64,000 nt of DNA from positions 1 through 64,000 of the IMG/VR virus record IMGVR_UViG_3300042914_003776; one strand, written 5' to 3'. The position numbers were made by a program, and so were the translations under genes. The stretch is from a virus. This document shows, in pieces, positions 1-64,000 of this stretch. The notes under the pieces are model-generated. The model saw only the letters and a list, made by a program, of their open reading frames with translations. It was not told where the DNA came from and made no database searches. The first letter of the stretch is position 1; each line of letters begins with the position of its first letter.

Positions 1-268
1 ATTTAATATTATTGTCTTCGTCAATGCCATCGATTCTTATATGGCCAGATGCAAACCTATCAAATAAAAGTTTGCTGACTTTTACTAGAACCATTGCTTG
101 AACTACTTTGTGAATATTGTCTACATTAAAATCTGCTGTTGCCCGAACATATTGTAGTATGATTTTGTCTATCTCTTCTTCGGAAAGAGCTACAAAGTTT
201 TTTTCACTTTCATTCCAATGTAATTCGTCCGTGGGAATCAATGCGTATATATCTTTTCTAGTTGTCAT
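1..268 (-). CDS. hypothetical protein, 3' part outside window
   Basis: Open frame of about 89 codons starting at the ATG at 268 and running off the left edge. The start overlaps the end of the upstream gene (258-518) by 11 bp, as is usual in this operon. The visible part is acidic and soluble, with residues such as LSEEEIDKIILQYV. I do not recognise it. Confidence 0.7.
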   Translation of the reverse strand, partial: MTTRKDIYALIPTDELHWNESEKNFVALSEEEIDKIILQYVRATADFNVDNIHKVVQAMVLVKVSKLLFDRFASGHIRIDGIDEDNNIK

Positions 269-518
269 TTTCTTGTTTCTTTAAAAAAGCTTCTCTTCTG
301 GAACTGTATCTGTTTGGATCAGCAAGATTAGTATCTAGCCTTTCCGAATATGTAATATAATACCCATCATCATCTTGACATATTACTTCATTTTTTTGTA
401 GCTCCACATCAAATAAATCTTTGTTAACAACCATTTTCGCATGAGACCCATAAAAGCTAGGAGTGGTAATTGTTCTTCCAGAATCATGAGATTTTCTTGA
501 TACCACTTTTTTATTCAC
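258..518 (-). CDS. hypothetical protein (86 aa)
   Basis: Small charged protein beginning MNKKVVSRKSHDSG. Its ATG overlaps the stop codon of dut (ATGA arrangement at 515-518), so it is translationally coupled to dut. No domain recognised. Confidence 0.65.
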   Translation of the reverse strand: MNKKVVSRKSHDSGRTITTPSFYGSHAKMVVNKDLFDVELQKNEVICQDDDGYYITYSERLDTNLADPNRYSSRREAFLKKQENDN

Positions 519-931
519 AGTCCAGTACTCCCAAATCCAGATTCGCCTCTATCAGTCTCTTCTAAAGATTCTACAGTTTCAAATTCATAAGTCAAGTATT
601 CCTGAAATAAAATTTGAGCAACTTTTGCTCCAGATTCTAGATATACATCTTGGTCTCCGGTATTATGCAGGATTACCTTAACTTCTCCTCTGTACGAGCT
701 ATCAATAACGCCCGCCAATACGTCTAGTCCAAAGTCTTTAGCATATCCGGAGCGGGGCCAAATTAGACCAACTACGCCCTCTGGAATCTCTAAAGATACT
801 CCGGTACTTACCGAAACTCTATCAAAAGCCGGAATCAAAACAGTTTCGCATGAAAACAGATCGTGCCCGGCATCGCCTAACTTTGGTGACTTTGGAGTTT
901 TTGCGTTTGGATTTAATAGTTTTACTTTCAT
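515..931 (-). CDS. dut: dUTP diphosphatase (dUTPase)
   Basis: 138 aa, the normal length for a trimeric dUTPase. It hydrolyses dUTP to dUMP and PPi, keeping uracil out of DNA and feeding thymidylate synthesis. The five motifs are visible in order: AGHDLF, PRSGYA, GVIDSSYRGE, VAQILF and the C-terminal Gly-rich RGESGFGSTGL arm that closes the active site. It fits the other nucleotide genes of this phage: thyX, dCMP deaminase and class II RNR. Confidence 0.95.
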   Translation of the reverse strand: MKVKLLNPNAKTPKSPKLGDAGHDLFSCETVLIPAFDRVSVSTGVSLEIPEGVVGLIWPRSGYAKDFGLDVLAGVIDSSYRGEVKVILHNTGDQDVYLESGAKVAQILFQEYLTYEFETVESLEETDRGESGFGSTGL

Positions 932-1387
932 TTATCTTCCCTTTCTTCCTAAAATACAGCTATCGCATAAATAAGATGTTACCGAACCATCTCCCGCAAT
1001 AACTTTAATTTTGTTATTACAATTTTCGTTTGAACACTTCTTATAAGTCGGTTTATACTTGGGCCTATCCCTTGGTGACAATTTAATTTTTGGCGTTTGG
1101 TCTGCTTTAGACATTGCCTCTGTTTTATCATCAAAGAAAATATTTTTTCTATTTTTAATTTTATTTACCGGCACCTTAACTTTACCATCTACTTTTCTTT
1201 TCATAGTAAAATCGCCAGAATCTTTTGTAGAAGATACTTGTTTTTTAGGTGCCTTTTTTGTTTTTTTACTGACTGGCTCTACAGCTTCAGGCTCTTCCAG
1301 CAATTTATTAGCCAATTCTATCAGCTCTTCATCTTGAGTAGCTAAAGCCTTTTTTAATAGTTGTTTTACAATTTCTGTGTTTTTCAT
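932..1387 (-). CDS. hypothetical protein with C-terminal zinc ribbon (151 aa)
   Basis: An N-terminal helical segment rich in Glu/Leu is followed by a Lys/Pro-rich basic linker. The C-terminal zinc-binding module has two CxxC-type pairs (CSNENC and CDSC). Likely nucleic-acid binding, but the function is unknown. It sits one base upstream of dut and overlaps the next upstream gene by an ATGA. Confidence 0.7.
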   Translation of the reverse strand: MKNTEIVKQLLKKALATQDEELIELANKLLEEPEAVEPVSKKTKKAPKKQVSSTKDSGDFTMKRKVDGKVKVPVNKIKNRKNIFFDDKTEAMSKADQTPKIKLSPRDRPKYKPTYKKCSNENCNNKIKVIAGDGSVTSYLCDSCILGRKGR

Positions 1388-1848
1388 TGCTTCCTCTTAG
1401 ATAGTTCTAACATAATATCGGACAATCTTTTAATATTTAATGCTTTATTTTCTAAAAGCTGAAATCTTAAAGACGCTTCATTCTTTAAATTATATAATTT
1501 TTCTGCTAATGGATTTTCTCTGATAGCTAGGTTGTACTTCTTTTCATACTTAACATAGTTATCGCCATAATTATCTATTGTTGGTGCCACGATATAGTTT
1601 ATACTATTTGTAGCGTAATCTATAATTGCTTTTAATCTATTTGATTCTTTATTTATATAATCTGCATAGCTACACAAAACAAAAGATGAAGTAATTAAAT
1701 CTTGAGAATTCATTTCTTTAATTTCTTCGTATGATAAGTTTATTACTTCTTCGCACTTATCATGATTAATTCTAGAAATATCTAATTTATTATCAGATAT
1801 CCAAGAATCAATTTTTTGCATAAAATCAATTACATCATCTGGATTCAA
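1384..1848 (-). CDS. hypothetical helical protein, possible UvsY-like recombination mediator
   Basis: 154 aa, almost entirely helical and charged, with no catalytic motif. Size and position two genes downstream of the UvsX/RecA gene resemble T4-type UvsY (about 137 aa), which loads UvsX on SSB-coated DNA. That assignment is inference from context; I cannot see a diagnostic motif. Confidence 0.5.
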   Translation of the reverse strand: MNPDDVIDFMQKIDSWISDNKLDISRINHDKCEEVINLSYEEIKEMNSQDLITSSFVLCSYADYINKESNRLKAIIDYATNSINYIVAPTIDNYGDNYVKYEKKYNLAIRENPLAEKLYNLKNEASLRFQLLENKALNIKRLSDIMLELSKRKQ

Positions 1849-2245
1849 TTTGCTGTCTCCATGTGTCTGGTTTATCTTTATGATTTAAAACAATTAGACT
1901 TATTTGATTTTGTTCACACCATCTAATTTTGTCACAATCTCTTTTTTTTGCTTTTAAAAAATTAAACTTCTGTTTGTAGAAAAAGCTGCTATAAGAATAA
2001 TGCTGTTCTCCATGAGCTTCTACCATTAAATTTCTATTTGGTATGTAAAAATCTACAGATAATTCTTTCTTGCCTTTCCAATCTCTGCTACCTATTAATT
2101 CTACTTCTTCCATAATTATATCAAACGGAAAAATTTCTTTTAGTAAAAGTTTTACATTTTGATGCAAGGAAGACTTATTATCTAAGGCACTAGAACCTCT
2201 AGGCTTCCAATCATATTCTTTTCCATCTAATCCTATGATTTTCAT
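1835..2245 (-). CDS. putative PD-(D/E)XK / Vsr-like endonuclease
   Basis: 136 aa from the ATG at 2245, which overlaps the recombinase stop as ATGA; a longer frame upstream lies inside that gene. The core LSVDFYIPNRNLMVEAHGEQHY has the D...ExH layout of small Vsr/DUF559-like nucleases often carried as free-standing homing endonucleases. The plus-strand enzyme at 41659-42267 has a comparable core (LDIYIPSLKLAFELNG). Cleavage activity is inferred. Confidence 0.65.
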   Translation of the reverse strand: MKIIGLDGKEYDWKPRGSSALDNKSSLHQNVKLLLKEIFPFDIIMEEVELIGSRDWKGKKELSVDFYIPNRNLMVEAHGEQHYSYSSFFYKQKFNFLKAKKRDCDKIRWCEQNQISLIVLNHKDKPDTWRQQIESR

Positions 2246-3330
2246 AACATTAATTTGATTTCTTCCACTAATGCTTCGTATAGTCGTGGATTTTCTTTGA
2301 TAAAGAAATATGTTTTTTCCGCCCCCTGAAACTTGCATTTCTTGAGTGCTTCATCTGGCTCTTTATATGTATTATCAGAATTTAGCTCAATCTCTGGAAA
2401 AATACTTTTCAATAATTCTGGTTTGTTGTAAAGAAAAGAACATGTCATCCAAGCCACAGCCTGAGAAATAAGCCCAGCTTCTTGACCCATGATTAGAATT
2501 TCTTGCACCTTATCAACACCATATCCATAGCGTACCCAGCTTTGGCATTCTGCCCCCGGCGGGCCCATAGAAGAGCACAATACCTTCCAGTTAATCGCCT
2601 GACCGATTTGCTGGTCGTCTTGTAGCCAAGGCTGAATAGACTTAACTTCCATTCGCGTATCTGCCTGATATTGAATCTTAACACCACCATCGGCCATTCT
2701 AGCAGCACCATAGCCGCTTGTATTGGTAATCATGTGAGTAATCAAAATCATTAGAGATTTCTGATTTGGTACAATCTGTCCCATTTTCTTAGTAAAGTCC
2801 GAAAGTATTTTTGGTAAACCGGGCCTTGTCATTCCGTTGATTTCCTGCTCTAAGTCTCTTTGTGGAATTAAAGAAGAGACAGAGTCAATAATACAAACAC
2901 AGCCTTCATTTTCTTTTGCTGAAACTAGTTTGGCAGCTATATCTAAAAACTCTTCTGCACTTAGAGGCTTTTCTTCCGCCCTAATTACAGTTACTTTTGC
3001 TGGATCTAATTCGCTTATTTCAAAGTTCATTTCTTTTAATCGGCCCTCAACATCTAAATATATGATATGACGACCTTCTTTTTGACAATTTGCTGCAATT
3101 TGCATAGCAATTGTAGTTTTTCCAGACTTGCATGCTCCGCTCAACATAACCCAAGAGCCTTCTTTAATACCGCCGCTTAATGCTACGTCGATTACCGGGC
3201 TGACAGAAATAACCTTATAGTCTTTTCTTTTATCAAGTAGCTCTGTACCAGTTCTAATAACATCTCCATACTTTTTTGCAATTTCGGATAGTGTATTGCC
3301 TTCTGTTTTAGATACTTTAGTCTTCGCCAT
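2242..3330 (-). CDS. uvsX: RecA/UvsX-family recombinase
   Basis: 362 aa from the MAKTK start at 3330. It forms ATP-dependent filaments on ssDNA for strand exchange in phage recombination and recombination-dependent replication. Walker A is GACKSGKTT; the Walker B strand is CVCIIDSVSS. These are followed by the L1/L2 region and the ILITHMITNTSGYG segment. The deletion of several bacterial RecA C-terminal features suits a phage UvsX. It overlaps the upstream gene by 14 bp and the downstream nuclease by an ATGA. Confidence 0.93.
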   Translation of the reverse strand: MAKTKVSKTEGNTLSEIAKKYGDVIRTGTELLDKRKDYKVISVSPVIDVALSGGIKEGSWVMLSGACKSGKTTIAMQIAANCQKEGRHIIYLDVEGRLKEMNFEISELDPAKVTVIRAEEKPLSAEEFLDIAAKLVSAKENEGCVCIIDSVSSLIPQRDLEQEINGMTRPGLPKILSDFTKKMGQIVPNQKSLMILITHMITNTSGYGAARMADGGVKIQYQADTRMEVKSIQPWLQDDQQIGQAINWKVLCSSMGPPGAECQSWVRYGYGVDKVQEILIMGQEAGLISQAVAWMTCSFLYNKPELLKSIFPEIELNSDNTYKEPDEALKKCKFQGAEKTYFFIKENPRLYEALVEEIKLML

Positions 3331-3790
3331 TATTATTCTCCAAATTTTTAAATTTTGCAAACATACTTTTTTTCTTGCTGGCAAAAGATGCTCTCGGTTG
3401 TTGAGAAGTATCTATCTTTTCTTTTGCTTCGACTATACTAACCTTTTCTAGTTCTTCTCTATATGTAAAAGCAAAATCTTCAATCATTTTTTTTACGAAA
3501 TCTAGCGGGTGATAAAAGCCCAAAGAATATATCTTTTTGCCTTTTTCTGAATTAATAAAAGCTATTAAAACTTTATCTCCAAATTCTTCTATAAGTCTAT
3601 GCGCGGCAACGATTTGTGCCTGATATGATTTTTTTTGAGACTTGTTCCAAAATTTAAACGCTAGATTGCCTTTATTATCTTTTTCTGCTTTTCTAAGGCA
3701 CATAACCTCAGCAACATATTGTGCGGCATTACACATCACGCCTGTCGAGGGCGACTTGAATACTTTCTCTAGTTTTTTTTCTTGATCCAT
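3317..3790 (-). CDS. conserved phage protein, function unknown (157 aa)
   Basis: Contains SPSTGVMCNAAQYVAEVMC followed by an FKFWNKSQKKSYQAQIV segment that suggests a small alpha/beta domain. The start at 3790 gives a 62-bp overlap with the upstream gene; an internal ATG at 3736 would give only 8 bp but would remove the SPSTG motif. Neighbour of uvsX, so a recombination or replication role is possible. Confidence 0.6.
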   Translation of the reverse strand: MDQEKKLEKVFKSPSTGVMCNAAQYVAEVMCLRKAEKDNKGNLAFKFWNKSQKKSYQAQIVAAHRLIEEFGDKVLIAFINSEKGKKIYSLGFYHPLDFVKKMIEDFAFTYREELEKVSIVEAKEKIDTSQQPRASFASKKKSMFAKFKNLENNNGED

Positions 3791-4247
3791 TTTTAAAAAT
3801 CATCAACTTTGCATTTTCTGGAGTGATTAGTCTTGTTTGATTGAATGGCTCTATTGAATTTTCCGGCCAACAAAACTTTTTAACATCAATAATATCTTCA
3901 TTATCCCTTAAAACACCAACTATTAACTGTTTGTAAGATGGACCCTGTTCTCCAGTTTCTATCTTAATATCTCTGGATGATCCTCTCAAGATAAAAACAC
4001 CATCTAGACCATCGCTATTTTCAAACATAACTGTGTGAGGAGCACCAAACATGAGTGCCTCAATTTTTATTATAAATTTATTATTGTCTTCGCAGTATTT
4101 TTTGAGTCTGTTATAAGGATGATCGCTAACGGTAGGTCTATCATAATCAGAGTAAACTTTAGTTCCGTCGTCTAAAGTTGCCACCCATAACATTTCTAAA
4201 TTTCTAATTAATGTTTTTACGTAGCTATCTATTTGTGTACAAATCAT
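3729..4247 (-). CDS. hypothetical protein (172 aa)
   Basis: Soluble alpha/beta-type sequence with LWVATLDDGTKVYSDYDRP near the start and a basic C-terminus. No family recognised. Linked by a 4-bp ATGA-type overlap to the upstream 115-aa gene. Confidence 0.65.
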   Translation of the reverse strand: MICTQIDSYVKTLIRNLEMLWVATLDDGTKVYSDYDRPTVSDHPYNRLKKYCEDNNKFIIKIEALMFGAPHTVMFENSDGLDGVFILRGSSRDIKIETGEQGPSYKQLIVGVLRDNEDIIDVKKFCWPENSIEPFNQTRLITPENAKLMIFKNGSRKKTRESIQVALDRRDV

Positions 4248-4591
4248 TGTTTATCAGGGTTCATTATAAAAATAAATCTGTTGTCTTTTTTATTTGCCGC
4301 CGGTCTATTTTTTCTTTTTTCGTCAGAAATCATAGACGCAGTAGGTGTCATAATCACTGCTCCATATTTTTTATTTCTAGATAGAGAGCTTGATATTGCA
4401 CTTTCTTCTTTTACTTCTTTTGGTTCTTCTGGCTTTGTTTCTAGTTTTACTTCCGGCACATTAAATTGATCTAAGAATTGTTTAATAGATTCTTCTGTTC
4501 TTCCAGTCTTCTTAGACAAAAACTTTAAAGTTTTATTCTTGTTTTTTAAAAGAAAATCTTTGTCTGTGCTTGACATAGGTCCACGTTTCAT
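4244..4591 (-). CDS. hypothetical protein (115 aa)
   Basis: N-terminal half looks like a small helical DNA-binding module (FLKNKNKTLKFLSKKTGRT...). It is followed by a disordered Glu/Lys/Pro-rich stretch and a short C-terminal ITMTP-like strand region. Function unknown. Confidence 0.6.
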   Translation of the reverse strand: MKRGPMSSTDKDFLLKNKNKTLKFLSKKTGRTEESIKQFLDQFNVPEVKLETKPEEPKEVKEESAISSSLSRNKKYGAVIMTPTASMISDEKRKNRPAANKKDNRFIFIMNPDKQ

Positions 4592-4878
4592 GTTCGTTGC
4601 TCCGTTAATGCTACCCGTTGAGCTTGAATAAAATATAGTTTATTTTTAGTTTTTAGATACTTAAAAAATAAATTAAATGCAGATTCGGAAACGGTTTTTA
4701 GCTTACATAAATCTTTATCGCCCCTTTTCAATAGATATGGGCCATATGGATCATGTATCGCTCCCTTCCAGAATATAATAAAGTAATACGTCTTGTTTTG
4801 CAACTCAATTTTTTTAGCGAGGGCACTATTTTCTTCAACTTCTTGTCCCCCAAGACCATAACAAGTTTCACTCTTCAT
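4588..4878 (-). CDS. hypothetical protein (96 aa)
   Basis: Small protein with an aromatic strand (TYYFIIFWKGAIHDPYGPY) typical of a compact beta sheet. ATGA overlap with its downstream neighbour. Not recognised. Confidence 0.6.
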   Translation of the reverse strand: MKSETCYGLGGQEVEENSALAKKIELQNKTYYFIIFWKGAIHDPYGPYLLKRGDKDLCKLKTVSESAFNLFFKYLKTKNKLYFIQAQRVALTEQRT

Positions 4879-5080
4879 ATTTTAAACTCTCCAAAACTTT
4901 CTTGATCTTTTCTATGCAATTTTCTTTATTATATCCAGATATATTAAAAATCGCCTTATCTTTTATTCCAAATTTTTCTAACTCTTCATTTGGTAATCTT
5001 TCCGGAATTAGGCTTCCGTCTTCAGATATAGGAAAAACATGTATGTTAAAAGAAATCTGAGCATGATGCGGGCTATTCAA
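4868..5080 (-). CDS. hypothetical protein (70 aa)
   Basis: Short soluble protein with an ISFNIHVFPI strand and a helical C-terminus. Overlaps the next gene by 11 bp in the same operon. Not recognised. Confidence 0.55.
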   Translation of the reverse strand: MNSPHHAQISFNIHVFPISEDGSLIPERLPNEELEKFGIKDKAIFNISGYNKENCIEKIKKVLESLKYEE

Positions 5081-5081
5081 A

Positions 5082-5435
5082 TCAATCTCCTTCTACTATC
5101 CATTTTTGCTTTTGTTCTGGTGTCATTTTATTAATTTTACGCATTAAGTCTTTTTTATCTTTTGCTTCTTTAGAAATAATTTTATTATCTTTTCTCATTT
5201 TTTCTTCTAGGCCATATTTGCCTAGCTTTTTAGTATTTGCTTCGGCAAGCTGTCCTATAGTTTTAATTTCTTTGACTGTTGCGTGAATGCTATCTAATGA
5301 ATATTCTCTATTAACTTTTTTGCTTTTACATTGATGACATTTAACTTTTTTCATATTATCATCATACTCTTGAACTCGCCAAAACTCTACAGATATAGAG
5401 TTACACTTTTCACATTTAAAATTATACTCAGGCAT
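5082..5435 (-). CDS. FmdB-type zinc-ribbon protein
   Basis: 117 aa. The N-terminus MPEYNFKCEKC plus CHQCKSKK is the FmdB-like zinc ribbon (two CxxC knuckles) common in phages. A charged helical tail ends in MTPEQKQKW. Probably a nucleic-acid or protein interaction module; the exact role is unknown. Its start overlaps the 3' end of phoH by 8 bp. Confidence 0.7.
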   Translation of the reverse strand: MPEYNFKCEKCNSISVEFWRVQEYDDNMKKVKCHQCKSKKVNREYSLDSIHATVKEIKTIGQLAEANTKKLGKYGLEEKMRKDNKIISKEAKDKKDLMRKINKMTPEQKQKWIVEGD

Positions 5436-7119
5436 CTTTTAACCTACTTAAAATTTTTGGAATCAAGCCGTTTCTGACAACATCGGTGCCATCTAATTCA
5501 CAAATGGCTACCTTATCTAAATTATGTAATCTAGAAATAAATTTATCTAATCCGCCCTTAGTGTATTCTGGTAAATCACTTTGGTCAGTATCGCCATTGA
5601 TAATAGCTTTTGAGTTCATGCCAATTCTAGTAATAAACATTTTTATTTGTTCAAAAGTGCAATTTTGGGCTTCGTCAAGAATCATAAAAGCATTATGGAA
5701 GTTTCTACCTCGCATGTATTCTAGTGGACAAATTTCTATTATATTGGTTGCTTTGAGATGCATCAAGGCTTCGCCTAGATATTGTTTCATTTCTTCAAGG
5801 ATAGGAATCATGTACGGATTAATTTTTTCTAACATAGTGCCGGGCAAAAAGCCTAAGCCTTTTCCTGACTCAATTACTGGTCTAGTAATAATAACTTTAG
5901 ATACATCATTTCTCATTAACGCTTCGCAGGCTAATCCAGTAGCAATTGCGGTGTTATGCGTTTGAACAAATCCGTCTGTTAAATATAAATGACTATTAGA
6001 ATCTATTAAAATACACTGACATTCTTTTTCTGATATTTTTTCTATTGAATCTATGTATCTTTTTAGAAAATATTTTTCTCTTACTAATAAATTTTCTCTT
6101 TTTCTGCTTAGCTTAAATGGCACTAAGTTATTATTAAATCTTATAAAAACCCTATAGTTTTCTTTAGTTATTATTTTTTCATTATTTTTTGTGTAATGTC
6201 CCATTCTTGCACTAATTTTTGCAAAACCGCCTAAAGATTGAACGATAGTTTGAACATCTAGTGCTAGCTGGTAAGAAGCCGTAGAAAATTCTATTGTACT
6301 GCTTCCACAATATCCATCTGTATCTAGCAAGCCAGACAATATTTCAGTTCTAACCTGTTTAGAGTTATAAATATATTCTTTTGGTATAAATTTATTATAA
6401 GAAAGCTTATTTAAAATACCAAGTCTTTCTAGTTCTGGTTTTAAAACTAAATATCCTCCTGTAATATTATAGTCACAATTATTTTGTTTGGAGAGAGAAC
6501 AAGATATTTCATTTAGTACAGGCGTAAGTAAATCTATCATTTCTTTATCATTTGTGCTAAACCTAAGCATTTGTTGGCTTAATCCGCCGTCACCAATCAA
6601 GCATCCTAGCAAGTATGGATCGATATTAACTTCCTGATGATCAAAATCAACTGCTTCTATAGCGGGCAGATAGTATTTCCTTTTGCCGGATTTTCTTTTA
6701 TAAGAATTAATAATTTTTTCTAAGGGCAATGTTTTTGGAGCTTTCCAATTTTCACTACATAATGTCCATAAATGCTCTTTACAGCATTCTACAGTTTGTC
6801 CATCTGAAAATGTTATTAAATAAACATCTTTTTTGCCTTGCGGAAAAACATTTAGTACTTTAGCTCTTTTACCATCTTCAGTAAGAACATATGAGCCTAT
6901 TTTTACATCGCCCATCGCTATTGGGCCACTAGGAGTCCATATTGTAGAATCAAGCGGCTGCGCCTTGCCGCTACCGGCCGGGCCAATACATAAAGTAACA
7001 TCGTTTTCTACAACGCTTCTAATATAATCAGCCTGATTTTTAGTTTTTGGAACTAAAGTTTTTCTTTCTTGTCTTGGGGGATCTTTCTTTGGCGTATTAT
7101 CTTGTCTCTTTTTTTTCAT
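5428..7119 (-). CDS. phoH: PhoH-family ATPase interrupted by an intein
   Basis: 563 aa from MKKKRQD at 7119. Exteins total 226 aa, a normal phage PhoH length. PhoH is a P-loop ATPase/RNA-associated protein widespread in marine and freshwater phages. The Walker A GPAGSGK-T is split by the intein (residues 53-389): the Lys precedes and the Thr follows the insertion. After splicing, the Walker B AFMILDEAQN and the NGDTDQSDL motif follow. The intein must be excised for ATPase activity. Confidence 0.93.
   Translation of the reverse strand: MKKKRQDNTPKKDPPRQERKTLVPKTKNQADYIRSVVENDVTLCIGPAGSGKAQPLDSTIWTPSGPIAMGDVKIGSYVLTEDGKRAKVLNVFPQGKKDVYLITFSDGQTVECCKEHLWTLCSENWKAPKTLPLEKIINSYKRKSGKRKYYLPAIEAVDFDHQEVNIDPYLLGCLIGDGGLSQQMLRFSTNDKEMIDLLTPVLNEISCSLSKQNNCDYNITGGYLVLKPELERLGILNKLSYNKFIPKEYIYNSKQVRTEILSGLLDTDGYCGSSTIEFSTASYQLALDVQTIVQSLGGFAKISARMGHYTKNNEKIITKENYRVFIRFNNNLVPFKLSRKRENLLVREKYFLKRYIDSIEKISEKECQCILIDSNSHLYLTDGFVQTHNTAIATGLACEALMRNDVSKVIITRPVIESGKGLGFLPGTMLEKINPYMIPILEEMKQYLGEALMHLKATNIIEICPLEYMRGRNFHNAFMILDEAQNCTFEQIKMFITRIGMNSKAIINGDTDQSDLPEYTKGGLDKFISRLHNLDKVAICELDGTDVVRNGLIPKILSRLKDA
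5953..6963 (-). mobile_element. intein with DOD homing endonuclease in phoH
   Basis: 337-residue intein. N-terminal block A starts with Ala (AQPLDSTIWTPSG), so it should use the Ala1-type direct attack on the first splice junction. Block B has CKEHLWTL. Two LAGLIDADG-like motifs, LLGCLIGDGG and ILSGLLDTDGYCG, each carry the acidic residue. Block F/G is HLYLTDGFVQTHN followed by Thr as the +1 nucleophile. The insertion point is the P-loop, the classic conserved site for intein homing. Confidence 0.93.
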
Positions 7120-7129
7120 AAGATATCCC

Positions 7130-8317
7130 TTAATATGATTCAGATGTTTGCGCGAATAACGCCGGATTAAGAGATGCATTACTTGCCTGTATCTGAGTGT
7201 ATGTTAAAAAATCATTATTATTGTTTTGATAACTAATTTCGTACTCTACTATGCTCCCATCCGCACTACCTCCTGTCTGGTTAAAAGAAATCATTTTGTT
7301 TTTATTGCCCAAGTTCCATATGAAAAACTTAGTTTGTCCGCTGGGCAATGGTATGCCAGCAACTATACAAATTCTTTCATTATGATTCGTAATAAAATCG
7401 CTATTGACTGGATCAATATCTACTTGAGGCAATCTCCGGGCCGAAATAGTAAACGAGCATGTTACGCCAACTGGAAGTGCCAGCGTTTTATGCCAATTAA
7501 CCTTATCGCCCTGCTGAATTTGTCCAGTAGTTAAATAATCCATATATTCTAAAGATAAATCAATCTTTATATTTTTTATTCCAAATATTTCTTGTCCATT
7601 AAAAAAATTATTAAAATCGGTCAAAGCTTTTATAGACTCTGGTAATACGCAAAAATGATTGTATACTGATCCTCTTTTTAAAATGATAGGATCGTTAATT
7701 GGATTGTCTATTGTTAAAGAATCTAAATTAAAGCTATTTGATGCTTGTTTAGTTTTAATTTTATTACTTAAAGATATATTTTCTGTAAAGAATCCAGACA
7801 CATCTAGGTTATATGACAAGTTTGTTAGTAAGCACTTAGGCATACTAATGATATCTTGTGCCGTTCCAGAGTTTCCAGACACTTCGCCCAATAAAGATGT
7901 TTCGTCTGTAGCAACAAGAGTTAAATCATACTCTGGTATATTCTTTGCCTTAACATTATTAGCTTGACCGACATCCCATCCATTGATGGAGGAGCCAAAT
8001 ATTTCTGGCTTTAAGAAAAAAGTATTAGCATAAGTTAAAGAATTTCTGGCTGTATTACATAAAAAATTAGACCCAAGTTCTGCCCAAAATATATCCTTAT
8101 TAGACAAAACTCTTTCGATGGTAATCTCATTATTGGGAGGTAATCTTAAACTATCATATAGCTGTGTCTTTCCGACATTAGAAATATTAGCCATTTCCAT
8201 TCCTGTATCTATTCCTATAGACTGTACCCCGGAAAGGAAATAGTTAGTGATTGAGCTATTTTTGCTTATGCTGTTTAAGAATACGGCTAAAGAGCCATAA
8301 AATATTCTATTTGCCAT
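7130..8317 (-). CDS. putative virion structural protein (395 aa)
   Basis: Beta-rich, Asn/Ser-rich, without signal peptide or catalytic motif. It contains TQLYDSLRLPPNNEITIERVLS and many short strands, which suits a tail or virion beta-sandwich protein. Located between phoH and the RNR with 10-18 bp spacing. Assignment as structural is inference. Confidence 0.5.
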   Translation of the reverse strand: MANRIFYGSLAVFLNSISKNSSITNYFLSGVQSIGIDTGMEMANISNVGKTQLYDSLRLPPNNEITIERVLSNKDIFWAELGSNFLCNTARNSLTYANTFFLKPEIFGSSINGWDVGQANNVKAKNIPEYDLTLVATDETSLLGEVSGNSGTAQDIISMPKCLLTNLSYNLDVSGFFTENISLSNKIKTKQASNSFNLDSLTIDNPINDPIILKRGSVYNHFCVLPESIKALTDFNNFFNGQEIFGIKNIKIDLSLEYMDYLTTGQIQQGDKVNWHKTLALPVGVTCSFTISARRLPQVDIDPVNSDFITNHNERICIVAGIPLPSGQTKFFIWNLGNKNKMISFNQTGGSADGSIVEYEISYQNNNNDFLTYTQIQASNASLNPALFAQTSESY

Positions 8318-8335
8318 TGTTACTCGCGTGTTCTT

Positions 8336-10543
8336 TTAAAATAGATCGCATTTTCCGCCGCCACAGGCTATTTCTTCCTGAAGTTTTGTATTGTCCTTTT
8401 CCTCTTGTAGGAGAGTATAGTCAACCTCAACATATTCTCTTTGAAGCTCTGTCCACAGCTTATAGTTATACACATCTTTCATGGCATGGGTTAGTTTCTT
8501 GATATCTCCCTCAAAGTATTTGACTGCATATTTATTGCATCTTTTGATCCAGTCTGTTTTTGCCGTACCTCTGCTTCTTGATCCGTTTCCTAGTAATGCT
8601 GAGCATGCTTCCCATAGATTATCTTCCCAGAGTGTTAGTGCTGTTTCGATAAGGCCGCTAACAAATACCACTCCATCGCCGTAATGAGATAGCATCTCGC
8701 TAGGTAGATATATGGTAGTAAAAGGAGCTTGTGGGTAGTCTTTATCGCCGGTCGATGCCAATAGACTAATTCCGCAGAAAAATTCTCTATTTTCATAAAT
8801 AAAATCTTCAACCTGCACCCATTCGCTGGGCTTAATATTGATCGTATTACTCACATTATGATTTAGCCAAGGCTGCGTACATAAATCTTTATTTAATCCA
8901 GACATGACCCAATTCTTTTGTGTTGACTTAACAATTTCTAATAAATTGATAGCACTAGTCTGATTTTTTGTCTTTGATCCATCCGGAACCTCTACACAAA
9001 AACTAATTACATCATCCGTATCATTTGCCGACCAAACCGATCTTTCGCAAGCTCTTGGATTCATTGTACTAAAATATTTATATACATTTTCCATTTTATT
9101 AGCCTGAACTCTTCTGATATATCTTTTGGCATGGTGCGGATGGATGCCGCTAGCAGTACCTAAAACACATGAAGATGAACCTTCTGGTTTAACGCATGTA
9201 GTTCTAGCCGCTGGATTAATATTTATTAGTTTTGATATTTGATTGTTTGTTTCTTTTACTACCTCTGCTCCCTTTTGCTGTACTGTGGGGTCTAGGCAAA
9301 CTTCAGGGTTTTCTAGCCATCCAGTGCCACTAACGCCTAATAGGGCCTCTCTAGCAAAGATTCTCTCTGATACTTCGCCCAAATAAGGAAAGCTTGTGAA
9401 ACCAGCTTGTAAAGTTCCGATTATTGCAGCAGCCTTACATGCCTCATAAAAGTCTTCTTCGGTTTTTACTTTGGCACAATTAATGGTTGATAAATTACAA
9501 CCCTGCCAGCCAGAAATTCCAGTTTTTTCATCCACTGGCCACATGCCAATTTCCACACAGGGATTCACAATTAATTCAGTCGAATCAGACCATACAAAGC
9601 CCGGTTCTCCAAATTCTTTTACGGATTTCATCAATTCTGCAAACTGTTCTTTTGTTGTAGAATCCCGCAATAGCAATGCTGAATTATTGGATCGGCCTCT
9701 TTGCGGATTATCCGTAAACCAATTACCTGTTTTTGCTTTAGCCATTTCTGCGTCATCGGGCGAAAAAACACAAATCGTAGCGGACCTTCTCACGCCACCC
9801 GAGATAACAGCATCAGAAGCATGCATGATAATATCATATGCCTCAATAGGCTTTATTTTTCTTAAATCATCTGAACAAAATTCTGTCCGGCTAATTGAAT
9901 TGTCTAGAATTTTTTTAATATTTTTTAGAGCCTTTTTTAGTGGCTCTGGGCCGGGCGCTTTGCCGACCCCGCCAGCTACGGGCGATCCAGCGGGTCTAAT
10001 TTGCGTGTAATCAAAAGTTACATTATATCCCACATACTCTGCAAAAAGCTCGTCCTGATCAAAATACGAGGCAACTAAGACGCCTACCGCATCTGACCAT
10101 CCTTCGATACTATCCTCGATAACAAATTTCTTATTCTTCTCTGGCGCAACTGAAATAAGGGCCGGAAGTTTATCTATGTGATGTTTCTGTACTGAGAACC
10201 CAGTACCACAACCACACAGCAATAAATACATACATTCTTGAAAGAATCTTAATCGGTCTACATATGAGCTAACACAATTATAAATCCGGGCATGCTTGTT
10301 TAAAATAGGCTCTCCGCCAAATTGGAGCGCTCTTTGGCTTCCTAATACCTTCTTCTTATACATCATATCATACGCCCAGTCTATTTGGTCGTGTAGTTCT
10401 TGAGATGCATTGCTGTACTTCGTATGCATCATGCTTCTGACACGATCATTTGCCTCTTTCCATGTTTCTCTTCTTTTCTTTTCTGGCAAATACCTTGCAT
10501 ATTTTGAAGTAAAGGTATAGTCCTGTAGCGATTTCAAACTCAT
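8336..10543 (-). CDS. nrdJ: adenosylcobalamin-dependent (class II) ribonucleoside-triphosphate reductase
   Basis: 735 aa, matching monomeric class II enzymes of the Lactobacillus leichmannii type (about 739 aa). It reduces NTPs to dNTPs using a B12 radical and needs no oxygen. Visible elements: NPCVEIGMW in the active-site barrel, GCNLSTINC, and the C-terminal redox pair CGGGKCDLF that shuttles electrons. RBS AGGAGC precedes the ATG. It supplies dNTPs together with dut, thyX and dCMP deaminase, and depends on host cobalamin. Confidence 0.93.
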   Translation of the reverse strand: MSLKSLQDYTFTSKYARYLPEKKRRETWKEANDRVRSMMHTKYSNASQELHDQIDWAYDMMYKKKVLGSQRALQFGGEPILNKHARIYNCVSSYVDRLRFFQECMYLLLCGCGTGFSVQKHHIDKLPALISVAPEKNKKFVIEDSIEGWSDAVGVLVASYFDQDELFAEYVGYNVTFDYTQIRPAGSPVAGGVGKAPGPEPLKKALKNIKKILDNSISRTEFCSDDLRKIKPIEAYDIIMHASDAVISGGVRRSATICVFSPDDAEMAKAKTGNWFTDNPQRGRSNNSALLLRDSTTKEQFAELMKSVKEFGEPGFVWSDSTELIVNPCVEIGMWPVDEKTGISGWQGCNLSTINCAKVKTEEDFYEACKAAAIIGTLQAGFTSFPYLGEVSERIFAREALLGVSGTGWLENPEVCLDPTVQQKGAEVVKETNNQISKLININPAARTTCVKPEGSSSCVLGTASGIHPHHAKRYIRRVQANKMENVYKYFSTMNPRACERSVWSANDTDDVISFCVEVPDGSKTKNQTSAINLLEIVKSTQKNWVMSGLNKDLCTQPWLNHNVSNTINIKPSEWVQVEDFIYENREFFCGISLLASTGDKDYPQAPFTTIYLPSEMLSHYGDGVVFVSGLIETALTLWEDNLWEACSALLGNGSRSRGTAKTDWIKRCNKYAVKYFEGDIKKLTHAMKDVYNYKLWTELQREYVEVDYTLLQEEKDNTKLQEEIACGGGKCDLF

Positions 10544-10565
10544 AGCTGCTCCTATATTTTATTGA

Positions 10566-10594
10566 AAGAAAAAGCGCTCTGACGAGCGCTTTTA
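10566..10594 (-). terminator. intrinsic terminator upstream of nrdJ
   Basis: GC stem AAAGCGCTC / GAGCGCTTT with a short loop and a T-rich tail reading minus. It ends the transcript of the 10.6-11.1 kb genes before nrdJ. Confidence 0.75.
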
Positions 10595-10614
10595 TTGAAT
10601 GTTAATTAATTAAA

Positions 10615-10794
10615 TTATTTTTTAATAATCAACTTAACTCGATCATTGATACTAACAGTGATTTCATCTTCTGTTACTTCTATAGTATCAAGAATGAATT
10701 TGATTTTGTCAACATGATCTTTAGAAAATCCCATCATTTGCAAAATTTTATCCATTACTCCGTCCATCATTCCGCCATAATTTTTTTCACTCAT
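10615..10794 (-). CDS. small hypothetical protein (59 aa)
   Basis: Begins MSEKNYGGMMDGVMDKILQM and ends in a beta-strand tail VKLIIKK. It overlaps the upstream membrane-protein gene by 8 bp and is followed directly by the terminator at 10566. Codon structure and coupling support it as a real gene; function unknown. Confidence 0.6.
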   Translation of the reverse strand: MSEKNYGGMMDGVMDKILQMMGFSKDHVDKIKFILDTIEVTEDEITVSINDRVKLIIKK

Positions 10795-11086
10795 GTTCTT
10801 TATCCATTTTTTTAATGATATAAGTGACGTTTTGGTTTAAATGGTCCAGTATAGCATTGTTCTTAGCAATGTTAACATGGACAGATTCTAGCTTGGTTTC
10901 AAAAGCATTGATTTTTGTTTCAAGAGACTGTAGTCTAATAGAAACTGAATCATTTACTTTTTGTTCCAGTAGGGACAATTTACTGCTATGATCAATAACT
11001 GTTTTTAGTAACCAAATTGTAAAAGGAATTAATATAATAGCTACAATTTGCAAAATAAAATTTATTATATCCCAGCTCCATATCAT
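10787..11086 (-). CDS. membrane-anchored coiled-coil protein (99 aa)
   Basis: One N-terminal transmembrane helix (FILQIVAIILIPFTIWLLK, residues about 10-28) is followed by a heptad coiled coil to the C-terminus. This resembles small phage inner-membrane proteins such as Rz-like spanins or holin partners, but nothing diagnostic is seen. Confidence 0.6.
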   Translation of the reverse strand: MIWSWDIINFILQIVAIILIPFTIWLLKTVIDHSSKLSLLEQKVNDSVSIRLQSLETKINAFETKLESVHVNIAKNNAILDHLNQNVTYIIKKMDKEHE

Positions 11087-11102
11087 AGTAATACCCCTTC
11101 AT

Positions 11103-11125
11103 AAAAAGGGGGCGTTTCCGCCCCC
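11103..11125 (-). terminator. strong intrinsic terminator after the 231-aa virion-like gene
   Basis: Perfect GGGGGCG-GAAA-CGCCCCC hairpin followed by TTTTT on the minus strand, 18 bp after the stop at 11143. Confidence 0.9.
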
Positions 11126-11142
11126 AGATTGTGTGATCAATC

Positions 11143-11838
11143 TTACATACCGGTAATCGGTTTGTAATTGAAGAAGTTGCCACCTGCAATGGTCTTAGTT
11201 ACAAAATCAACTTGCATAACGAATTCGCCCGGAACTGCTCTTGTTGGTGTTGCTGCATCATCAACAGCTTTATCCGTTGTATTCTTGTCAGTCAAGTCAA
11301 ACATGTTAACATTGGTTAGGGTTGATGGAGCAGAGCCACCCACCGTATTACGGCTACCGCTGGTGAGCCATAGTCTACGAGACTTGATTTTATTGCCATT
11401 ATCCAAGGTGCCAGTCCATGTGAATAGATTAGCTCTCCATGCTGTCAATAGTCTAGCGCCAAATCCATGAACAAAATCCAAGATTGGCTTTCTTCTTGAT
11501 CCTTGGCTCATGAATAGCAAATTAGTTTTCGCTACGCCAGCTAGGCTAGTAGCAATTCTACTGATTACCCATGTTCTATTTTTTGCTGCATTATAAGCAA
11601 AAGCACCGCCAGACAAGATTTTTCTAGCGTTGTAGGTTCTACCAGTAGCGGTTATTTCTTTTGGACTTGCGTCGTAGCCAAAAAGAGCATTGTCTTCGAG
11701 GGCGTCTACTAGGCTAAAAGCCTTGGTGATAACGGCATTTGTTGTGCCATTACCCAGAATTACACCGCCGTAAGTTTGTTTAACAAATGTAGCATTAGCT
11801 GTGGTCTTTAAATGACCTCTTTTGCCGGGAACTGCCAT
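11143..11838 (-). CDS. putative virion protein, highly expressed type (231 aa)
   Basis: Higher GC and cleaner codon use than its neighbours, Ala/Thr/Asn-rich and beta-rich, beginning MAVPGKRGHLKTTANATF, with no catalytic motif. A strong private terminator follows it. These traits fit an abundant particle protein such as a head decoration, tail tube or major structural subunit, but I cannot say which. Confidence 0.5.
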   Translation of the reverse strand: MAVPGKRGHLKTTANATFVKQTYGGVILGNGTTNAVITKAFSLVDALEDNALFGYDASPKEITATGRTYNARKILSGGAFAYNAAKNRTWVISRIATSLAGVAKTNLLFMSQGSRRKPILDFVHGFGARLLTAWRANLFTWTGTLDNGNKIKSRRLWLTSGSRNTVGGSAPSTLTNVNMFDLTDKNTTDKAVDDAATPTRAVPGEFVMQVDFVTKTIAGGNFFNYKPITGM

Positions 11839-11919
11839 GATAATATCTCCAAATAGATATTCTATCCTAAATTATCCTAAAAATTTATATCCTGTTATCC
11901 AAGTATAAATACACAAATA

Positions 11920-12384
11920 TTAGGAAGTAATTTGATAGTAGGAGGCTATTTTCTGCTTGATTTTATTTAGCCTATTTTTCATAGATTGTCGGGATATATT
12001 ATTCTTGTCTGCAATTTCTTGCACGGAATAATTATATATGTATTTTTGTTCAAATAGCTCTTTTTCCGGCTGGGTTAGGCAATCTAGCATATCTATGATT
12101 CCTGTATACTGCCTAGAATCAGCCACATCTTTCATTGGCTTAATGGCCTTAATTTTTTGTGATCTAATGTATAAAAGGATTTTAAACTTTAGACAATTAC
12201 CAAGAAAAGTCGTAAACTTCATTTTGCTGGGATGATTGGGATCGTATTTTTCACAAGCTTCCCAAGCAGCCTCTAGTTTAAATGATTTAATTTCATCTTT
12301 ACTAATGAATGCTTTATACCGTTTTGCAATAGAGGTCATTATACTAACACAATCTTCATCTTTCAATACTTCTTCAAATTTCAT
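11920..12384 (-). CDS. phage RNA polymerase sigma factor (sigma-70 family)
   Basis: 154 aa. Region 2 features are seen in the SKMKFTTFLGNCLKFKILLYIRS segment (core binding and -10 recognition). Region 4 has a helix-turn-helix YSVQEIADKNNISRQSMKNRLNKIK for -35 binding. Short ECF/late-type layout. It probably redirects host RNA polymerase to phage middle or late promoters, whereas the early-type promoters on the right use host sigma70. Confidence 0.85.
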   Translation of the reverse strand: MKFEEVLKDEDCVSIMTSIAKRYKAFISKDEIKSFKLEAAWEACEKYDPNHPSKMKFTTFLGNCLKFKILLYIRSQKIKAIKPMKDVADSRQYTGIIDMLDCLTQPEKELFEQKYIYNYSVQEIADKNNISRQSMKNRLNKIKQKIASYYQITS

Positions 12385-12386
12385 TT

Positions 12387-13019
12387 TTATTCCTCGTTTT
12401 TACCTTTTAATAAATAGCCGCCATGATCTTTTTTAATTTTCTCGAAAGAAAATGTATTCAATTCAAAATCTTCTAGTGAGTCTGTGTGATAAGAATAAAT
12501 GTTATTATTGGAATCTACAAAAATAGACCAATATTTATTTACATTTATATTTTGTTTAATCTTTTCTACCTCCTCCAAAATATCGTCTGGTAAATTTTCA
12601 ATTAGCTCCTCCTCCTTCGCAGAACACAATAATCTTCCTATCTCGGCTGCAACATGCTTAAAGTTAAACATCTTTCCTACGCCAATACAAAAAGAATATC
12701 TATCCATGATTTTTATAGCAGATATGCCCTCTACATTTACCAAAAGCGAGACTATATCTGTAGTTAGTCTAAAATTAGTGTGGGCTATCCAGCAATCCCA
12801 TCTTTGAGCCGGGCGAAAATAGCTTTCTGGATCATAATTTCCAAAAGGTGTTGTAACAAAAGATGGGTTCATTTGAGGAAAAGCAATTAATTCTTGTTTA
12901 TCTAATGACAAGGAATCGTCGTCTTCGTCAGAAACAAGCTCAATCTTGTTTTTATTTTTGTGTTTTTGACAAAGCTCATCTTCCACAACATTCCAGCTTT
13001 CCCAACTAATCTTATTCAT
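12387..13019 (-). CDS. hypothetical protein (210 aa)
   Basis: Start chosen at MNKISWESW (13019), preceded by GGAG 6 bases upstream and lying inside the end of the upstream gene. The C-terminal part reads like a displayed-field protein (YWSIFVDSNNNIYSYHTDSL), probably an all-beta domain. Function unknown. Confidence 0.6.
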   Translation of the reverse strand: MNKISWESWNVVEDELCQKHKNKNKIELVSDEDDDSLSLDKQELIAFPQMNPSFVTTPFGNYDPESYFRPAQRWDCWIAHTNFRLTTDIVSLLVNVEGISAIKIMDRYSFCIGVGKMFNFKHVAAEIGRLLCSAKEEELIENLPDDILEEVEKIKQNINVNKYWSIFVDSNNNIYSYHTDSLEDFELNTFSFEKIKKDHGGYLLKGKNEE

Positions 13020-13353
13020 CGCTATCTCCATTGTCATCAAATAAAGGAGAAATATAATCCCTATTGCCCGGATTAATTTCTGTACTTAATTCTATTACCT
13101 GCATAATCTCACTAATTTTACTTGCATCATCTGGATTATTTTCTATGTATTCTAAATAAGCTGATTGTAAGCTTTGCATGATGATTTGAGTATATTTTAT
13201 TGCCATTAGTAGCTGTGCCAGCGTGACCACATCATCGTCATCCCTCCAGCCGAAGTCGTGCATTACGTTATCATCTTCGTCGATATAAAATAGAGACCAG
13301 CATTTAGTCTTATCGAATCGACGGCTGTCCGAACTTGAAGAAGAGTTCTCCAT
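13012..13353 (-). CDS. hypothetical protein (113 aa)
   Basis: Acidic; after a Ser-rich N-terminus it has KCWSLFYIDEDDNVMHDFGWRD, a motif echoed in the downstream gene. It then has a helical region. Overlaps both neighbours. Confidence 0.55.
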   Translation of the reverse strand: MENSSSSSDSRRFDKTKCWSLFYIDEDDNVMHDFGWRDDDDVVTLAQLLMAIKYTQIIMQSLQSAYLEYIENNPDDASKISEIMQVIELSTEINPGNRDYISPLFDDNGDSDE

Positions 13354-13702
13354 AGTATTCCTCTAGTAAAATATTTTTTTCTTGAATTTGGTCCAGTGTA
13401 TATAGTGACCCGTTCTGAATAGAGTCTGACATATACTTTATCGTTGTCAAGTAAGAAATCTCACATTTGTCGTGATCCAAAACCCTAAATCCGCATAGTA
13501 TTTTTGGATAAAAATTAAAATCATATTTTATGTAAGATTCATGAATTTGTCTTAATATATCATATTCATTCTTTTCAAATTTATCTACCGTAATAGATGG
13601 TATCTCATTATCTTTTGTAAAGAATAAATATAAGTACTTTTGATCATTTGCTTTTCTATTTTTATCAATAGCAGCAACTAGGTAAGATATTTTTATTTGC
13701 AT
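13310..13702 (-). CDS. hypothetical protein (130 aa)
   Basis: Mixed alpha/beta protein beginning MQIKISYLVAAIDKNRKAND. Overlaps the downstream gene by 44 bp. A hairpin at 13711 lies just upstream. Not recognised. Confidence 0.55.
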   Translation of the reverse strand: MQIKISYLVAAIDKNRKANDQKYLYLFFTKDNEIPSITVDKFEKNEYDILRQIHESYIKYDFNFYPKILCGFRVLDHDKCEISYLTTIKYMSDSIQNGSLYTLDQIQEKNILLEEYYGELFFKFGQPSIR

Positions 13703-13710
13703 TTTAAATA

Positions 13711-13728
13711 GGGCCTATTTCTAGGCCC
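13711..13728 (-). terminator. hairpin between 13734 and 13702 genes
   Basis: GGGCCTAGAAATAGGCCC followed by an AT-rich TATTTAAA on the minus strand, right after the stop at 13734. Probable weak intrinsic terminator. Confidence 0.55.
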
Positions 13729-13733
13729 TCAAA

Positions 13734-14204
13734 TTATCGTGATAGATTCCAAGAGAGACCAACTAGGCATTGTTTCAGGCTATCTATTTCATCTTTTGAT
13801 AAAATATGATCCTCGTCACCCATAATGCCCTCTAGAAGTTTTTTCATTTCATCCGATAAACCTGTATACTTACCGGCCAAAGAATCTTTAAATTGTTCTT
13901 TGACAGAATTAGCGTATAAATCTACCAACTGCTGACTTGTTATATTAGCCCCAAGATATTTGTCTAACCTGCTGGCAAACTGATCATTCAGCAGAGATAA
14001 ATATAATCTGTCGTTTTTATCGGTAATTAAAGATGATACCGCTTTGGTTTTTTCAATTATATCATCTGAAGGTTTTTCTTCAACCACGATTGCATTGTTT
14101 TGGCTATTTTTTATAACAGAGCTAAAATTGTTATATATTTTTTCACCAAATAATGCCAGAAATATAATTCCTACACCAATAATAGCTCTATACTGCTGGT
14201 TCAT
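13734..14204 (-). CDS. membrane-anchored protein with cytoplasmic/periplasmic helical domain (156 aa)
   Basis: One N-terminal transmembrane helix (AIIGVGIIFLALFGEKIY) and a long helical soluble part. First of a run of small membrane proteins (13.7-15.5 kb). Function unknown. Confidence 0.55.
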   Translation of the reverse strand: MNQQYRAIIGVGIIFLALFGEKIYNNFSSVIKNSQNNAIVVEEKPSDDIIEKTKAVSSLITDKNDRLYLSLLNDQFASRLDKYLGANITSQQLVDLYANSVKEQFKDSLAGKYTGLSDEMKKLLEGIMGDEDHILSKDEIDSLKQCLVGLSWNLSR

Positions 14205-14484
14205 CTGGTTTATCCTTTTTTACTAGAAGTGGAAAAATTTCCTCTAGTTTTTTTTCAGCTTCCGATAGATTATTTTGTTTACATATATTTTTTAATTTTT
14301 CCCAACTAGAGACAATATCAGATAAGCTATCTTTTTTAGTACTATTGTCTAGTTCTATTACTTCATCAGAATTAGCCAAATTTTCTTTAACTGTATTTTG
14401 ATTAAGCAATTTCTTAAAATCTATAAAATTGCTTGCGATAAATAAAGCCCCAAGAGCAATCGCTATGATTTGAATCCAAGACAT
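14188..14484 (-). CDS. small membrane protein (98 aa)
   Basis: N-terminal transmembrane helix (IIAIALGALFIASNFI), then a charged helical tail. Overlaps the next gene by 17 bp. Confidence 0.55.
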   Translation of the reverse strand: MSWIQIIAIALGALFIASNFIDFKKLLNQNTVKENLANSDEVIELDNSTKKDSLSDIVSSWEKLKNICKQNNLSEAEKKLEEIFPLLVKKDKPDEPAV

Positions 14485-14491
14485 ATTTCAC

Positions 14492-14668
14492 CTATTCTGT
14501 TTTACGTAAAGAGTCGCCAACGATCCAAGCGGATAGTGTTACCACTGCAAATTCTACTTGTTCTTGTGAAAGTTTGAATCCAAGCCCCTCATTTCCGATG
14601 GCTACAACCAATGCTGCAACAGCAGCCCAAAAACGTCTAGATTGCAATAATTGTTGTGTCTTAATCAT
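14492..14668 (-). CDS. holin-like small membrane protein (58 aa)
   Basis: Starts MIKTQQLLQSRRFWAAVAAL, with two short hydrophobic segments separated by NEGLGFKLSQEQVE and a C-terminal WIVGDSLRKTE. Small phage proteins of this layout (SRRFW...GDSLRK) occur next to lysis genes and are often called holins. Overlaps the upstream gene by 8 bp. Lysis role is inference. Confidence 0.6.
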   Translation of the reverse strand: MIKTQQLLQSRRFWAAVAALVVAIGNEGLGFKLSQEQVEFAVVTLSAWIVGDSLRKTE

Positions 14669-14996
14669 TTGTCTTTACCTCTTTAAAAAGTTTATTAGCC
14701 TCGTCAGATGACACATTCCATCTAACAAGCTCTCTGTATAAGTCCGAAGGCTTAATATCCGTGCCCAAACAAGCTTTTCCAACGTGTCTTCTTAATATAA
14801 TTTTTTCAAGCAAATTAGGTTTTTGAAGCGTAGCTACTCTTTCTTCGCTAGAATTTTTGCATTCATAGATTAAGCGAACTACATTTAAAATAAGTCCGGC
14901 AATCATAATCAGTGTTAACGGATCAAAAGAATATCCGTAGTTATTGGTTAGTTTAGCCGATATCTTATTAGCTATAGAATTACTTTTATTTTGCAT
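14661..14996 (-). CDS. hypothetical membrane-associated protein (111 aa)
   Basis: Central hydrophobic helix (LTLIMIAGLILNVVRLIYE) and a basic helical C-terminal domain. Coupled to the thioredoxin-like gene by an 11-bp overlap. Confidence 0.55.
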   Translation of the reverse strand: MQNKSNSIANKISAKLTNNYGYSFDPLTLIMIAGLILNVVRLIYECKNSSEERVATLQKPNLLEKIILRRHVGKACLGTDIKPSDLYRELVRWNVSSDEANKLFKEVKTND

Positions 14997-15510
14997 TTTT
15001 TACTATCTCTTTAAAAGATTCCTTAGACATAAAACCCGTATATGTATATTGTTTATTATTTATCCATACTTCAAACCAAGGCGCTATTGTTTGTGATCCA
15101 ACTTCTACTACGCTCCAGCCAGAAGCTTCTACCCAAGGTTTAATTTCATTTTTCCATCTTTGGCAAGGAGCACAGCCGGGCAATGTATAAAAATTAATTA
15201 TTCCGTTTTTTTGTTCGTCGGAATACATTGTTGTTAGCTTAGTACACTTGCAATTTTCCCCACATGGACACGGTGTTCTATGGCCGTCTCCATGAATAAT
15301 ATATTTATTACCCCCACATTCACAATCTTTTTTCTCGTCTGGTAACAAATTTTCTAAAACTTTTTTCTCTGCTGCGTCAATAGATAGGTTTATTTCTATT
15401 TTCTTTTTTTCAATATCTTCCGGCAAGGCGGCGCTTCTGGTTTTTGGTATAAAATTAATTACTGCCGCTAATGCCAAAATTGCAAATATTATTTTATCTT
15501 CATTTTTCAT
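14986..15510 (-). CDS. membrane-anchored thioredoxin/glutaredoxin-like protein with Cys-rich insert
   Basis: 174 aa. N-terminal membrane helix or signal anchor (IIFAILALAAVINFI). A Cys-rich segment follows, CECGGNKYIIHGDGHRTPCPC plus CKC, likely metal binding. The C-terminal thioredoxin-fold part has the redox motif CAPC in FYTLPGCAPCQRW and a GFMSKESF end. A thiol-disulfide exchange role is likely; substrate unknown. Confidence 0.7.
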   Translation of the reverse strand: MKNEDKIIFAILALAAVINFIPKTRSAALPEDIEKKKIEINLSIDAAEKKVLENLLPDEKKDCECGGNKYIIHGDGHRTPCPCGENCKCTKLTTMYSDEQKNGIINFYTLPGCAPCQRWKNEIKPWVEASGWSVVEVGSQTIAPWFEVWINNKQYTYTGFMSKESFKEIVKNAK

Positions 15511-15511
15511 A

Positions 15512-16432
15512 TTATAATACCTCGTCTAAGGACCATTTGATCTTTTGTGCAGGAAAACCGTCTACGCTACTCAATGCCCAAGTGCTTCCGACTTCTATGA
15601 TATCCTCGGCAACTGATTGTCTCACCCAAAAAGAACCGTCTGGCTGATTAAATCTTTTCGGCCCACTGTTCCAAGGTCCCCAGCTATTTTGTATTAAAAA
15701 TAATGTTTCATTGAAAATTTCTCTGGTATCGTCCATAGCTATCCAAGCCATTGCATGGGCCCAATTACCAGACCTTTGTGCTATTCCATTTTTATCTCTT
15801 TTTTCAGAAAAGCCTAAATTACTGCATGCAAAAATACCATAGCCATTAAATAAGGCATCTCTTGCTTCATCTATGCTCCTGATATTAGATGCGGTTTTTA
15901 CCTGATTTTTCTTTGCTTCTTCTACTAGCGCTCTAGGTGTTCCGGATCGGCCCCAAGAAGCTGCCATTCTACCATTATAAACCGAAAGATCATGAGATCC
16001 ATATTTTTTTCTTAATAAGATGCCACCGTCTTGCGTTAAGAATCTGACCGCTCTTTCGCATGTCATTCCTTGGCCCGTGTGTCCACGAACGCCATAAATG
16101 CCCTCCGTGGCAGAACGAACTATAAAAGACTCTTTATCGCCATTGATAATTTCGGTCGATCTTGTGGTATCTACGGCGTTTCTAGCGGCGTGACTTACAC
16201 AATCCCCGGTGGTCTGTCTTTCATTAAATGCTTTTGGGTCAAATTTTAATAAATTTTTGAATAATAAAGCTGTTTTACCCTTGCCAGAGCCAGCTATGGA
16301 CTGAGCCGCAAGTCCAAAGTAAGGATATTTAGACTCGGCCAATAATCTTTCTTGCCCCTCTTTATCACAAACAGAACCAATAAAACCATTTTTGTATGCG
16401 TTTAAAAGCTGAAGAGGGGTATTAAAGATCAT
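15512..16432 (-). CDS. papain-like (C1 family) cysteine protease
   Basis: 306 aa. The catalytic triad is placed as in papain: Cys in QTTGDCVSHAARN, His in GNWAHAMAWIAMD, Asn in LIQNSWGPWNSGPK. The usual Gln of the oxyanion hole is represented by Q before TTGDC. No signal peptide, so it may act in virion maturation or be packaged in the particle. It sits between membrane-protein and glycosyltransferase genes. Confidence 0.85.
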   Translation of the reverse strand: MIFNTPLQLLNAYKNGFIGSVCDKEGQERLLAESKYPYFGLAAQSIAGSGKGKTALLFKNLLKFDPKAFNERQTTGDCVSHAARNAVDTTRSTEIINGDKESFIVRSATEGIYGVRGHTGQGMTCERAVRFLTQDGGILLRKKYGSHDLSVYNGRMAASWGRSGTPRALVEEAKKNQVKTASNIRSIDEARDALFNGYGIFACSNLGFSEKRDKNGIAQRSGNWAHAMAWIAMDDTREIFNETLFLIQNSWGPWNSGPKRFNQPDGSFWVRQSVAEDIIEVGSTWALSSVDGFPAQKIKWSLDEVL

Positions 16433-16433
16433 A

Positions 16434-17480
16434 TTAGTCTCCTATTTTATCCAGTATGGATTTCGCGGTATTTTTCCACGTAAATTTTTGAGAGGTATTA
16501 ATGCCGGAATCATTATTTAAAAATCCTGCTGACTGTTTAATCTTGTGAACTTCTTTCATGTGATGTATTACGGCTTCTTTTTGTTTTTCTGTGATCTTAG
16601 CCCATAAGCCTTGACCATGAAACCAAATGCCATCTTGAGCTAATTCTAAGCTATCTATTTCGATTAGCCTAGCATTATTTTTATCACAAAATTCAGTATG
16701 GGCAGAATAATTTGTGGTTATAACTTGCTTTCCGCATGCTAGAACCTCTAATAATTCTAAATTCCAGCCTTCGGCCCTAGCTGGAAACACCCCGCAGTCA
16801 ATTTGTCGCATTATATTATACACATTTTTTTGGGTGGCTTGTCTTGGTATAATCTTGATTTTATTTGATAAATGCGAGCTTTTGCATAAATTAACCCAAG
16901 ATTCTCCCCTATCCATAAGGAAAGGATTATCGCACATAAGCCACAATTCTACGTTATCTTTTTGTGTAAATGCCCTGTTAAAGCATTCTATCAGAATATC
17001 ATGACCCTTACGTTTTTCCCATTTTCCGCAGTTAAAAAAGATAGTTTCTGGCCTAGATATATTATTTAATCCATTAAATATAACATTATCTACGCCCAAA
17101 GGTATTACAGAGGTTGGCACACTAACATGCTGATGAACTATATCTTGAGCCCACTTACTAGTGGTAAAAATATGGTCGCAATGATTTAAGCTGGCGACTT
17201 CTTGCTGGGTAAAATGGGTTAATTCAAAAATGGGAAATCCTACGCGCCTTCCTTTTGTTATCCAAGTTGTTAGTTCGTGCTGGTGCCATATTTTAATTTC
17301 TGTATCTTTACTATTAATTTTTTTATTTATCCAAAATAAACTTTTGATATCCTCTGACAAATCTTTATCTGGGGAGCTTATAGGATACAAGCATACATCT
17401 GTTAGTAAGCTAAGCTCTTTCGAGATATGGTATCCAGTATAGCCATACCCGGTAGTATTTATTGGGGCTTGAATAATCAT
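16434..17480 (-). CDS. GT4-type glycosyltransferase
   Basis: 348 aa GT-B fold enzyme. The nucleotide-sugar binding C-domain shows NCGKWEKRKGHDILI and the EGWNLELLEVLACG motif with the ExxxxxE pattern. The N-domain is short. Probably modifies virion or cell-surface sugars. It overlaps the next glycosyltransferase by an ATGA. Confidence 0.85.
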   Translation of the reverse strand: MIIQAPINTTGYGYTGYHISKELSLLTDVCLYPISSPDKDLSEDIKSLFWINKKINSKDTEIKIWHQHELTTWITKGRRVGFPIFELTHFTQQEVASLNHCDHIFTTSKWAQDIVHQHVSVPTSVIPLGVDNVIFNGLNNISRPETIFFNCGKWEKRKGHDILIECFNRAFTQKDNVELWLMCDNPFLMDRGESWVNLCKSSHLSNKIKIIPRQATQKNVYNIMRQIDCGVFPARAEGWNLELLEVLACGKQVITTNYSAHTEFCDKNNARLIEIDSLELAQDGIWFHGQGLWAKITEKQKEAVIHHMKEVHKIKQSAGFLNNDSGINTSQKFTWKNTAKSILDKIGD

Positions 17481-18292
17481 TTAACTTCCTCTTGTGCTTT
17501 TAAAAATTCTGGTATGTATTTTTTATCTTCTCCAAAAAAATGTACAGCCATGTCTATTTTAGTTTTTAGGACATTTTCGCCATTTTGTTTAATTAAATCA
17601 AAACTAGCCGCGATTTCTATAGGTGGATGTACTATAATTTTTGTTATATTAACAAAAGAATCATAAATACATTCATCGCATATAAATTCATATCTTTGTT
17701 TACCGTATATTTCTTCATGTTTCAGTAATAATTCTTTGATATGATTATCATCCCTTATGTCCAATCTGTAATCTTTGCAAAAGTTTTCTAGGCTATTTCT
17801 TACTCCTTCTGTCATTTTGATTAGTCCTGCGTTTGTATCATAAAGATATAGATCATTTAAATTCATAATCTTTTGTAAAAAATCTGTTTTTCTTTTAACG
17901 TGAAAAAAAGATATCTCATTTTCTCTATTCAATAAGTTATGCATTATGTGACAATCATTTTTCATTAACTCAAATATATTTTTTGATTTATCTAAAATTA
18001 AATCTAAATCTACCCACATAATTTCGTCATAATCTTTTGTAGTTAAAAAACCATAAACACTACATAAAGTCGCGGGGGCCCATATACATGGATAATAATG
18101 TCCATAAGATCTTATCTTGTTGTAAATAGTATTAAATGGGGTAGAGTTGTCGATTACTGATAGATCGCAATTAATGTATTCACAATATCTATCTAAATTA
18201 TTAAGAGATCTTATTTGCCATCTAGACAGTCCTTTAAAATATGGAGTATATCCATTTGAGAAACATCCAGTAATTATAATTCTTTTTGTCAT
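17477..18292 (-). CDS. GT-A-type glycosyltransferase-like protein
   Basis: 271 aa. It has IMWVDLDLIL, a DxD metal/nucleotide site, after a CSVYGFLTT helix, like GT8-family or related GT-A enzymes. Coupled by ATGA overlaps on both sides to other sugar genes. Donor and acceptor unknown. Confidence 0.7.
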   Translation of the reverse strand: MTKRIIITGCFSNGYTPYFKGLSRWQIRSLNNLDRYCEYINCDLSVIDNSTPFNTIYNKIRSYGHYYPCIWAPATLCSVYGFLTTKDYDEIMWVDLDLILDKSKNIFELMKNDCHIMHNLLNRENEISFFHVKRKTDFLQKIMNLNDLYLYDTNAGLIKMTEGVRNSLENFCKDYRLDIRDDNHIKELLLKHEEIYGKQRYEFICDECIYDSFVNITKIIVHPPIEIAASFDLIKQNGENVLKTKIDMAVHFFGEDKKYIPEFLKAQEEVK

Positions 18293-19221
18293 AATATATT
18301 CTTTAATTTAGTAATAAAATCATATACAAAGTATTCTCCTGTCAAAAAATACTTATCCATGTTTTTTATATATTCATGTGCTTCTATTATTTTGTTTATA
18401 TTTAATAAATCTTCCGGGCCATTGTAATATAGAGGATAATCATTCCCTAAATATTCAACGGTCGCATCGAGTTTATTGGTTAAAATAGGTGTGTTTCTTA
18501 TCATTGGCTCTATTATACCATTATTAGCCGAAGTAGCCCAAAGGCAAGCATATACTAATGTTTTACTTAGATGTTCGTCATACTGATTATTTTCAAGTCG
18601 GCTAGGGGCATGTACCTCGTAATCTTTTCCGGTAAAACAGCTTAACCTATTCCATATCTTATTGTATTCCTCAACAAAGCCCGGCAGACAATATGTTTCG
18701 TAATTAAGGTTATTATTTTTTATAAAGCTACATATATTGCTAAATTCTTCAAAGTTTCTTAACCAATATCCCAATTGCGAAATAGATGGAGACTTTAAAA
18801 ATTCAAAGGGGCTCCAAGTTTTGTGCACTTTTTCAGTTGGATGCTTTACAGAAAATGTCGGAATTTTAAGTCCCCATATTTTTAACAAATTATTTACATC
18901 TTTTAATAAAGAATTAGATAAGGTTATCAGACATAAACATTTTTCTAAAGATTTATAAAAGTTGGGCTGACTAAATAAAAAATGCAATGAATTTTTTTTA
19001 TCAAACTCGGGCTTATCATGAACTGGCACATGAATAATTCCAATCCAAGGAAAATTATAATAAGAGTTATCCGTTTTCCTGCCCCATATAAACTTTCTTT
19101 CTACAAAATCATCTAAAAATATTCCATTATTAGAATGGAATGGTTTTAAACAATTTATAACATAGCTCCAGCCAGACCTGTGCATGCTAAAGCCTTCGCA
19201 TTTAGATAAGTTTAGTCTCAT
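18289..19221 (-). CDS. glycosyltransferase-like protein (310 aa)
   Basis: The C-terminal half resembles GT-B enzymes acting on surface sugars: SKTLVYACLWATSANNGIIE, then NTPILTNKLDATVEYLG, which matches the usual nucleotide-sugar pocket layout. N-terminal motif MHRSGWSYVI. Member of the ATGA-coupled sugar operon. Confidence 0.65.
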   Translation of the reverse strand: MRLNLSKCEGFSMHRSGWSYVINCLKPFHSNNGIFLDDFVERKFIWGRKTDNSYYNFPWIGIIHVPVHDKPEFDKKNSLHFLFSQPNFYKSLEKCLCLITLSNSLLKDVNNLLKIWGLKIPTFSVKHPTEKVHKTWSPFEFLKSPSISQLGYWLRNFEEFSNICSFIKNNNLNYETYCLPGFVEEYNKIWNRLSCFTGKDYEVHAPSRLENNQYDEHLSKTLVYACLWATSANNGIIEPMIRNTPILTNKLDATVEYLGNDYPLYYNGPEDLLNINKIIEAHEYIKNMDKYFLTGEYFVYDFITKLKNIL

Positions 19222-20015
19222 CCTATCTTTTCGCCTATAAAAGATTCATAACATCCAGCATCATATATCCATTTAAAAAAATTAATTCTTTTTTTGTAAT
19301 CTTCGTCTTTAAATTTACAGCCAAACAAAAGCATGTCTGGATTATCGCTCCATTTTTCTTGATTAAAATAGCCCAAATCATAAAACCATTTTGAAAAAAA
19401 TTTATCATCAAAGTCTGATAGCGGTATGTACTCAAATATATTTAATCTTCTAGACCAAATTAATTGATTATTTTTATTTATTAAAGATGGTGCCATTGCA
19501 GACATTGTTCTTGGCGTTAACACCGGCTTAAATCCACCATTAGAATTATAGTAATAACCATTAAAAATACAGCCATAAATTAGAGGCTGGTGAATTTCAT
19601 CAGTTAGCTCCATTAATGAATTTTTATTCCATTCTCCCCCAATCTTTCTGGCATGATATATGCTAGCTAATTCATTATTAAACTCACTACTTTTTGTATT
19701 GTTGTAAACACACGAATGATCGCCCAAAAACCCATAGGCCGACCTATATAAATTATTCAAAGACATAACTCTTGCTAAATAATCGTCTGGTATAAGATTG
19801 TTTTCGCATAAAAATCCTACCAATAAAGATTTGGTTGAAGATGGAACTTCATTTAAATCTAGTTTTTTAATGTTTATCTTTACCCCAAGCTCCTTAGCCT
19901 GATTTTCAAGAGATTCTGAGCATGGTCTATAGGCAATACCTCGGTCGTCTTTGCTTGATGTAGAAAAAATACCGGGCACTTTTGTTTCATTATTTATTAT
20001 AAAAAAGTCTATCAT
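19218..20015 (-). CDS. hypothetical protein in sugar operon, possible glycosyltransferase (265 aa)
   Basis: Start at MIDFFIINN (20015), which overlaps the methyltransferase stop by ATGA. It contains YGFLGDHSCVYNN and an IYHARKIGGEWN stretch. No clear DxD or GT-B signature. Function inferred only from the operon. Confidence 0.5.
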   Translation of the reverse strand: MIDFFIINNETKVPGIFSTSSKDDRGIAYRPCSESLENQAKELGVKINIKKLDLNEVPSSTKSLLVGFLCENNLIPDDYLARVMSLNNLYRSAYGFLGDHSCVYNNTKSSEFNNELASIYHARKIGGEWNKNSLMELTDEIHQPLIYGCIFNGYYYNSNGGFKPVLTPRTMSAMAPSLINKNNQLIWSRRLNIFEYIPLSDFDDKFFSKWFYDLGYFNQEKWSDNPDMLLFGCKFKDEDYKKRINFFKWIYDAGCYESFIGEKIG

Positions 20016-20551
20016 ACTAGCTTCCAAGAGTTTCCATAGTTTTTAATGGTTAAATTTTTGTTTAAAGCAAATTCGTCTACGGCCTGCTTAACGCTTTCCC
20101 ATCCGTAGTCGTGACCAGCAATAGTTCCGCTAACTTTAATCTTTGTAAACCAGATATTTAAGTCTTGCTTTACAGATTCATAGTCGTGGGACGCATCGAT
20201 ATAAACAAAGTCTATTGTTTTATCTTCAAAAAATCCTGCCGAATGCTCTGATGGCTGTGGAATAATATAAAAATAATTATGATATTCTTTTGTATTTTCT
20301 AGAAAAATTTTAAAAAGATTTTTTATGGTTGGATCGTCTTGATGCTCCCAAGAACCTTTAAAGTGATCAACGGCTACAAATTTTATTTTCTTATTATGTT
20401 TTTCAATAATCTCACACATCGCAACGGTACTTCGTCCTTTAAAACATCCAATTTCTACAAATATTGATGAATCATTTGCAGAGGCCACTATTTCTTCATA
20501 AAGATTAACATCGTTATGGTCAAACCAGCCCTCGATTGATTCGTATTTCAT
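20012..20551 (-). CDS. class I SAM-dependent methyltransferase (Methyltransf_24 type)
   Basis: 179 aa from MKYES at 20551, which has GGAGA 5 bases upstream. Motif I FVEIGCFKGRST, motif II VAVDHF, and DFVYIDASHDYESVKQDL with the AGHDYGWESV loop typical of the family that often methylates sugars. Genomic context supports O-methylation of a glycan. Confidence 0.8.
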   Translation of the reverse strand: MKYESIEGWFDHNDVNLYEEIVASANDSSIFVEIGCFKGRSTVAMCEIIEKHNKKIKFVAVDHFKGSWEHQDDPTIKNLFKIFLENTKEYHNYFYIIPQPSEHSAGFFEDKTIDFVYIDASHDYESVKQDLNIWFTKIKVSGTIAGHDYGWESVKQAVDEFALNKNLTIKNYGNSWKLV

Positions 20552-20633
20552 ATTGTCTCCCATATTTATAAAAATTCCTCCATCATATTATATACAACGG
20601 AGGAATAAAATGTATAGCTATATATAAAAAATA

Positions 20634-21551
20634 CTAATCTTCTACTGGCGCATTAGATCGCCATTGCCTACAGCTCCAGTACCGCGCTTTCCATTTTGGC
20701 CCCGGGCTTGTATCACACTTATGCCTTGCTCTAAACGATTTTCTGCGTTCTGGATCATCTCTCTTAATAGATAAATTTTTATCGCCAAATCTTACAACTA
20801 CAACGTTGCCGCTTTCATTCTTAGTGTATACGGCAAACTTCTTTGGGCCCTTCGGAGTACGGAATGGTTTATTTAAAGTTACTTTACGGCCCTGATATTC
20901 GGCTGAATAAGACTCTTCTGGGCTTTCTGTCTCATCTTCTTCATCGGTTTCTGGCTTGTAATATGAAACAAAGTCAAAGATATTTTGAATGTAGATTTCT
21001 GCCTTGGAAACCATATCAGTTGTCCATTCTTCAAGCTCTATATCCATCATTTCCATTTTTTGCACAACCATCATTAGCTGATCGTGCATCTTTTTGATTT
21101 GCTCCTTGGCCATATCTGAACCAGACTGAGCCTTCTTCCAAGCCTCTGGGTCTGGACGATCTTTGTCGCCCGGCTTAGCTGGCTTGTACTTTTTGCCCAT
21201 TCTTTCTTTTTTCTTACGAATATTTTCCCAAAGACTAGCGACTGATACTTCTTCGGTTTTTTCGCCAAAATCCTCATATTCACTATCTTCCGGAATATAA
21301 AGATTTGCTTCAGTAAGTTCTTCCTCAAACCCCAATTCAATATCTTCTAAATGTTTTTGGCAGCAATGGGCAAAGTCTGCTTTTTCTAAAAGGCTTTCTT
21401 CTGATCCTTCTGCTTTATCTTTATTTCTAAAAGTTGATAGACACATGGCCACTTTTTGCTCATTTGGACGATCTTCATTCGCCAAAAAGGTCATGCACCT
21501 GCTCATATACTCTGGTTCTTTTTCATTTTTTTTAGGGCTTGGTAATGGCAT
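20634..21551 (-). CDS. phage protein with MPLPxPKxxE N-terminus and RARHxCD C-terminal domain
   Basis: 305 aa. The N-terminal MPLPSPKKNEKEPEYMSRCMTFL motif is common at the start of phage assembly proteins, including ones fused to prohead proteases. The C-terminal part with NKPFRTPKGPKKFAVYTK, then SFRARHKCD, is a small domain shared by many T4-like and other phages. The middle is acidic and helical (scaffold-like). Probably head assembly or virion, not proven. Confidence 0.65.
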   Translation of the reverse strand: MPLPSPKKNEKEPEYMSRCMTFLANEDRPNEQKVAMCLSTFRNKDKAEGSEESLLEKADFAHCCQKHLEDIELGFEEELTEANLYIPEDSEYEDFGEKTEEVSVASLWENIRKKKERMGKKYKPAKPGDKDRPDPEAWKKAQSGSDMAKEQIKKMHDQLMMVVQKMEMMDIELEEWTTDMVSKAEIYIQNIFDFVSYYKPETDEEDETESPEESYSAEYQGRKVTLNKPFRTPKGPKKFAVYTKNESGNVVVVRFGDKNLSIKRDDPERRKSFRARHKCDTSPGPKWKARYWSCRQWRSNAPVED

Positions 21552-21720
21552 ATAAGTCTTCCTCTACATCTAATTCTAAGGGTTTTGTTTGTATAAAATC
21601 ACAATCAGGACATTTAAAAAGAAAAAGCCTACCATCTATAGTATCAAAAATATCATAGATTTTGCAATTGTTTTCTTCTTTATATTGTTTACACACTTCA
21701 CAATAAAAACCATAACACAT
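21532..21720 (-). CDS. zinc-ribbon protein (62 aa)
   Basis: Two Cys pairs, CEVC and CPDC, around a short beta segment indicate a zinc ribbon. Its end overlaps the start of the 305-aa gene by 20 bp. Function unknown. Confidence 0.6.
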   Translation of the reverse strand: MCYGFYCEVCKQYKEENNCKIYDIFDTIDGRLFLFKCPDCDFIQTKPLELDVEEDLYAITKP

Positions 21721-21721
21721 C

Positions 21722-22156
21722 CTATAGCTCCTTAATACAATCTATTAACATAGCGCCCGGGTCTGTATACTTACTTCTTTTTGCGAGTTTGATGACTACC
21801 TTTTTAGCATCTTCTTTTTTATATTTAATTTTTACTAAACCATCTAAAACATCCTGCATAACTTTTTTATCAGTCAAGAATTGTACTGACTGCTTTTGGA
21901 TCTTTTTAGCTTTTTTCTGTGGCTCTAAGACATTTTTTGTGACCCAAGTTCTGGCTGAGCTATTTCCTTGCATTGCCTGCGAAATCGCTGTCTGCTTGAT
22001 TGATTCGTAGATATCTTGTTCATAGTAAGTATTATCTTCGGCGGTAGAATATAAAGATCTAACTATTTCCATGAAAAAATGAATAAACAAAGGTAGTAAC
22101 ATAAGTAAAACTAATAATACTACAAAGTTGTTATCGTAAGTGTTAGTGTGTTCCAT
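21722..22156 (-). CDS. membrane-anchored protein (144 aa)
   Basis: N-terminal transmembrane helix (FVVLLVLLMLLPLFIHFFM) and a C-terminal HolliDay-junction-like helical RuvA-C-type fold is possible (VLDGLVKIKYKKEDAKKVV). That resemblance is a guess. It has its own promoter (22194-22221). Confidence 0.55.
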   Translation of the reverse strand: MEHTNTYDNNFVVLLVLLMLLPLFIHFFMEIVRSLYSTAEDNTYYEQDIYESIKQTAISQAMQGNSSARTWVTKNVLEPQKKAKKIQKQSVQFLTDKKVMQDVLDGLVKIKYKKEDAKKVVIKLAKRSKYTDPGAMLIDCIKEL

Positions 22157-22170
22157 ATTACCTCAAAAAA

Positions 22171-22194
22171 TAAGGGGCGATTTCTCACCCCTTA
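22171..22194 (-). terminator. intrinsic terminator overlapping a promoter
   Basis: TAAGGGGTGAGAAATCGCCCCTTA followed by TTTTTT on the minus strand. It ends the upstream transcript and abuts the -10 box of the next promoter. Confidence 0.7.
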
Positions 22195-22221
22195 TTATAC
22201 TATGTCAAGAAAGAAAGTCAA
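22194..22221 (-). promoter_or_regulatory. sigma70-type promoter for the 144-aa gene
   Basis: TTGACT, 16-bp spacer, TATAAT reading minus. It overlaps the 3' end of the upstream gene. Confidence 0.6.
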
Positions 22222-22586
22222 ATCTTTTTTAGACGCCTGTTCTTAAAACTACAAGATATAGCATTTACAGATTCGTCTGTATTGGTAGGATCAATTTCAA
22301 ATACGCTAAATAATGCTGAATTTGTCCTACGTTCAATAAGCCGGGCATATCTAGTCCAATCCTTAAATTTGTATTTTACTACAACATCTTCATCAAAATC
22401 ATCATCTAGCTCAATTTCGATAATCTCTCCGATAAGATGTTTTGGATTTTTGATTGGCTTTAAAGGATTCGTAATTTTCTCCGCTTCTTTGCTTAAAAAG
22501 TAAGATTCTCTTTCTAATTTCCGATTCTGAATCCTCTTGGCCCGAATCTTTTTCATTTGGGCTTCTACTCTCTTGGCTCGCTCCAT
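22218..22586 (-). CDS. hypothetical basic protein (122 aa)
   Basis: Strongly basic helical N-terminus (about residues 1-45, many Arg/Lys), then a beta domain with DFDEDVVVKYKFKDWTRY. Possibly nucleic-acid binding. Stop and start overlap the 69-aa gene by one base. Confidence 0.55.
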   Translation of the reverse strand: MERAKRVEAQMKKIRAKRIQNRKLERESYFLSKEAEKITNPLKPIKNPKHLIGEIIEIELDDDFDEDVVVKYKFKDWTRYARLIERRTNSALFSVFEIDPTNTDESVNAISCSFKNRRLKKI

Positions 22587-22795
22587 TATGCCTTGATACT
22601 CCTGCGTTCTAGGGCTCGTCTAGCAAGCCTACGTGCATCCTCAACACCCTTGTCTCGCAACAATCCTCGTACCAATCCTCCGTGTGCAGTATTCTTATAG
22701 ACGGCATAAAGCTGTCTACCACTAACTGCCCCGTTGGCAAATTGCCTAAGAAGATTTACCTGAGTATTGTTGCCAGTCAAATCGTTCCAGTTCAT
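22586..22795 (-). CDS. hypothetical protein (69 aa)
   Basis: Start at MNWNDLTGNN (22795), with a GGGG purine-rich stretch upstream. Helical, with an Arg-rich C-terminus (RLARRALERRSIKA). Not recognised. Confidence 0.55.
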   Translation of the reverse strand: MNWNDLTGNNTQVNLLRQFANGAVSGRQLYAVYKNTAHGGLVRGLLRDKGVEDARRLARRALERRSIKA

Positions 22796-22830
22796 AACAT
22801 ATCCCCTTTCAAAGAAACAAAAAAACACAG

Positions 22831-22906
22831 TATGGCGTGTTGGAATCGAACCAACCTATGAGCGCCTTATAAGAGCGCCGGATGCTACCAGCTTACCTTA
22901 CACCAC
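22831..22906 (-). tRNA. tRNA-Ile (UAU)
   Basis: Acceptor GTGGTGT / ACGCCAT, T-arm GTTGG-TTCGATT-CCAAC, anticodon stem GCGCT/GGCGC with loop CTTATAA, giving anticodon UAU (reads AUA). The D-arm pairs weakly. A direct UAU anticodon, rather than lysidine-modified CAU, suits a phage decoding the AT-rich AUA codon. Confidence 0.75.
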
Positions 22907-22911
22907 ATGTT

Positions 22912-23082
22912 CTACTTATATTTTAACATCTTCTTGAAGAAAGTCAATACCTTTTCCCAAAAACTTTCAGGTTTTTCTTCTTGTTTTATATTTTTTACAA
23001 AATTATTATATGATGAATGATGTTTCTGAAAGCTCTTTTGGGCTTCCATAAACTGACTATCGCTCATGCCGGAATCTTTCAT
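22912..23082 (-). CDS. small hypothetical protein (56 aa)
   Basis: Starts MKDSGMSDSQFMEAQKSF and ends in a basic amphipathic helix FFKKMLKYK. Its ATG overlaps the YopX-family gene stop (ATGA). Ends 6 bp before the tRNA-Ile. Confidence 0.6.
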   Translation of the reverse strand: MKDSGMSDSQFMEAQKSFQKHHSSYNNFVKNIKQEEKPESFWEKVLTFFKKMLKYK

Positions 23083-23516
23083 AGTTTAACTAGCTCCGGG
23101 TTTTGAAAAATGTTTCCAACTACAATAAAGCCTTTGTTATTAAAAGTTACGATATTACAGTCGTTATGTCCCCAATAAAGAGCGAGTCCACCAGCTTTCC
23201 ACTTTACTTCACACTGAATCCAATGTACCCTTTCCTCGTTGATACTAAACCCTCCACCGGACTTATATGGATATAAAACAATATCGCCTTCATAAATATC
23301 TTTTCCATCACGATCTTTAAGGCCGGTATATTGCTGAATAACAATGTCTTTCATTTGACAGTTTAAATTACTATGATTTTTTGTTTCTCTGTCATAAATA
23401 TAAACTTCACACCCTTCTCCAAAATCTTTTAAAGAAAGAATCGGGTCTTCTTCGGCCCAAGGGTCTAGCCAGCGGTTTTCTTTTTTGTGCCAGATTCTAA
23501 ATTTAAATTCTCTCAT
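23079..23516 (-). CDS. YopX-family phage protein
   Basis: 145 aa with the family signature from end to end: MREFKFRIWHKKENRW, QYTGLKDRDGKDIYEGDIVL, and VGNIFQNPELV. YopX proteins are widespread in phages; function unknown. Confidence 0.85.
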   Translation of the reverse strand: MREFKFRIWHKKENRWLDPWAEEDPILSLKDFGEGCEVYIYDRETKNHSNLNCQMKDIVIQQYTGLKDRDGKDIYEGDIVLYPYKSGGGFSINEERVHWIQCEVKWKAGGLALYWGHNDCNIVTFNNKGFIVVGNIFQNPELVKL

Positions 23517-23796
23517 TTATTATAACCTTTCCTTTGACCCAGTATTTTCCGTCATTATCATAGTACATGATATAAAATATATCATCAGAATCTGGCTTTA
23601 AAGCTATTCTAGTTTTATCTGAAGAACTATTCATTTTTGGATATGCCTTATCTAAAAACTCATACATTTCCATTAATGAATTTATTCCTTGATGGCATCC
23701 ATCATCTTTACTGCGTCGATCAAAAATGCTATATTTATAACCCTGTTTTGCATATTCTTTTGCAATCGTTTCTGTCCAATGTTCATATAATATCAT
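23503..23796 (-). CDS. hypothetical protein (97 aa)
   Basis: Soluble alpha/beta sequence with an IFYIMYYDNDGKYWVKGK strand pair. Overlaps YopX and the upstream gene by 14 bp each. Not recognised. Confidence 0.6.
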   Translation of the reverse strand: MILYEHWTETIAKEYAKQGYKYSIFDRRSKDDGCHQGINSLMEMYEFLDKAYPKMNSSSDKTRIALKPDSDDIFYIMYYDNDGKYWVKGKVIINERI

Positions 23797-24118
23797 CTAA
23801 ATCCCAAGCCTCTATAGTCTTTAATATTTTTTTACCCATAGCAATTCCTAGTTTATTGGGCTCAAATCTTGCTATTACAACATGATCTTTTCCAAGTAAA
23901 TGCGGGTCTAATTTTGTTAATTTTTTAACTTCTTTACGGCTTCCTTTTAACAGCATTAATTTTTTGCCATTAAATGTAGTACATCCATAATATTTTGCTA
24001 ATACGAGGCAAAAGTTTTTTAAAGGAGATTCAGTAATAGACTCAATAACAAACTTATATGGATCTGGATTGGGCGACTGAGTATTTGTAGCTGTATCACT
24101 AAATATTTTAATTCCCAT
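23783..24118 (-). CDS. hypothetical protein (111 aa)
   Basis: Compact alpha/beta sequence: NFCLVLAKYYGCTTFNGKKLMLL and HVVIARFEPNKLG. No family recognised. One base from the ThyX stop. Confidence 0.6.
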   Translation of the reverse strand: MGIKIFSDTATNTQSPNPDPYKFVIESITESPLKNFCLVLAKYYGCTTFNGKKLMLLKGSRKEVKKLTKLDPHLLGKDHVVIARFEPNKLGIAMGKKILKTIEAWDLDDII

Positions 24119-24119
24119 C

Positions 24120-24818
24120 TTAATATCCCCACGCCTCTAGCGTGTATTTAAATGGATTGCCCTCGATATTCTTAACGCACTCTAGCATTTTAGCAGCAAT
24201 TTCGCGGATTTCAAGTTGTGCCGCCTCATCCATGCGTAATTTTAGAAAATTTTCAAAACACGACATATTAGACATAATGCTTAGGGTTATTTGAGAGTTG
24301 TAAGTTTTAAAATATCTTGCCGACTCTTTGGCTCGCTTGCGACCAAGAACTGGCGTTAAATCTTCAAGGCATTTATGATACAAGCTATTGCCTAAAGCTG
24401 TATAGTCATTTAGTATATCTTCCCAAGTGTCATTTGTATAGTCATAACTAAAATCTCCAGAATATAAAGTATCTGGAAGTGAAGATGGTTTAATACTCCC
24501 CCAATCTTCCGGCAAATAATACTTATCTTCTTTCAACTCTTTATATCTTGCGCTTTCGCCGTTTACATTAAGTAGCCTGTGTTTTACGATATGAATGTGA
24601 CTTGCCACGCAGCAAGTAATATTAAATTCTACTATGCCTCTCTCAAAAGGGGTCTTATGGGGCTTGCCAGTTCCGTTATTCCAAAGTTTATTAACAAGCA
24701 AATCACGAATTTGCCCATCTGTTTTTTTATCAACATCGGCTTGTGTAGAAGTCCATGCTGCTCTAGCTATAGCTCTATCGCCGCCATACCACCCAATTAA
24801 TTCTACGCTATTATTCAT
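24120..24818 (-). CDS. thyX: flavin-dependent thymidylate synthase
   Basis: 232 aa. The ThyX motif appears as KHRLLNVNGESARYKEL (family RHRxxSxNxxSxRY), preceded by the FAD-binding HIHIVKHR strand. It converts dUMP to dTMP with methylene-THF and FADH2. Works downstream of dut and dCMP deaminase in this phage. Confidence 0.92.
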   Translation of the reverse strand: MNNSVELIGWYGGDRAIARAAWTSTQADVDKKTDGQIRDLLVNKLWNNGTGKPHKTPFERGIVEFNITCCVASHIHIVKHRLLNVNGESARYKELKEDKYYLPEDWGSIKPSSLPDTLYSGDFSYDYTNDTWEDILNDYTALGNSLYHKCLEDLTPVLGRKRAKESARYFKTYNSQITLSIMSNMSCFENFLKLRMDEAAQLEIREIAAKMLECVKNIEGNPFKYTLEAWGY

Positions 24819-25053
24819 TATCGCTCCATTGTTTTTCTTTTAATACAACAATTATTAAATTTTTGACACACTGATCAAAATCGCCCGTTGGATTTTTCCA
24901 ATTTTCAAGCACATGATTCAAAACTTTTTTATCTAGTTTTTGAGATTCGGCATCTCTATCATATGAGCCCGTATTAGTCATATGTACATCTAAGGCACAG
25001 TCTAATATAGATCGCCCGTCTAAAGCTTTTTCAACCCACTGTGGTCTATACAT
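24811..25053 (-). CDS. hypothetical protein (80 aa)
   Basis: Start taken at MYRPQWVEKAL (25053), overlapping the dCMP deaminase stop; an in-frame ATG 12 bases upstream is possible. Helical, charged. Lies between thyX and the deaminase, so possibly linked to nucleotide metabolism. Confidence 0.55.
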   Translation of the reverse strand: MYRPQWVEKALDGRSILDCALDVHMTNTGSYDRDAESQKLDKKVLNHVLENWKNPTGDFDQCVKNLIIVVLKEKQWSDNE

Positions 25054-25516
25054 CGTAATACCCATTCAAAAAATAATCTTCTACTTTATTTTTATATAAA
25101 TTTATTTGAATATTAGCTTCATGAAACATTTTTGTAGAAATTACAAACTCGTCATACCATCTTGTCTCTGGGACATAATAGGATACCACTCTTTTTATGC
25201 CAGCCTGAATAATCATACCAGCACAAACAGGACACGGCATAAATGGATAAGTATAAATTGTACAATCTTTCAGAGATTGCTTAGCAAATAATAAACTATT
25301 TCTTTCTGCATGTACAATATATTTGTACTTAATATCTCGGTTATTAAGTTTTTCAGGATCATCTTCAACCCCGCGAGGAAATCCGTTATATCCTAAAGAT
25401 ACAACAGTCCTATCGCTATCTATAATAACAGCCCCGACCTTAGTTGACGGATCTTTTGAGGCAGTTGAGACATATTCTGCCATGCCTAAGAACCATTTGT
25501 CCCACTTATAATCCAT
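25046..25516 (-). CDS. deoxycytidylate (dCMP) deaminase
   Basis: 156 aa zinc deaminase producing dUMP for ThyX. Active-site HAE (VHAERNSLLFA) and the zinc pair PCPVC are visible, with the STKVGAVI N-terminal core. Length and spacing suit dCMP rather than cytidine deaminase. Confidence 0.9.
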   Translation of the reverse strand: MDYKWDKWFLGMAEYVSTASKDPSTKVGAVIIDSDRTVVSLGYNGFPRGVEDDPEKLNNRDIKYKYIVHAERNSLLFAKQSLKDCTIYTYPFMPCPVCAGMIIQAGIKRVVSYYVPETRWYDEFVISTKMFHEANIQINLYKNKVEDYFLNGYYDV

Positions 25517-26172
25517 AGTAAATTTCCATTGCTAATTAAATTTCCAGTCCTGTCTTCAATACATGAACCATTACTAAAAAAAGTATTAATCCCAGCCAAC
25601 TGTAGCATACCAGAATTTAGTACATGTGAAGAGTTATGAATGTGTCCAAATAGGTGTAACTGTGGTCTAATTTGGCCTATTCTTTTTAATAAATTTTTAC
25701 ATCCAGCCCTCTCTAATTCCATATGCATGGTCAAGTCCAATATTCCCATTGGTGGCCCGTGTGTAATTATAATATCTGTATCATCAGGAATCAAGTCCCA
25801 ATATTTATGAATTTTTGCTCTATCTACATTCCATGCCCAGTCTTTTCCAAATGTTGGTGTTTGTGGCGCTCCGTAAAATTTCACGCCATCAATTATAGCT
25901 TCTTGGTTCTCTAAATAAATAATTCCACTCGGTATTTGCTCGGGGAGAATTCTTTTATGAAAAATAGAAACATCATGATTGCCCGGCACCAAAATCTTAT
26001 ATTGAATATTTAGTGCCGAAAACCAATCCAGAAAAGACATAGTTTCATTATAGTTAATGTCTATGTTTCTAGAATTTGAAAAATCGCCCGAATGAACAAC
26101 AGCATCTACCTCATGTGGAATTTTTAACTCCCCATGTTTACAATGCGTATCGCTAATATGCCAAATTTTCAT
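25486..26172 (-). CDS. calcineurin-like metallophosphoesterase
   Basis: 228 aa. Metal-binding blocks in order: ISDTHCKH, HSGDFSN, GNHDVS, ITHGPP and FGHIHNS. This set is complete for a dimetal phosphoesterase. Substrate unknown; nucleic acid or nucleotide substrates are common in phages. Confidence 0.9.
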   Translation of the reverse strand: MKIWHISDTHCKHGELKIPHEVDAVVHSGDFSNSRNIDINYNETMSFLDWFSALNIQYKILVPGNHDVSIFHKRILPEQIPSGIIYLENQEAIIDGVKFYGAPQTPTFGKDWAWNVDRAKIHKYWDLIPDDTDIIITHGPPMGILDLTMHMELERAGCKNLLKRIGQIRPQLHLFGHIHNSSHVLNSGMLQLAGINTFFSNGSCIEDRTGNLISNGNLLWIISGTNGS

Positions 26173-26822
26173 TTTATAATCTTTTTAATACTAAAAATAT
26201 GACCCATTCTGCCCGGCCATGTAGATACTCTAAACTCTTTTTCTGAATTTGGAAGGACATTTTTTCTTATTTCAAATTTCTTATCTTTAAACCAAGTATT
26301 ACCACCCGATACAACCCCTATAACTTCTTTTTTACTATTTAAAACTGGGGAGCCTGATTCGCCAGATACGAAAAATACATCTGCAAAAATCTCGTTTTCA
26401 TCCATCGCAGAAACTTTGGTTCTTCTTATTCCTCTCGGAGAACATATAAAAATTTCTTCTTCTTCCTGTATTGTTTCTCCTAAAGAAATAGGGCTAATTT
26501 TATTGGGTGTCCATGATTTTAAAATAGCTACATCGGCTTTTTCATCTTTAGACACTAATGTAGAATTTGATACTGGTTGTCCATTTGTATATAATATGCT
26601 GTATGTTGAGCTACCTTCAACAACATGAGCAGCAGTCAATATAAGTGATCTATAGCCCTCGCCCAAAGCATGGGGTGCATCTTCAAGCTTTTTAATTACT
26701 ACCCCAGTTCCTTGCGCAACTCCCCCGCCCGGCATGTTAACACTAATTGTAACAAGAGATTCTTCTTGTGCAATTAAATTAAAAGCAAAAAGACTAAAAA
26801 ATAAAAATAGAATATACTTCAT
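26169..26822 (-). CDS. secreted trypsin-like serine protease
   Basis: 217 aa. A signal peptide (KYILFLFFSLFAFNLIAQ) is followed by an S1 protease fold with triad His in LTAAHVVEG, Asp in KADVAILK and Ser in SGESGSPVL. It should act outside the cytoplasm. An exported protease is unusual for a phage and starts a block of host-like secreted genes. Confidence 0.85.
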   Translation of the reverse strand: MKYILFLFFSLFAFNLIAQEESLVTISVNMPGGGVAQGTGVVIKKLEDAPHALGEGYRSLILTAAHVVEGSSTYSILYTNGQPVSNSTLVSKDEKADVAILKSWTPNKISPISLGETIQEEEEIFICSPRGIRRTKVSAMDENEIFADVFFVSGESGSPVLNSKKEVIGVVSGGNTWFKDKKFEIRKNVLPNSEKEFRVSTWPGRMGHIFSIKKIIK

Positions 26823-26833
26823 AATACATTTCC

Positions 26834-28096
26834 TTAAATAAGAATATCTTTAATTAATTTTCCATTATCAACAATTTCGATAGGTCTCGGGCCCGGGGCC
26901 AATAATTCTTTTTCTCCAACAATTCCTAATAAATGATACATCGTGTAAGCTAAATCTTCTGGGCTTGTTGGATTCATATCAGGGTCAGATGCAGTAGGAT
27001 CAGAAGAGCCATAAACCATTCCCTGCTTTATTCCGCCACCAGCAAGTAATACGCTAAAAACTTTTGGCCAATGATCGCGTCCAGCATCTTTGTTTACTTT
27101 TGGCGTTCTACCAAATTCGCTGGAGACCATTATCAATGTTTTACCTAGCATACCACGCTCCTCTAAATCTAATAGTAGAGTCGAAATAGCTTTATCTAAA
27201 GGAGGAAGTTGATTATTCATTCCGCCGGAGATGCCTGTGTGCATATCCCAGCCACCATATGTAACAGTCACCATTCTTACGCCAGCTTCAACTAGTCTTC
27301 TAGCTATTAGAAGTCTTTGACCCGCTTCATTTTTGCCATATCTTTCTTTAGTTTGATCATTTTCTAATTCTAGATTAAAAGCATCTCTTGCTTGAGCAGA
27401 ACTAATTAAATTATAAGCCTGTTCATAAAATTTGTCCATAGCCACGATTTTATCTGAATTGTGTTTAGATGAAAATTCTTTATTTAATAAATCAAGAGCC
27501 TCTCTTTTTTTGTTGAATCTATTAACTTCGTCTTGAGAATTTAAATCTAAAACTTTAAAATCCTTGCTTGCAGGATCGGAATTTAAGCTAAATGGCTTAT
27601 AAGAAGAGCTTAGATATCCATTATTAGCAAACTCATTTGGAGTATTTGGTACACAAACATATGGAGGCAAATTGTTTCTTGAGCCATATTCGTGACTAAT
27701 TACACTTCCGAAACTAGGATATGATAAAGCCGGGCTTGGCTTATACCCAGTAAACATATTATGGGTGCCTCGCTCATGAGCGGCTTCGCCGTGAGTCATT
27801 GACCTAATAAGAGTAAATTTGTCAGAAATATTAGCTAGCTGTGGCAATCGGCTTGAGAGTATATCGCCCGTTTTTGTTTTAATAACATTAACATCGCCCC
27901 TGTATTCTATTGGAGCAAATGGCTTAGGGTCAAAAGATTCTTGATGAGCTATTCCGCCCGGCAAAAAGATATGAATTACGCTTTCGGCTTTAGCTGGAAT
28001 AAAATCATATTTTTGTTGCTCTGATTTTAAATATAGTGCCTGAGCTAGATTAATACCGAAAAAACTACCAATCTGTAGAAAATTTCTTCTATACAT
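26834..28096 (-). CDS. DUF1501 (sulfatase-like) protein
   Basis: 420 aa. N-terminal MYRRNFLQIGSFFG resembles a Tat-like or short export signal. Family blocks are FLPGGIAHQESFDPKP, THGEAAHERGTHNMFTGY, GGWDMHTG and SSEFGRTPKVNKDAGRDHWP. DUF1501 is an alkaline-phosphatase/sulfatase-superfamily branch highly expanded in Planctomycetes. Finding it in a phage suggests acquisition from a planctomycete host. Substrate unknown. Confidence 0.9.
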   Translation of the reverse strand: MYRRNFLQIGSFFGINLAQALYLKSEQQKYDFIPAKAESVIHIFLPGGIAHQESFDPKPFAPIEYRGDVNVIKTKTGDILSSRLPQLANISDKFTLIRSMTHGEAAHERGTHNMFTGYKPSPALSYPSFGSVISHEYGSRNNLPPYVCVPNTPNEFANNGYLSSSYKPFSLNSDPASKDFKVLDLNSQDEVNRFNKKREALDLLNKEFSSKHNSDKIVAMDKFYEQAYNLISSAQARDAFNLELENDQTKERYGKNEAGQRLLIARRLVEAGVRMVTVTYGGWDMHTGISGGMNNQLPPLDKAISTLLLDLEERGMLGKTLIMVSSEFGRTPKVNKDAGRDHWPKVFSVLLAGGGIKQGMVYGSSDPTASDPDMNPTSPEDLAYTMYHLLGIVGEKELLAPGPRPIEIVDNGKLIKDILI

Positions 28097-28182
28097 AAAA
28101 GTCCTAATTAAAAGAGCTGTCTGCGGCTAATTCGCCCTTAATATCTTGGGCAAAACAAACTAATTATACTATAATAAATACA

Positions 28183-29403
28183 CTAATCAACTAATTCTGT
28201 GATTATTTTGCCACTATTTGCTATTTTCATAGGTCTTCCATCATTGGAAGTAAAATTTGTTTCTAGAGAAATATCAAGCGATTTAAGAACTGTCGCCATT
28301 ATATCTTGGGCAGAATAGGGTTCAGTGGCTACCGATGTTCCATCTTCGTTTGTAGAGCCGATTACTTGTCCGCCCTTAACTCCGCCGCCACCAAGCACTA
28401 CGCTCCAAGCTTTTGCATAGTGATCGCGTCCGGCATCGGTGTTAATGTTTGGAGTACGCCCAAACTCGCCCATCCACAAGATTGTGGTGTCTTGATAAAG
28501 ACCACGTTGATTTAAATCTTCTATTAAAGCACTCATGGCCTGATCCATGATTGGTAGCTTTTCTTCTAGTGTATTAAAAATATCCGCATGATTATCCCAG
28601 CCACCAAAATCTACCTCGATAAAAGGAGTACCGACTTCAACCAGACGGCGGGCCATCAAGCATCCTCGCCCAAAAGAATTATCGCCATATCTCTGTTTAA
28701 TTTTTTCTGGCTCTTTATCTATTTTGAATAGATTCATTTGATCGCTGGCAACAACTTTAACGGCACGGCCTAAAGTCTTTGAATGATCTTGAGGAAGAGA
28801 GCCTCTATTTTCTTTTATAAATCCTTTTTCTATAACCTCCAAAGCCCTTAGTCTCTGGATCATCCTTAATTCATCTACATTAAATTTTAAATCTCTAATA
28901 TTTCCATTTGAACCAACTACAAATGGAGAATAGCTAGCTCCTAAAAATCCCGGGCCAATACTGGCTCCTCCAATAGAAACAAATTGCGGTATTTCTAGTG
29001 CTGGATTATTTAACTGATTAGAAATTACAGAGCCATAACTTGGATGCTCCATAGTTGGAGAAGGTGCATATCCAGTATGTAAATAATATCTGCCCCTTGT
29101 ATGGTCGGCTTCTCTGGTGCTCATGCTTCTAACTATGCTTAGATTATGCATCTGTTTTGATAGAAGGGGCAAATGTTCGCAGATTTGAATGCCATCTGCC
29201 GATGTTGAAATAGGTTTAAACTTTCCTCCAGTCGGAGCATTTGGCTTCAAGTCCCATATGTCGATAGTGCTAGGCCCACCATTCATCCAAAGCAAAATAC
29301 ATGATTTATTTTTTTTCTTTATTTCATCCGCTTTTGCAAAAAGTCCAGAACCAACAAAACCAGAAGCCAAAATTAAATTATTTACAAATTCTCTTCTATT
29401 CAT
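28183..29403 (-). CDS. DUF1501 (sulfatase-like) protein, second copy
   Basis: 406 aa from MNRREFVNNL (29403), with a Tat-like N-terminus. It has the same family blocks as its neighbour: WMNGGPSTIDIWDLKP, READHTRGRYYLHTGY, GGWDNHADIF and MGEFGRTPNINTDAGRDHY. The two copies are diverged paralogs in tandem, not a recent duplication. A short gap with a TATACTATAATAAATAC stretch separates them. Confidence 0.9.
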   Translation of the reverse strand: MNRREFVNNLILASGFVGSGLFAKADEIKKKNKSCILLWMNGGPSTIDIWDLKPNAPTGGKFKPISTSADGIQICEHLPLLSKQMHNLSIVRSMSTREADHTRGRYYLHTGYAPSPTMEHPSYGSVISNQLNNPALEIPQFVSIGGASIGPGFLGASYSPFVVGSNGNIRDLKFNVDELRMIQRLRALEVIEKGFIKENRGSLPQDHSKTLGRAVKVVASDQMNLFKIDKEPEKIKQRYGDNSFGRGCLMARRLVEVGTPFIEVDFGGWDNHADIFNTLEEKLPIMDQAMSALIEDLNQRGLYQDTTILWMGEFGRTPNINTDAGRDHYAKAWSVVLGGGGVKGGQVIGSTNEDGTSVATEPYSAQDIMATVLKSLDISLETNFTSNDGRPMKIANSGKIITELVD

Positions 29404-29875
29404 TTTTATTACCCTTGTTTTTTGTAGCATAACCCTTTTCGACCATAACATTTGATACATCGTCTAAAGAGCCATCTCCATCAACATCTTTATAAATATA
29501 TCCTAGTACTCTAGACATATTAACAGAATTTGAAATATTTCCATCAAAAGGCACTCTTACATGCACTTCATCATTTGGTTTTAATATTTTTTGTAAATAT
29601 TCTTTCGATTCTAATCCTCTGGCTTTTTCTTGCTGGTTTTTTGTTTTTATTTCAGGCGCCCAACAATCTACCATTCTTATATTTGCTCGGATTTTAAATT
29701 CTACTGTTACAGTATCTCCATCATAAACAGAAATTATTTTAGCCGGGGCATCAATAAATGTTTCTGTCTTAGAATAAGCTAATGTAAACCTTGTAGCTAC
29801 TACAAATAGCATAAACATAGCGCAATAACTAGAAATAATATTTAAGATTTGAGCAGCTACAAGTTTATATTTCAT
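29396..29875 (-). CDS. SNase-like (thermonuclease family) exported protein
   Basis: 159 aa. N-terminal hydrophobic helix (ISSYCAMFMLFVVATRF) then an OB-fold nuclease core: SVYDGDTVTVEF, IRMVDCWAPE and SRVLGYIYKDVDGDG. The residue after DCW... differs from the classical R-active site, so activity is likely but unproven. Overlaps the DUF1501 gene by 8 bp. Confidence 0.75.
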   Translation of the reverse strand: MKYKLVAAQILNIISSYCAMFMLFVVATRFTLAYSKTETFIDAPAKIISVYDGDTVTVEFKIRANIRMVDCWAPEIKTKNQQEKARGLESKEYLQKILKPNDEVHVRVPFDGNISNSVNMSRVLGYIYKDVDGDGSLDDVSNVMVEKGYATKNKGNKNE

Positions 29876-29877
29876 AT

Positions 29878-30858
29878 TTATTCCTCTTGAAAGATATCCG
29901 AGTTTGCCCGGGTCATTAGGGCTATAATATTTTGTCCGCTAGAAGTTTCCGATATAAAATGCACAGAGCCATCACATCTTAGGCTCATTATACCACCATT
30001 ATGAAAACTGTAAAGCTCACTATCGTTTGTACAATTCATGTTGCACTGTCCTACTATAGTAACAGCACCACTAGAAGAAGTGCCATTTTGTACGCCAATT
30101 TCGTTAGAACCATCTAAACTAAATCCATTGTTAATATCGGCCCAGCCCCATCCATCTCCAACAAAAGGCGTATTAAAAACTAAACCAGATTTTGGATTCT
30201 GTGATATTCTACTGCCTCTTCCATAGAAACTTGGTCTTCCGGAGCCCTCTGCCACAATTACTGTTTGGCTTGTTCCATCTAGAATCTGGCTCATTTTAAC
30301 GCCTTGAGGCCCTCTTGCAAGAGCACCAAAGACTTCTCTGGTATTTATTGATGGAAGCCCATTAGACACAAAGAATGAGTTTCTAACAGCATTCACGGAA
30401 CCATAATCGCTATAACCAAAAACCGGCTGACCATAAGTAATTCCTAAAGCAACATATAGGCTTTGAAAAGGAACTTCTCTGGTCGCTGGTGCTGTTGGGC
30501 ACAAATATGTAGGGATAGACTTAGTTGTAATTGGGGTATTTAAAGAATCAAACCAATTTACGCCATGATAATAATTGTTATATGCAGATGTTTGTTCAAT
30601 AAAAGGAAGAACCATTTTTTGCCAAGATTGCTGAAAAACCGGAGGCGAAACACTAATCCGGCTTGGCGGAAATAGTTTATATGTACTTTCGTAATTCAAT
30701 AAAGCTAATCCAATTTGCTTTAAGTTGTTGGAACATTGCATTCTGCGGGCTGCTTCTCTGGCTGCTTGAACTGCCGGAAGCAATAATCCCACTAAAACGC
30801 CAATAATTGCAATAACAACTAGAAGTTCAATCAATGTAAAACCATTCTTTTTTTTCAT
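29878..30858 (-). CDS. DUF1559 type-IV-pilin-like protein
   Basis: 326 aa. Prepilin-type N-terminus [19 protein letters not shown] with the conserved Glu at +5, then the DUF1559 signature [20 protein letters not shown]. The C-terminus has a late VHFISE element. DUF1559 is essentially planctomycete-specific, with tens to hundreds of copies per genome. A phage copy might act on the cell surface or alter pilus-like structures. RBS GGAG precedes the start. Confidence 0.92.
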
Positions 30859-30938
30859 TTTTTTTCTCCATATAAAAATAGTAAAGCGATATCTATAATT
30901 ACACTTTACAAATCATATGTTAAGAACTTAACCAAATC

Positions 30939-31085
30939 TTAACTTACTATCTTTATATGATCTTTAATCCAGTAAACAATGTCTATCACTTGCCAACAAC
31001 CAAGAAATACTAATATGATTAAAATAATGCAAATTAAATTTGCAATACAAAAATTGAAACATTCTTTGTCGGAGCACGATTTCAT
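30939..31085 (-). CDS. small Cys-containing membrane protein (48 aa)
   Basis: MKSCSDKECFNFC then a transmembrane helix LICIILIILVFLGCW. Its ATG overlaps the stop of the 29-aa membrane peptide gene (ATGA). Function unknown. Confidence 0.5.
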   Translation of the reverse strand: MKSCSDKECFNFCIANLICIILIILVFLGCWQVIDIVYWIKDHIKIVS

Positions 31086-31171
31086 ATAAAAAAATCCAAT
31101 AATAATAAGGATAAAACCAAAGATGCTAAACAGAGAGCATAAGCTACAAGTTGATTTGTATTTAGATTCAT
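31082..31171 (-). CDS. membrane micro-peptide (29 aa)
   Basis: MNLNTNQLVAYALCLASLVL followed by a Leu-rich hydrophobic end: a single transmembrane segment. Coupled to the next gene by ATGA. No clear RBS; real coding status moderately supported by the coupling. Confidence 0.4.
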   Translation of the reverse strand: MNLNTNQLVAYALCLASLVLSLLLLDFFI

Positions 31172-31186
31172 GCTATTTTCTTTAAA

Positions 31187-31248
31187 GGGCTGGGCGGGAT
31201 TTTACCCGCGAGTCTAGGCTTGTCACCCTGTCTAATACCGACTTCCAG
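31187..31248 (-). ncRNA. tRNA-like element, degenerate
   Basis: Acceptor-like GGCTGG / CCAGCC, D-like stem GTC/GAC, T-stem GCGGG/CCCGC with a six-base TAAAAT loop instead of TTCRANN. The possible anticodon loop GTGACAA would give GAC (Val), but its stem pairs poorly. Could be a decayed tRNA or a tRNA-like structural RNA just after tRNA-Arg. Confidence 0.4.
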
Positions 31249-31254
31249 CCAAAT

Positions 31255-31324
31255 AGGTCTGCCCAGAATTGAACTGAGACCAAATCCTTAGAAGAGATTT
31301 GTGCTATCCTTTACACCACAGACC
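31255..31324 (-). tRNA. tRNA-Arg (UCU)
   Basis: Acceptor GGTCTGT / GCAGACC, D-arm with AAAGGATAGC, anticodon stem AATCT/GGATT with loop CTTCTAA (UCU, reads AGA), T-arm with GTTCAATTC. It follows the tmRNA 3' end by 5 bases, so the two are probably co-transcribed and processed. Confidence 0.85.
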
Positions 31325-31329
31325 CGAAG

Positions 31330-31660
31330 TGGAGGTAATGGCATTGAGCCATGTCCAGTATAAAAATCAAAATAAGTATCTACATTGATAGTAACTTGTT
31401 TTTGCACAAATTACAAAGCTACCAGAATTATCTGGGTCAAGTTAATTATAACTATTGATTCCTTATTGTCAAGTAGAATCACACTTTATCCGATTATCGG
31501 AGTCATCACAATTTGGTAAAAAGGTTTGTGCAACCCCCGCTGCTAAGCAGCTAAAGCGAAAGTTTCGCCAGTTATCATATTAATCGATTTTTAAACTAGC
31601 CACTCGATTAACTAGTCAATGCAACCTAAATCTATTTTACCTGTCGATACTTTTACCCCC
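31330..31660 (-). ncRNA. ssrA: transfer-messenger RNA (tmRNA)
   Basis: The two ends form a tRNA-Ala-like half: 5' GGGGGTA pairs with 3' TACCTCC. The 5' end continues AAAGTATCGACAGG (compare GGATTCGACGG of bacterial tmRNA). The 3' end shows GGACATGGCTCAATGCCAT before the acceptor. The tag reading frame ends INMITGETFALAA then TAG at 31545-31543; ALAA-stop is the canonical degradation tag terminus. Length about 331 nt is normal. No CCA is encoded. Role: rescue of stalled ribosomes and tagging of incomplete proteins. Confidence 0.88.
31445..31472 (-). promoter_or_regulatory. near-perfect sigma70 promoter inside the tmRNA gene
   Basis: TTGACA, 16-bp spacer, TATAAT, lying downstream of the tag stop codon and before the 3' tRNA-like half. 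It could drive tRNA-Arg and the genes beyond, or be a structural coincidence. Confidence 0.5.
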
Positions 31661-31757
31661 ATATTCTTCCGACTAAAACTATCGCTAGCATACCAATAAA
31701 GTATACAAATATCATTGATTCAATAATAAAACAAAATACTGATAAAAGTCTATTCAT
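31653..31757 (-). CDS. membrane micro-peptide (34 aa)
   Basis: MNRLLSVFCFIIESMIFVYF then a hydrophobic stretch ending VGRIWG: one membrane helix. ATGA overlap with the DenV-like gene. Its last codons overlap the first bases of the tmRNA, so transcription through it would have to be processed. Confidence 0.4.
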   Translation of the reverse strand: MNRLLSVFCFIIESMIFVYFIGMLAIVLVGRIWG

Positions 31758-32257
31758 GTTATACACCAATTTGGAGGATTTCTTTTTGTCCACTGAAACA
31801 TGTTCTTGCCATTTTTATCGGTCTTCTTGTCTGATAAATAATAGGCCCGGTATGCTGCGACTGCATCTTTATGCTTGTACTGTTCTGGCATAGCCTGAGC
31901 AAAAGGAGTTAGTTCATCACTAACCACTGGAGCATTATTAAAACACCAAACTAAAAAAGAATAACAAAAATGATCTTTATCAAATCTAAACTTGCGTTCG
32001 TTGTATAAAGAAAAAGTATGAAGTAAAAGCCATTCGAAATTTTTGGCTGACTCTAAAACCCATTTAGAGCAAGGATGATGTAGATAAGAATGTTTGCGAG
32101 GGGTGCCATTTGCAGTTAAAGGCGCTTCTTTTAATTTATCTAGCGAGAAGCGATTAGCAAGCATTTGGCACCCTTCGACAACCATTTTGTTAACATGAAT
32201 ATCTATGAGAGACTGTGCCGCAACTTCTGGATCATAATCTACAACAAAGATGTTCAT
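31754..32257 (-). CDS. pyrimidine-dimer DNA glycosylase family protein (DenV-like)
   Basis: 167 aa. N-terminal MNIFVVDYDPEVAAQSLIDIHVNKMVVE, internal HSYLHHPCSKWVLES, and LTPFAQAMPEQYKHKDAVAAYRAYY match the Pyr_excise-type family common in phages. Predicted to start base-excision repair of UV dimers. No promoter seen directly; linked to rIIB region. Confidence 0.8.
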   Translation of the reverse strand: MNIFVVDYDPEVAAQSLIDIHVNKMVVEGCQMLANRFSLDKLKEAPLTANGTPRKHSYLHHPCSKWVLESAKNFEWLLLHTFSLYNERKFRFDKDHFCYSFLVWCFNNAPVVSDELTPFAQAMPEQYKHKDAVAAYRAYYLSDKKTDKNGKNMFQWTKRNPPNWCIT

Positions 32258-32295
32258 ATTTTATTCCTTATTCTGCATTATCGCAATAACAATAA

Positions 32296-33165
<870 letters not shown>

Positions 33166-33205
33166 AACACTCTCCAAAAATTTAAACTACAAACACCACG
33201 AATAC

Positions 33206-33233
33206 ATTATAACAATACTACTAGAGATATCAA
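33206..33233 (-). promoter_or_regulatory. promoter of rIIB
   Basis: TTGATA, 16-bp spacer, TATAAT reading minus, about 40 bp upstream of the rIIB start; overlaps the end of rIIA. Confidence 0.6.
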
Positions 33234-35146
33234 GATGCAAACTGAATATATTTTGCTAATTCTGAAATTATTTTATCAGAACAGCAACTACCATCATTAA
33301 CAAATGTCAACAATGGATACTTTTCTAGAATTTTTTCTTCTAAAGTATCAATAGGATTTGTCGTAACAGTGACATTTGTATCATACAATTCAATAAACTT
33401 AATAGCATCTTTATTAACAGTTTTGCATAGCTCAACACTTTTAACAAAATCTTTAAACTCTGTAAAAGCATCAGGTAATACATTAGCAAGCCTACAGATT
33501 AGCCCGCTTCTTTCAGAAGAATTTTGGTCTCGTATAGGGTTTGCTTTCTTCAAATCTTCAATCATGCTTTTTAGATACTGATCAAGGCTAATCCAGCTTT
33601 TGTCGTTCAAGAATTCTTTTGAGTGTGCGAACTTAGATTTTATTCCAAATAGTTCAGTACCACTCATAAAGCTACTTGTCATTAATTTTCTTAATCTATA
33701 AAAATTATTGTTAAATTGTCCACTGCTAACAATATCATTATTAAAAATTTCTACATAAATCTTTTGTTTAGCAGGAATACTTGTTGCACTGCATTCAATC
33801 CAAGCTGTTTTTTTGATTGAAGAGTTATTATATCTATAAACATATCCTTTCTTTACAGTCGCAGTAGTATTACTGCGTTCTACTTTTGGTAAAGATGATG
33901 GATCACTAATAAACTGTGGCTCAATTCCTGCCTCCTTGATCTGATCTTCTGTAAAAACAGCAACTCTAGAATTAGTATCACGAACAAGATTTTTAATACG
34001 AGCAGAACAACCTTTAACATATTTAAATAGTTGCGAGTTTAAATTCAGGTGTGATGTATTAGTAGTCTGATAACTAGATACACGACCTCTCGACGACTCA
34101 TAAATTGTAAAAGAAGTCTTTGTATTCTTGAGAGAATATTTATCAGAAAGTTTGTCAATATAGGCATGACCAAACATGTACCTAATACAATAGCCCTTTA
34201 GAATATTTTGTAATGCTAAAGCCTTCTCAAAATTTGTTGTTTTTGATTCAATGATATCTTCTACGTAAGATTTCATATTGTTTTTAATTAGTGCAATTTT
34301 TTCTTTAAGAGCGGCAATAGTCTTCTTGTCCATAGACAAATTTTCTCGCCCGGGATCAAAACTAAGCTCTCCAATATTAAAGTAAAGATTAAAATCAATA
34401 TCTAATCCTTCGCAATACTGGTGAGGAATAGTGTATGCAACATTTCCCATGACTGCATGCTGATAACCACTAATGAAGTTTGCTTTAAACTCCGGCGTAT
34501 CAATAGTATATTTCTTTTTATTATTTAATTTTTCTACTACGCTTGGAATATTGATATTAGGTAGTTTATTAAAAAAAGAATAAACATATTCCGCTTCTTC
34601 GCGGAAACTATCTATAGAGTTATTCTCAACATCTACGCTAATATTTAATCCGTTTGGTTCGTCCGTAGCTACTTCAGAAAGTAGGGCGATCTGAGGCTCA
34701 CCATCTTCAGACTTATAGCAGCTATAGCTACGCTTAAAACCATTGTGATAGCTAACAACAGTAAAACTATCAACTAAGCAAAAAGGAGATTTAGACCCAA
34801 GACCTAATGCTCCAATATAATCATTGGAATTAGTCTTTGTGCTATAGAAATATGTAGTAAATACTTCTCTGATATCTTGGTCAGACAGACCGATACCATA
34901 ATCACGCACCGAGAACCAAGGTTCAATATGGGTAGGAAGATGAACATCGAATAGAGCATCATTGCCCGCTGCAATATGTGCATCGTGTGCGTTGCAGCTA
35001 ATCTCACGAATAACGGCCCGGATTTTATGGGTATAAATATTTGAACTAAGAATTTCGAAAGCCTTAGAGCTTGCCTGAATTTTAAAACCGCTGTTCTTGA
35101 TAGAACCAGACACAATAACATCGCTCTTTGAATCGCCAATAATCAT
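33230..35146 (-). CDS. rIIA: rIIA-like protein (GHKL ATPase domain)
   Basis: 638 aa. N-terminal GHKL ATPase: IREISCNAHDAHI (N-box), SVRDYGIGLSDQDI (G1 box), GALGLGSKSPF (G2 box). The rest is a long helical region as in T4 rIIA. Adjacent to rIIB in the T4 order. Likely membrane-associated during infection. Confidence 0.9.
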   Translation of the reverse strand: MIIGDSKSDVIVSGSIKNSGFKIQASSKAFEILSSNIYTHKIRAVIREISCNAHDAHIAAGNDALFDVHLPTHIEPWFSVRDYGIGLSDQDIREVFTTYFYSTKTNSNDYIGALGLGSKSPFCLVDSFTVVSYHNGFKRSYSCYKSEDGEPQIALLSEVATDEPNGLNISVDVENNSIDSFREEAEYVYSFFNKLPNINIPSVVEKLNNKKKYTIDTPEFKANFISGYQHAVMGNVAYTIPHQYCEGLDIDFNLYFNIGELSFDPGRENLSMDKKTIAALKEKIALIKNNMKSYVEDIIESKTTNFEKALALQNILKGYCIRYMFGHAYIDKLSDKYSLKNTKTSFTIYESSRGRVSSYQTTNTSHLNLNSQLFKYVKGCSARIKNLVRDTNSRVAVFTEDQIKEAGIEPQFISDPSSLPKVERSNTTATVKKGYVYRYNNSSIKKTAWIECSATSIPAKQKIYVEIFNNDIVSSGQFNNNFYRLRKLMTSSFMSGTELFGIKSKFAHSKEFLNDKSWISLDQYLKSMIEDLKKANPIRDQNSSERSGLICRLANVLPDAFTEFKDFVKSVELCKTVNKDAIKFIELYDTNVTVTTNPIDTLEEKILEKYPLLTFVNDGSCCSDKIISELAKYIQFAS

Positions 35147-35187
35147 TTCTTTTACCTCAATAAGTCAAAAGTAAATACAACAACAAT

Positions 35188-35215
35188 AGTATAACTAGAA
35201 AGTTTCAGAAGTCAA
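35188..35215 (-). promoter_or_regulatory. promoter of rIIA
   Basis: TTGACT, 16-bp spacer, TATACT reading minus, about 40 bp before the rIIA ATG. Confidence 0.65.
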
Positions 35216-35707
35216 GATGTCAAAAGCTTGTAAAAATTCTTCTTTTGCGTTTTTTGAAAAAAATAACTTTTCAGAAGATTTTGTTCCCCACAAAACTTTT
35301 TTCTCAACTTTGAGAATCTTTCTGTCGTACTTCTTGATTATAGCATTATGTACTTGGAAGTCAAGGTTAAATTTTTTTTCTATTACAGAATTCATTCTAG
35401 ATTCTATATCCAAGTATTCTTTCAGGTGTTTTTTTAGAGGAGATACAATATCACCTAAATAAGCCTCGCTAGCATCATGCATTAACAGTGCAAACAATAC
35501 ATCCCTGCCCGATATTCCATCAAACATAGCCATTTGAACCATGCCCAAGCTATGCTCTGCCACGCTATAGTCTTGCGGTGACTGAGCCCCAAAACGAGAA
35601 ACTCTACTTAATCCATGAGCAATAGTTTGAATAGAAATCATTTCTTCAACAGGATTAATCAAATCAATTTTACTACCATCGCACAAAGTAATACAGCTTT
35701 CGTTCAT
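35195..35707 (-). CDS. HD-domain phosphohydrolase (YfbR-like 5'-deoxynucleotidase type)
   Basis: 170 aa. IQTIAHGLSRVSRFG, YSVAEHSLGMV, LMHDASEAYLGDIVSPLK: His...HD...D metal ligands in the order of the HD superfamily, close to YfbR-like dNMP phosphatases of phages. Probably adjusts dNMP pools. ATGA overlap with the ABC-GNAT gene. Confidence 0.85.
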   Translation of the reverse strand: MNESCITLCDGSKIDLINPVEEMISIQTIAHGLSRVSRFGAQSPQDYSVAEHSLGMVQMAMFDGISGRDVLFALLMHDASEAYLGDIVSPLKKHLKEYLDIESRMNSVIEKKFNLDFQVHNAIIKKYDRKILKVEKKVLWGTKSSEKLFFSKNAKEEFLQAFDILTSETF

Positions 35708-36765
35708 TTTGCACCTAAATATTCATGAGAGTAACAAGTTCTAACGGCATCTATTTCTTTTCTTTTATCTTCTTTTCTAATTTTATCACCTTTTGGAATA
35801 TATAAATAATCCTTTCTGGCTCGGCCATTTTTGCTAGTAGCTTTCCATAGTGGCGATCTATTTCTATACTCGCCCATTCTGGGGTGCGCGGTTTTAGAAA
35901 AATATCTATGTCCGCTATCAGTAAAAAGCTTTGCTATAAAATCAGAAAATCTAACGCCTATACCAAGCCCCTGATAATCTGGCAATACTACTGTTCTATG
36001 TTCTCTCCAAGCATTTTTAACCGTACCACTAGGATAAGCTAAAGCAGAACCAAAAGCAATAGGTTTAGTGTCATATAATCCCAAAAAACACCGGGCAGAT
36101 TTATTTATTTTATCGTCTAAATAATGATGGTGCCTAAAAACTTCCCACCACTCGGTTGTGCAAGAGTAGATTTCGAGTTGTATTTCTGGTCTACTCCGAA
36201 GAGACCTCCTTGAAGTCAAAACTCCTGTTTGTGTGTCAAAAATCCAGTCTGGTTGTAGCCATTCAATAATATCGTAATGACAGGTAGAAAAAACTACACC
36301 TGAAATATTATTTTGTCTAATATATCTTTGTGTGGCATGACAACTACTTTTGGCCACAGTACGATCAATAACACTGGTAAATTCATCTATTGATACATTG
36401 CTATCTAAAATTCTAGCAAGTCTTGCCCGGAATTGTTCTCCATTACTTAATACGTGAAAGGGTCTGCACCATGAAGGAACACTATTTAAACCAACAGCAG
36501 ACAGTTTTTGTTGCTCTACTTGGCTAACAATAGCAAGTTCCGGATTCCAATCGGGATCATTTGTGATGCCATAATAATGTTTTAATAGAGAGGTTTTACC
36601 GCTTCCGCTTGACCCTACAATGAGACCTATTGCCCAAGAATTATCTCTTTTAGGAGCATTAAAATCTGGCAGTTCAAATACGCTATTGCCGTTAAAATTA
36701 TAATCAAATGGTTGAATAGCATTTATTAAATTTTCGTCTAGTTTAACAGAGGTATATAGTTTCAT
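35704..36765 (-). CDS. ABC-type ATPase fused to GNAT acyltransferase (possible Mom-like)
   Basis: 353 aa. N-terminal ABC ATPase: Walker A GSSGSGKTS (about residues 52-60), signature-like LSNGEQFRARLARIL, Walker B plus Glu in VSIDEF, and a switch His in STCHYD. The C-terminal domain (about 205-330) has FLGLYDTKPIAFGSALAYPSG and LPDYQGLGIGVRFSD, the acetyl-CoA P-loop of GNAT enzymes. It is followed by FSKTAHPRMGEYRN, which resembles Mom-like DNA-modification acyltransferases. DNA modification is inference. Confidence 0.75.
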   Translation of the reverse strand: MKLYTSVKLDENLINAIQPFDYNFNGNSVFELPDFNAPKRDNSWAIGLIVGSSGSGKTSLLKHYYGITNDPDWNPELAIVSQVEQQKLSAVGLNSVPSWCRPFHVLSNGEQFRARLARILDSNVSIDEFTSVIDRTVAKSSCHATQRYIRQNNISGVVFSTCHYDIIEWLQPDWIFDTQTGVLTSRRSLRSRPEIQLEIYSCTTEWWEVFRHHHYLDDKINKSARCFLGLYDTKPIAFGSALAYPSGTVKNAWREHRTVVLPDYQGLGIGVRFSDFIAKLFTDSGHRYFSKTAHPRMGEYRNRSPLWKATSKNGRARKDYLYIPKGDKIRKEDKRKEIDAVRTCYSHEYLGAK

Positions 36766-36901
36766 GATTATGTTTCGTCAAAAATTCCAACCAAAGATAT
36801 TCCCAGATTTGATTTCTGGTTTCTGTTCTTATTTGCCCCATGATTTTTGTAGAGACCTGTTTTCTATTTTGATAGCCTACTTGACTTCTAACTGTTTTCA
36901 T
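36743..36901 (-). CDS. diverged QV-repeat family protein (52 aa)
   Basis: Starts MKTVRSQVGYQNRKQVSTKI and continues GQIRTETRNQIW. The DNA is no longer the 12-bp repeat, but Gln-Val/Ile still recurs every four residues with different codons (GTA, GTC, ATA, ATC). This argues that the minus-strand protein frame is under selection. Overlaps the start of the ABC-GNAT gene. Confidence 0.6.
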   Translation of the reverse strand: MKTVRSQVGYQNRKQVSTKIMGQIRTETRNQIWEYLWLEFLTKHNHETIYLC

Positions 36902-37067
36902 TTTCGTCTTTAAACTGATCCCAGACTTGGTCCCCGACTTGGTCCCCGACTTGGCTCCAGACTTGGTTCCTGACTTGGCTCTCGACTTGGTTACTGACTT
37001 GGTTCCAGACTTGTTTCGTGGTTTGGTTCCAGACTTGGCTCCTGACTTGGATCTTAACAGTTTTCAT
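36888..37067 (-). CDS. QV tetrapeptide-repeat protein (59 aa)
   Basis: MKTVKIQVRSQVWNQTTKQV and onward: x-Gln-Val-x repeated, ending FKDENENS. RBS GGAG lies 7 bases before ATG. First member of the QV family, remote from the 44-50 kb array. Function unknown. Confidence 0.65.
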   Translation of the reverse strand: MKTVKIQVRSQVWNQTTKQVWNQVSNQVESQVRNQVWSQVGDQVGDQVWDQFKDENENS

Positions 37068-37133
37068 TTCTTGCTCCTGACTTGGTTCCCGACTTGGTCC
37101 CAGACTTGGTCCCCGACTTGGCACCTGATTTCA
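36903..37133. repeat. 12-bp repeat tract, copy at 37 kb
   Basis: About 18 imperfect units of GACTTGGNNCCN on the plus strand, reading as QV tetrapeptides on minus. Same unit as the long array at 44.6-46.4 kb. Confidence 0.9.
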
Positions 37134-37134
37134 T
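37054..37134 (-). CDS. frame-shifted repeat peptide MKSGAKSGT... (26 aa)
   Basis: Uses the same 12-bp DNA repeat, but its ATG sets another frame, giving Lys-Ser-Gly-Thr units instead of Gln-Val. It overlaps the next gene's start. Could be translated by accident or be a relic whose start codon was shifted. Confidence 0.3.
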   Translation of the reverse strand: MKSGAKSGTKSGTKSGTKSGARNENC

Positions 37135-37170
37135 ATTGAATCGGCTTCATTATACACCCGCATAAAAAAA

Positions 37171-37200
37171 GGTACAGTATATTTTACTATACTGTACCTA
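37171..37200 (-). terminator. palindromic terminator after the 154-aa gene
   Basis: Near-perfect 11-bp arms GGTACAGTATA / TATACTGTACC with T7 after it on the minus strand. It also sits beside a TTGACA at 37204-37209, so an operator role is conceivable. Confidence 0.8.
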
Positions 37201-37223
37201 ATTTGTCAAGTAGTAATTAAAAA

Positions 37224-37688
37224 TTAGTCGCGGGCTCGGCGTTCTCGCTCTAGTTCCTTATCATACTCACGCTGATAGGTGCATTCGATGATAAACCCAG
37301 CAGGAACAGTAACGTCTCCATGAGTTGGGTGTAGTACCGTTGTTTCAGAATTACAAACCAGTACTGGACCCTTCAAGGACTCTTCATTCCAAACTGGTGG
37401 TAAATAAACATCTACACCATTTAAAGATTTAAGACAGTGCTTTGCTCCCTCGGTATTACCAACAACAAGCTGGCGATTAACCTCGGAAAGCTTTTCTACT
37501 TTCTTGTAATCCTTTGGAACAGATGCGACAACAGTTAGTGCCAAGTCGCCCTGCCAGATACGATCACGCACAGTTGATGCCTCAGTAAAACGCACTGGGG
37601 TACCGGGCTTAACTGCTTCTTCGTTGTTAAGAACACGCTTCACAAAACTCTGGATTTCTTCAATTGCATTAATAATTGCATTAATCAT
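37224..37688 (-). CDS. QREYD-type conserved protein, partner of the DUF6745 gene
   Basis: 154 aa. The C-terminal half has LHPTHGDVTVPAG then CTYQREYDKELERERR. It matches a bacterial family (RQGDV...TGH-like...HPEHxxxxLPAG...QREYD) usually encoded beside DUF6745 proteins, as here. Function unknown; the pair looks acquired as a unit. Confidence 0.65.
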   Translation of the reverse strand: MINAIINAIEEIQSFVKRVLNNEEAVKPGTPVRFTEASTVRDRIWQGDLALTVVASVPKDYKKVEKLSEVNRQLVVGNTEGAKHCLKSLNGVDVYLPPVWNEESLKGPVLVCNSETTVLHPTHGDVTVPAGFIIECTYQREYDKELERERRARD

Positions 37689-37700
37689 AATAACCTCTTA

Positions 37701-38591
37701 CTAAGTACGAGCCAAAACATTAAACTTTTCACCACCACCTAGCCAAACTTGAGCGTCTTCACATGTTTCAATGCTATCAGGAACGCCCAGAACAAACATT
37801 CTACCCGTTGGACAAGTTACAACAAGCCGATTGCCATAGTTTTCAGTATTATACAGTGCCTCTTTAGTATTTTCAATATCGTTATGACGATAATCTAAAC
37901 ATTTTGCACCGGATTCCTGTAGATATCTCGCCCAACCAAAACGATTAATCATAATGGCCCGGGCTTCATTATTGTTGGTAGCATTAATTTCCTCTACCGT
38001 CAACGTCTCTGGAGCCATAACAGTCTTTTCATTTAGTCTTACACCATCAATAGCCCAAACCTTGTATCCATCACGATATGCAACGGCTGGACCATTTTCA
38101 TTATGTAAACGAAATTGATCGTCTAAGTGAATCTCTGAATGCTTGTGCTGAAAAATAACACAGGTATCATAAGGAGCCCACCAGCCAACATTCTTGGCAA
38201 TACCAATTAGTCCTTCTAGCTTGCGGCATTCTTCAACACCTAGCTCATTAAGAACATAATCATAATATCCTAGCCAGCCAGCTTCATGACTACCAAAAGT
38301 TTGATTATTTAATTCATCATAAACAGCAGAGCGATATCTCTCAGTATCCGACTCATTGACTTCTCCCTTGAGTTTAACCGCTAGCTTTGCAGCAGCAATC
38401 GGACTATCGGCTAAATAAAAGTTTTCTGGACAAACTAAACCAGCAGCTTCGTATGCAAGCCGGGCATACTTCTTGGCTTCTTCTAGGTTACACTCTCCGC
38501 AGTCAAGGCCAATATCGATCCACTTCTGCCGATACTTTGGCAACAATGCTTCTTGTTCTGGCGTTAGCTTGTCGATAGTCTTCTTACTCAT
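37701..38591 (-). CDS. DUF6745-like protein
   Basis: 296 aa. The core has HNENGPAVAYRDGYKVWAIDGVRL followed by a RFGWARYL helix and a C-terminal VTCPTGRMFVLGVP strand region. This family is common in cyanobacteria, actinobacteria and planctomycetes, next to a QREYD protein. Function unknown. It has its own promoter (38645-38672). Confidence 0.65.
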   Translation of the reverse strand: MSKKTIDKLTPEQEALLPKYRQKWIDIGLDCGECNLEEAKKYARLAYEAAGLVCPENFYLADSPIAAAKLAVKLKGEVNESDTERYRSAVYDELNNQTFGSHEAGWLGYYDYVLNELGVEECRKLEGLIGIAKNVGWWAPYDTCVIFQHKHSEIHLDDQFRLHNENGPAVAYRDGYKVWAIDGVRLNEKTVMAPETLTVEEINATNNNEARAIMINRFGWARYLQESGAKCLDYRHNDIENTKEALYNTENYGNRLVVTCPTGRMFVLGVPDSIETCEDAQVWLGGGEKFNVLART

Positions 38592-38644
38592 AAAACAAAT
38601 CCTCTCAATAAAGTCTCAAAAAAAACATAACCAACTACATGCTC

Positions 38645-38672
38645 ATTATACAATCTATTTATCGACTGTCAA
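38645..38672 (-). promoter_or_regulatory. promoter of the DUF6745/QREYD pair
   Basis: TTGACA, 16-bp spacer, TATAAT reading minus, about 55 bp before the start at 38591; overlaps the 3' end of the upstream gene. Confidence 0.7.
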
Positions 38673-39098
38673 CCTCTTTTTTACAAATTCTTTCACTAAG
38701 ATAGAAAAAGATTCTTCAAAAACAATATTGCCCGGTATTCTGGTGCAGGCAAACATCTCGGCCATTTCTTCATTGGTATAATGACTAAGATTCTTTCCAG
38801 TTCCGCTATAAGCAATTAAAAATTCTTTATCCTTGTGCTGTTCTGCGTAAAAATAAAGGTCTTTAATCTGACGCATTATTTCTGCTCTAGACACACTAGG
38901 ATGCTTTTCTGCATTTAAATCTTTAGTGCAAATAGCATACGATTGACCTTGAGGCCCCCTGCCCTGATTCCATTTAGCTCCAAAAAACTTGAAGGCATAA
39001 GCAGCAGCACCAGCCCCATGAAAACCATCTACATTTGAACCAAAAACAAATACTTGATTCTTGTCTAGCTTTTCTATTATTCCAGTATATGTTTTCAT
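38655..39098 (-). CDS. macro/ADP-ribose-type phage protein (A1S_2505-like)
   Basis: 147 aa. VFVFGSNVDGFHGAGAAAYAFKFFGA, QGQSYAICTKD and LIAYSGTGKNLSHYTNEEMA match a small phage-associated family that begins with FGSNxxGxHGxGAA. Some resemblance to macro domains; activity unknown. Confidence 0.7.
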   Translation of the reverse strand: MKTYTGIIEKLDKNQVFVFGSNVDGFHGAGAAAYAFKFFGAKWNQGRGPQGQSYAICTKDLNAEKHPSVSRAEIMRQIKDLYFYAEQHKDKEFLIAYSGTGKNLSHYTNEEMAEMFACTRIPGNIVFEESFSILVKEFVKKRLTVDK

Positions 39099-39106
39099 TT
39101 TTACCT

Positions 39107-39136
39107 CAAAAAACAGGGGCCTTTCAGCCCCTATTT
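39107..39136 (-). terminator. terminator after the first tRNA of the array
   Basis: GGGGCTGAAAGGCCCC hairpin with TGTTTTTT on the minus strand, after tRNA-Thr (CGU) and before the 38655 gene. Confidence 0.75.
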
Positions 39137-39172
39137 AACATCGATGTAACTTTTGTCTACTCCACCAAAAAG

Positions 39173-39244
39173 AGGCCGATGGGGAACTCGAATCCCCTTA
39201 ACTTATTTACGAAATAAGCGTTTTACCATATAAACTAAAAGGCC
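39173..39244 (-). tRNA. tRNA-Thr (CGU)
   Basis: Anticodon stem CTTAT/ATAAG with loop TTCGTAA (CGU). D-stem GTTT/AAAC with ATGGTA loop; T-arm GGGGA-TTCGAGT-TCCCC. Acceptor GGCC.../...GGCC has two central mismatches. Confidence 0.75.
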
Positions 39245-39279
39245 AAGTTGGAGCGGGCGGAATCGAACCACCTACCACT
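39245..39279 (-). pseudogene. tRNA 3'-half remnant (T-arm and acceptor only)
   Basis: T-arm GGTGG-TTCGATT-CCGCC followed by acceptor-like CGCTCCA is intact. The 5' half is missing and replaced by the promoter at 39280-39308. Looks like a truncated tRNA created by recombination. Confidence 0.65.
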
Positions 39280-39308
39280 ATTATAACAAGTATCTAGATA
39301 ATTGTCAA
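39280..39308 (-). promoter_or_regulatory. sigma70-type promoter
   Basis: TTGACA, 17-bp spacer, TATAAT reading minus; directly precedes the tRNA 3'-half remnant and tRNA-Thr (CGU). Confidence 0.75.
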
Positions 39309-39327
39309 GCTGATTATTTATTTTTAG

Positions 39328-39398
39328 TGCGAGTAGTCAGAATCGAACTGACGCATTTTCGTTGGCAACGAAATATACTACCATTATATTATACCCGC
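39328..39398 (-). tRNA. tRNA-Gly (GCC)
   Basis: Acceptor GCGGGTA / TACTCGC, anticodon stem TTTCG/CGAAA with loop TTGCCAA (GCC), T-arm GTCAG-TTCGATT-CTGAC. Confidence 0.88.
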
Positions 39399-39411
39399 AT
39401 GTTTTGTTAAG

Positions 39412-39484
39412 TCCTCTCGTCCGGCACTGCCCCGGATTCCCCAATTTAAAAGATTGGTGATAATCTAGTTACATCTCCGAGAGG
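39412..39484 (-). tRNA. tRNA-Lys-like (UUU), degenerate loops
   Basis: Acceptor CCTCTCG / CGAGAGG is perfect. Anticodon stem CCAAT/ATTGG with loop CTTTTAA gives UUU. The T-stem TCCGG/CCGGA carries GGCAGTG instead of TTCRANN, and the D-loop lacks GG. Either a decayed tRNA or one with a nonstandard elbow. Confidence 0.55.
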
Positions 39485-39494
39485 TTATTTAAAT

Positions 39495-39563
39495 TATCCC
39501 GCCTAGATTCGAACTAGGGCCGTCATAGTCAAAGTATGAAGTGCTACCTTTACACTACGGGAT
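39495..39563 (-). tRNA. tRNA-Gln (UUG)
   Basis: Acceptor ATCCCGT / GCGGGAT, anticodon stem TCATA/TATGA with loop CTTTGAC (UUG), T-arm CCTAG-TTCGAAT-CTAGG. Confidence 0.88.
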
Positions 39564-39566
39564 AAT

Positions 39567-39636
39567 AGTCCCGCAGAGACTTCAACTCTGACAGGCATGG
39601 TAAGAGCATGCTATGCTAGCCGTTACATTACGGAAC
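39567..39636 (-). tRNA. tRNA-Lys (CUU)
   Basis: Acceptor GTTCCGT / GCGGGAC, anticodon stem GCATG/CATGC with loop CTCTTAC (CUU), T-arm CAGAG-TTGAAGT-CTCTG. Confidence 0.85.
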
Positions 39637-39639
39637 GAA

Positions 39640-39846
39640 TTAATCACCATCATTAGTTGCCGGATAAAATACCATATTTCTATTTTTACATACTGGGCAT
39701 TTTTCTACAGATTTTTGTAAATATGGCGTAGAACCTTGAATATCGCTCATTTCATATTCTTCGGCCCTAGCTTCTGTTCCACAAATATGACATGTACCAT
39801 ACCATACTCTCTGGGGTAGTCTTTTACCCTTTTTGATGATTTCCAT
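39640..39846 (-). CDS. zinc-ribbon protein (68 aa)
   Basis: Two Cys pairs, CHICG and CPVC, indicate a zinc ribbon. Start at MEIIKKGKR (39846). The -10 box TATAAT ends only 4 bases before this ATG, so if that promoter is used the mRNA is leaderless or nearly so. An ATG 15 bases upstream would lie within the promoter. Confidence 0.6.
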   Translation of the reverse strand: MEIIKKGKRLPQRVWYGTCHICGTEARAEEYEMSDIQGSTPYLQKSVEKCPVCKNRNMVFYPATNDGD

Positions 39847-39849
39847 CTC

Positions 39850-39877
39850 ATTATATCTCAATAAAAAAGAAAGTCAA
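39850..39877 (-). promoter_or_regulatory. sigma70-type promoter, start codon next to -10
   Basis: TTGACT, 16-bp spacer, TATAAT reading minus, immediately upstream of the zinc-ribbon gene. Confidence 0.6.
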
Positions 39878-39880
39878 GCT

Positions 39881-40393
39881 CTATTTTATTTTTCTTCTTT
39901 TAATATTATGAGCTTTTTGAGCACATATTTTATTACAATATTTTTTATCTACCCTAACAGAGCACTCGAAATCGTTGTGACAAATTTCGCATTGTTTTAG
40001 ATGTGTTTTAATTTCTACATTTTTAACATTAGAATCTTCTTCAAAATGAAGTTCTCTATGACAATTAGAACATAATAAATCACATTTATCAAGTTCAATT
40101 TTTGTTTTTTCCCAAGACCTAGTTAGTCCTTTTTTACTTAATCCAAACTCTTTATCAGAAGACTCCCTATGATGAAAATCTAATGCGGCAGAACATTTAT
40201 CATAGCCACATTTTTGACACTTTCCGCCTTTATATTCTAAGGCTAATTGTTTTAATTTTAATCTTCTTCGATGAACAGCGTTGGTGCGACATTTTTTACA
40301 TTTTCTTCTTTCTTTAGGAGTTCCAAAATTTTCTAAAGCAAATTCTGTTTCCCCATGTTGCTTACAAGTCCATATTATTGTTTTTTCTGGCAT
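39881..40393 (-). CDS. HNH homing endonuclease
   Basis: 170 aa from MPEKTIIW (40393), with GGAG upstream. Zinc knuckles CKKC and CQKCG, then the HNH core ALDFHHRES...CDLLCSNCHRELHF, and a C-terminal CEICHNDFEC ribbon. A mobile endonuclease in the tRNA array; probably homes between tRNA spacer alleles. Confidence 0.85.
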   Translation of the reverse strand: MPEKTIIWTCKQHGETEFALENFGTPKERRKCKKCRTNAVHRRRLKLKQLALEYKGGKCQKCGYDKCSAALDFHHRESSDKEFGLSKKGLTRSWEKTKIELDKCDLLCSNCHRELHFEEDSNVKNVEIKTHLKQCEICHNDFECSVRVDKKYCNKICAQKAHNIKRRKIK

Positions 40394-40459
40394 ATATAAT
40401 CTCCTATACCTATATATACACAAAATGTATAGGTAGTAAGATTATTTTTATTTTACTAG

Positions 40460-40549
40460 CTCCGAAGTCAGGATTCGAACCTGAATACCGTTCGAGACGG
40501 GTTACACAAAATTAACAGTTTTGCCGCTTTCCAATTAGCGTACCTCGGA
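40460..40549 (-). tRNA. tRNA-Asn (GUU) with long variable arm
   Basis: Anticodon stem CAAAA/TTTTG with loop CTGTTAA (GUU). T-arm TCAGG-TTCGAAT-CCTGA, acceptor TCCGAGG / CTTCGGA. The variable region is about 23 nt with an internal CCGT/ACGG stem, which is type II like, whereas tRNA-Asn is normally type I. Confidence 0.75.
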
Positions 40550-40580
40550 ATGTTTGGCTAACGTTGATCAGCCGATACAA

Positions 40581-40649
40581 TGCCTACAATTGGAATCGAA
40601 CCAATCAATCCAGACTTATGAAATCTAGTTCTGCTCCAACAGCATAGGC
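40581..40649 (-). tRNA. tRNA-Met/Ile2 (CAU), first copy
   Basis: Acceptor GCCTATG / TGTAGGC, anticodon stem TAGAT/GTCTG with loop TTCATAA (CAU), T-arm ATTGG-TTCGATT-CCAAT. Methionine or lysidine-modified isoleucine cannot be told apart by eye. Confidence 0.8.
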
Positions 40650-40654
40650 GTAAG

Positions 40655-40726
40655 TTGTGGATCATGGTATTGCACCACACTCATTCGCGGCTTATGAGGC
40701 CGGAAGGATCACTTGATCTATCCACA
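40655..40726 (-). tRNA. tRNA with CAU anticodon, second copy
   Basis: Acceptor TGTGGAT / ATCCACA perfect, anticodon loop CTCATAA (CAU) on a CGGC/GCCG stem. The T-loop is TGCAATA (position 55 G instead of T), as in the Phe tRNA of this array. Confidence 0.7.
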
Positions 40727-40731
40727 ATAAA

Positions 40732-40802
40732 AGCCCCCAGCAAGAATCGGACTTGCTTTTCTAAATTACCAATTTAGTGTTCTACCATTGAACTATAGGG
40801 GC
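40732..40802 (-). tRNA. tRNA-Thr (GGU)
   Basis: Acceptor GCCCCTA / TGGGGGC, anticodon stem CTAAA/TTTAG with loop TTGGTAA (GGU), T-arm GCAAG-TCCGATT-CTTGC. Confidence 0.82.
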
Positions 40803-40806
40803 AAGC

Positions 40807-40875
40807 ATGGGCGGACAGAGTCGAACTGTCGCTTACGATTTTGGAGATCGTTGTGCTACCGTAACACTTCGCCCA
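40807..40875 (-). tRNA. tRNA-Trp (CCA)
   Basis: Anticodon stem ACGAT/ATCGT with loop CTCCAAA (CCA), T-arm GACAG-TTCGACT-CTGTC, acceptor TGGGCGA / CCGCCCA. Confidence 0.85.
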
Positions 40876-40878
40876 TGT

Positions 40879-40906
40879 ATTGTATCATTCTTTTACTCAT
40901 TGTCAA
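40879..40906 (-). promoter_or_regulatory. promoter of tRNA-Trp group
   Basis: TTGACA, 16-bp spacer, TACAAT reading minus, 4 bp upstream of tRNA-Trp. Confidence 0.75.
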
Positions 40907-40907
40907 G

Positions 40908-40979
40908 TGCGTCTGCCCGGAATCGAACCGAGAACTTAAAGTTGGAAGCTTTTTATTTTACCGTTGAAACTACAGACGC
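40908..40979 (-). tRNA. tRNA-Gly (UCC)
   Basis: Acceptor GCGTCTG / CAGACGC perfect, anticodon loop CTTCCAA (UCC), T-arm CTCGG-TTCGATT-CCGGG. Confidence 0.85.
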
Positions 40980-41138
40980 TTAGGTTTGTCTTTGTAACTT
41001 GCTCTAGCCAGCTTCGCTAGGCCGGATTGATGCCGTTTTCACTGTCGAATATTATATTCCATAGGGGCTCTCTTTTCACTGCCCGAAAGATATATTATTC
41101 ATTTAAGTCACTTTTATTTATCCAGAAAGACAAACAAA
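40980..41138 (-). other. tRNA spacer, no gene seen
   Basis: About 160 bp between tRNA-Gly and tRNA-Val. A hairpin-forming CTAGCGAAGCTGGCTAG stretch is visible; no T-arm or reading frame found. Confidence 0.5.
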
Positions 41139-41210
41139 TGGGCAATAATGGAATCGAACCATTTTCCTCTAATTGTAAGTTAGAAATTTTAGCCATTAAA
41201 CTAATCGCCC
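41139..41210 (-). tRNA. tRNA-Val (UAC)
   Basis: Acceptor GGGCGAT / ATTGCCC, anticodon stem TCTAA/TTAGA with loop CTTACAA (UAC), T-arm AATGG-TTCGATT-CCATT. Confidence 0.87.
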
Positions 41211-41241
41211 TATATAAGTCGCCACTAGGAATGGACGACAA

Positions 41242-41313
41242 TGGATCGCTAGAGAATCGAACTCTACCAGATTGCTTGCAAAGCAGTCTCGCCCCCTTGG
41301 AACATGGCAACCC
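41242..41313 (-). tRNA. tRNA-Ala (UGC)
   Basis: Anticodon loop TTTGCAA (UGC), T-arm TAGAG-TTCGATT-CTCTA, acceptor GGGTTGC / GCGATCC with wobble pairs. One mismatch in the anticodon stem. Confidence 0.75.
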
Positions 41314-41482
41314 TTATTTTGCAGTCTCTCCCGCTGTGTTCCGTTCGGCATCACCCGTTGACCCTCTCTTACAACCCCCATTCGGGAATAATAGTCCTTG
41401 AGGCACTTCATAACAACTTCACGGTCTTTTGCTTAAACTGAATATTTTCAGCATTTACCGATAGCATGTTTCGCATAAGCAG
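41314..41482 (-). other. tRNA spacer with no assigned gene
   Basis: About 170 bp. Contains a CCCGAATGGGG hairpin and a second copy of GCAGTCTC near 41320, similar to the tRNA-Ala anticodon arm, possibly a decayed tRNA. No complete cloverleaf. Confidence 0.4.
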
Positions 41483-41555
41483 TGACGCGCACCGAAATCG
41501 AATCGGTGTAATATGGATTGAAAGTCCATACTGGGAAACCAACACCCTGCGCGCC
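41483..41555 (-). tRNA. tRNA-Glu (UUC)
   Basis: Acceptor GGCGCGC / GCGCGTC, anticodon stem ATGGA/TCCAT with loop CTTTCAA (UUC), T-arm ACCGA-TTCGATT-TCGGT. Confidence 0.85.
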
Positions 41556-41563
41556 ATATTTTT

Positions 41564-41591
41564 ATTGTAACAGATGATTTTAAGTTGTCAA
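41564..41591 (-). promoter_or_regulatory. promoter of tRNA-Glu group
   Basis: TTGACA, 16-bp spacer, TACAAT reading minus, 9 bp before tRNA-Glu. Confidence 0.75.
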
Positions 41592-41658
41592 GCGGAAGGT
41601 ACACGATTCGAAATTAATATTTTTGTGTATATTATATTATACCAACAGGAGATATAAT

Positions 41659-42267
41659 ATGATATTTAAATGTACTTTATGCAATAAAGATTTTGAAAGA
41701 AGCAAAAGAAATGCTTATATGAGCATTAAAAAAAATTGCAAGCCGTTTTGTTCAAAAACATGTTTTAACTCTTTTCAAACAACAAAACAACAAGTTTTGT
41801 GTAAAAATTGCAACAAAGCTTTTTATAAATTATTAAATCAAATCAAACAATCAAAAAATCATTTTTGTTCTAGGTCTTGTTCTGTTACTTATAATAATAA
41901 AAATAAGACAAAAGGAAACAGACGATCTAAACTAGAACAATATATTGAATTAAAACTTTCTGAAATATATCCAAATCTTCAAATATTATACAATAATAAA
42001 GAAGCTATAAAATCTGAATTAGATATCTATATACCATCTTTAAAATTAGCTTTTGAATTAAATGGAATTTTTCATTATGAACCAATTTTTGGTGAAGATA
42101 AATTATCTAACATTCAAAATAACGATAATCGCAAATTTCAAGCTTGTTTAGAACAAAATATAGAACTTTGTATTATCGACACTTCTTCACAAAAATATTT
42201 TAAAGAATCTTCTTCGGAAAAATTTTTAAAAATTATATGTGAAATTATCAACAAAAAAAATAATTAA
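41659..42267 (+). CDS. plus-strand homing endonuclease with zinc knuckles and PD-(D/E)XK-like core
   Basis: 202 aa from MIFKCTLCN (41659), with GGAG upstream; the only convincing plus-strand gene. Three CxxC zinc knuckles (CTLCNKDF, CSKTC, CKNCNKAF) bind DNA. The catalytic core SELDIYIPSLKLAFELNGIFHY has the D...E layout of Vsr-like nucleases. AT-richer than its surroundings. It ends 2 bp from the 3' end of tRNA-Ser (UGA), consistent with insertion into the tRNA array. Confidence 0.8.
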   Translation: MIFKCTLCNKDFERSKRNAYMSIKKNCKPFCSKTCFNSFQTTKQQVLCKNCNKAFYKLLNQIKQSKNHFCSRSCSVTYNNKNKTKGNRRSKLEQYIELKLSEIYPNLQILYNNKEAIKSELDIYIPSLKLAFELNGIFHYEPIFGEDKLSNIQNNDNRKFQACLEQNIELCIIDTSSQKYFKESSSEKFLKIICEIINKKNN

Positions 42268-42268
42268 G

Positions 42269-42350
42269 CGGAGAGTTGAGATACCGCCCCCCATGCTTTC
42301 GCACCAACAGTTTTCAAGACTGTGTCCACAACTTTGTGAATTAACTCTCC
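42269..42350 (-). tRNA. tRNA-Ser (UGA), degenerate T-loop
   Basis: Acceptor GGAGAGT / ACTCTCC perfect, anticodon stem ACAGT/ACTGT with loop CTTGAAA (UGA), type II variable arm TGC-GAAA-GCA. The T-loop reads GGCGGTA, not TTCRANN, and the T-stem uses wobble pairs. Its 3' end adjoins the plus-strand endonuclease. Confidence 0.7.
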
Positions 42351-42411
42351 ATTTGCTACGGACGCCCGAAGACGCCCGTGTTACTCACTGTACACTTGGT
42401 ACATGAGCTAG
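42351..42411 (-). other. structured spacer
   Basis: Contains two strong hairpins on the minus strand: CTCATGTAC-CAAGT-GTACAGTGAG and an ACGG...CCGT stem. No cloverleaf; possibly a tRNA-processing element. Confidence 0.4.
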
Positions 42412-42500
42412 CGGAGAATAATGGAATCAAACCATTACCGGGTTTTAAACCGGACGAATTTAGCAAATTCGCGTAGCAAATCAGTATCTACCTATTCTCC
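42412..42500 (-). tRNA. tRNA-Ser (GCU)
   Basis: Acceptor GGAGAAT / ATTCTCC, D-stem GTAG/CTAC, anticodon stem CGAAT/ATTCG with loop TTGCTAA (GCU), long variable arm CCGG-TTTAAAA-CCCGG, T-arm AATGG-TTTGATT-CCATT. Confidence 0.88.
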
Positions 42501-42504
42501 AAAG

Positions 42505-42577
42505 CGACTCATAGGGTAATCGAAACCCTGCTTCAAGATCGACAATCTTGCGTCCTGCCCGTCTGGACCAATGAGCC
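42505..42577 (-). tRNA. tRNA-Asp (GUC)
   Basis: Acceptor GGCTCAT / ATGAGTC, D-stem GTCC/GGAC, anticodon stem CAAGA/TCTTG with loop TTGTCGA (GUC), T-arm AGGGT-TTCGATT-ACCCT. Confidence 0.87.
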
Positions 42578-42582
42578 AAATA

Positions 42583-42650
42583 AGAGGAAGAAGGGAGTCG
42601 AACCCTTTTAGCTTGTTTTGCAGACAAGCGCCCCACCTTGGGACAACCTC
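42583..42650 (-). tRNA. tRNA-Cys (GCA)
   Basis: Anticodon stem CTTGT/ACAAG with loop CTGCAAA (GCA), D-stem TCCC/GGGG, T-arm AAGGG-TTCGACT-CCCTT. Acceptor has two mismatches. Confidence 0.8.
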
Positions 42651-42653
42651 AAG

Positions 42654-42729
42654 CACCCCACACAGGAATCGAACCCATTCTTACTAGTCCGTAGCTAGTC
42701 GTGCGAAAATTCCACTACACCAGTGAGGC
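42654..42729 (-). tRNA. tRNA-Arg (ACG)
   Basis: Anticodon stem ACTAG/CTAGT with loop CTACGGA (ACG, normally inosine-modified), T-arm ATGGG-TTCGATT-CCTGT, acceptor GCCTCAC / GTGGGGT. Its 5' end overlaps the stop of a small gene. Confidence 0.82.
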
Positions 42730-42882
42730 ATATTCTTTTATTAACTCGGCCAATCTCTCGGCCTCTTCTTTTGTTAAAAGTATTCTAACCTGCTCTTCAT
42801 TATTTGTCAACTGTAAAAGTATTCCATACGAATTTTTATTTACACCAACAAAATGACCAGATTCTAATTTTTTGCTAAACAT
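42715..42882 (-). CDS. small hypothetical protein (55 aa)
   Basis: MFSKKLESGHFVGVNKNSYG, then VRILLTKEEAERLAELIKE; a small beta-helix protein. AGGAT lies upstream of ATG. The stop codon falls inside the 5' part of tRNA-Arg (ACG), an unusual protein/tRNA overlap. Confidence 0.55.
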   Translation of the reverse strand: MFSKKLESGHFVGVNKNSYGILLQLTNNEEQVRILLTKEEAERLAELIKEYASLV

Positions 42883-42903
42883 TTTATAATCCTATATAAA
42901 CAG

Positions 42904-42977
42904 TAGTCCCAGTCGGAGTCGAACCGACAAACACTTCGTCCTAAGCGAAGCCGCTTTTCCAGTTTGCGTACAGGACT
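42904..42977 (-). tRNA. tRNA-Leu (UAG) with short variable loop
   Basis: Anticodon stem CTTCG/CGAAG with loop CTTAGGA (UAG), T-arm GTCGG-TTCGACT-CCGAC, acceptor AGTCCTG / TGGGACT. The variable loop has only about 5 nt, whereas bacterial tRNA-Leu normally carries a long arm. Confidence 0.75.
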
Positions 42978-43084
42978 ATTTTTGGCCATGCTTAATGATT
43001 TTTGCTGATGGTCATTATACCTTGCTGACGCATTAATACAAGTCGAACAAAATATTTTTTCGCAGCTTTTTGTCCCAAGCCAAG

Positions 43085-43156
43085 CCGGTATTAATGGTAT
43101 CGCACCACTCTCTTATGCTCTTCAGGCATACGCTAATCTATCTCAGCTAAATACCG
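43085..43156 (-). tRNA. tRNA-Phe (GAA), variant loops
   Basis: Acceptor CGGTATT / AATACCG perfect, anticodon stem TATGC/GCATA with loop CTGAAGA (GAA). The T-loop TGCGATA has G55; the D-loop lacks the usual GG. Confidence 0.75.
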
Positions 43157-43162
43157 ATAAAG

Positions 43163-43236
43163 GTGGAATGGAAAGAATTGAACTTTCGTAAGTTTTGTTC
43201 ACAGCAAAACCCCCAAACCAACATGGGACAGTCCAC
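43163..43236 (-). tRNA. tRNA-His (GUG)
   Basis: Anticodon stem TTTTG/CAAAA with loop CTGTGAA (GUG), T-arm GAAAG-TTCAATT-CTTTC. The extra 5' G pairs with C73, the histidine identity element. Confidence 0.85.
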
Positions 43237-43242
43237 ATAAAA

Positions 43243-43315
43243 TCTCACACGGCAGAATCGAACTGCATCCTCGATACCCCAAATATCGCGTACAAACCAT
43301 TATACGTCATGCGAG
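43243..43315 (-). tRNA. tRNA-Pro (UGG)
   Basis: Anticodon stem CGATA/TATCG with loop TTTGGGG (UGG), T-arm TGCAG-TTCGATT-CTGCC, acceptor CTCGCAT / GTGTGAG. Confidence 0.83.
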
Positions 43316-43352
43316 TTAAAAAATACACAACCAAATTGTAAAAGATCGAAAG

Positions 43353-43425
43353 TAGTGCGTGACAGAGTTGAACTGCCGTCTCTTGTGTATCAGACAAGGA
43401 TACTAAACCGTTGTACTAACGCACT
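43353..43425 (-). tRNA. tRNA-Ile (GAU)
   Basis: Acceptor AGTGCGT / ACGCACT perfect, anticodon stem CTTGT/ACAAG with loop CTGATAC (GAU), T-arm GGCAG-TTCAACT-CTGTC. Confidence 0.87.
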
Positions 43426-43437
43426 GTTGGTATTCAT

Positions 43438-43465
43438 AGTATACACCAAAAAAGACTTTTGTCAA
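43438..43465 (-). promoter_or_regulatory. promoter of the tRNA-Ile (GAU) end of the array
   Basis: TTGACA, 16-bp spacer, TATACT reading minus, 13 bp before tRNA-Ile (GAU). Probably drives much of the 43.4-42.3 kb tRNA run. Confidence 0.75.
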
Positions 43466-43474
43466 TGATATTTT

Positions 43475-43705
43475 TCAATTTTCTTCTGGGCCCGAACAAA
43501 ATCCAAGCACAGTTCCGCCCTCGCCATCAAAAATAAGCCCGGCATAATCTGCTTCCGGATTGCTTTTTTGTATATCTTTATAACAAAAAGCCTCTAACTG
43601 ATACCAAAAATCCTCGGCATCTTTTTCTTTTAGCCCAAGCTTCAGCATTTTTGCAAGCACGAAACCTTTTGGTGTTATTTTATATACTACATTTTCTTCG
43701 TCCAT
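43475..43705 (-). CDS. hypothetical protein (76 aa)
   Basis: MDEENVVYKITPKGFVLAKM: starts like a winged-helix or small alpha/beta fold; ends GTVLGFCSGPEEN. Two bases from the next gene. Not recognised. Confidence 0.55.
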   Translation of the reverse strand: MDEENVVYKITPKGFVLAKMLKLGLKEKDAEDFWYQLEAFCYKDIQKSNPEADYAGLIFDGEGGTVLGFCSGPEEN

Positions 43706-43707
43706 TT

Positions 43708-43926
43708 TTATTCCTTGCTTAAAATAAAGTATTTAATATAATCGGCCGGGTCATACTGGTCATATCCGAAACATTTGACTTGTATCTCTTCAAATATAAC
43801 AGATACTTTTGAAATGTCAACATCTTCGCCCCATTTTTCTTGGGCAAAAATAATTAAATCATTTATGTTTTGCACTAAATATTCTTCGATATGAATTTTG
43901 TTATCGGTATCTTTTGGTAGTCGCAT
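43708..43926 (-). CDS. hypothetical protein (72 aa)
   Basis: MRLPKDTDNKIHIEEYLVQN..., ends DPADYIKYFILSKE. Soluble, acidic. First gene downstream of the tiny-gene array. Confidence 0.55.
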   Translation of the reverse strand: MRLPKDTDNKIHIEEYLVQNINDLIIFAQEKWGEDVDISKVSVIFEEIQVKCFGYDQYDPADYIKYFILSKE

Positions 43927-43929
43927 AGT

Positions 43930-44109
43930 CTATCTCTGTTTTTTCAAATCATTGAAATAAATATATCTGAGAATTCTGTAAAAAATAGTACCCGATGCAT
44001 TACCGCAAACACCAACCCAAGTCTTGTCTATAGCTTTAATACCTATTTTTTTTCTAATTGCTGACTCAATTGTTGCACGAGTATTTAATTTATATATAAC
44101 TGATTTCAT
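43930..44109 (-). CDS. array family small protein MKSVIYKL (59 aa)
   Basis: Starts MKSVIYKLNTRATIESAIRK. It shares the M-K-x-V start and the hydrophobic residue at position 8 with other tiny genes of the 44-52 kb array. Overlaps the next gene by 20 bp. Confidence 0.5.
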   Translation of the reverse strand: MKSVIYKLNTRATIESAIRKKIGIKAIDKTWVGVCGNASGTIFYRILRYIYFNDLKKQR

Positions 44110-44266
44110 TTTCTTTTATCCAACTTTGTATTTGCGATTTAACCCAACCAATCTGGCTCATGGTTTTATCAATTCGTATATCAACATCGCCATTAATATT
44201 ATCCCAAGTTGCTTCGCAAGCCTGTTTGTCAACTTCATTTCTGATTTCGTATATTACTGATGTCAT
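44090..44266 (-). CDS. array family small protein MTSVIYEI (58 aa)
   Basis: MTSVIYEIRNEVDKQACEAT; N-terminus clearly related to the neighbouring MKSVIYKL protein (V4, I/L8, V12). Function unknown. Confidence 0.5.
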   Translation of the reverse strand: MTSVIYEIRNEVDKQACEATWDNINGDVDIRIDKTMSQIGWVKSQIQSWIKENEISYI

Positions 44267-44400
44267 CTTTTATGTAGTCTTTAAATCTATAAAATAGTAA
44301 AGATGGGAAACTTATTTTTTTTATAAAAAGGCTCCAGATAGGATATGATATGTGGCGATGAACGTCAATACCCTGTACGACCTCTCTTTGGAGCTTTTCT
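44267..44400 (-). other. non-coding spacer with long-range inverted repeat
   Basis: AAGCTCCA (44389-44397 region) pairs with TGGAGCC (44327-44335) on the minus strand, followed by TTTTTAT. About 55 nt lie between. Could be a terminator with a structured loop or a small RNA. Confidence 0.4.
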
Positions 44401-44538
44401 CTAAGTTTCATTGTTCTTAGTCTTTAAAAAATCGTGAATAGCAATAAATGGCAATCTAAACATTATACGGCCATCATAGTCGATAGTCATCCCAAATTCC
44501 CAAACAATTTTTTCTAATTTAAAATTAACAGTTTTCAT
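44401..44538 (-). CDS. array family small protein MKTVNFKL (45 aa)
   Basis: [20 protein letters not shown] then [13 protein letters not shown]. Non-repeat member of the M-K-x-V family (V4, L8, V12). ATGA overlap with the QV gene upstream. Confidence 0.55.
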
Positions 44539-44717
44539 TTTTTGCTTACAACCTGACTCCTAATTCGATCTATGGCTTGTATCCAGACTTGGCTCCAGAC
44601 TTGGTCCCCGACTTGGCTCCAGATTTGGCTCCTGACTTGGATCAAGATTTGGTCCCCGACTTGGCTCCTGACTTGGTTCAAGATTTGGTTCCTGACTTGA
44701 TTTTTGACAATTTTCAT
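44535..44717 (-). CDS. QV tetrapeptide-repeat protein (60 aa)
   Basis: [20 protein letters not shown]..., about 13 four-residue units, ends [12 protein letters not shown]-coupled on both sides. Confidence 0.65.
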
Positions 44718-44920
44718 TTTTCGTCCCAGACTTGCTCGCAGATTTGGTTCCTGACTTGGTTCCAGACTTGGTTCACGACTTGGTATCCGACTTGGCTCCC
44801 GACTTGGTTCCCGACTTGGTCCCAGACTTGGCTCCAGACTTGGTCCCCGACTTGGCTCCAGATTTGGCTCCTGACTTGGATCAAGACTTGGTCCATGATT
44901 TGATTCTTAGTTGTTTTCAT
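44714..44920 (-). CDS. QV tetrapeptide-repeat protein (68 aa)
   Basis: [20 protein letters not shown] and onward, ends CEQVWDEK. The DEK ending and following ATGA recur in most array members. Confidence 0.65.
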
Positions 44921-45075
44921 TTCTTGCTCACGATTTGGCTCCCGACTTGGCTCCAGACTTGGCTCCTGACTTGGTTCAAGATTTGGTCCCCGACTTGGCT
45001 CCAGACTTGGCTCCAGACTTGGTATCCGACTTGGCTCACGACTTGGGCCCTGACTTGATTTTTGACAATTTTCAT
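44917..45075 (-). CDS. QV tetrapeptide-repeat protein (52 aa)
   Basis: [20 protein letters not shown]..., ends GSQIVSKK. Shares its SKK ending with the 44535 gene, so these two are close duplicates. Confidence 0.6.
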
Positions 45076-45302
45076 TTTTCGTCCCAGACTTGCTCCCAGA
45101 TTTGGTTCCTGACTTGGTTCCAGACTTGGTTCACGACTTGGTATCCGACTTGGCTCACGACTTGGGCCCTGATTTGATTCCAGACTTGGTTACTGATTTG
45201 GTTCCTGACTTGGCTCACGACTTGGCTCACGACTTGGTTACTGACTTGGTTCCAGACTTGATTCATAGCTCGATGCCTGACTTGACTGCTGACAGCTTTC
45301 AT
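45072..45302 (-). CDS. QV tetrapeptide-repeat protein (76 aa)
   Basis: [20 protein letters not shown]..., ends WEQVWDEK; the longest repeat protein here. The RHRAM segment also occurs in the 45478 gene, marking a duplication. Confidence 0.65.
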
Positions 45303-45481
45303 TTTTCGTCCCAGACTTGGCTCCTGACTTGGAACCTGACTTGGCTCCTGACTTGGTCCCAGACTTGGCTCCTGACTTGGTCCCAGACTTGGTTCCCGAC
45401 TTGGTTCCAGACTTGGTTCCCGACTTGGTTCCTGACTTTGCTCAAGGCTTGGCTCCAGACTTGGTAAATAAGTGATTTCAT
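45299..45481 (-). CDS. QV tetrapeptide-repeat protein (60 aa)
   Basis: [20 protein letters not shown]..., ends RSQVWDEK. The first 16 residues are identical to those of the gene at 49232-49438, showing block copying between arrays 4 kb apart. Confidence 0.65.
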
Positions 45482-45648
45482 TTTTCGTGCCTGACTTGCT
45501 TCCAGACTTGGTTCCCGACTTGGTTACTGACTTGGTTCAAGAATTGGTTCCCGACTTGGATCATGACTTGGTATCCGACTTGGCTCACGACTTGGGCCCT
45601 GACTTGATTCATAGCTCGATGCCTGACTTGACTGCTGACAGCTTTCAT
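45478..45648 (-). CDS. QV tetrapeptide-repeat protein (56 aa)
   Basis: [20 protein letters not shown]..., ends KQVRHEK. The RHEK ending matches the 24-aa gene at 49435. Confidence 0.6.
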
Positions 45649-45851
45649 TTTTCGTCCCAGACTTGGCTCCTGACTTGGAACCTGACTTGGCTCCTGACTT
45701 GGTCCCAGACTTGGCTCCTGACTTGGTTCCCGACTTGGTTCCAGACTTGGTTCCTGAGTTGGTTCAAGAATTGGTTCCCGACTTGGATCATGACTTGGTA
45801 TCCGACTTGGCTCACGACTTGGGCCCTGACTTGATTGTTGACAGCTTTCAT
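45645..45851 (-). CDS. QV tetrapeptide-repeat protein (68 aa)
   Basis: [20 protein letters not shown]..., ends [12 protein letters not shown]-coupled on both sides. Confidence 0.65.
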
Positions 45852-46054
45852 TTTTCGTCCCAGACTTGGCTCCTGACTTGGAACCTGACTTGGCTCCTGA
45901 CTTGGTCCCAGACTTGGCTCCTGACTTGGAACCTGACTTGGCTCCTGACTTGGTCCCAGACTTGGCTCCTGACTTGGTCCCAGACTTGGTTCCAGACTTG
46001 GTTCCCGACTTGGTTCCAGACTTGGTTCCTGACTTGATTGTTGACAGCTTTCAT
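45848..46054 (-). CDS. QV tetrapeptide-repeat protein (68 aa)
   Basis: [20 protein letters not shown]..., start at 46054 chosen by the ATGA junction (an in-frame extension upstream reads the repeat in another frame). Ends [11 protein letters not shown]. Confidence 0.65.
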
Positions 46055-46233
46055 TTTTCGTCCTTGACTTGCTCCCAGATTTGGTTCCTGACTTGGTTCC
46101 AGACTTGGTTCACGACTTGGTATCCGACTTGGCTCACGACTTGGGCCCTGATTTGATTCCAGACTTGATTCCATAGCTGATCCAAGACTTGACTCTCGAC
46201 TTGGTTCCTGACTTGGTTATTAACTGGTTTCAT
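46051..46233 (-). CDS. QV tetrapeptide-repeat protein (60 aa)
   Basis: [20 protein letters not shown]..., ends EQVKDEK. Some units have drifted (DQLW, NQIR). Confidence 0.65.
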
Positions 46234-46400
46234 TTTTCCTCCAAGATTTGGTCCCTGACTTGATCCTTGACATGGTTCCTGACTTGGTTCCTGACTTGGC
46301 TCCAGACTTGGTCCCCGACTTGGTTCCTGACTTGGCTCCAGACTTGACTATTGACTTTGTCCCTGACTTGCTCCCAGACTTGCTTTTTAACTGTCTTCAT
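46230..46400 (-). CDS. QV tetrapeptide-repeat protein (56 aa)
   Basis: [20 protein letters not shown]..., ends RDQILEEK. Start at 46400, 14 bp inside the upstream gene. First repeat gene of this array in transcription order. Confidence 0.65.
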
Positions 46401-46599
46401 TTCCCAACTCTTCAATAAACTTCTCGTACTCAAGCCAAAACTGTTCTATCGCCCACTCTTTAGGCCCGGCGTAAACTTTTAGCAGTCTATATGGCACCTT
46501 AGAGAAAACGCTATATCTTGTTAATCCGTCTTCAAATCTTATGCCTATTTTTGCATCATCTCTTATAAAAAACAAGTCGTTTTCAAATATTTTTAACAT
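46387..46599 (-). CDS. hypothetical protein (70 aa)
   Basis: [20 protein letters not shown]..., soluble alpha/beta with an [18 protein letters not shown] helix. Not repeat-bearing. Overlaps both neighbours. Confidence 0.55.
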
Positions 46600-46756
46600 T
46601 TTCTTCTACATCACTTTTTAGGCAGCGTAGTATTCTAATACTAAAAGGTCTGGTAACAGCAAAGGTTACATCTAATACTTTTACTTTATAATTACCAAGA
46701 TATTTATAATAAATTGTCTTAGTATTGGTTTCTCTCAGAATATCGATAGATTTCAT
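46583..46756 (-). CDS. hypothetical protein (57 aa)
   Basis: Start at MKSIDILRETN (46756), inside the previous gene. Beta-rich (IYYKYLGNYKVKVLDVTF). Array-type small gene. Confidence 0.5.
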   Translation of the reverse strand: MKSIDILRETNTKTIYYKYLGNYKVKVLDVTFAVTRPFSIRILRCLKSDVEENVKNI

Positions 46757-46925
46757 CACATATATCTCTATAAATCTCAAATTTAAACTCGGAATTGTGG
46801 GTAATCCACTTACCAACGAAGCCGAAGGAAGTAAAAATCAAATTGATCGACGAAATCAAATTGATAAAAAACTCATTTGATGTTTTATTCATCTGTCTAG
46901 ATATTCTTTGTGTGACTGGGTTCAT
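46719..46925 (-). CDS. array family small protein MNPVTQRI (68 aa)
   Basis: MNPVTQRISRQMNKTSNEFF; the start resembles MNPVTELI of the 50531 gene. Hydrophobic middle (FFINLISSINLIF). Overlaps its downstream neighbour by 38 bp. Confidence 0.5.
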   Translation of the reverse strand: MNPVTQRISRQMNKTSNEFFINLISSINLIFTSFGFVGKWITHNSEFKFEIYRDICDEIYRYSERNQY

Positions 46926-46952
46926 TTAAAGCCTGTGTCCTACGCATAAAAC

Positions 46953-47291
46953 TCATTCATCGCCAAATTCTTTTTTTAATTCTAAATAAAGTTTTTTTCT
47001 TTCTTTCTCTTGTACTTTTTTATATTTCTCTTTAACGACTCTGTCTCGCTCTTCTCGCTTAATCCTCGCCCAATATTCTTTATCTGTTTCTAATCGTTTT
47101 TTAATAAGATAAAAACTAAGAGATTCGTAATCTTTTTCTATGTTGATAGATATCGCACCATCGTCCTTATATTTTTGAAGACGTTCAATAATATCATCAA
47201 TATTGCCATCAAAATCTCCATAATCCAAGTTAGTATATACTGAAATTTCTTTTCTTAAATAATCAGGAATTGATTCTAGTTTCTTAGTCAT
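46953..47291 (-). CDS. hypothetical coiled-coil protein (112 aa)
   Basis: Acidic N-terminal half and a strongly charged C-terminal helix (EYWARIKREERDRVVKEK...). ATGA overlap with the 43-aa gene upstream. Confidence 0.55.
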   Translation of the reverse strand: MTKKLESIPDYLRKEISVYTNLDYGDFDGNIDDIIERLQKYKDDGAISINIEKDYESLSFYLIKKRLETDKEYWARIKREERDRVVKEKYKKVQEKERKKLYLELKKEFGDE

Positions 47292-47419
47292 GATTTAGTT
47301 CCTTCTTTAGATTTAGCAAGTTTTATTAGGTCTTTATTTTCTTGAATTAATGCCACTCTTTCTTGAGCATTAGCTTTTCCGCGAGCCTCAATAGCGTCTA
47401 ATAGCATATTAGAGTTCAT
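47288..47419 (-). CDS. small helical protein (43 aa)
   Basis: MNSNMLLDAIEARGKANAQE..., helical. ATGA overlap with the downstream gene supports translation. Confidence 0.5.
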   Translation of the reverse strand: MNSNMLLDAIEARGKANAQERVALIQENKDLIKLAKSKEGTKS

Positions 47420-47427
47420 TTTTCTTC

Positions 47428-48018
47428 CTAGTCAATTGTAGATGGCATATTTTGTAAAATGTTCATTACATCATTTTTTAATTCTTCATTTACTTCTCTG
47501 CCGGTTAAGTATGCAACATAATCAAGACCAAGCTCAAACAGGCCCGGGCTACATGCTGCTGCTCCAAAAACTTGTTGAACTACATTAAATAATTCATATT
47601 CTTTTTTATCCATTATGTAATCTTTTTCTTTGTTAGCTAGTATTTTAACTTCCTCTTTAAGCTTGTCAACCTCTTCCCATGCTTTATTTCGTTGTTCGAT
47701 ACTGATTTTATAAAAAGAATCCCGCATGGATAATCTATTTACAATCATCTCTACAAGCTCAACTGTTCGTGGAATATGCCACTCATCGCCCTCTACCTCA
47801 TGTTTCGGTAAGACCGTAAGAGCTAGCTTTTTAATTGCCTCATCTTCTTCGCACCAGTCCTTGTTGGCTAGCCTGATATCATTCTCTAGTTTTAAAATAG
47901 TCTCATGCTGCCGGGCCGCCTTGTTGGTTAATTCCTCAATTTTACGCATCATCAACTTGACACGCTCATCTTCGTGATTCTTGGCAAATTCCTTCATTTC
48001 AGATATACCAAATAACAT
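47428..48018 (-). CDS. hypothetical coiled-coil protein (196 aa)
   Basis: Long helical N-terminal part with heptads (VKLMMRKIEELTNKAARQHE...), then a C-terminal globular part ending VNEELKNDVMNILQNMPS. Largest gene of this region. Function unknown. Confidence 0.6.
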   Translation of the reverse strand: MLFGISEMKEFAKNHEDERVKLMMRKIEELTNKAARQHETILKLENDIRLANKDWCEEDEAIKKLALTVLPKHEVEGDEWHIPRTVELVEMIVNRLSMRDSFYKISIEQRNKAWEEVDKLKEEVKILANKEKDYIMDKKEYELFNVVQQVFGAAACSPGLFELGLDYVAYLTGREVNEELKNDVMNILQNMPSTID

Positions 48019-48055
48019 TATTTACCTCTTTAATAAAGCTAATTTTCGTCAAAAT

Positions 48056-48155
48056 GGAAAAGGCTGGATTCGAACCAACATCAGGCCCCGACTTAGGGGC
48101 GAGCCTACCTTTGTCTCTTATTCTGTATATACAGCGTCTTTATCATCACTTTTCC
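48056..48155 (-). ncRNA. tRNA-like RNA with insertion before the D-arm
   Basis: Perfect T-arm GTTGG-TTCGAAT-CCAGC and acceptor GGAAAAG / CTTTTCC. A GCCCC/GGGGC stem with a TAAGTC loop takes the anticodon-arm place. About 29 extra bases, including palindrome CTGTATATACAG, separate the acceptor from a D-arm-like GAG...CTC. No confident anticodon. Confidence 0.45.
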
Positions 48156-48243
48156 AGTGCAACCAACTGGATTCGAACCAGTATTCAAGTGCGTCCTGCT
48201 TTTGCTCCGCTCTTGCTATTACCAATTATAGGATAGTTGCATC
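48156..48243 (-). ncRNA. tRNA-like RNA with enlarged anticodon arm
   Basis: Acceptor TGCAACT / GGTTGCA, D-stem CTAT/ATAG with AATTGGTA loop, T-arm ACTGG-TTCGAAT-CCAGT all look normal. The anticodon arm is CAAG, then 22 nt with no T, then CTTG, so no 7-nt loop or U33 exists. Possible insertion or hybrid tRNA. Confidence 0.45.
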
Positions 48244-48245
48244 AA

Positions 48246-48371
48246 TGGGTCGGGCAGGAATTGCACCTGCTTGCGCTTCGGTCAGTCCGTTGGAGTCGAA
48301 CCAACGCCATTTGGTCTTGCCTTGCGGGAGCCCTAACTGACTCTGCGTGTCACTGTCCACGCCGCCGATCC
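48246..48371 (-). ncRNA. nested tRNA-like element
   Basis: An outer pair GGATCGG / CCGACCC with T-arm GCAGG-TGCAATT-CCTGC encloses an inner element. The inner element has GTCAGT / ACTGAC and a perfect T-arm GTTGG-TTCGACT-CCAAC. Neither has a standard anticodon arm. It looks like one tRNA fragment inserted in another. Confidence 0.4.
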
Positions 48372-48377
48372 TTATAT

Positions 48378-48405
48378 ATTATATACTATTGATCTTTATT
48401 TTCAA
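48378..48405 (-). promoter_or_regulatory. promoter of the aberrant tRNA cluster
   Basis: TTGAAA, 16-bp spacer, TATAAT reading minus, just upstream of the 48.1-48.4 kb tRNA-like group. Confidence 0.6.
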
Positions 48406-48426
48406 GCAAAATACTGTAAAATTCTT

Positions 48427-48603
48427 CTACCATAATATGTATTCTGTATAACTTTGAGCTTGTGCATTTTTTATTGTTAACTTTATAAGATATAATTCCC
48501 ACATTAATTCCCAAATAGCACCATTATGTGCTTTTAAAAAATAATCAACTTTTATGTTATTTATGTCTTCTATTTTTTCCCTAAATGATATCAAGATGGT
48601 CAC
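48427..48603 (-). CDS. array family small protein, GTG start (58 aa)
   Basis: Frame open from a GTG at 48603 (MTILISFREKIEDINNIKVD...). It ends SYTEYILW and overlaps its upstream neighbour by 23 bp. No ATG available, so the start is uncertain. Confidence 0.4.
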   Translation of the reverse strand: MTILISFREKIEDINNIKVDYFLKAHNGAIWELMWELYLIKLTIKNAQAQSYTEYILW

Positions 48604-48721
48604 TCCAGCCCGAATAAAACCAACAATTAAAGTTTATTTTATCTTCTATATAATCTGACAGACCCCTCTTCTTAGTAAAGATCATGTCGGGCATTAATTT
48701 AAAATGGCTAATTTTTTTCAT
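48581..48721 (-). CDS. array family small protein (46 aa)
   Basis: MKKISHFKLMPDMIFTKKRG..., ends SDHLDII. Non-repeat member of the tiny-gene array. Confidence 0.45.
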   Translation of the reverse strand: MKKISHFKLMPDMIFTKKRGLSDYIEDKINFNCWFYSGWSDHLDII

Positions 48722-48731
48722 ATTTTAACTA

Positions 48732-48860
48732 CTACAGATAATAACAAAACAGTAATGTGGTATAAAAAATCATTTCTATAATATAGCCCGGGAAATTTAG
48801 GCTTGCCCATGAATGATCTGGGTCTGGATATGTTGTTATAAGGTCACGAACTGATTTCAT
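48732..48860 (-). CDS. array family small protein MKSVRDLI (42 aa)
   Basis: MKSVRDLITTYPDPDHSWAS..., hydrophobic C-terminus (IFYTTLLFCYYL). Shares the V4/I8 N-terminal pattern. Confidence 0.45.
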   Translation of the reverse strand: MKSVRDLITTYPDPDHSWASLNFPGYIIEMIFYTTLLFCYYL

Positions 48861-48918
48861 TTTTTTTGTTTCTTTTTTATTACCCACCGTATCTCAAATA
48901 ACAAATCATCGATCCATT

Positions 48919-49080
48919 TTATATATAAAGAAAATGTATGCGGTCTGTAATTTCATAGCGAATAAAATTAGGAATCCGTAAATACCAGTCTATATAAGTA
49001 TATGTAAATATGTGCGTTTTGTCAAATATTTTTTCGTTTATTAAATCATAAGTTTTTTGAATTTTTTTTAAAGGCTTCAT
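48919..49080 (-). CDS. array family small protein, possibly frameshifted (53 aa)
   Basis: [20 protein letters not shown]..., ends DRIHFLYI. In the -1 frame just past IHF, reading continues as SLYIKWIDDLLFEIRWVIKK to the next gene's ATG. That extension resembles YVVWLDDILFTLRKMIKEQ in the open frame at 51001-51245, so the intact gene was probably longer. Confidence 0.45.
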   Translation of the reverse strand: MKPLKKIQKTYDLINEKIFDKTHIFTYTYIDWYLRIPNFIRYEITDRIHFLYI

Positions 49081-49235
49081 TTTTCTGCTCCGTGTTCATC
49101 CCAGACTTGTCTCACGACTTGGTTACTGACTTGGTTCCAGACTTGGCTTTCGACTTGGCTCCCGACTTGGCTCCTGACTTGGTTCCTGACTTGGCTCCAG
49201 ACTTGCTCCCCGACTTGATTGTTGACAGCTTTCAT
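49077..49235 (-). CDS. QV tetrapeptide-repeat protein (52 aa)
   Basis: [20 protein letters not shown]..., ends [12 protein letters not shown]-coupled to both neighbours. Confidence 0.6.
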
Positions 49236-49438
49236 TTTTCGTTCCAGAATTGGTTCCCGACTTGGATCATGACTTGGTTCAAGACTTGGTTCCTGACTTG
49301 GCTCCAGACTTGGCTCCTGACTTGGTTACTGACTTGGTCCCCGACTTGGTTACTGACTTGGTTCCCGACTTGGTTCCTGACTTGGTTCCTGACTTTGCTC
49401 AAGGCTTGGCTCCAGACTTGGTAAATAAGTGATTTCAT
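49232..49438 (-). CDS. QV tetrapeptide-repeat protein (68 aa)
   Basis: [20 protein letters not shown]..., ends GNQFWNEK. N-terminus identical to the 45299 gene; C-terminus like those of the 50277 gene. Confidence 0.6.
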
Positions 49439-49509
49439 TTTTCGTGCCTGACCTGCTTCCAGACTTGGCTCCAGACTTGGTTCCTGACTTGATTGTTGAC
49501 AGCTTTCAT
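49435..49509 (-). CDS. short QV repeat peptide (24 aa)
   Basis: [20 protein letters not shown] then RHEK and stop. The shortest member of the family; ATGA at both ends. Confidence 0.45.
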   Translation of the reverse strand: MKAVNNQVRNQVWSQVWKQVRHEK

Positions 49510-49625
49510 TTATCACTCCAGAATTGGTTCCCGACTTGGATCATGACTTGGTTCCTGACTTGGCTCCAGACTTGATTACTGACTTTCCAGACTTGGTTAC
49601 TGACTTGACTGCTAAGAGCTTTCAT
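49506..49625 (-). CDS. QV tetrapeptide-repeat protein (39 aa)
   Basis: MKALSSQVSNQVWKVSNQVW..., ends GNQFWSDK. One unit is shortened by a codon (WKVSNQV), an in-frame deletion. Confidence 0.5.
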   Translation of the reverse strand: MKALSSQVSNQVWKVSNQVWSQVRNQVMIQVGNQFWSDK

Positions 49626-49810
49626 TTTTTATTCTTATATTGGTGCAAGACTTGGATATATGCTTCCGTCCAGACTTGGTGCCGAAGTGTGTAGGTTTGA
49701 TTTATATGATTGTACATTTTGCTCCAGATTCGGACACTTATTCGTTCACCAATTTTGTAATTAGTTAATTTTATAATTTTGTACTGTAGTTCAGTTATAA
49801 CATTTTTCAT
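49622..49810 (-). CDS. array family protein, partly degenerate repeat (62 aa)
   Basis: MKNVITELQYKIIKLTNYKI... keeps V/L/I at every fourth position at first. The C-terminus retains HQVWTEAYIQVLHQYKNKK, a decayed QV segment. Links the repeat and non-repeat members. Confidence 0.55.
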   Translation of the reverse strand: MKNVITELQYKIIKLTNYKIGERISVRIWSKMYNHINQTYTLRHQVWTEAYIQVLHQYKNKK

Positions 49811-49959
49811 TTATTATCCCCATAATATTCTTCTATAAAACCCAAGTTTTCTTCTATAAAACGCAAAATAATATATCCCGGCATATCGTGTGATACATGC
49901 CAACGGGTTTCCCAATAGCTTTTTAGTATTAATTGACGGATTTCTTTAGCTATTTTCAT
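49807..49959 (-). CDS. array family small protein (50 aa)
   Basis: [20 protein letters not shown]..., ends IEEYYGDNK. ATGA overlap with the following gene. Confidence 0.5.
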   Translation of the reverse strand: MKIAKEIRQLILKSYWETRWHVSHDMPGYIILRFIEENLGFIEEYYGDNK

Positions 49960-50077
49960 TGTTTAAAATAAGCCTTATTTTACTTATTGGATGACAAATT
50001 TTACGAATTTTTTGAAATATAACAAGATTAATTGACGGGACATATAATTGTATAAGTTTATTTTTTAGAGGTTTCAT
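49946..50077 (-). CDS. array family small protein (43 aa)
   Basis: [20 protein letters not shown]..., basic. Overlaps the next gene by 14 bp and the QV gene upstream by ATGA. Confidence 0.45.
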
Positions 50078-50280
50078 TTTTCGTTCCTGCTTTGTTCCCA
50101 AGCTTGGCTCCAGACTTGGCTCCTGACTTGGCTCCCGACTTGGATCATGACTTGGTTCAAGACTTGGTTCCTGACTTGGCTCCAGACTTGGCTCCTGACT
50201 TGGTCCCCGACTTGGTTACTGACTTGGCTCCCGACTTGGCTCCAGACTTGCTCCCCGACTTGATTGTTGACAGCTTTCAT
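50074..50280 (-). CDS. QV tetrapeptide-repeat protein (68 aa)
   Basis: [20 protein letters not shown]..., ends EQSRNEK. ATGA-coupled. Confidence 0.6.
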
Positions 50281-50395
50281 TTTTCGTTCCAGAATTGGTT
50301 CCCGACTTGGATCATGACTTGGCTCCCGACTTGGTTCCAGACTTGGTCCACTTGGTTCATGACTTGGTTCACGATTTGACTCTTAACTGATTTCA
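50090..50395. repeat. third 12-bp repeat array
   Basis: About 23 units of GACTTGGNNCCN encoding two QV genes on minus. Confidence 0.9.
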
Positions 50396-50396
50396 T
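50277..50396 (-). CDS. QV tetrapeptide-repeat protein (39 aa)
   Basis: [20 protein letters not shown]..., ends GNQFWNEK. One unit has lost a residue (NQVDQVW). Confidence 0.55.
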
Positions 50397-50547
50397 TAGC
50401 TCTAAAACTTATCTCTATAAAATGTATATCAGTATTATATAGCTTTCTACAGCCGGATTGCCGGTAAAAAGAGGAAAAAAGTCTATATTTTGGCCCGGGC
50501 ATTATGTCCATATTGTACATTCTAAAATGTTCAGATAAACTCTTCAT
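50383..50547 (-). CDS. array family small protein (54 aa)
   Basis: MKSLSEHFRMYNMDIMPGPK..., ends FRANEIS. Overlaps neighbours by 14-17 bp. Confidence 0.45.
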   Translation of the reverse strand: MKSLSEHFRMYNMDIMPGPKYRLFSSFYRQSGCRKLYNTDIHFIEISFRANEIS

Positions 50548-50707
50548 AAACATGCTCTTTTAATAAATCGTATCCAAGCGGAGGGTGTGTAACAATTATT
50601 CCTGCCTTTATTTCTGTTGATTCGGGTATAAAGTTCCTAAATAAAAAACTATTTCTGCCCAAAGAAACGGCACAATAATATGTTATTAATTCTGTAACAG
50701 GATTCAT
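50531..50707 (-). CDS. array family small protein MNPVTELI (58 aa)
   Basis: MNPVTELITYYCAVSLGRNS..., V4, I8, C12, L16 periodicity. ATGA overlap upstream. Confidence 0.5.
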   Translation of the reverse strand: MNPVTELITYYCAVSLGRNSFLFRNFIPESTEIKAGIIVTHPPLGYDLLKEHVYEEFI

Positions 50708-50853
50708 ATTTCATCCCTTAATATAAATTTTAATAATATACTAAAATCAGTCCTGTAATATAGTAGATCATGTATTTTACGAAATTCACAATAACTTCTT
50801 CCAGTTGACACTTCTCTAATTGATATCGTGGTGCTGAATTTACAAGATTTCAT
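50704..50853 (-). CDS. array family small protein (49 aa)
   Basis: MKSCKFSTTISIREVSTGRS..., basic. Overlaps the upstream gene by 14 bp. Confidence 0.45.
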   Translation of the reverse strand: MKSCKFSTTISIREVSTGRSYCEFRKIHDLLYYRTDFSILLKFILRDEI

Positions 50854-51001
50854 ATATTATATTCCAATTGATTATATCTATTTTAGGATAAAAAATTTGA
50901 TTTATATTATCCCTTAAATGCTCTCTAGAGGTTTTATTGTAGGTTTTTGCCCATATCCCATATATTATCCTATCCTGCACGATAACTCTAACACTATTCA
51001 T
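50840..51001 (-). CDS. array family small protein MNSVRVIV (53 aa)
   Basis: MNSVRVIVQDRIIYGIWAKT...; V4, V8, I12, I16, the same four-residue period as the QV proteins although the DNA is not repetitive. A useful link for the family. Confidence 0.55.
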   Translation of the reverse strand: MNSVRVIVQDRIIYGIWAKTYNKTSREHLRDNINQIFYPKIDIINWNIIYEIL

Positions 51002-51245
51002 TATTTGACCTGTTCTTTTATCATCTTTCTTAAAGTAAATAATATATCATCAAGCCACACTACATAAGACACACAACAAATATCTATTTTTTGTTTATAA
51101 TTTAATTTTGGAAATATTTTTTCTTTTAATGTTCTAATTTTTTCTCCCTTTTTCTTTAAAACAGGGCCCGGCTTTCTAGGTTTTCTTTCGTAAAAACTTC
51201 CGTATCTTATGCCATAGATTCTGTAGATTATATATCTATTGTAGT
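51001..51245 (-). other. open frame without ATG, array-like
   Basis: About 80 codons open (...RKPGPVLKKKGEKIRTLKEK...) ending YVVWLDDILFTLRKMIKEQ-VK and stop overlapping the next ATG. Similar to the -1 frame at 48860-48950. No ATG, GTG or good TTG start seen; possibly a pseudogene or a non-standard start. Confidence 0.35.
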
Positions 51246-51520
51246 ACAGATAGTATCAAAAGGCAAGCTCAATAGAGAAAGAAAGATGAGTTGTTTTTAG
51301 GCTATATAAGATAGCTTATGATTTGACGTAAGTCCTTTAGTACCAATACTATATAATAAAACAGTAATATAGAATATAGTATATAAGAATGAAGTATATA
51401 ATAGAGAGTAATAGAAAAGAATATAGAAGGAAATAAAGAACAAAGAACAACAGTGAAGAATAATATTTATGATAAATTTAAACGTCCTCGGTCGGCAGCA
51501 AGTCGCCTGCCAAAATGGCA
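51246..51520. other. AT-rich non-coding region
   Basis: Purine-rich on the plus strand around 51380-51440. The hydrophobic minus frame at 51297-51539 is low complexity and I do not accept it as a gene. Lies next to 20-bp direct repeats; a candidate origin region. Confidence 0.4.
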
Positions 51521-51523
51521 GTG
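51508..51523. repeat. CTGCCAAAATGGCAG hairpin
   Basis: Perfect 6-bp inverted repeat directly beside the 20-bp iterons. Confidence 0.6.
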
Positions 51524-51590
51524 TATCAAAAGCGGACACTTTGTATCATAAGCGAACACTTTGTATCAAAAACGGACACTTTTTATCAAT
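51524..51590. repeat. three and a third 20-bp direct repeats (iteron-like)
   Basis: Unit TATCAAAAGCGGACACTTTG, repeated head to tail with one or two changes each (TATCATAAGCGAACACTTTG, TATCAAAAACGGACACTTTT). Could be replication iterons, a repressor array, or the end of a lost transposon. The last repeat runs into the C-terminal codons of the 51566 gene. Confidence 0.8.
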
Positions 51591-51721
51591 CCTTTTATCA
51601 TTTCACGTATCATCATTGCTTCCCAAGTGATTTCATTAGATGTTTTTTTACTTATTTTTTCCATTCTGGATTCGTATAGGAATTTTTCTATGGATATGTC
51701 TTTTATGCGTACTATATTCAT
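51566..51721 (-). CDS. array family small protein MNIVRIKD (51 aa)
   Basis: MNIVRIKDISIEKFLYESRM..., ends IKSVRF. Its 3' end lies in the iteron repeats. Confidence 0.45.
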   Translation of the reverse strand: MNIVRIKDISIEKFLYESRMEKISKKTSNEITWEAMMIREMIKGLIKSVRF

Positions 51722-51860
51722 TCTTATTATATCTCTCTATTAGCGTTTTATATCTTGTTTTATGATTCTAAGGATATCTATACTATAATTTGCAGATGTA
51801 CGTATTTTCCACCCTATTTCATTAAAAGGGGAGAATAGATTATAGTAAAAGGGGCGTATT

Positions 51861-51998
51861 TTATGGGATAGTATCTTCACGTATAGCTCTCCATAGAGTA
51901 TTCACCATTCTACCATATACATTTTTAATAACAATATCTTCTATTGATAAGTTAAATAAAGAAGTATTTACCTTAAAGTGAAGTATTACATTCTTCAT
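51861..51998 (-). CDS. array family small protein MKNVILHF (45 aa)
   Basis: MKNVILHFKVNTSLFNLSIE..., ends AIREDTIP. ATGA overlap with the 91-aa gene; first of the tiny-gene run in transcription order. Confidence 0.5.
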   Translation of the reverse strand: MKNVILHFKVNTSLFNLSIEDIVIKNVYGRMVNTLWRAIREDTIP

Positions 51999-52270
51999 AT
52001 GTTTACTACTAGATCGGGCTCTAGATTACAATTACCGGTATATACTCTTACTACGTTCTTTTTTAATTTAAAGAAGTAGGAGTCAATTCTAGTCTTATCC
52101 GGGCCTTCTTCCGGGCATGGAACTAAATGATAAATAAACACCCGCCCCCTCTGGATGCCATTACTATTCCATCCTTCATAGAGTGTTACTTTCTCTATGT
52201 ATATTTTAGATGGTTTATTATATTTCCTGTATATAGCATTTAATAGACTGGTCTGTTGTTCTTTAGTCAT
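51995..52270 (-). CDS. hypothetical protein (91 aa)
   Basis: Start at MTKEQQTSLL (52270), set by an ATGA overlap. Contains IYHLVPCPEEGPDKTRIDSYFF. Not recognised. Confidence 0.55.
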   Translation of the reverse strand: MTKEQQTSLLNAIYRKYNKPSKIYIEKVTLYEGWNSNGIQRGRVFIYHLVPCPEEGPDKTRIDSYFFKLKKNVVRVYTGNCNLEPDLVVNI

Positions 52271-52539
52271 AGGCACTCCAATATGATTTTAATAATCTCG
52301 GCGTAAATTTTAACTTCTTCCGGGGTACACTCAACACCATTCTCTGCCAGCGTGTTTCTCCATTGTATCAAATCTTGCTTCTGAAGTAAAGATATGCGGG
52401 CTGCATATAATAAGAAATTATCGTCATTTTCTATGTTATTTTTTATCTTTTGGGCCATTTCGTAGCCCTTTTTTAATTGTTTATCGCTTGTTTTAGGAAA
52501 AATCTTTAAAATTCTTTGTTCAAAATGCTCAAAATTCAT
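52267..52539 (-). CDS. hypothetical protein (90 aa)
   Basis: All-helical: MNFEHFEQRILKIFPKTSDK..., ends AEIIKIILECL. First gene after the promoter at 52562 and so head of the tiny-gene operon. Confidence 0.6.
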   Translation of the reverse strand: MNFEHFEQRILKIFPKTSDKQLKKGYEMAQKIKNNIENDDNFLLYAARISLLQKQDLIQWRNTLAENGVECTPEEVKIYAEIIKIILECL

Positions 52540-52561
52540 TATTTTATACCTCTTAGGAGCA

Positions 52562-52589
52562 ATTATAAGCCCAAAACAACAAAAGTCAA
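52562..52589 (-). promoter_or_regulatory. promoter at the head of the tiny-gene array
   Basis: TTGACT, 16-bp spacer, TATAAT reading minus, about 23 bp before the start at 52539. No obvious terminator follows for several kilobases. Confidence 0.7.
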
Positions 52590-52676
52590 GCCTATTTTTT
52601 CAAAAAAGGCCCAAATTTTGCTTATAACGCATTTTTTTAAAATATGACTCAGGAGCCTTGACAACCATAAAAAGTG

Positions 52677-52746
52677 CGTTAGAATTGAAATATGAAAGTC
52701 AACTGACTGCTCCGTATGGGTCCGCTCTTAATACTAGGAGTTTAAC
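52677..52746 (-). repeat. CCCTA/GAGCAGTCAGTTGAC repeat, copy 1
   Basis: Minus: GTTAAACTCCTAGTATTAAGAG, then GCGGACCCATACGGAGCAGT, then CAGTTGACTTTC. Hairpin (CTCCTA.TATTAAGAG) followed by the conserved GAGCAGTCAGTTGA. One of at least five copies. Confidence 0.75.
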
Positions 52747-52761
52747 AATTCTGTTTTTTAT

Positions 52762-52816
52762 ATAAAGAGAAATTCAACTGACTAATCAGGAATGGGGCGC
52801 TCTTTATACTAGGGCC
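52762..52816 (-). repeat. CCCTA/CAGTCAGTTGA repeat, copy 2
   Basis: Minus: GTTAAGGCCCTAGTATAAAG, then AGCGCCCC and TTAGTCAGTTGAATTTC. Its first part forms the last codons and stop of the 52804 gene. Confidence 0.7.
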
Positions 52817-53073
52817 TTAACATCGCCAATAACTATGTCTATTTTTTCCTTTATTTCAGAAATGACATCTTGTTTAGATCGTCCTTCTGTAAAAACGAAA
52901 ATACAAAATACGCCCCGGGCCCTAAGCTGTCTCTCTATTTCGTCATATTGGTCCTTAGAGCAATCACACAGCATATATAAGTTTACCATGTTCTGCTCGA
53001 AAAGTCCACTGAAAATTCTGGACCACATTGGCTTATTTTTTATATAAATATCATAATCAACAATAACGTTCAT
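52804..53073 (-). CDS. hypothetical protein (89 aa)
   Basis: MNVIVDYDIYIKNKPMWSRI..., then LYMLCDCSKDQYDEIERQL: a Rossmann-like alpha/beta fold is likely (HAD-like start VDYD). Activity unknown. The 3' end coincides with a repeat element. Confidence 0.6.
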   Translation of the reverse strand: MNVIVDYDIYIKNKPMWSRIFSGLFEQNMVNLYMLCDCSKDQYDEIERQLRARGVFCIFVFTEGRSKQDVISEIKEKIDIVIGDVKALV

Positions 53074-53642
53074 TAGAGCACTGCACCCCCCTTCTACAAT
53101 ATAGTAACCGAAATGGGGGCCGTTTTTAACGTTTTTCTGTTGTCTTTTCCTCTTCTTGTGTATATTATATATTGATCGAAGGTCTTTCTAGACTGTATTA
53201 CCTCTGATTAAAATAAAGGCCGTGGACAAGTGGGCTGACGGGAGTCGCCGGTGCTTGTTGGGTTTCCGGTCTTCCCTTATGTATTACGGAATAGAGGAAC
53301 AATAACTATTTATTGTAAAGTTCAGGCCAGTTGGGTAGCCAGACCCGACAGTAACCGCCATCCAAAGTTCAAGGATGGAGCCCGGTGGAACATGTCTCCT
53401 CGCAAGAATGCCGTTGATAGAAGTATTAGTTCCAAATAAACCCTAGCTCTGCTGCGGAGCAACTAGGTGGTTCATGCCCCTTACGGGGTCTCACTAATAC
53501 GATATCAGAACTTGAATCTATAAGACTTTCAATGGGGTTTGTAAAAATACATAGTAATACCTATATAATACATATATAGATATATACTAAGTATCTGATA
53601 CATGAACCTAAAAACCGGCGGTGTGACCAAAGCTAAAATTTA
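53074..53642. other. 570-bp non-coding region with hairpins
   Basis: No convincing gene. Plus-strand hairpins CCTAGCTC...GAGCAACTAGG (about 53442-53467) and GCCCC-TTAC-GGGGTC (53476-53491) are strong. CCATCCAAAGTTCAAGGATGG at 53358-53378 is a perfect 6-bp stem. A plus frame containing ARPDSNR looks like antisense-of-tRNA text, but I could not fold a tRNA. Confidence 0.45.
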
Positions 53643-53882
53643 TCATAAATTTACTCTTGGAAACTGAGGTTCGTCGGATTCAAACAGGTGCACCCGGGCC
53701 CATCTCTTGTTGTTAGGAGCCCCATTCTGATAGTCTCCAGCGTCGTTCTTATAAGCTCTACTCCTATAGAACGTAATACTCCCATCGGCCCTGTCATGCC
53801 TTCTCTGATAGACGTAATCACCTATAAGCATGTAAGATACCTCAACCATCTGACCACCATTTTCCGGGGGCGTAATAAACAT
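53643..53882 (-). CDS. hypothetical protein (79 aa)
   Basis: MFITPPENGGQMVEVSYMLI..., ends DEPQFPRVNL. Beta-rich with many Arg/Tyr. RBS AAAGGA upstream. A repeat element lies in its 5' leader. Confidence 0.6.
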   Translation of the reverse strand: MFITPPENGGQMVEVSYMLIGDYVYQRRHDRADGSITFYRSRAYKNDAGDYQNGAPNNKRWARVHLFESDEPQFPRVNL

Positions 53883-53904
53883 ATGTTTTTCCTTTATATA
53901 AAAA

Positions 53905-53962
53905 TGAAATTTAGCTGACTGCTCTCGATAGGTCTGCCCTTAGTAGTAGGGGCTTAACATCC
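53905..53962 (-). repeat. CCCTA/GAGCAGTCAG repeat, copy 3
   Basis: Minus: TGTTAAGCCCCTACTACTAA, then GGGCAGACCTATCGAGAGCA and GTCAGCTAAATTTC. Lies just upstream of the 53882 start. Confidence 0.8.
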
Positions 53963-53969
53963 CGTAGAT

Positions 53970-53995
53970 AAAAAAAGGAGAAATGAATCTCCTAA
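53970..53995 (-). terminator. terminator after tRNA-Thr (UGU)
   Basis: GGAGATTCATTTCTCC hairpin with TTTTTTT on minus. Confidence 0.75.
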
Positions 53996-53997
53996 AA

Positions 53998-54068
53998 ATC
54001 CCCCATGCGGAATCGAACCACAATTTCGAAGGTACAAGCTTCGCGTAATACCATTATACCATAAGGGA
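53998..54068 (-). tRNA. tRNA-Thr (UGU)
   Basis: Acceptor TCCCTTA / TGGGGGA, anticodon stem CGAAG/CTTCG with loop CTTGTAC (UGU), T-arm TGTGG-TTCGATT-CCGCA. Has its own promoter and terminator. Confidence 0.87.
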
Positions 54069-54076
54069 GTGTATGT

Positions 54077-54104
54077 ATTATACACCAGAAAACCGAAAAG
54101 TCAA
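54077..54104 (-). promoter_or_regulatory. promoter of tRNA-Thr (UGU)
   Basis: TTGACT, 16-bp spacer, TATAAT reading minus; the -35 lies in the GTCAGTTGAC end of a repeat element. Confidence 0.75.
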
Positions 54105-54152
54105 CTGACTGCTCTAAATAGGTCCGCCCTTATTAATAGGGAAATAACACCC
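54099..54152 (-). repeat. CCCTA/GAGCAGTCAGTTGAC repeat, copy 4
   Basis: Minus: TGTTATTTCCCTATTAATAA, then GGGCGGACCTATTTAGAGCA and GTCAGTTGACTTTT. Its end supplies the -35 box of the tRNA-Thr promoter. Confidence 0.8.
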
Positions 54153-54172
54153 CCTACAAGAGGGGGCGTTTT
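54149..54172. terminator. hairpin after the 54177 gene
   Basis: CCCCCTACAAGAGGGGG; T-run is on the plus side, so termination on minus is uncertain. Confidence 0.4.
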
Positions 54173-54176
54173 CAGC

Positions 54177-54368
54177 TCATGCACCTACGATAAAATTCAT
54201 ATATCTAGGCCGGGCGATCTGTATATTCGAAATATTTTCATACTTCTCAGACAGTTCTTCCCTGCATGCTATTTCATCAACACGGGGGTCATTCTTAACC
54301 CATTCTATGATATCATAAGTAATACCAATAGCTCCAGCCCGTCGTCCGTTAAAAACTACTTCTGTCAT
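54177..54368 (-). CDS. hypothetical protein (63 aa)
   Basis: Start at MTEVVFNGRRAG (54368), with GAGGG upstream. Helical (YDIIEWVKNDPRVDEI), ends RYMNFIVGA. Not recognised. Confidence 0.55.
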   Translation of the reverse strand: MTEVVFNGRRAGAIGITYDIIEWVKNDPRVDEIACREELSEKYENISNIQIARPRYMNFIVGA

Positions 54369-54378
54369 TTTATACCCT

Positions 54379-54549
54379 CTATTGAGTTTCGAATGCGCCC
54401 TGAATTTCTTCAAGGCGCTCTACACGTTCACTAATTTCCTGAAAGAACTTCCTGTCCTGCTGGTAACTATACCATGACATGGCAAAAAGCACAATACATA
54501 AAGCAAGAAATAAGTAAGAAAGACACGACATTATTTGTTCAAACTTCAT
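54379..54549 (-). CDS. small membrane protein with coiled coil (56 aa)
   Basis: MKFEQIMSCLSYLFLALCIV...: one transmembrane helix, then FFQEISERVERLEEIQGAF. Overlaps nothing downstream by more than a few bases; possible spanin- or antiholin-like protein, unproven. Confidence 0.55.
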   Translation of the reverse strand: MKFEQIMSCLSYLFLALCIVLFAMSWYSYQQDRKFFQEISERVERLEEIQGAFETQ

Positions 54550-54550
54550 T

Positions 54551-55105
54551 TTATCCTACTCGCTTTCCACACGGCGAACCGTCGAGCCATTCGCATACGC
54601 CCAAAAATTCTTTCGCAATCCACCCGTTAATAACCATGTTGTTTCTGTCACGACTCAGTTCTAATAGATCTAATATCGTGACCTGACGCTCACGTTGCTT
54701 CTCGTCCTTCTGCCGATACCACCTGCCTCTCAACTCATCTCGGTCTTCCCACGTATACGGCACATACTGCGGAGCGATGCGGCGACGATAGGCAAACCCC
54801 ACGCCTTGCTTTTTGTCGCTCCGAAAGTTAATAGATTTTTCCCATCGGTTGCCGTTTAAGAATTGATCACCTTCCTCTACATCTTCGTCAGGATGCAGCA
54901 ATCGCCAGCCTTCTCCGAGGTCTGGTTCGTCCTTACATTTGCTGCATGGACTGTCTTTCCATTCGCTGATGATTTCCGAGTGATATCTAGACAACATAAC
55001 CCCACTCGCCAAACCCCATACTGTATTACGATTATCTATAGCAACTACTTCGAAAGCATAATCACAGTTTTTTACTTTGTAATTCTGTCCAACTTCAACT
55101 TTCAT
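54551..55105 (-). CDS. hypothetical protein (184 aa)
   Basis: Start at MKVEVGQNYKVKNCDYAFEV (55105). N-terminal small beta domain of the kind seen in phage proteins with a CSKC zinc pair (DSPCSKCKDEPDLG), then EGWRLLHPDEDVEEGDQFL. C-terminus is basic. Function unknown. Confidence 0.6.
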   Translation of the reverse strand: MKVEVGQNYKVKNCDYAFEVVAIDNRNTVWGLASGVMLSRYHSEIISEWKDSPCSKCKDEPDLGEGWRLLHPDEDVEEGDQFLNGNRWEKSINFRSDKKQGVGFAYRRRIAPQYVPYTWEDRDELRGRWYRQKDEKQRERQVTILDLLELSRDRNNMVINGWIAKEFLGVCEWLDGSPCGKRVG

Positions 55106-55148
55106 CCTATACCCCATATCTAAATAGAAAAAAATCTTTAACACACCA

Positions 55149-55177
55149 ATTATAAATATATATCGTATAAAAGTCAA
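55149..55177 (-). promoter_or_regulatory. promoter of the 184-aa gene
   Basis: TTGACT, 17-bp spacer, TATAAT reading minus, about 45 bp before the start at 55105. Confidence 0.7.
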
Positions 55178-55226
55178 TAGAACATTAGAAGAAAGGGGAA
55201 GAAAGTTATGTACCACCCATAACTAC

Positions 55227-55300
55227 ACCCCCCAACAGAGGGGACCCGGCCGGCCCGGCCCCCCCATTCGGGGGAGCCCCTCTCGGGGCTCCTCCTTTTG
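55227..55300. repeat. GC-rich palindrome element, copy 1
   Basis: Core CCCGGCCGGCCCGG flanked by GGGG/CCCC arms, with an added GGGGAGCCCC...GGGGCTCC hairpin. Lies between a gene end and the next promoter, like the other four copies. Confidence 0.85.
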
Positions 55301-55302
55301 GG

Positions 55303-55395
55303 CTACCGTTCATTTCTGCCAGCTAGTACACCGATGATAAACAAAACAGCAATGAACAAAAATACATGTACACTGCCATCTTGACTATACAGCAT
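55303..55395 (-). CDS. membrane micro-peptide (30 aa)
   Basis: MLYSQDGSVHVFLFIAVLFI then IGVLAGRNER: one transmembrane helix. Start lies inside the end of the DUF932 gene. Confidence 0.4.
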   Translation of the reverse strand: MLYSQDGSVHVFLFIAVLFIIGVLAGRNER

Positions 55396-56332
55396 TGGCA
55401 TACTCCATAGCTAGCTCCAAGGCAGTATCGTTAGTTTGACCGTTAGGCCCAAACCAGAGCGAACTCATGCGGTTATTAGAGTTACGTGAAGCATCATAGT
55501 TAAGGTACTGATTAACGCTGTTATATGCAGCCCACCAAGTACCGGAAGCGGTCTTCTGATAGTCATGATCGATCAAGTCGATAATGTTGTTCATCGTATT
55601 TTTGGTACGGGTGGACAAATCGGCTTCTTCGACGCGATCCTTACCCAAAACAGCCTTGACGTACTTGCGAACGTCCGATTGGTTGAACATGCGAGAAGCC
55701 AAGAATCGGAACTGTTCGGCAGTCGCCTCAAATTCGGCATCGATATTGTTCATGACTTCATGCAACTTATCGAGAGCCATCTTGCTCGACTTGGTATGTC
55801 GAACGCGAACCAACTTGGAGGCATTAGACCCATGAGCCATTGCCAACGTATTGGCACATACGATACGGATAGGCGTATAGCCTACACGAATCGCCAACGT
55901 ACCATCGTGCGAATTGGACAGCATTAGGTACTTTAGCACCTCGTCGCCTGCAACGATTTCCGAAGGGGCTCGGTTGATCTTAGCCATCACCCAAATACGC
56001 TTTCCCTCATCGAGAGAACCGGCGGTTTCTAGGGCAACTTCGCCCGTTTCGATAAACGGGTTAAACCAACTGAAGGCGTCACGATTCTGGAGCGGTTGGT
56101 ATCGTGGGCCGACCACACCAAGAATCTTTGTAACGTCACCGACTTGACGACAAACCGCATTGGCTGGGGCATCGAGACCCGTCTTAGTTACAAGCGGGAG
56201 CAACGAAACGTCCCAATCAAGCCCGGCTAGCTTGATGCCTTCTTCGATGGTTGGCGGGCCGTCGAGAATCTCGCCCAAACCGTGCCAAGGGGTTTCCGTA
56301 ACGCTGAACATGTTTTCAATCATAGCTGGCAT
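55385..56332 (-). CDS. DUF932 phage/plasmid-like protein
   Basis: 315 aa from MPAMIENMF (56332), with GAGG upstream. Recognisable blocks: ETPWHGLGEIL, VGPRYQPLQNRDAFSWFNPF, YLMLSNSHDGTLAIRVGYTPIRIVCANTL and WFGPNGQTND. Higher GC and codon bias suggest strong expression. DUF932 is common in phages and plasmids; function unknown. Confidence 0.92.
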   Translation of the reverse strand: MPAMIENMFSVTETPWHGLGEILDGPPTIEEGIKLAGLDWDVSLLPLVTKTGLDAPANAVCRQVGDVTKILGVVGPRYQPLQNRDAFSWFNPFIETGEVALETAGSLDEGKRIWVMAKINRAPSEIVAGDEVLKYLMLSNSHDGTLAIRVGYTPIRIVCANTLAMAHGSNASKLVRVRHTKSSKMALDKLHEVMNNIDAEFEATAEQFRFLASRMFNQSDVRKYVKAVLGKDRVEEADLSTRTKNTMNNIIDLIDHDYQKTASGTWWAAYNSVNQYLNYDASRNSNNRMSSLWFGPNGQTNDTALELAMEYANAV

Positions 56333-56371
56333 AAAGCACCTCTCAAAACAAAAAATAAACTCAACACTCAA

Positions 56372-56400
56372 ATTATAAGGTAAACACAAACAAAAGTCAA
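56372..56400 (-). promoter_or_regulatory. promoter of the DUF932 gene
   Basis: TTGACT, 17-bp spacer, TATAAT reading minus, about 40 bp before the start. Confidence 0.7.
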
Positions 56401-56636
56401 TCGAATTCTTCGGAATCTTCTTCGGAATCTTCCGCGAACATCTTATCCCAGCAGGCACCACAAATACCACTGAGAAGCATTTCCCGTTGATCCGCTGGGA
56501 TGTACCATAGGGCGTTTTGAATCAACACGCCACAGTCTTTCCACAGATCGTAGTCTTCCGACATGATTTCGAACTTGACATTCGTACCGCATTGGATACA
56601 ATTACGTGAAATGTCCATTTTGGGTAGTCTAATCAT
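56397..56636 (-). CDS. zinc-ribbon protein (79 aa)
   Basis: Start at MIRLPKMDIS (56636), with GGAG upstream. CIQC and CGAC Cys pairs; acidic tail of Asp/Glu/Ser repeats. Its stop overlaps the DUF932 promoter. Confidence 0.6.
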   Translation of the reverse strand: MIRLPKMDISRNCIQCGTNVKFEIMSEDYDLWKDCGVLIQNALWYIPADQREMLLSGICGACWDKMFAEDSEEDSEEFD

Positions 56637-56657
56637 TGCTTTCTCCTTTGTCCTTTC

Positions 56658-56685
56658 ATTGTACAATAAATATCGGCAAAGTCAA
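56658..56685 (-). promoter_or_regulatory. promoter of the 79-aa zinc-ribbon gene
   Basis: TTGACT, 16-bp spacer, TACAAT reading minus. Confidence 0.65.
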
Positions 56686-56720
56686 GGGGCGGGCTTTAAA
56701 AAAAGAAAAAATATTTTATG

Positions 56721-56783
56721 ACCCCCCAGAAGAAGATCCCCCAAAAGAGGGGGCCGGGCCGGCCGGGCCCACCCCAAAGTAGG
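56721..56783. repeat. GC-rich palindrome element, copy 2
   Basis: GGGGGCCGGGCCGGCCGGGC core with CCCC arms; sequence slightly different from the other copies but the same CCGGGCCGGCCGG theme. Confidence 0.85.
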
Positions 56784-56796
56784 GTAAAAAATTTTA

Positions 56797-56839
56797 TAAA
56801 AAAAACCTACGATCTCGCTTCACAGCGATACCGTAGGTC
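56797..56839 (-). terminator. intrinsic terminator after the 56850 gene
   Basis: ACCTACG...CGTAGGT stem with an inner ATCGC/GCGA pair, then TTTTTTTT on minus. Confidence 0.85.
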
Positions 56840-56849
56840 ACACAAAGGA

Positions 56850-57122
56850 TCAGAAGAAACGACCCAGAAACTTCGGTAATTTCAAATACCATGCCATTCT
56901 ATCGGAATAGTATTTGCGATAACCTTTACGTTCTCTAAGAGTAACTAATTTAGTTCCTCTGAAGAACTCTGGATCATCTTGCCGGTACTTGCTATGCAAG
57001 TTAAGCCGGGCGTATTGTTGCTTAGTTAACTGTTGAATGTCCTCAATCTTACCAACCCTGAAGCTACCACCGTTTACTGGTTGACAATACCAGCACAAGA
57101 TTACATCGTCTTTTTGTACCAT
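56850..57122 (-). CDS. hypothetical protein (90 aa)
   Basis: MVQKDDVILCWYCQPVNGGS..., basic, with RERKGYRKYYSDRMAWYLKL. Possibly a DNA- or RNA-binding small protein. Own promoter and terminator. Confidence 0.6.
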   Translation of the reverse strand: MVQKDDVILCWYCQPVNGGSFRVGKIEDIQQLTKQQYARLNLHSKYRQDDPEFFRGTKLVTLRERKGYRKYYSDRMAWYLKLPKFLGRFF

Positions 57123-57142
57123 AACTTTCTCCTTATGTCACT

Positions 57143-57170
57143 ATTATACATTATCGGCAAAAGATGTCAA
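57143..57170 (-). promoter_or_regulatory. promoter of the 90-aa gene
   Basis: TTGACA, 16-bp spacer (contains CCGATAATG), TATAAT reading minus. The -35 overlaps the stop codon of the upstream micro-gene. Confidence 0.75.
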
Positions 57171-57244
57171 GTACTTTTAGAAAAATCCATGCTAGAAATT
57201 ACCCCAATTAGAATTAAAACAATTAAAAAAATAAATGAAATCAT
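57167..57244 (-). CDS. membrane micro-peptide (25 aa)
   Basis: MISFIFLIVLILIGVISSMD then FSKST: a single membrane helix. ATGA overlap with the upstream gene supports it. Confidence 0.4.
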   Translation of the reverse strand: MISFIFLIVLILIGVISSMDFSKST

Positions 57245-57588
57245 ATGAAATCTTTCTTTAGTCTCAATACTTCATAAGTAAGCCCGGTCACCCCTTTAAT
57301 TCTTTGGGGTACGCAAATATTTAATTCTTTTGTTCTTAATGCACCAAACCACCCCTTGTAATATAAAACGACGTTGAGAGTCCAGCCGTCCGGCACGAAA
57401 AATCGCAACCTATCCTTGTTGATATGGTTAACATTATCATAGCGCACAACATAGTCGGAGTCAAGACCTACGGCACGATATGTAACGGGTTTCCATAGCC
57501 ACGATTTGGGCAAATTAACTAAAACCTCATGATGAGATCCCTGCTTTCTAATTAAGACATACGAAAAAAACAATGAACTAAACCACAT
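57241..57588 (-). CDS. hypothetical protein (115 aa)
   Basis: Short hydrophobic N-terminus, then a beta-rich domain (VVRYDNVNHINKDRLRFFVP). Not recognised. Ends in ATGA with the micro-peptide. Confidence 0.55.
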   Translation of the reverse strand: MWFSSLFFSYVLIRKQGSHHEVLVNLPKSWLWKPVTYRAVGLDSDYVVRYDNVNHINKDRLRFFVPDGWTLNVVLYYKGWFGALRTKELNICVPQRIKGVTGLTYEVLRLKKDFI

Positions 57589-57606
57589 TTTATTTATCCT
57601 TTATAT

Positions 57607-57637
57607 AAAAAAAGGGGCCCCATTTCTGAGACCCCCC
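57607..57637 (-). terminator. terminator after the Fn3-like gene
   Basis: GGGGTCTCAGAAATGGGGCC hairpin region, then TTTTTTT on minus. Confidence 0.65.
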
Positions 57638-57654
57638 TACTCTGTCGATTTTGC

Positions 57655-57957
57655 TTATTCTTTGTTGTAGACTTTAACGACTTCTACAGCCAAGCCTGAA
57701 ACGGCCTGTGGTGCTTCTAGATCGCCAAGATTAAACTGCAAGCTTGCAGAGGCGTCCTGAGTACCGTCTGTTACGGTATGAACAACGACGTAGTCAGTCT
57801 TTTGTGAAAGTCCTTCTAGAACTACACTATCAACTGCGGCGTCTAGCGTGACTTCAGATACAACACCGCCATCAACGGTCTTGAGCACAACCACCTGAGA
57901 AACAACATCTTGCGAAACCGACAAAACCCAACTTACTTTTACATCTGCTACCATCAT
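57655..57957 (-). CDS. fibronectin type III-like small protein (100 aa)
   Basis: Beta-sandwich pattern: VKVSWVLSVSQDVVSQVVVL, LEGLSQKTDYVVVHTVTDGTQ and APQAVSGLAVEVV. This fits a single Fn3/Ig-like domain as found decorating phage virions. No signal peptide. Structural role is inference. Confidence 0.65.
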   Translation of the reverse strand: MMVADVKVSWVLSVSQDVVSQVVVLKTVDGGVVSEVTLDAAVDSVVLEGLSQKTDYVVVHTVTDGTQDASASLQFNLGDLEAPQAVSGLAVEVVKVYNKE

Positions 57958-58031
57958 AGATAAATCTCCTTAAAATAAAAAAGTGAAAGCCTACTATATA
58001 ATACCCAAAAACCGGGCACTATAATATTATT

Positions 58032-58202
58032 TTATAATAAAGATTCCACTTCGGAAAGAGTTAATAGCAGACTCATGGTGTCGTTCATTACATTAGCGTG
58101 CCATTCCCCACGTAACTTAACGAAACGGGTACAAGTGTACTCCGAGTTACCCGAACCTTCGGTGAAAACAACAATTTTACTACCAATGCCAAAAAGTTTC
58201 AT
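58032..58202 (-). CDS. small hypothetical protein (56 aa)
   Basis: MKLFGIGSKIVVFTEGSGNS..., ends LTLSEVESLL; small beta barrel likely. Between two genes with 3-bp spacing. Confidence 0.55.
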   Translation of the reverse strand: MKLFGIGSKIVVFTEGSGNSEYTCTRFVKLRGEWHANVMNDTMSLLLTLSEVESLL

Positions 58203-58205
58203 AAA

Positions 58206-58487
58206 CTATTCTCCTGAACCCTGTAATAAGTTTGACTCTTCTATTGTATCGTCTTGATCTTCTTTGTCAAGCTCGTCAATAAAATTTTCTATAGCATAAT
58301 CAAAAGTTGGTCCGATAGAAGGATACATACTATAAACGTTGTCGTCAACCAACGATCCCCCAGCCTTCCATCGTTCATATTCTTCGGGCGCATAATCTTT
58401 AATAAACTGCTTAATAGACTTATAATCACGCATAAAGTTATTAAACATATCCTGCATTTCATCTGGATCTAAACCTAAGTAGCTCAT
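58206..58487 (-). CDS. hypothetical acidic protein (93 aa)
   Basis: MSYLGLDPDEMQDMFNNFMR..., helical N-terminus and very acidic C-terminus (ELDKEDQDDTIEE). Own promoter at 58518. Confidence 0.6.
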   Translation of the reverse strand: MSYLGLDPDEMQDMFNNFMRDYKSIKQFIKDYAPEEYERWKAGGSLVDDNVYSMYPSIGPTFDYAIENFIDELDKEDQDDTIEESNLLQGSGE

Positions 58488-58517
58488 ACTATATCCTTTA
58501 TTAAAGTATTTACCTTA

Positions 58518-58546
58518 ATTATACACTAGGGGCCGACTATTGTCAA
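58518..58546 (-). promoter_or_regulatory. promoter of the 93-aa acidic protein
   Basis: TTGACA, 17-bp spacer, TATAAT reading minus, about 30 bp before the start. Confidence 0.75.
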
Positions 58547-58551
58547 GAGCA

Positions 58552-58616
58552 AAAACTAAAATCCTACTGACTATTTTCCGTCACGGTCGCCCCTATTATT
58601 AGGGGGATAACAGCCC
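58552..58616 (-). repeat. CCCCTA/AGTCAGTAG repeat, copy 5
   Basis: Minus: CTGTTATCCCCCTAATAATA, then GGGGCGACCGTGACGG and ATAGTCAGTAGGATTTT. More diverged copy, directly upstream of the 58518 promoter; overlaps the end of the 38-aa membrane gene. Confidence 0.65.
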
Positions 58617-58715
58617 CAGAAATAGGTTCTTGAAAAACACAACCGTAATAACAAAAAAAGAAACATAAGTCCAGATAATAGAAATAATCTGAATAATTAA
58701 GCTGACTGCTCTCAT
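58599..58715 (-). CDS. small membrane protein (38 aa)
   Basis: Start MRAVSLIIQIISIIWTYVSF (58715), with GGAGGA 5 bases upstream, an unusually strong RBS. Two hydrophobic segments, holin-like size, function unknown. Confidence 0.6.
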   Translation of the reverse strand: MRAVSLIIQIISIIWTYVSFFVITVVFFKNLFLGLLSP

Positions 58716-58728
58716 ATTGTCCTCCAGT

Positions 58729-58756
58729 ATTATACTATATCGGCCTTTACTGTCAA
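58729..58756 (-). promoter_or_regulatory. promoter of the 38-aa membrane protein
   Basis: TTGACA, 16-bp spacer, TATAAT reading minus. Confidence 0.75.
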
Positions 58757-58786
58757 TAGCTTGAGAATATTTTTTCTTTATTTTAA

Positions 58787-58837
58787 GCCCCACTTTAGAG
58801 GGGGCCCGGCCGGCCCGGTCCCCCCTTTCGGGGGGAT
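58787..58837. repeat. GC-rich palindrome element, copy 3
   Basis: AGAGGGGGCCCGGCCGGCCC core with CCCCCC/GGGGGG arms. Confidence 0.85.
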
Positions 58838-58852
58838 CTTGGTGGCATACAT

Positions 58853-58884
58853 AAAAAAAGGGGCCCTCCGTCGAGAGCCCCTAA
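58853..58884 (-). terminator. intrinsic terminator
   Basis: GGGGCTCTCGACGGAGGGCC-CC hairpin then TTTTTTT on minus; ends transcription from the 59 kb RNA region. Confidence 0.8.
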
Positions 58885-59187
58885 GTTATAGTTATATGTT
58901 TGGCTTGTAGCTTACCGCAGTATCTACAATTTTTAAACTCTTGCGAGTGCCAGATTCTTAATCACTCACCACTATTTTTTCTCTTTCAAGTGGGTCAAGG
59001 TGGGCGAATTATTAGGTTTATCCCGAAACCGGATGTTTAAAGTTGTCCCAAAACCGGCCTTTTTACCTCACCGAGAGGCGTTTTAGGTTGTCGCTAACCG
59101 GATGCCTCGCCATCGGCCCAAATGGCATTTACTTTTTAACGTGACAAAGGCTAACGACACGGATGGTTAAGCCATCAGCTTTCCGGA
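58885..59187 (-). other. non-coding region with three imperfect repeats
   Basis: About 300 bp without an open frame. Plus strand shows three related blocks: TAGGTTTATCCCGAAACCGG (59012), AAAGTTGTCCCAAAACCGG (59039) and TAGGTTGTCGCTAACCGG (59083). Could be a structured RNA transcribed with the tRNA-like element upstream. Confidence 0.5.
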
Positions 59188-59264
59188 AGTTGCTAGTGCT
59201 GGAATCGAACCAACATACAACCATTCTAGCAAACGGCTATTCGCTGCATTACCACGTTGCCAAC
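59188..59264 (-). tRNA. tRNA-like, probable Ser (GCU) anticodon, irregular
   Basis: T-arm GTTGG-TTCGATT-CCAGC is standard. The anticodon arm GCCGT/ATGGT holds an 8-nt loop TTGCTAGA, best read as GCU. Acceptor GTTGGCA / TAGCAAC has two mismatches. Short variable loop, unlike normal tRNA-Ser. Confidence 0.5.
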
Positions 59265-59397
59265 GTCTCCCATTTTTGCTTCATATGCAAATAGGATGCT
59301 GGGATTTTGCACCCTTGTTTTAACGAGAAGAAGGGCCCTTTTTCTAATTCTCCGACCAGCTCTAGACTGGATTGGCAGCTTCTCTTCCTCTCTTTTT

Positions 59398-59425
59398 ATT
59401 ATACCACTATCTTTATCGTTGTCAA
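59398..59425 (-). promoter_or_regulatory. promoter of the 59.2 kb tRNA-like/RNA region
   Basis: TTGACA, 16-bp spacer, TATAAT reading minus. Confidence 0.75.
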
Positions 59426-59435
59426 GTACAAACTA

Positions 59436-59672
59436 TCAAAATCCTACGAATTCCATCTCAAGATCAATAGAAGCCAGTCTAGCTATTGAACCATTTTTAA
59501 GTTTAGCTGTTACTTCACCGGTTGAGTCACAAATGGATTGAATTTCAGCATCTTCTAAATCTTGTTCCGTATACGATACATCTTCCAATTCAGCATCATC
59601 AATCCATGCGGTTCCATCATTGCAGTAATAGTCAGCCCTGATTGAATACTTCCAGCCGTTGATTGGTTTCAT
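59436..59672 (-). CDS. hypothetical protein (78 aa)
   Basis: MKPINGWKYSIRADYYCNDG..., acidic beta-rich protein. Ends 10 bp before the next promoter. Not recognised. Confidence 0.55.
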   Translation of the reverse strand: MKPINGWKYSIRADYYCNDGTAWIDDAELEDVSYTEQDLEDAEIQSICDSTGEVTAKLKNGSIARLASIDLEMEFVGF

Positions 59673-59682
59673 TGTTAGCCCT

Positions 59683-59898
59683 TTATGGATCTTCGTTTTC
59701 TAGCGTTTCAGTATCGTAATCTTCTAGCTCTAAATTAAGAGCCTTTGCGATGATTTCACAGTCCCAAGCCATCATATCGAAACCCTCTAGACCCTCATCC
59801 GTGCTATAATCCCAAACTCCGTCAAGAGCGTCATAGCATGAATTTCGTAGGCGCTGTAATGCGTCTTTGACTTCTTTCAATTTTTCTGTGTCAATCAT
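59683..59898 (-). CDS. hypothetical protein (71 aa)
   Basis: Start at MIDTEKLKEVKDAL (59898). Ends MAWDCEIIAKALNLELEDYD. Similar in layout to the 71-aa protein at 61038 (ECMIEKCQVIAEVLGFNLED), so a small paralog pair. Confidence 0.55.
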   Translation of the reverse strand: MIDTEKLKEVKDALQRLRNSCYDALDGVWDYSTDEGLEGFDMMAWDCEIIAKALNLELEDYDTETLENEDP

Positions 59899-59924
59899 AA
59901 TATACCTTTCTAAAGTAAAAAAGC

Positions 59925-60106
59925 GGGGAATGGTTGGATTCGAACCAACATAAAGGCTTGATGATTGCCCCAAGACTTTTTAGATATTTTCTCTCGCGTC
60001 CATCACTGGGATTCATCACTTCCACATTTCCGACGCGATACCTTTTTTCTAAAAATTCTTGACCGTAGGTTTAATGCTACGTGCTTTGCCGTTAAGCTAC
60101 ATCCCC
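59925..60106 (-). tRNA. tRNA-Leu (UAA)-like gene with about 110-nt insertion
   Basis: Acceptor GGGGATG / CATTCCC, D-arm AGCTTAACGGCAAAGC, anticodon stem CGTAG/CTACG with an 8-nt loop CATTAAAC (UAA). T-arm GTTGG-TTCGAAT-CCAAC. Between the anticodon and T arms about 110 nt form long stems: CAAGA-TTTTTAGA pairs with TCTAAAAA-TCTTG, and CGCGTC with GACGCG. No group I intron core recognised. Confidence 0.6.
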
Positions 60107-60119
60107 GTGTTGTTCTTCT

Positions 60120-60147
60120 ATTATACATTATCGACTGTCGTTGTCAA
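60120..60147 (-). promoter_or_regulatory. promoter of the tRNA-Leu-like gene
   Basis: TTGACA, 16-bp spacer with CGATAATG, TATAAT reading minus, 14 bp upstream of the RNA. Confidence 0.78.
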
Positions 60148-60718
60148 TAGTATTAGAATATTTTTTCCAAATTTCTAAATCTAGTTCAGCCGGGCTTTTG
60201 TGAGCTTGGTCACAGTAATCTAAAAAGATTCGTTCCAATTCAGCGTATTTCTTGTTGGTCGGAGTGCTTTTGGGCGCGTCGTGTCCCTGTTCTCTTAACC
60301 ATCGTAAAATATGGGTGTCTAGCACTGCATGCCTAGCATTACGTTGCGAGTGCACCACAAAAAATGAAGCGGTCTTTCTTCCTACTCCATAAACTTGTTC
60401 AAGATCATCGGCCTTAACACACGACAAAGAATCTTTTAGCTTAACAATTTCGCTGAATGCCCGGGTAATTCTTTTATATTGACCCAATTTATGAATTTGT
60501 GTTACTCGCAAAAGGGCCGAGTCGGATATCTTGTTAAGATGAATAATCCACTCAAATGGGGTCATTGTGCCCATCTGACAAGGGGTAAACAAAAAGCTTT
60601 CAAGCTTTCTTGCGGTTTGACGAGCGTTCTTGCCTGCAACCAAAATAGAAAACAAGGCGAATTCTTCTAACTCAAACTGACTACGATCAAATTTTGTAAT
60701 TTGCTCTGGAATAATCAT
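60128..60718 (-). CDS. HhH-GPD DNA glycosylase (endonuclease III-like)
   Basis: 196 aa. Helix-hairpin-helix VYGVGRKTASFFVVHS followed by the GPD Asp in VLDTHILRWL. No Fe-S cluster cysteines at the C-terminus. Base-excision repair of oxidised or deaminated bases; substrate unknown. Confidence 0.82.
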   Translation of the reverse strand: MIIPEQITKFDRSQFELEEFALFSILVAGKNARQTARKLESFLFTPCQMGTMTPFEWIIHLNKISDSALLRVTQIHKLGQYKRITRAFSEIVKLKDSLSCVKADDLEQVYGVGRKTASFFVVHSQRNARHAVLDTHILRWLREQGHDAPKSTPTNKKYAELERIFLDYCDQAHKSPAELDLEIWKKYSNTIDNDSR

Positions 60719-60740
60719 CCTTTTGGCTCCTTATGTAAGT

Positions 60741-60768
60741 ATTATACTATACAAACTAAGAATGTCAA
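60741..60768 (-). promoter_or_regulatory. promoter of the HhH-GPD gene
   Basis: TTGACA, 16-bp spacer, TATAAT reading minus; overlaps the stop of the lipoprotein gene. Confidence 0.75.
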
Positions 60769-60899
60769 TAGCTAGAATTTATTTCAAAAGAAATTTCGTA
60801 CTTATCAGATTCCGGCTGGGCCTTTACTGTAACCCTGTTCACCTGAGTAGTAGCACAACCTGTACACAATACAACCAAGATCAAAACTAGATATTTCAT
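60765..60899 (-). CDS. small lipoprotein (44 aa)
   Basis: MKYLVLILVVLCTGCATTQV: signal peptide with lipobox LCTGC and lipidated Cys at position 15. Mature part only about 30 aa. GGAG RBS. Outer-membrane spanin (Rz1-like) is one possibility; a superinfection lipoprotein is another. Confidence 0.7.
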   Translation of the reverse strand: MKYLVLILVVLCTGCATTQVNRVTVKAQPESDKYEISFEINSSY

Positions 60900-60971
60900 A
60901 TTCTTAACTCCTTATACCATATATATCGGCAAGGCGTCAAGAGAACATGAGATAAAAAAGAAAAAAGATAT

Positions 60972-61022
60972 ACCCCCCGAAAGAGGGGGCCCGGCCGGCC
61001 CGGCTCCCCCCGTTAGAGGGGT
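60972..61022. repeat. GC-rich palindrome element, copy 4
   Basis: GAGGGGGCCCGGCCGGCCCGG core with CCCCCC arms, then TTAGAGGGG. Follows the 61038 gene. Confidence 0.85.
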
Positions 61023-61037
61023 AGCACTTTGGGGGTA

Positions 61038-61253
61038 TTAGTCTTCTAAATTAAAACCAAGAACTTCAGCGATTACTTGACACTTTTCTATCATGCATTC
61101 AGAATGACCAAGCAAATCATCGAGACTGTCACCTGTTTCAAAATCAATTGGTTCGATACCACCTTCGTTAACAATTTTATTGAAAGAGCTGTACATCTCC
61201 TGCACTAAATTTTTAACTTCATTTAACTGAGCCGCTTTAACAAAAAACTCCAT
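61038..61253 (-). CDS. hypothetical protein (71 aa)
   Basis: MEFFVKAAQLNEVKNLVQEM..., helical. Paralog-like to the 59683 gene. Internal promoter of the upstream gene (61312) may drive it. Confidence 0.55.
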   Translation of the reverse strand: MEFFVKAAQLNEVKNLVQEMYSSFNKIVNEGGIEPIDFETGDSLDDLLGHSECMIEKCQVIAEVLGFNLED

Positions 61254-61614
61254 CGCACTGTCCTCTCAACTTAGATTTACAACCTTCCATTCCTAACCAC
61301 ACAACATCTGCATTATACACGGCTTTTTCGTTGTTGTCAACAAAAGAGCAGTATTTATAAGGATTATATTTAATGGGGCGATTCCAAATACCTTCAAACG
61401 AAGGTGTCCTAATCTCCAAGCGTTCTGCAACAACGTAAGCATGAACATTCTTACGCTGATCTTTTAGGACACGTTTCCGGCCCTTCTGCGAGACCCTAAA
61501 TTCTACGTTATAGGCGATTATATTTGTATGGTGGCCGACCACCTTGCCCCGGTGCTTAACAGAGTAGCAATCTCTATGCAAGTTCCAATAAACGTAATAG
61601 CGGGCTTTACTCAT
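61237..61614 (-). CDS. hypothetical basic protein (125 aa)
   Basis: Start MSKARYYVYWNLHRDCYSVK (61614). Conserved-looking LHRDCYSVKHRGKVVGH motif, basic, with C-terminal Cys residues. Small RNA- or DNA-binding protein possible. Confidence 0.6.
   Translation of the reverse strand: MSKARYYVYWNLHRDCYSVKHRGKVVGHHTNIIAYNVEFRVSQKGRKRVLKDQRKNVHAYVVAERLEIRTPSFEGIWNRPIKYNPYKYCSFVDNNEKAVYNADVVWLGMEGCKSKLRGQCDGVFC
61312..61340 (-). promoter_or_regulatory. promoter inside the 125-aa gene
   Basis: TTGACA, 17-bp spacer, TATAAT reading minus; would transcribe the 61038 gene. Confidence 0.65.
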
Positions 61615-61619
61615 GGCTT

Positions 61620-61814
61620 TCACTTATAATAAACCAAATAAATCTCGTCTGCGTCCATTTTATACCCTGACTTATCGCCTGTCAAGAGGTCATTTACTGG
61701 AAAAAACTCATCGCCAAAAGAAAAGTTTTCGTCAGCCGCAAGAACTTCTACTTCTTGTCTTAGTTGCTCGGGTGAAAGCCTCTTAAGCTTTTCTAATAAT
61801 TCTTTATAGGTCAT
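61620..61814 (-). CDS. hypothetical protein (64 aa)
   Basis: Start MTYKELLEKLKRLSPEQLRQ (61814); helical then small beta part ending ADEIYLVYYK. RBS-less but tightly spaced. Confidence 0.55.
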   Translation of the reverse strand: MTYKELLEKLKRLSPEQLRQEVEVLAADENFSFGDEFFPVNDLLTGDKSGYKMDADEIYLVYYK

Positions 61815-61815
61815 G

Positions 61816-62187
61816 TCATTTCTTTTCTCCAATTAGATATACAACTTTACCATTCTCAGAATCATCAAGTTCAACATTGAAGTGTAAACTGTATTCTTTT
61901 TCATACCTTGCTTTAAGTTTTTGAAGTGCCTCAATGGCTTCATCAATACTATTACACTCAAAAATATCCCAAAGATCTATGTGTTTAATCAGCCTATCTT
62001 CCATTACTTTCTCCTTACGAGGCTTTCGCCCCGCTCCTTCGCGTTTTCCGCCGTGGGTCATGTACAATCTCCGCCTTTCGTCTACTGAACGAGTTATCAC
62101 CGCTATGATGCTGTTGCCCTCGCATGAGTCACAAATTGAAGTGTTGTGTGAATACAACAATGAACCGCATTTCCTACAATTTTTCAT
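61816..62187 (-). CDS. zinc-ribbon protein with GGKREGAGRKPRK basic motif (123 aa)
   Basis: Start MKNCRKCGSLLYSHN (62187). CxxC pairs form a zinc ribbon; the GGKREGAGRKPRK segment is the AT-hook-like motif of phage DNA-binding proteins. C-terminal domain NSIDEAIEALQKLKARYE. Probably DNA-binding. Confidence 0.65.
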   Translation of the reverse strand: MKNCRKCGSLLYSHNTSICDSCEGNSIIAVITRSVDERRRLYMTHGGKREGAGRKPRKEKVMEDRLIKHIDLWDIFECNSIDEAIEALQKLKARYEKEYSLHFNVELDDSENGKVVYLIGEKK

Positions 62188-62342
62188 ATTCGACACTCGC
62201 TGCATTCTCTTGGCTCTGATAATTCAACAATGTGCCACTCTGTATCGTCGTCCTCGCAATAAAGCAGGGCCGAATCGTGGTCAATAAATGGGCCAACAAA
62301 ACTTAATCCGTCTACAAAATTACCATAAACAATTACAAACAT
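62184..62342 (-). CDS. hypothetical protein (52 aa)
   Basis: MFVIVYGNFVDGLSFVGPFI..., ends EPRECSECRI; ATGA overlap with the zinc-ribbon gene. Small beta protein. Confidence 0.6.
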   Translation of the reverse strand: MFVIVYGNFVDGLSFVGPFIDHDSALLYCEDDDTEWHIVELSEPRECSECRI

Positions 62343-62343
62343 A

Positions 62344-62505
62344 TTATTTTCCCTTTCTCAAAGCCCTTACAGTAAGTCTTAAACTAATCATTGCTAGCTC
62401 TGGACTTGGCCCTTGACCGTGACAATTAGCAAACTCGCCACCTAATAAAGTAGCAACATATAAACCGTTCCAGTGACTAAATTGAATGTGTGCCTTGATA
62501 TCCAT
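62344..62505 (-). CDS. hypothetical protein (53 aa)
   Basis: MDIKAHIQFSHWNGLYVATL..., ends RLTVRALRKGK; one base from the next gene. GGAG upstream. Not recognised. Confidence 0.6.
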   Translation of the reverse strand: MDIKAHIQFSHWNGLYVATLLGGEFANCHGQGPSPELAMISLRLTVRALRKGK

Positions 62506-62524
62506 TGCTTTCTCCTTTACGATG

Positions 62525-62552
62525 ATTATACACTATACATCGTCACTGTCAA
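62525..62552 (-). promoter_or_regulatory. promoter of the 62.5-61.6 kb operon
   Basis: TTGACA, 16-bp spacer, TATAAT reading minus. Confidence 0.78.
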
Positions 62553-62586
62553 GGCCCGGAGTTTAATAAAAGATATATTTTTCTTT

Positions 62587-62638
62587 ACCCCCACAAAAGA
62601 GGGGGCCCGGCCGGCCCGGCGCCCCCCGTTAGAGGGGC
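62587..62638. repeat. GC-rich palindrome element, copy 5
   Basis: AGAGGGGGCCCGGCCGGCCC core, then CGGCGCCCCCCGTTAGAGGGG; between the 62649 gene and the next promoter. Confidence 0.85.
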
Positions 62639-62648
62639 TACCTTTTAG

Positions 62649-62855
62649 CTAGTTCTTGGCAACGATCTTTTTGAGGCTCAGCGTTCGATAGCCACCGTTT
62701 GCACAATCGACGGTGATATACTTGCCATTAGGGCCGATACCCCTCTTTTCAACTACTCCACTGATAGAACGCAAGATATTGCGATTACCATGCAAAGGAT
62801 AAAAAACATCGACCACGCTACCAACTTTAGCACCGATAGCCTTAAAAGAAACCAT
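62649..62855 (-). CDS. hypothetical protein (68 aa)
   Basis: MVSFKAIGAKVGSVVDVFYP..., an SH3-like small beta barrel by pattern; ends GGYRTLSLKKIVAKN. Higher GC. Confidence 0.6.
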   Translation of the reverse strand: MVSFKAIGAKVGSVVDVFYPLHGNRNILRSISGVVEKRGIGPNGKYITVDCANGGYRTLSLKKIVAKN

Positions 62856-62885
62856 ATAAAATCCTTAAAAATAATAAATTTTAAA

Positions 62886-62924
62886 CAAAGGATGCGACAG
62901 CTACATCTCTGCAACTGTCGCACC
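62886..62924 (-). terminator. terminator after the 62941 gene
   Basis: TGCGACAG...CTGTCGCA stem with a short T-rich tail on minus. Confidence 0.65.
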
Positions 62925-62940
62925 CCCACACAAAGAAAAA

Positions 62941-63153
62941 CTACGCTTCTTTAGTCGCAAACTTTTCAGCCTGATCTTTTCGGTAACGCTCTTGACGCTC
63001 AACAAGGGCTTTAATTAGAGAGTCTAGGCCAGACGCTCCAACCTTAACGGAAACCTCGTTATTCTCGCTGTCACGAAATTCGATTGAATCGTAATTCCAA
63101 CCAATATAGGTCGTAGAAGCATCAAACGAAACCGACTGTTTAACCTTGAGCAT
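62941..63153 (-). CDS. hypothetical protein (70 aa)
   Basis: MLKVKQSVSFDASTTYIGWN..., beta-hairpin then a helical Arg/Lys-rich tail. Not recognised. Confidence 0.6.
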   Translation of the reverse strand: MLKVKQSVSFDASTTYIGWNYDSIEFRDSENNEVSVKVGASGLDSLIKALVERQERYRKDQAEKFATKEA

Positions 63154-63191
63154 TTTAGCTCTCCTAACAAAGAAATGAAACTTACACTCTA

Positions 63192-63219
63192 ATTATACCG
63201 GGCGATCAATGATTGTCAA
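63192..63219 (-). promoter_or_regulatory. promoter of the 70-aa gene
   Basis: TTGACA, 16-bp spacer, TATAAT reading minus; overlaps the end of the 89-aa gene. Confidence 0.7.
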
Positions 63220-63475
63220 ATTTCAGACCGTTAATTTCAAAATACTTTTCGCAATCATTCTTGGAGTCAATCAAGCTCTTTCCGGTGCGTTCCTTATAAA
63301 GTTTAACACACGCAAGCTTACCACGATGCTGACCCTCATACTGTTCTTCAACAGTCAAATAAATAGAATGAGCGGTCACTTCACAAAGCTTAATAATTAA
63401 CTTTGCTACGTGAGAATCCAAGAAAGGGGCAGACTTTGCCGCATTCAATAAATGTCGGATGGCTTCAGTATTCAT
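63206..63475 (-). CDS. hypothetical protein (89 aa)
   Basis: MNTEAIRHLLNAAKSAPFLD..., helical with KLYKERTGKSLIDSKNDCEK. GGAG upstream. Not recognised. Confidence 0.6.
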   Translation of the reverse strand: MNTEAIRHLLNAAKSAPFLDSHVAKLIIKLCEVTAHSIYLTVEEQYEGQHRGKLACVKLYKERTGKSLIDSKNDCEKYFEINGLKFDNH

Positions 63476-63494
63476 TCGTTTTCTCCTTTTCCTT

Positions 63495-63522
63495 ATTATA
63501 CATTATCGACAGAGGTTGTCAA
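63495..63522 (-). promoter_or_regulatory. promoter of the 89-aa gene
   Basis: TTGACA, 16-bp spacer containing CGATAATG, TATAAT reading minus. Confidence 0.78.
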
Positions 63523-63585
63523 GTTCTTTAGTAAAAATCTTACAAGTTCTTTCGGCCCGGCTTGCCCTAATTAATAGGGGGAAAA

Positions 63586-63792
63586 CTAATCTTTTCCAAA
63601 ATAATCTATGCTATCGTTATTGTGCGTTAACCCCTGCTTGGTCAATTCTCCAACAACATCGATAATCCCTTGATCTCGGTAAAGTCTTACCAAATAATCC
63701 ATACAAAATTGCTTCCATTCGTCAACACTTATTTCCCCGGATAGAAACAATCTTCGAACGTCGTCATAACTTGACCTATCATTCCATTTCAT
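63586..63792 (-). CDS. hypothetical protein (68 aa)
   Basis: MKWNDRSSYDDVRRLFLSGE..., helical. A CCCTATTAATTAGGG hairpin follows its stop, related to the CCCTA repeat family. Confidence 0.6.
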   Translation of the reverse strand: MKWNDRSSYDDVRRLFLSGEISVDEWKQFCMDYLVRLYRDQGIIDVVGELTKQGLTHNNDSIDYFGKD

Positions 63793-63809
63793 TTCAATTC
63801 CCCTTTGTG

Positions 63810-63998
63810 CTAATAATCGTACTGACCGTGATCCCAGTCATCGCCGCCCATGTAATCCTGCCATTCCGTATATTCGTCCGGCTGGCCGTCGTCGTAGTTC
63901 TCGTTGGCTTCCTCGTCGCCCCAAAACTGGGCCATTTCCTCGGCGGTCAACTCTGGGCCATTGAATTCATCGCACTGAGACTTTTCAAAACTAGACAT
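63810..63998 (-). CDS. hypothetical acidic protein (62 aa)
   Basis: MSSFEKSQCDEFNGPELTAE..., very rich in Asp/Trp/Tyr (DYMGGDDWDHGQYDY). Complete within the window. Not recognised; strongly acidic small phage proteins often inhibit or mimic nucleic-acid binding partners. Confidence 0.55.
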   Translation of the reverse strand: MSSFEKSQCDEFNGPELTAEEMAQFWGDEEANENYDDGQPDEYTEWQDYMGGDDWDHGQYDY

Positions 63999-64000
63999 TT

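Follow-up and report, generated by a model that had tools for sequence, protein, structure and literature searches.

Phage tRNA genes are usually taken as codon suppliers. Besides the canonical tRNA (RF00005), the RNAs closest to those considered here are the tRNA-like domain of tmRNA and the RNA of mycobacteriophage DS6A, a phage tmRNA-like RNA without a reading frame that is reported to inhibit host tmRNA (PMC11915505); tRNA-Sec and the allo-tRNAs, which are unusual in shape (PMC7609411); and the GOLLD and ROOL RNAs (PMC12286853), structured phage RNAs of no known function found near tRNA islands.

The three genes analysed here, t3, t2 and t1, are consecutive on the minus strand at 48371-48055 of the window, that is, of the whole 64,000-nucleotide stretch of DNA that was analysed, itself part of a 117,750-base IMG/VR phage record. 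A sequence-only reading had described them as tRNA-like RNAs with abnormal anticodon arms, and all three were found as such. Their features are as follows.

48378-48405, minus strand: promoter, TTGAAA (48405-48400), 16-nt spacer, TATAAT (48383-48378); 11 of 12 consensus bases
48246-48371, minus strand: t3, tRNA-like RNA of a family with a hypervariable core; 24 distinct members with covarying acceptor, D-like arm and T-arm
48345-48362, minus strand: D-like arm of t3, GCGTG-GACAGTGA-CACGC; from family conservation
48281-48340, minus strand: nested tRNA-like stretch in t3, TCAGTT...GGACTGA, with no D-arm; motif beyond chance
48247-48270, minus strand: T-arm of t3, GCAGG-TGCAATT-CCTGC (48270-48254), and 3' acceptor strand (48253-48247); from the family alignment
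48158-48240, minus strand: t2, tRNA-like RNA with normal D-arm and T-arm; 38.3 bits with the Rfam tRNA model (cut-off 29)
48055-48155, minus strand: t1, conserved tRNA-like RNA; seven distinct members, compensatory change in 17 of 25 pairs, covariance model
48118-48148, minus strand: inserted domain of t1, TGATGATAAAGACG, hairpin CTG-TATATA-CAG (48134-48123), AATAA; from comparison of members
48101-48117, minus strand: D-arm of t1, GAGAC-AAAGGTA-GGCTC; 4 of 5 stem pairs covary
48085-48100, minus strand: anticodon-position arm of t1, GCCCC-TAAGTC-GGGGC, with a 6-nt loop; from comparison of seven members

With canonical tRNAs these RNAs share an acceptor stem, a T-arm, a D-arm with GG (t1 and t2) and a place in arrays with true tRNAs; they differ in that none of the three has a standard anticodon loop, t1 and t3 fall below the Rfam cut-off, the D-arm of t1 is preceded by 29-42 additional nt and t3 has a hypervariable core. 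The tRNA-like domain of tmRNA and the DS6A RNA, the latter likened by its description, also offer a phage-encoded tRNA-like body without a decoding anticodon, and t1 often lies beside tmRNA; t1, however, lacks a tag frame and the G3-U70 pair, and it has a true D-arm and, where an anticodon arm would be, a stem-loop. The likeness to tRNA-Sec and the allo-tRNAs lies in unusual shape, the inner part of t3 scoring weakly with the Rfam tRNA-Sec model (17.5 bits, cut-off 47), but here the acceptor branch is 7/5 and not 8/5, the D-stem has 5 and not 6 bp, and neither UCA nor any other anticodon is present. GOLLD and ROOL resemble the present RNAs as structured phage RNAs near tRNA islands, but are hundreds of nucleotides long with other structures, and no Rfam match was seen at the t1 and t3 loci.

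The locus and its probable transcription unit

The intergenic gaps are 5 nt (t3-t2) and 2 nt (t2-t1), so the three RNAs are very probably on one transcript. The common promoter that had been proposed for them was recovered as a prediction from sequence: TTGAAA-16-TATAAT ends 7 nt ahead of t3 and is the one promoter before all three genes, and the transcription start predicted from it should lie at about the first base of t3. Sites with at least 11 of the 12 consensus bases number 38 on the minus strand and 4 on the other across the 64 kb, which suggests that this promoter is probably real. Perfect promoters (TTGACA-16/17/18-TATAAT) number 13 on the minus strand, which is the coding strand, and 0 on the other.

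The minus strand also carries a large, nearly full tRNA set that includes ordinary Leu tRNAs. ARAGORN called none of t1, t2 and t3, and CCA is not encoded in any of them. Their single-sequence folding energies were unremarkable (z from -0.2 to -2.0), so the case made below rests on comparison and not on energy. Sequence error, whose correction would have restored normal tRNAs, is disfavoured and assembly error was rejected as the source of the odd forms, because 4.4 kb around t1-t3 is 100% identical in a second contig (IMGVR_UViG_3300042879_003909), although both assemblies may stem from related samples.

The window encodes RIIA, PhoH and UvsX, DUF1501 and DUF1559 proteins and, by a name given from sequence, a ribonucleotide reductase (8336-10543). 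DUF1559 (PF07596), which we take to be a planctomycete hallmark, was matched in none of 14 control genomes and is present in two more contigs carrying t1; a planctomycete host is likely on these gene contents.

Perfect T-arms and good acceptors had been read in all the RNAs. This holds throughout for t2, and the nested T-arm of t3 is perfect as well; t1 pairs 7/7 in the acceptor but has one G-U among the 5 pairs of its T-arm, and t3 has 6/7 acceptor pairs (A3 against C70) and a T-loop, TGCAATT, with G at position 55, as in most members of its family.

Structure and conservation of the t1 family

In t1 the acceptor and the D-arm are 31 nt apart, against the usual 2, which bears out the 29-nt insertion before the D-arm noticed earlier. 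The 29-nt insert is the most conserved part of the RNA: a near-invariant GATGATAAAGACG, a 3-bp hairpin in which 3/3 pairs covary, and an invariant AATAA, the flanks varying among members only in the first base and in one G inserted in two of them. The D-loop has AA, then 1-2 variable nt, then GG, a spacing that varies as is usual for D-loops. As AA and GG are kept, the body of t1 is probably L-shaped with a D-loop/T-loop contact, and the alternative of a class II tRNA whose D-arm has been displaced is disfavoured, since this loop is of D-loop type. The stem in anticodon position is paired in 35/35 cells, with 3/5 pairs covarying, and closes a hexaloop, T[A/G]AGTC (RNA U[A/G]AGUC), found in 7/7 members. 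GAC in the insert could pair with GUC in this loop; since both triplets are invariant, covariation neither supports nor denies the contact.

The seven distinct members come from 10 phage contigs (G000/G001, G003, G016/G017, G018, G019, G065 and L272/L273) and were found by pattern scans and a covariance model; the relative in G003 has an identical GATGATAAAGACG after its acceptor. The model scores the phage members at 78-120 bits, but was built on five of them, so that the independent recovery is that of G065 (78.5 bits). In the alignment 170/175 cells are paired and 17/25 pairs changed on both sides, against a shuffle mean of 8 and with none of 2000 shuffles reaching 17, in segments that were letter-checked against their loci but picked with the structure known, and with shuffles that ignore relatedness. 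Slid controls on the five-sequence alignment scored far below the true one. The tRNA parts thus vary with compensation while the insert flanks and hexaloop are almost constant; the flanks, AATAA and hexaloop are kept although UvsX identity to the window's copy falls through 68, 53 and 45 to 38% in related t1 phages. No constant neighbour gene was found among the t1 loci.

In 294 Planctomycetota genomes the t1 model found only ordinary Leu/Ser tRNAs (36 bits or less), and neither t1 nor t3 matched Rfam 15, so both families look phage-specific. In cultured phages the matches were limited to T-arms of ordinary tRNAs and a single fragment lacking annotation. Neither family was described in the open-access literature searched, subscription papers and preprints being outside that scope. 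Nearly all matches of the first t1 pattern were dropped for want of a T-arm downstream of the motif, and L271, which matches the pattern without acceptor and T-arm, was set aside as chance.

The t3 family, its nested T-arm and t2

Scans for the two conserved ends of t3, followed by a strict search for complete members, gave at least 24 distinct complete members, mostly in unrelated phages. In most of their contigs UvsX similarity to the window phage is absent or weak, and genes for RecT, an exonuclease or a lambda-type portal lie nearby in several. The acceptor strands change in step (GGATCGG/CCGATCC, AATTCGG/CCGAATT, CCCTCGG/CCGAGGG, TGATTGG/CCAATCA). An alignment of 17 sequences with the core omitted has 8/17 pairs changed on both sides and 99% of cells paired; in the D-like stem 2/5 pairs vary with pairing kept and 100% of cells are paired. 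Between the D-like arm and the T-arm lies the core, whose length is highly variable; no fold or loop common to the members was found in it. The t3 genes of G003 and L218 have an identical core but different acceptors with pairing kept, suggesting transfer between phages. Two or more tandem copies occur in some contigs. The earlier call for a comparison with the same locus in relatives is thus answered by conserved, covarying families for both t1 and t3, whose structure and conservation, judged on aligned sequences, are very well supported.

Two candidates were discarded. L253, a Planctomycetaceae MAG and the sole bacterial match of the t3 pattern, has it inside a long reading frame with the structure absent, a chance match; in L248 the 5' pattern matches, but T-arm and acceptor were not found, and this too is probably chance. 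Hairpins recur just upstream of t3 (L222, L232, L241, L229, L243, L249), for example GGCAACTGCCTAAGTTGCC and GACAGCCGGAGAGACGGC, and may belong to the same precursor RNA.

The second T-arm that had been seen enclosed in one of the RNAs is GTTGG-TTCGACT-CCAAC, at 48305-48289 inside t3. Such a perfect motif is expected by chance 0.005 times per 64-kb strand, with 0 on the opposite strand, so it is not accidental. It is, however, private to the window phage: it is absent from other members of the family, and the G003 relative has the outer parts of t3 but not this arm. The surrounding 60 nt compete with a t3 hairpin at 48343-48328. A plausible origin is fusion to an adjacent tRNA.

In t2 the anticodon-arm site is taken by a 30-nt hairpin, CAAG-A-GCG...CGC-A-CTTG (48215-48186), with a 14-nt loop that is not of U33 type, just as had been read; the acceptor has 7/7 pairs and the fold z is -1.97. 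No relatives of t2 were found in the loci examined, which is where the hairpin was sought. It may be a hybrid, and it is grouped with t1 and t3 on position alone.

Decoding, mimicry and trans-translation

A 7-nt loop with U33 on a 5-bp stem, as in canonical elongators, is absent from t1, t2 and t3, while a 7-bp acceptor with a 5-bp T-arm and TTCRANY loop is present in t1 and t2. A conserved tRNA-like fold without a decoding anticodon, as expected of a tRNA mimic, is seen in t1 and t3. From these comparisons we judge, with a probability of roughly 0.55, that t1 and t3 are tRNA mimics rather than amino-acid adaptors. Transcription from the 48405 promoter would give one unit of three tRNA-shaped RNAs, a precursor that host tRNA enzymes would cut and trim (RNase P, RNase Z or exonucleases, CCA addition). 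The tRNA body that proteins recognise (acceptor stem, T-arm, a D-arm) is kept in t1 and t3, and the decoding part is replaced, in t1 by the conserved insert and fixed 6-nt loop and in t3 by the hypervariable core. Such mimics might occupy or regulate tRNA-handling machinery, for example trans-translation factors, tRNA-cutting defence nucleases or tRNA-processing enzymes. A more specific picture is tentative: phages may have built two new classes of non-decoding RNA on the scaffold of a tRNA body. In t1 the fixed 13-nt strand would form a conserved active site together with the URAGUC loop, possibly through the GAC-GUC contact, and the RNA would act on or beside trans-translation; t3 would be a hypervariable cassette that unrelated phages exchange as part of an arms race against defences that target tRNA.

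That these are oddly shaped translating tRNAs, with t1 reading the Leu codons CUU/CUC through an [A/G]AG anticodon, in a loop either shortened or of 8 nt, and t2 and t3 decoding through altered arms, seems unlikely. The loop of t1 is U followed by RAG, and its sole variable base is either A or G, as is possible at a wobble position, which counts against mimicry; the phage has a nearly full tRNA set, and oddly shaped tRNAs are able to decode (review, PMC7609411). The loop of only six bases, however, sits on an invariant C-G closing pair, and the base after the presumptive anticodon is U rather than a purine. Members differ at base 73 (A or T) and in the first acceptor pair (G-C, G-U or A-U), so synthetase identity is not preserved, which together with the lack of a standard anticodon makes decoding unlikely. 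The variable loop is short, unlike that of the class II Leu tRNAs of bacteria; the phage already has ordinary Leu tRNAs, and t3 members have no common loop. Equally improbable is that the genes are functionless hybrids or decaying tRNA genes from T-arm exchange in a crowded array. The second perfect T-arm of t3, seen in no relative, the absence of relatives found for t2 and the odd arms of other tRNAs in these arrays speak for it, but the covariation of t1 and t3 and the near-invariant single-stranded parts of t1 largely refute it for those two. Of the two origins offered by the sequence-only reading, tRNA-derived regulatory RNAs therefore fit t1 and t3, with their conserved, covarying relatives, better than recombination hybrids do, a regulatory role being presumed; a hybrid origin is possible for t2 and the nested T-arm.

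The neighbourhood of t1 brings in trans-translation. A tmRNA gene is found no more than 80 nt from four of the seven t1 genes: in G003, G018 and G019 it is permuted and follows t1 at 18-20 nt, and in G016 it is of the standard form and precedes t1 by 76 nt. G000 and G065 have tmRNA too. An accessory RNA partnering the phage's own tmRNA would explain this but is unlikely: in G000 and G065 the tmRNA is not adjacent (the window's candidate is 17 kb from t1), none was found in the 11-14 kb around t1 of L272/L273, many relatives carry tmRNA without t1, and the adjacency may reflect shared RNA processing only. That t1 is itself a miniature tmRNA, its insert encoding a short tag (DDKDA...) ended by UAA, is very improbable. 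The window (DDKDAVYTE) and G019 (DDKDAVSTE) do have an in-frame stop after the would-be tag, but frame comparison largely refutes this reading, as the tag frame is not conserved, being lost in G003, G018 and G065, and the hairpin length shifts by non-multiples of 3. The G3-U70 pair that marks tmRNA is absent from 7/7 t1 and from the window's t3 (a few t3 members, such as L218, have it), so t1 is no copy of the tmRNA acceptor domain. Given the precedent of PMC11915505, competition with trans-translation is a reasonable first hypothesis for t1, though t1 lacks G3-U70. If t1 and t3 are mimics that keep the tRNA body and drop the anticodon, some phages maintain tRNA mimics overlooked by tRNA finders and Rfam, and the two would be small, concrete objects for asking whether RNA decoys counter tRNA-based defences or trans-translation.

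The tmRNA candidate of the window (31660-31327; 46.9 bits, cut-off 47) has a plausible tag ending ETFALAA and stands directly before tRNA-Arg. Circularly permuted tmRNA genes (RF04321) occur at L085 18575-18286, L217 8364-8151 and G065:C1:11372-11567, relatives having the standard form. A further one in L188 (G018), at about 5395-4640, was identified by eye because an HNH-like reading frame (4690-5253) lies between its two pieces.

Other unusual tRNA-like genes were seen. About 200 nt of the window (~59391-59190) behind a perfect consensus promoter (59425) end in a minihelix of acceptor and T-arm (TTGCTAG, 11 nt, T-arm, CTAGCAA) and may be a further tRNA-like RNA. A 182-nt tRNA match (60106-59925, 36.6 bits) has a long stem-forming insertion after the anticodon region, and a tRNA-Lys(UUU)-like element at 39484-39412, with a 7-bp acceptor and a T-loop of GGCAGTG instead of TTCRANY, was missed by ARAGORN and Rfam. 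Two related phages have tRNA genes of 122-123 nt (L085 17092-16971, L087 1724-1846) with a common insertion of ~50 nt in the anticodon region, and tRNA-like genes of 136-139 nt (L099 3467-3602, L188 6097-5959) have related insertions of ~60 nt, the L188 gene containing a promoter-like TTGACA...TATAGT. Short degenerate repeats patterned on GACTTGGNTCC form long arrays at about 44570-46170 and 49080-50380 of the window. The PhoH-like protein (5428-7179) has an inserted domain, likely an intein, that matches inteins or endonuclease parts annotated in terminase and helicase families, and UvsX of G016 and G019 is also split by an in-frame insert.
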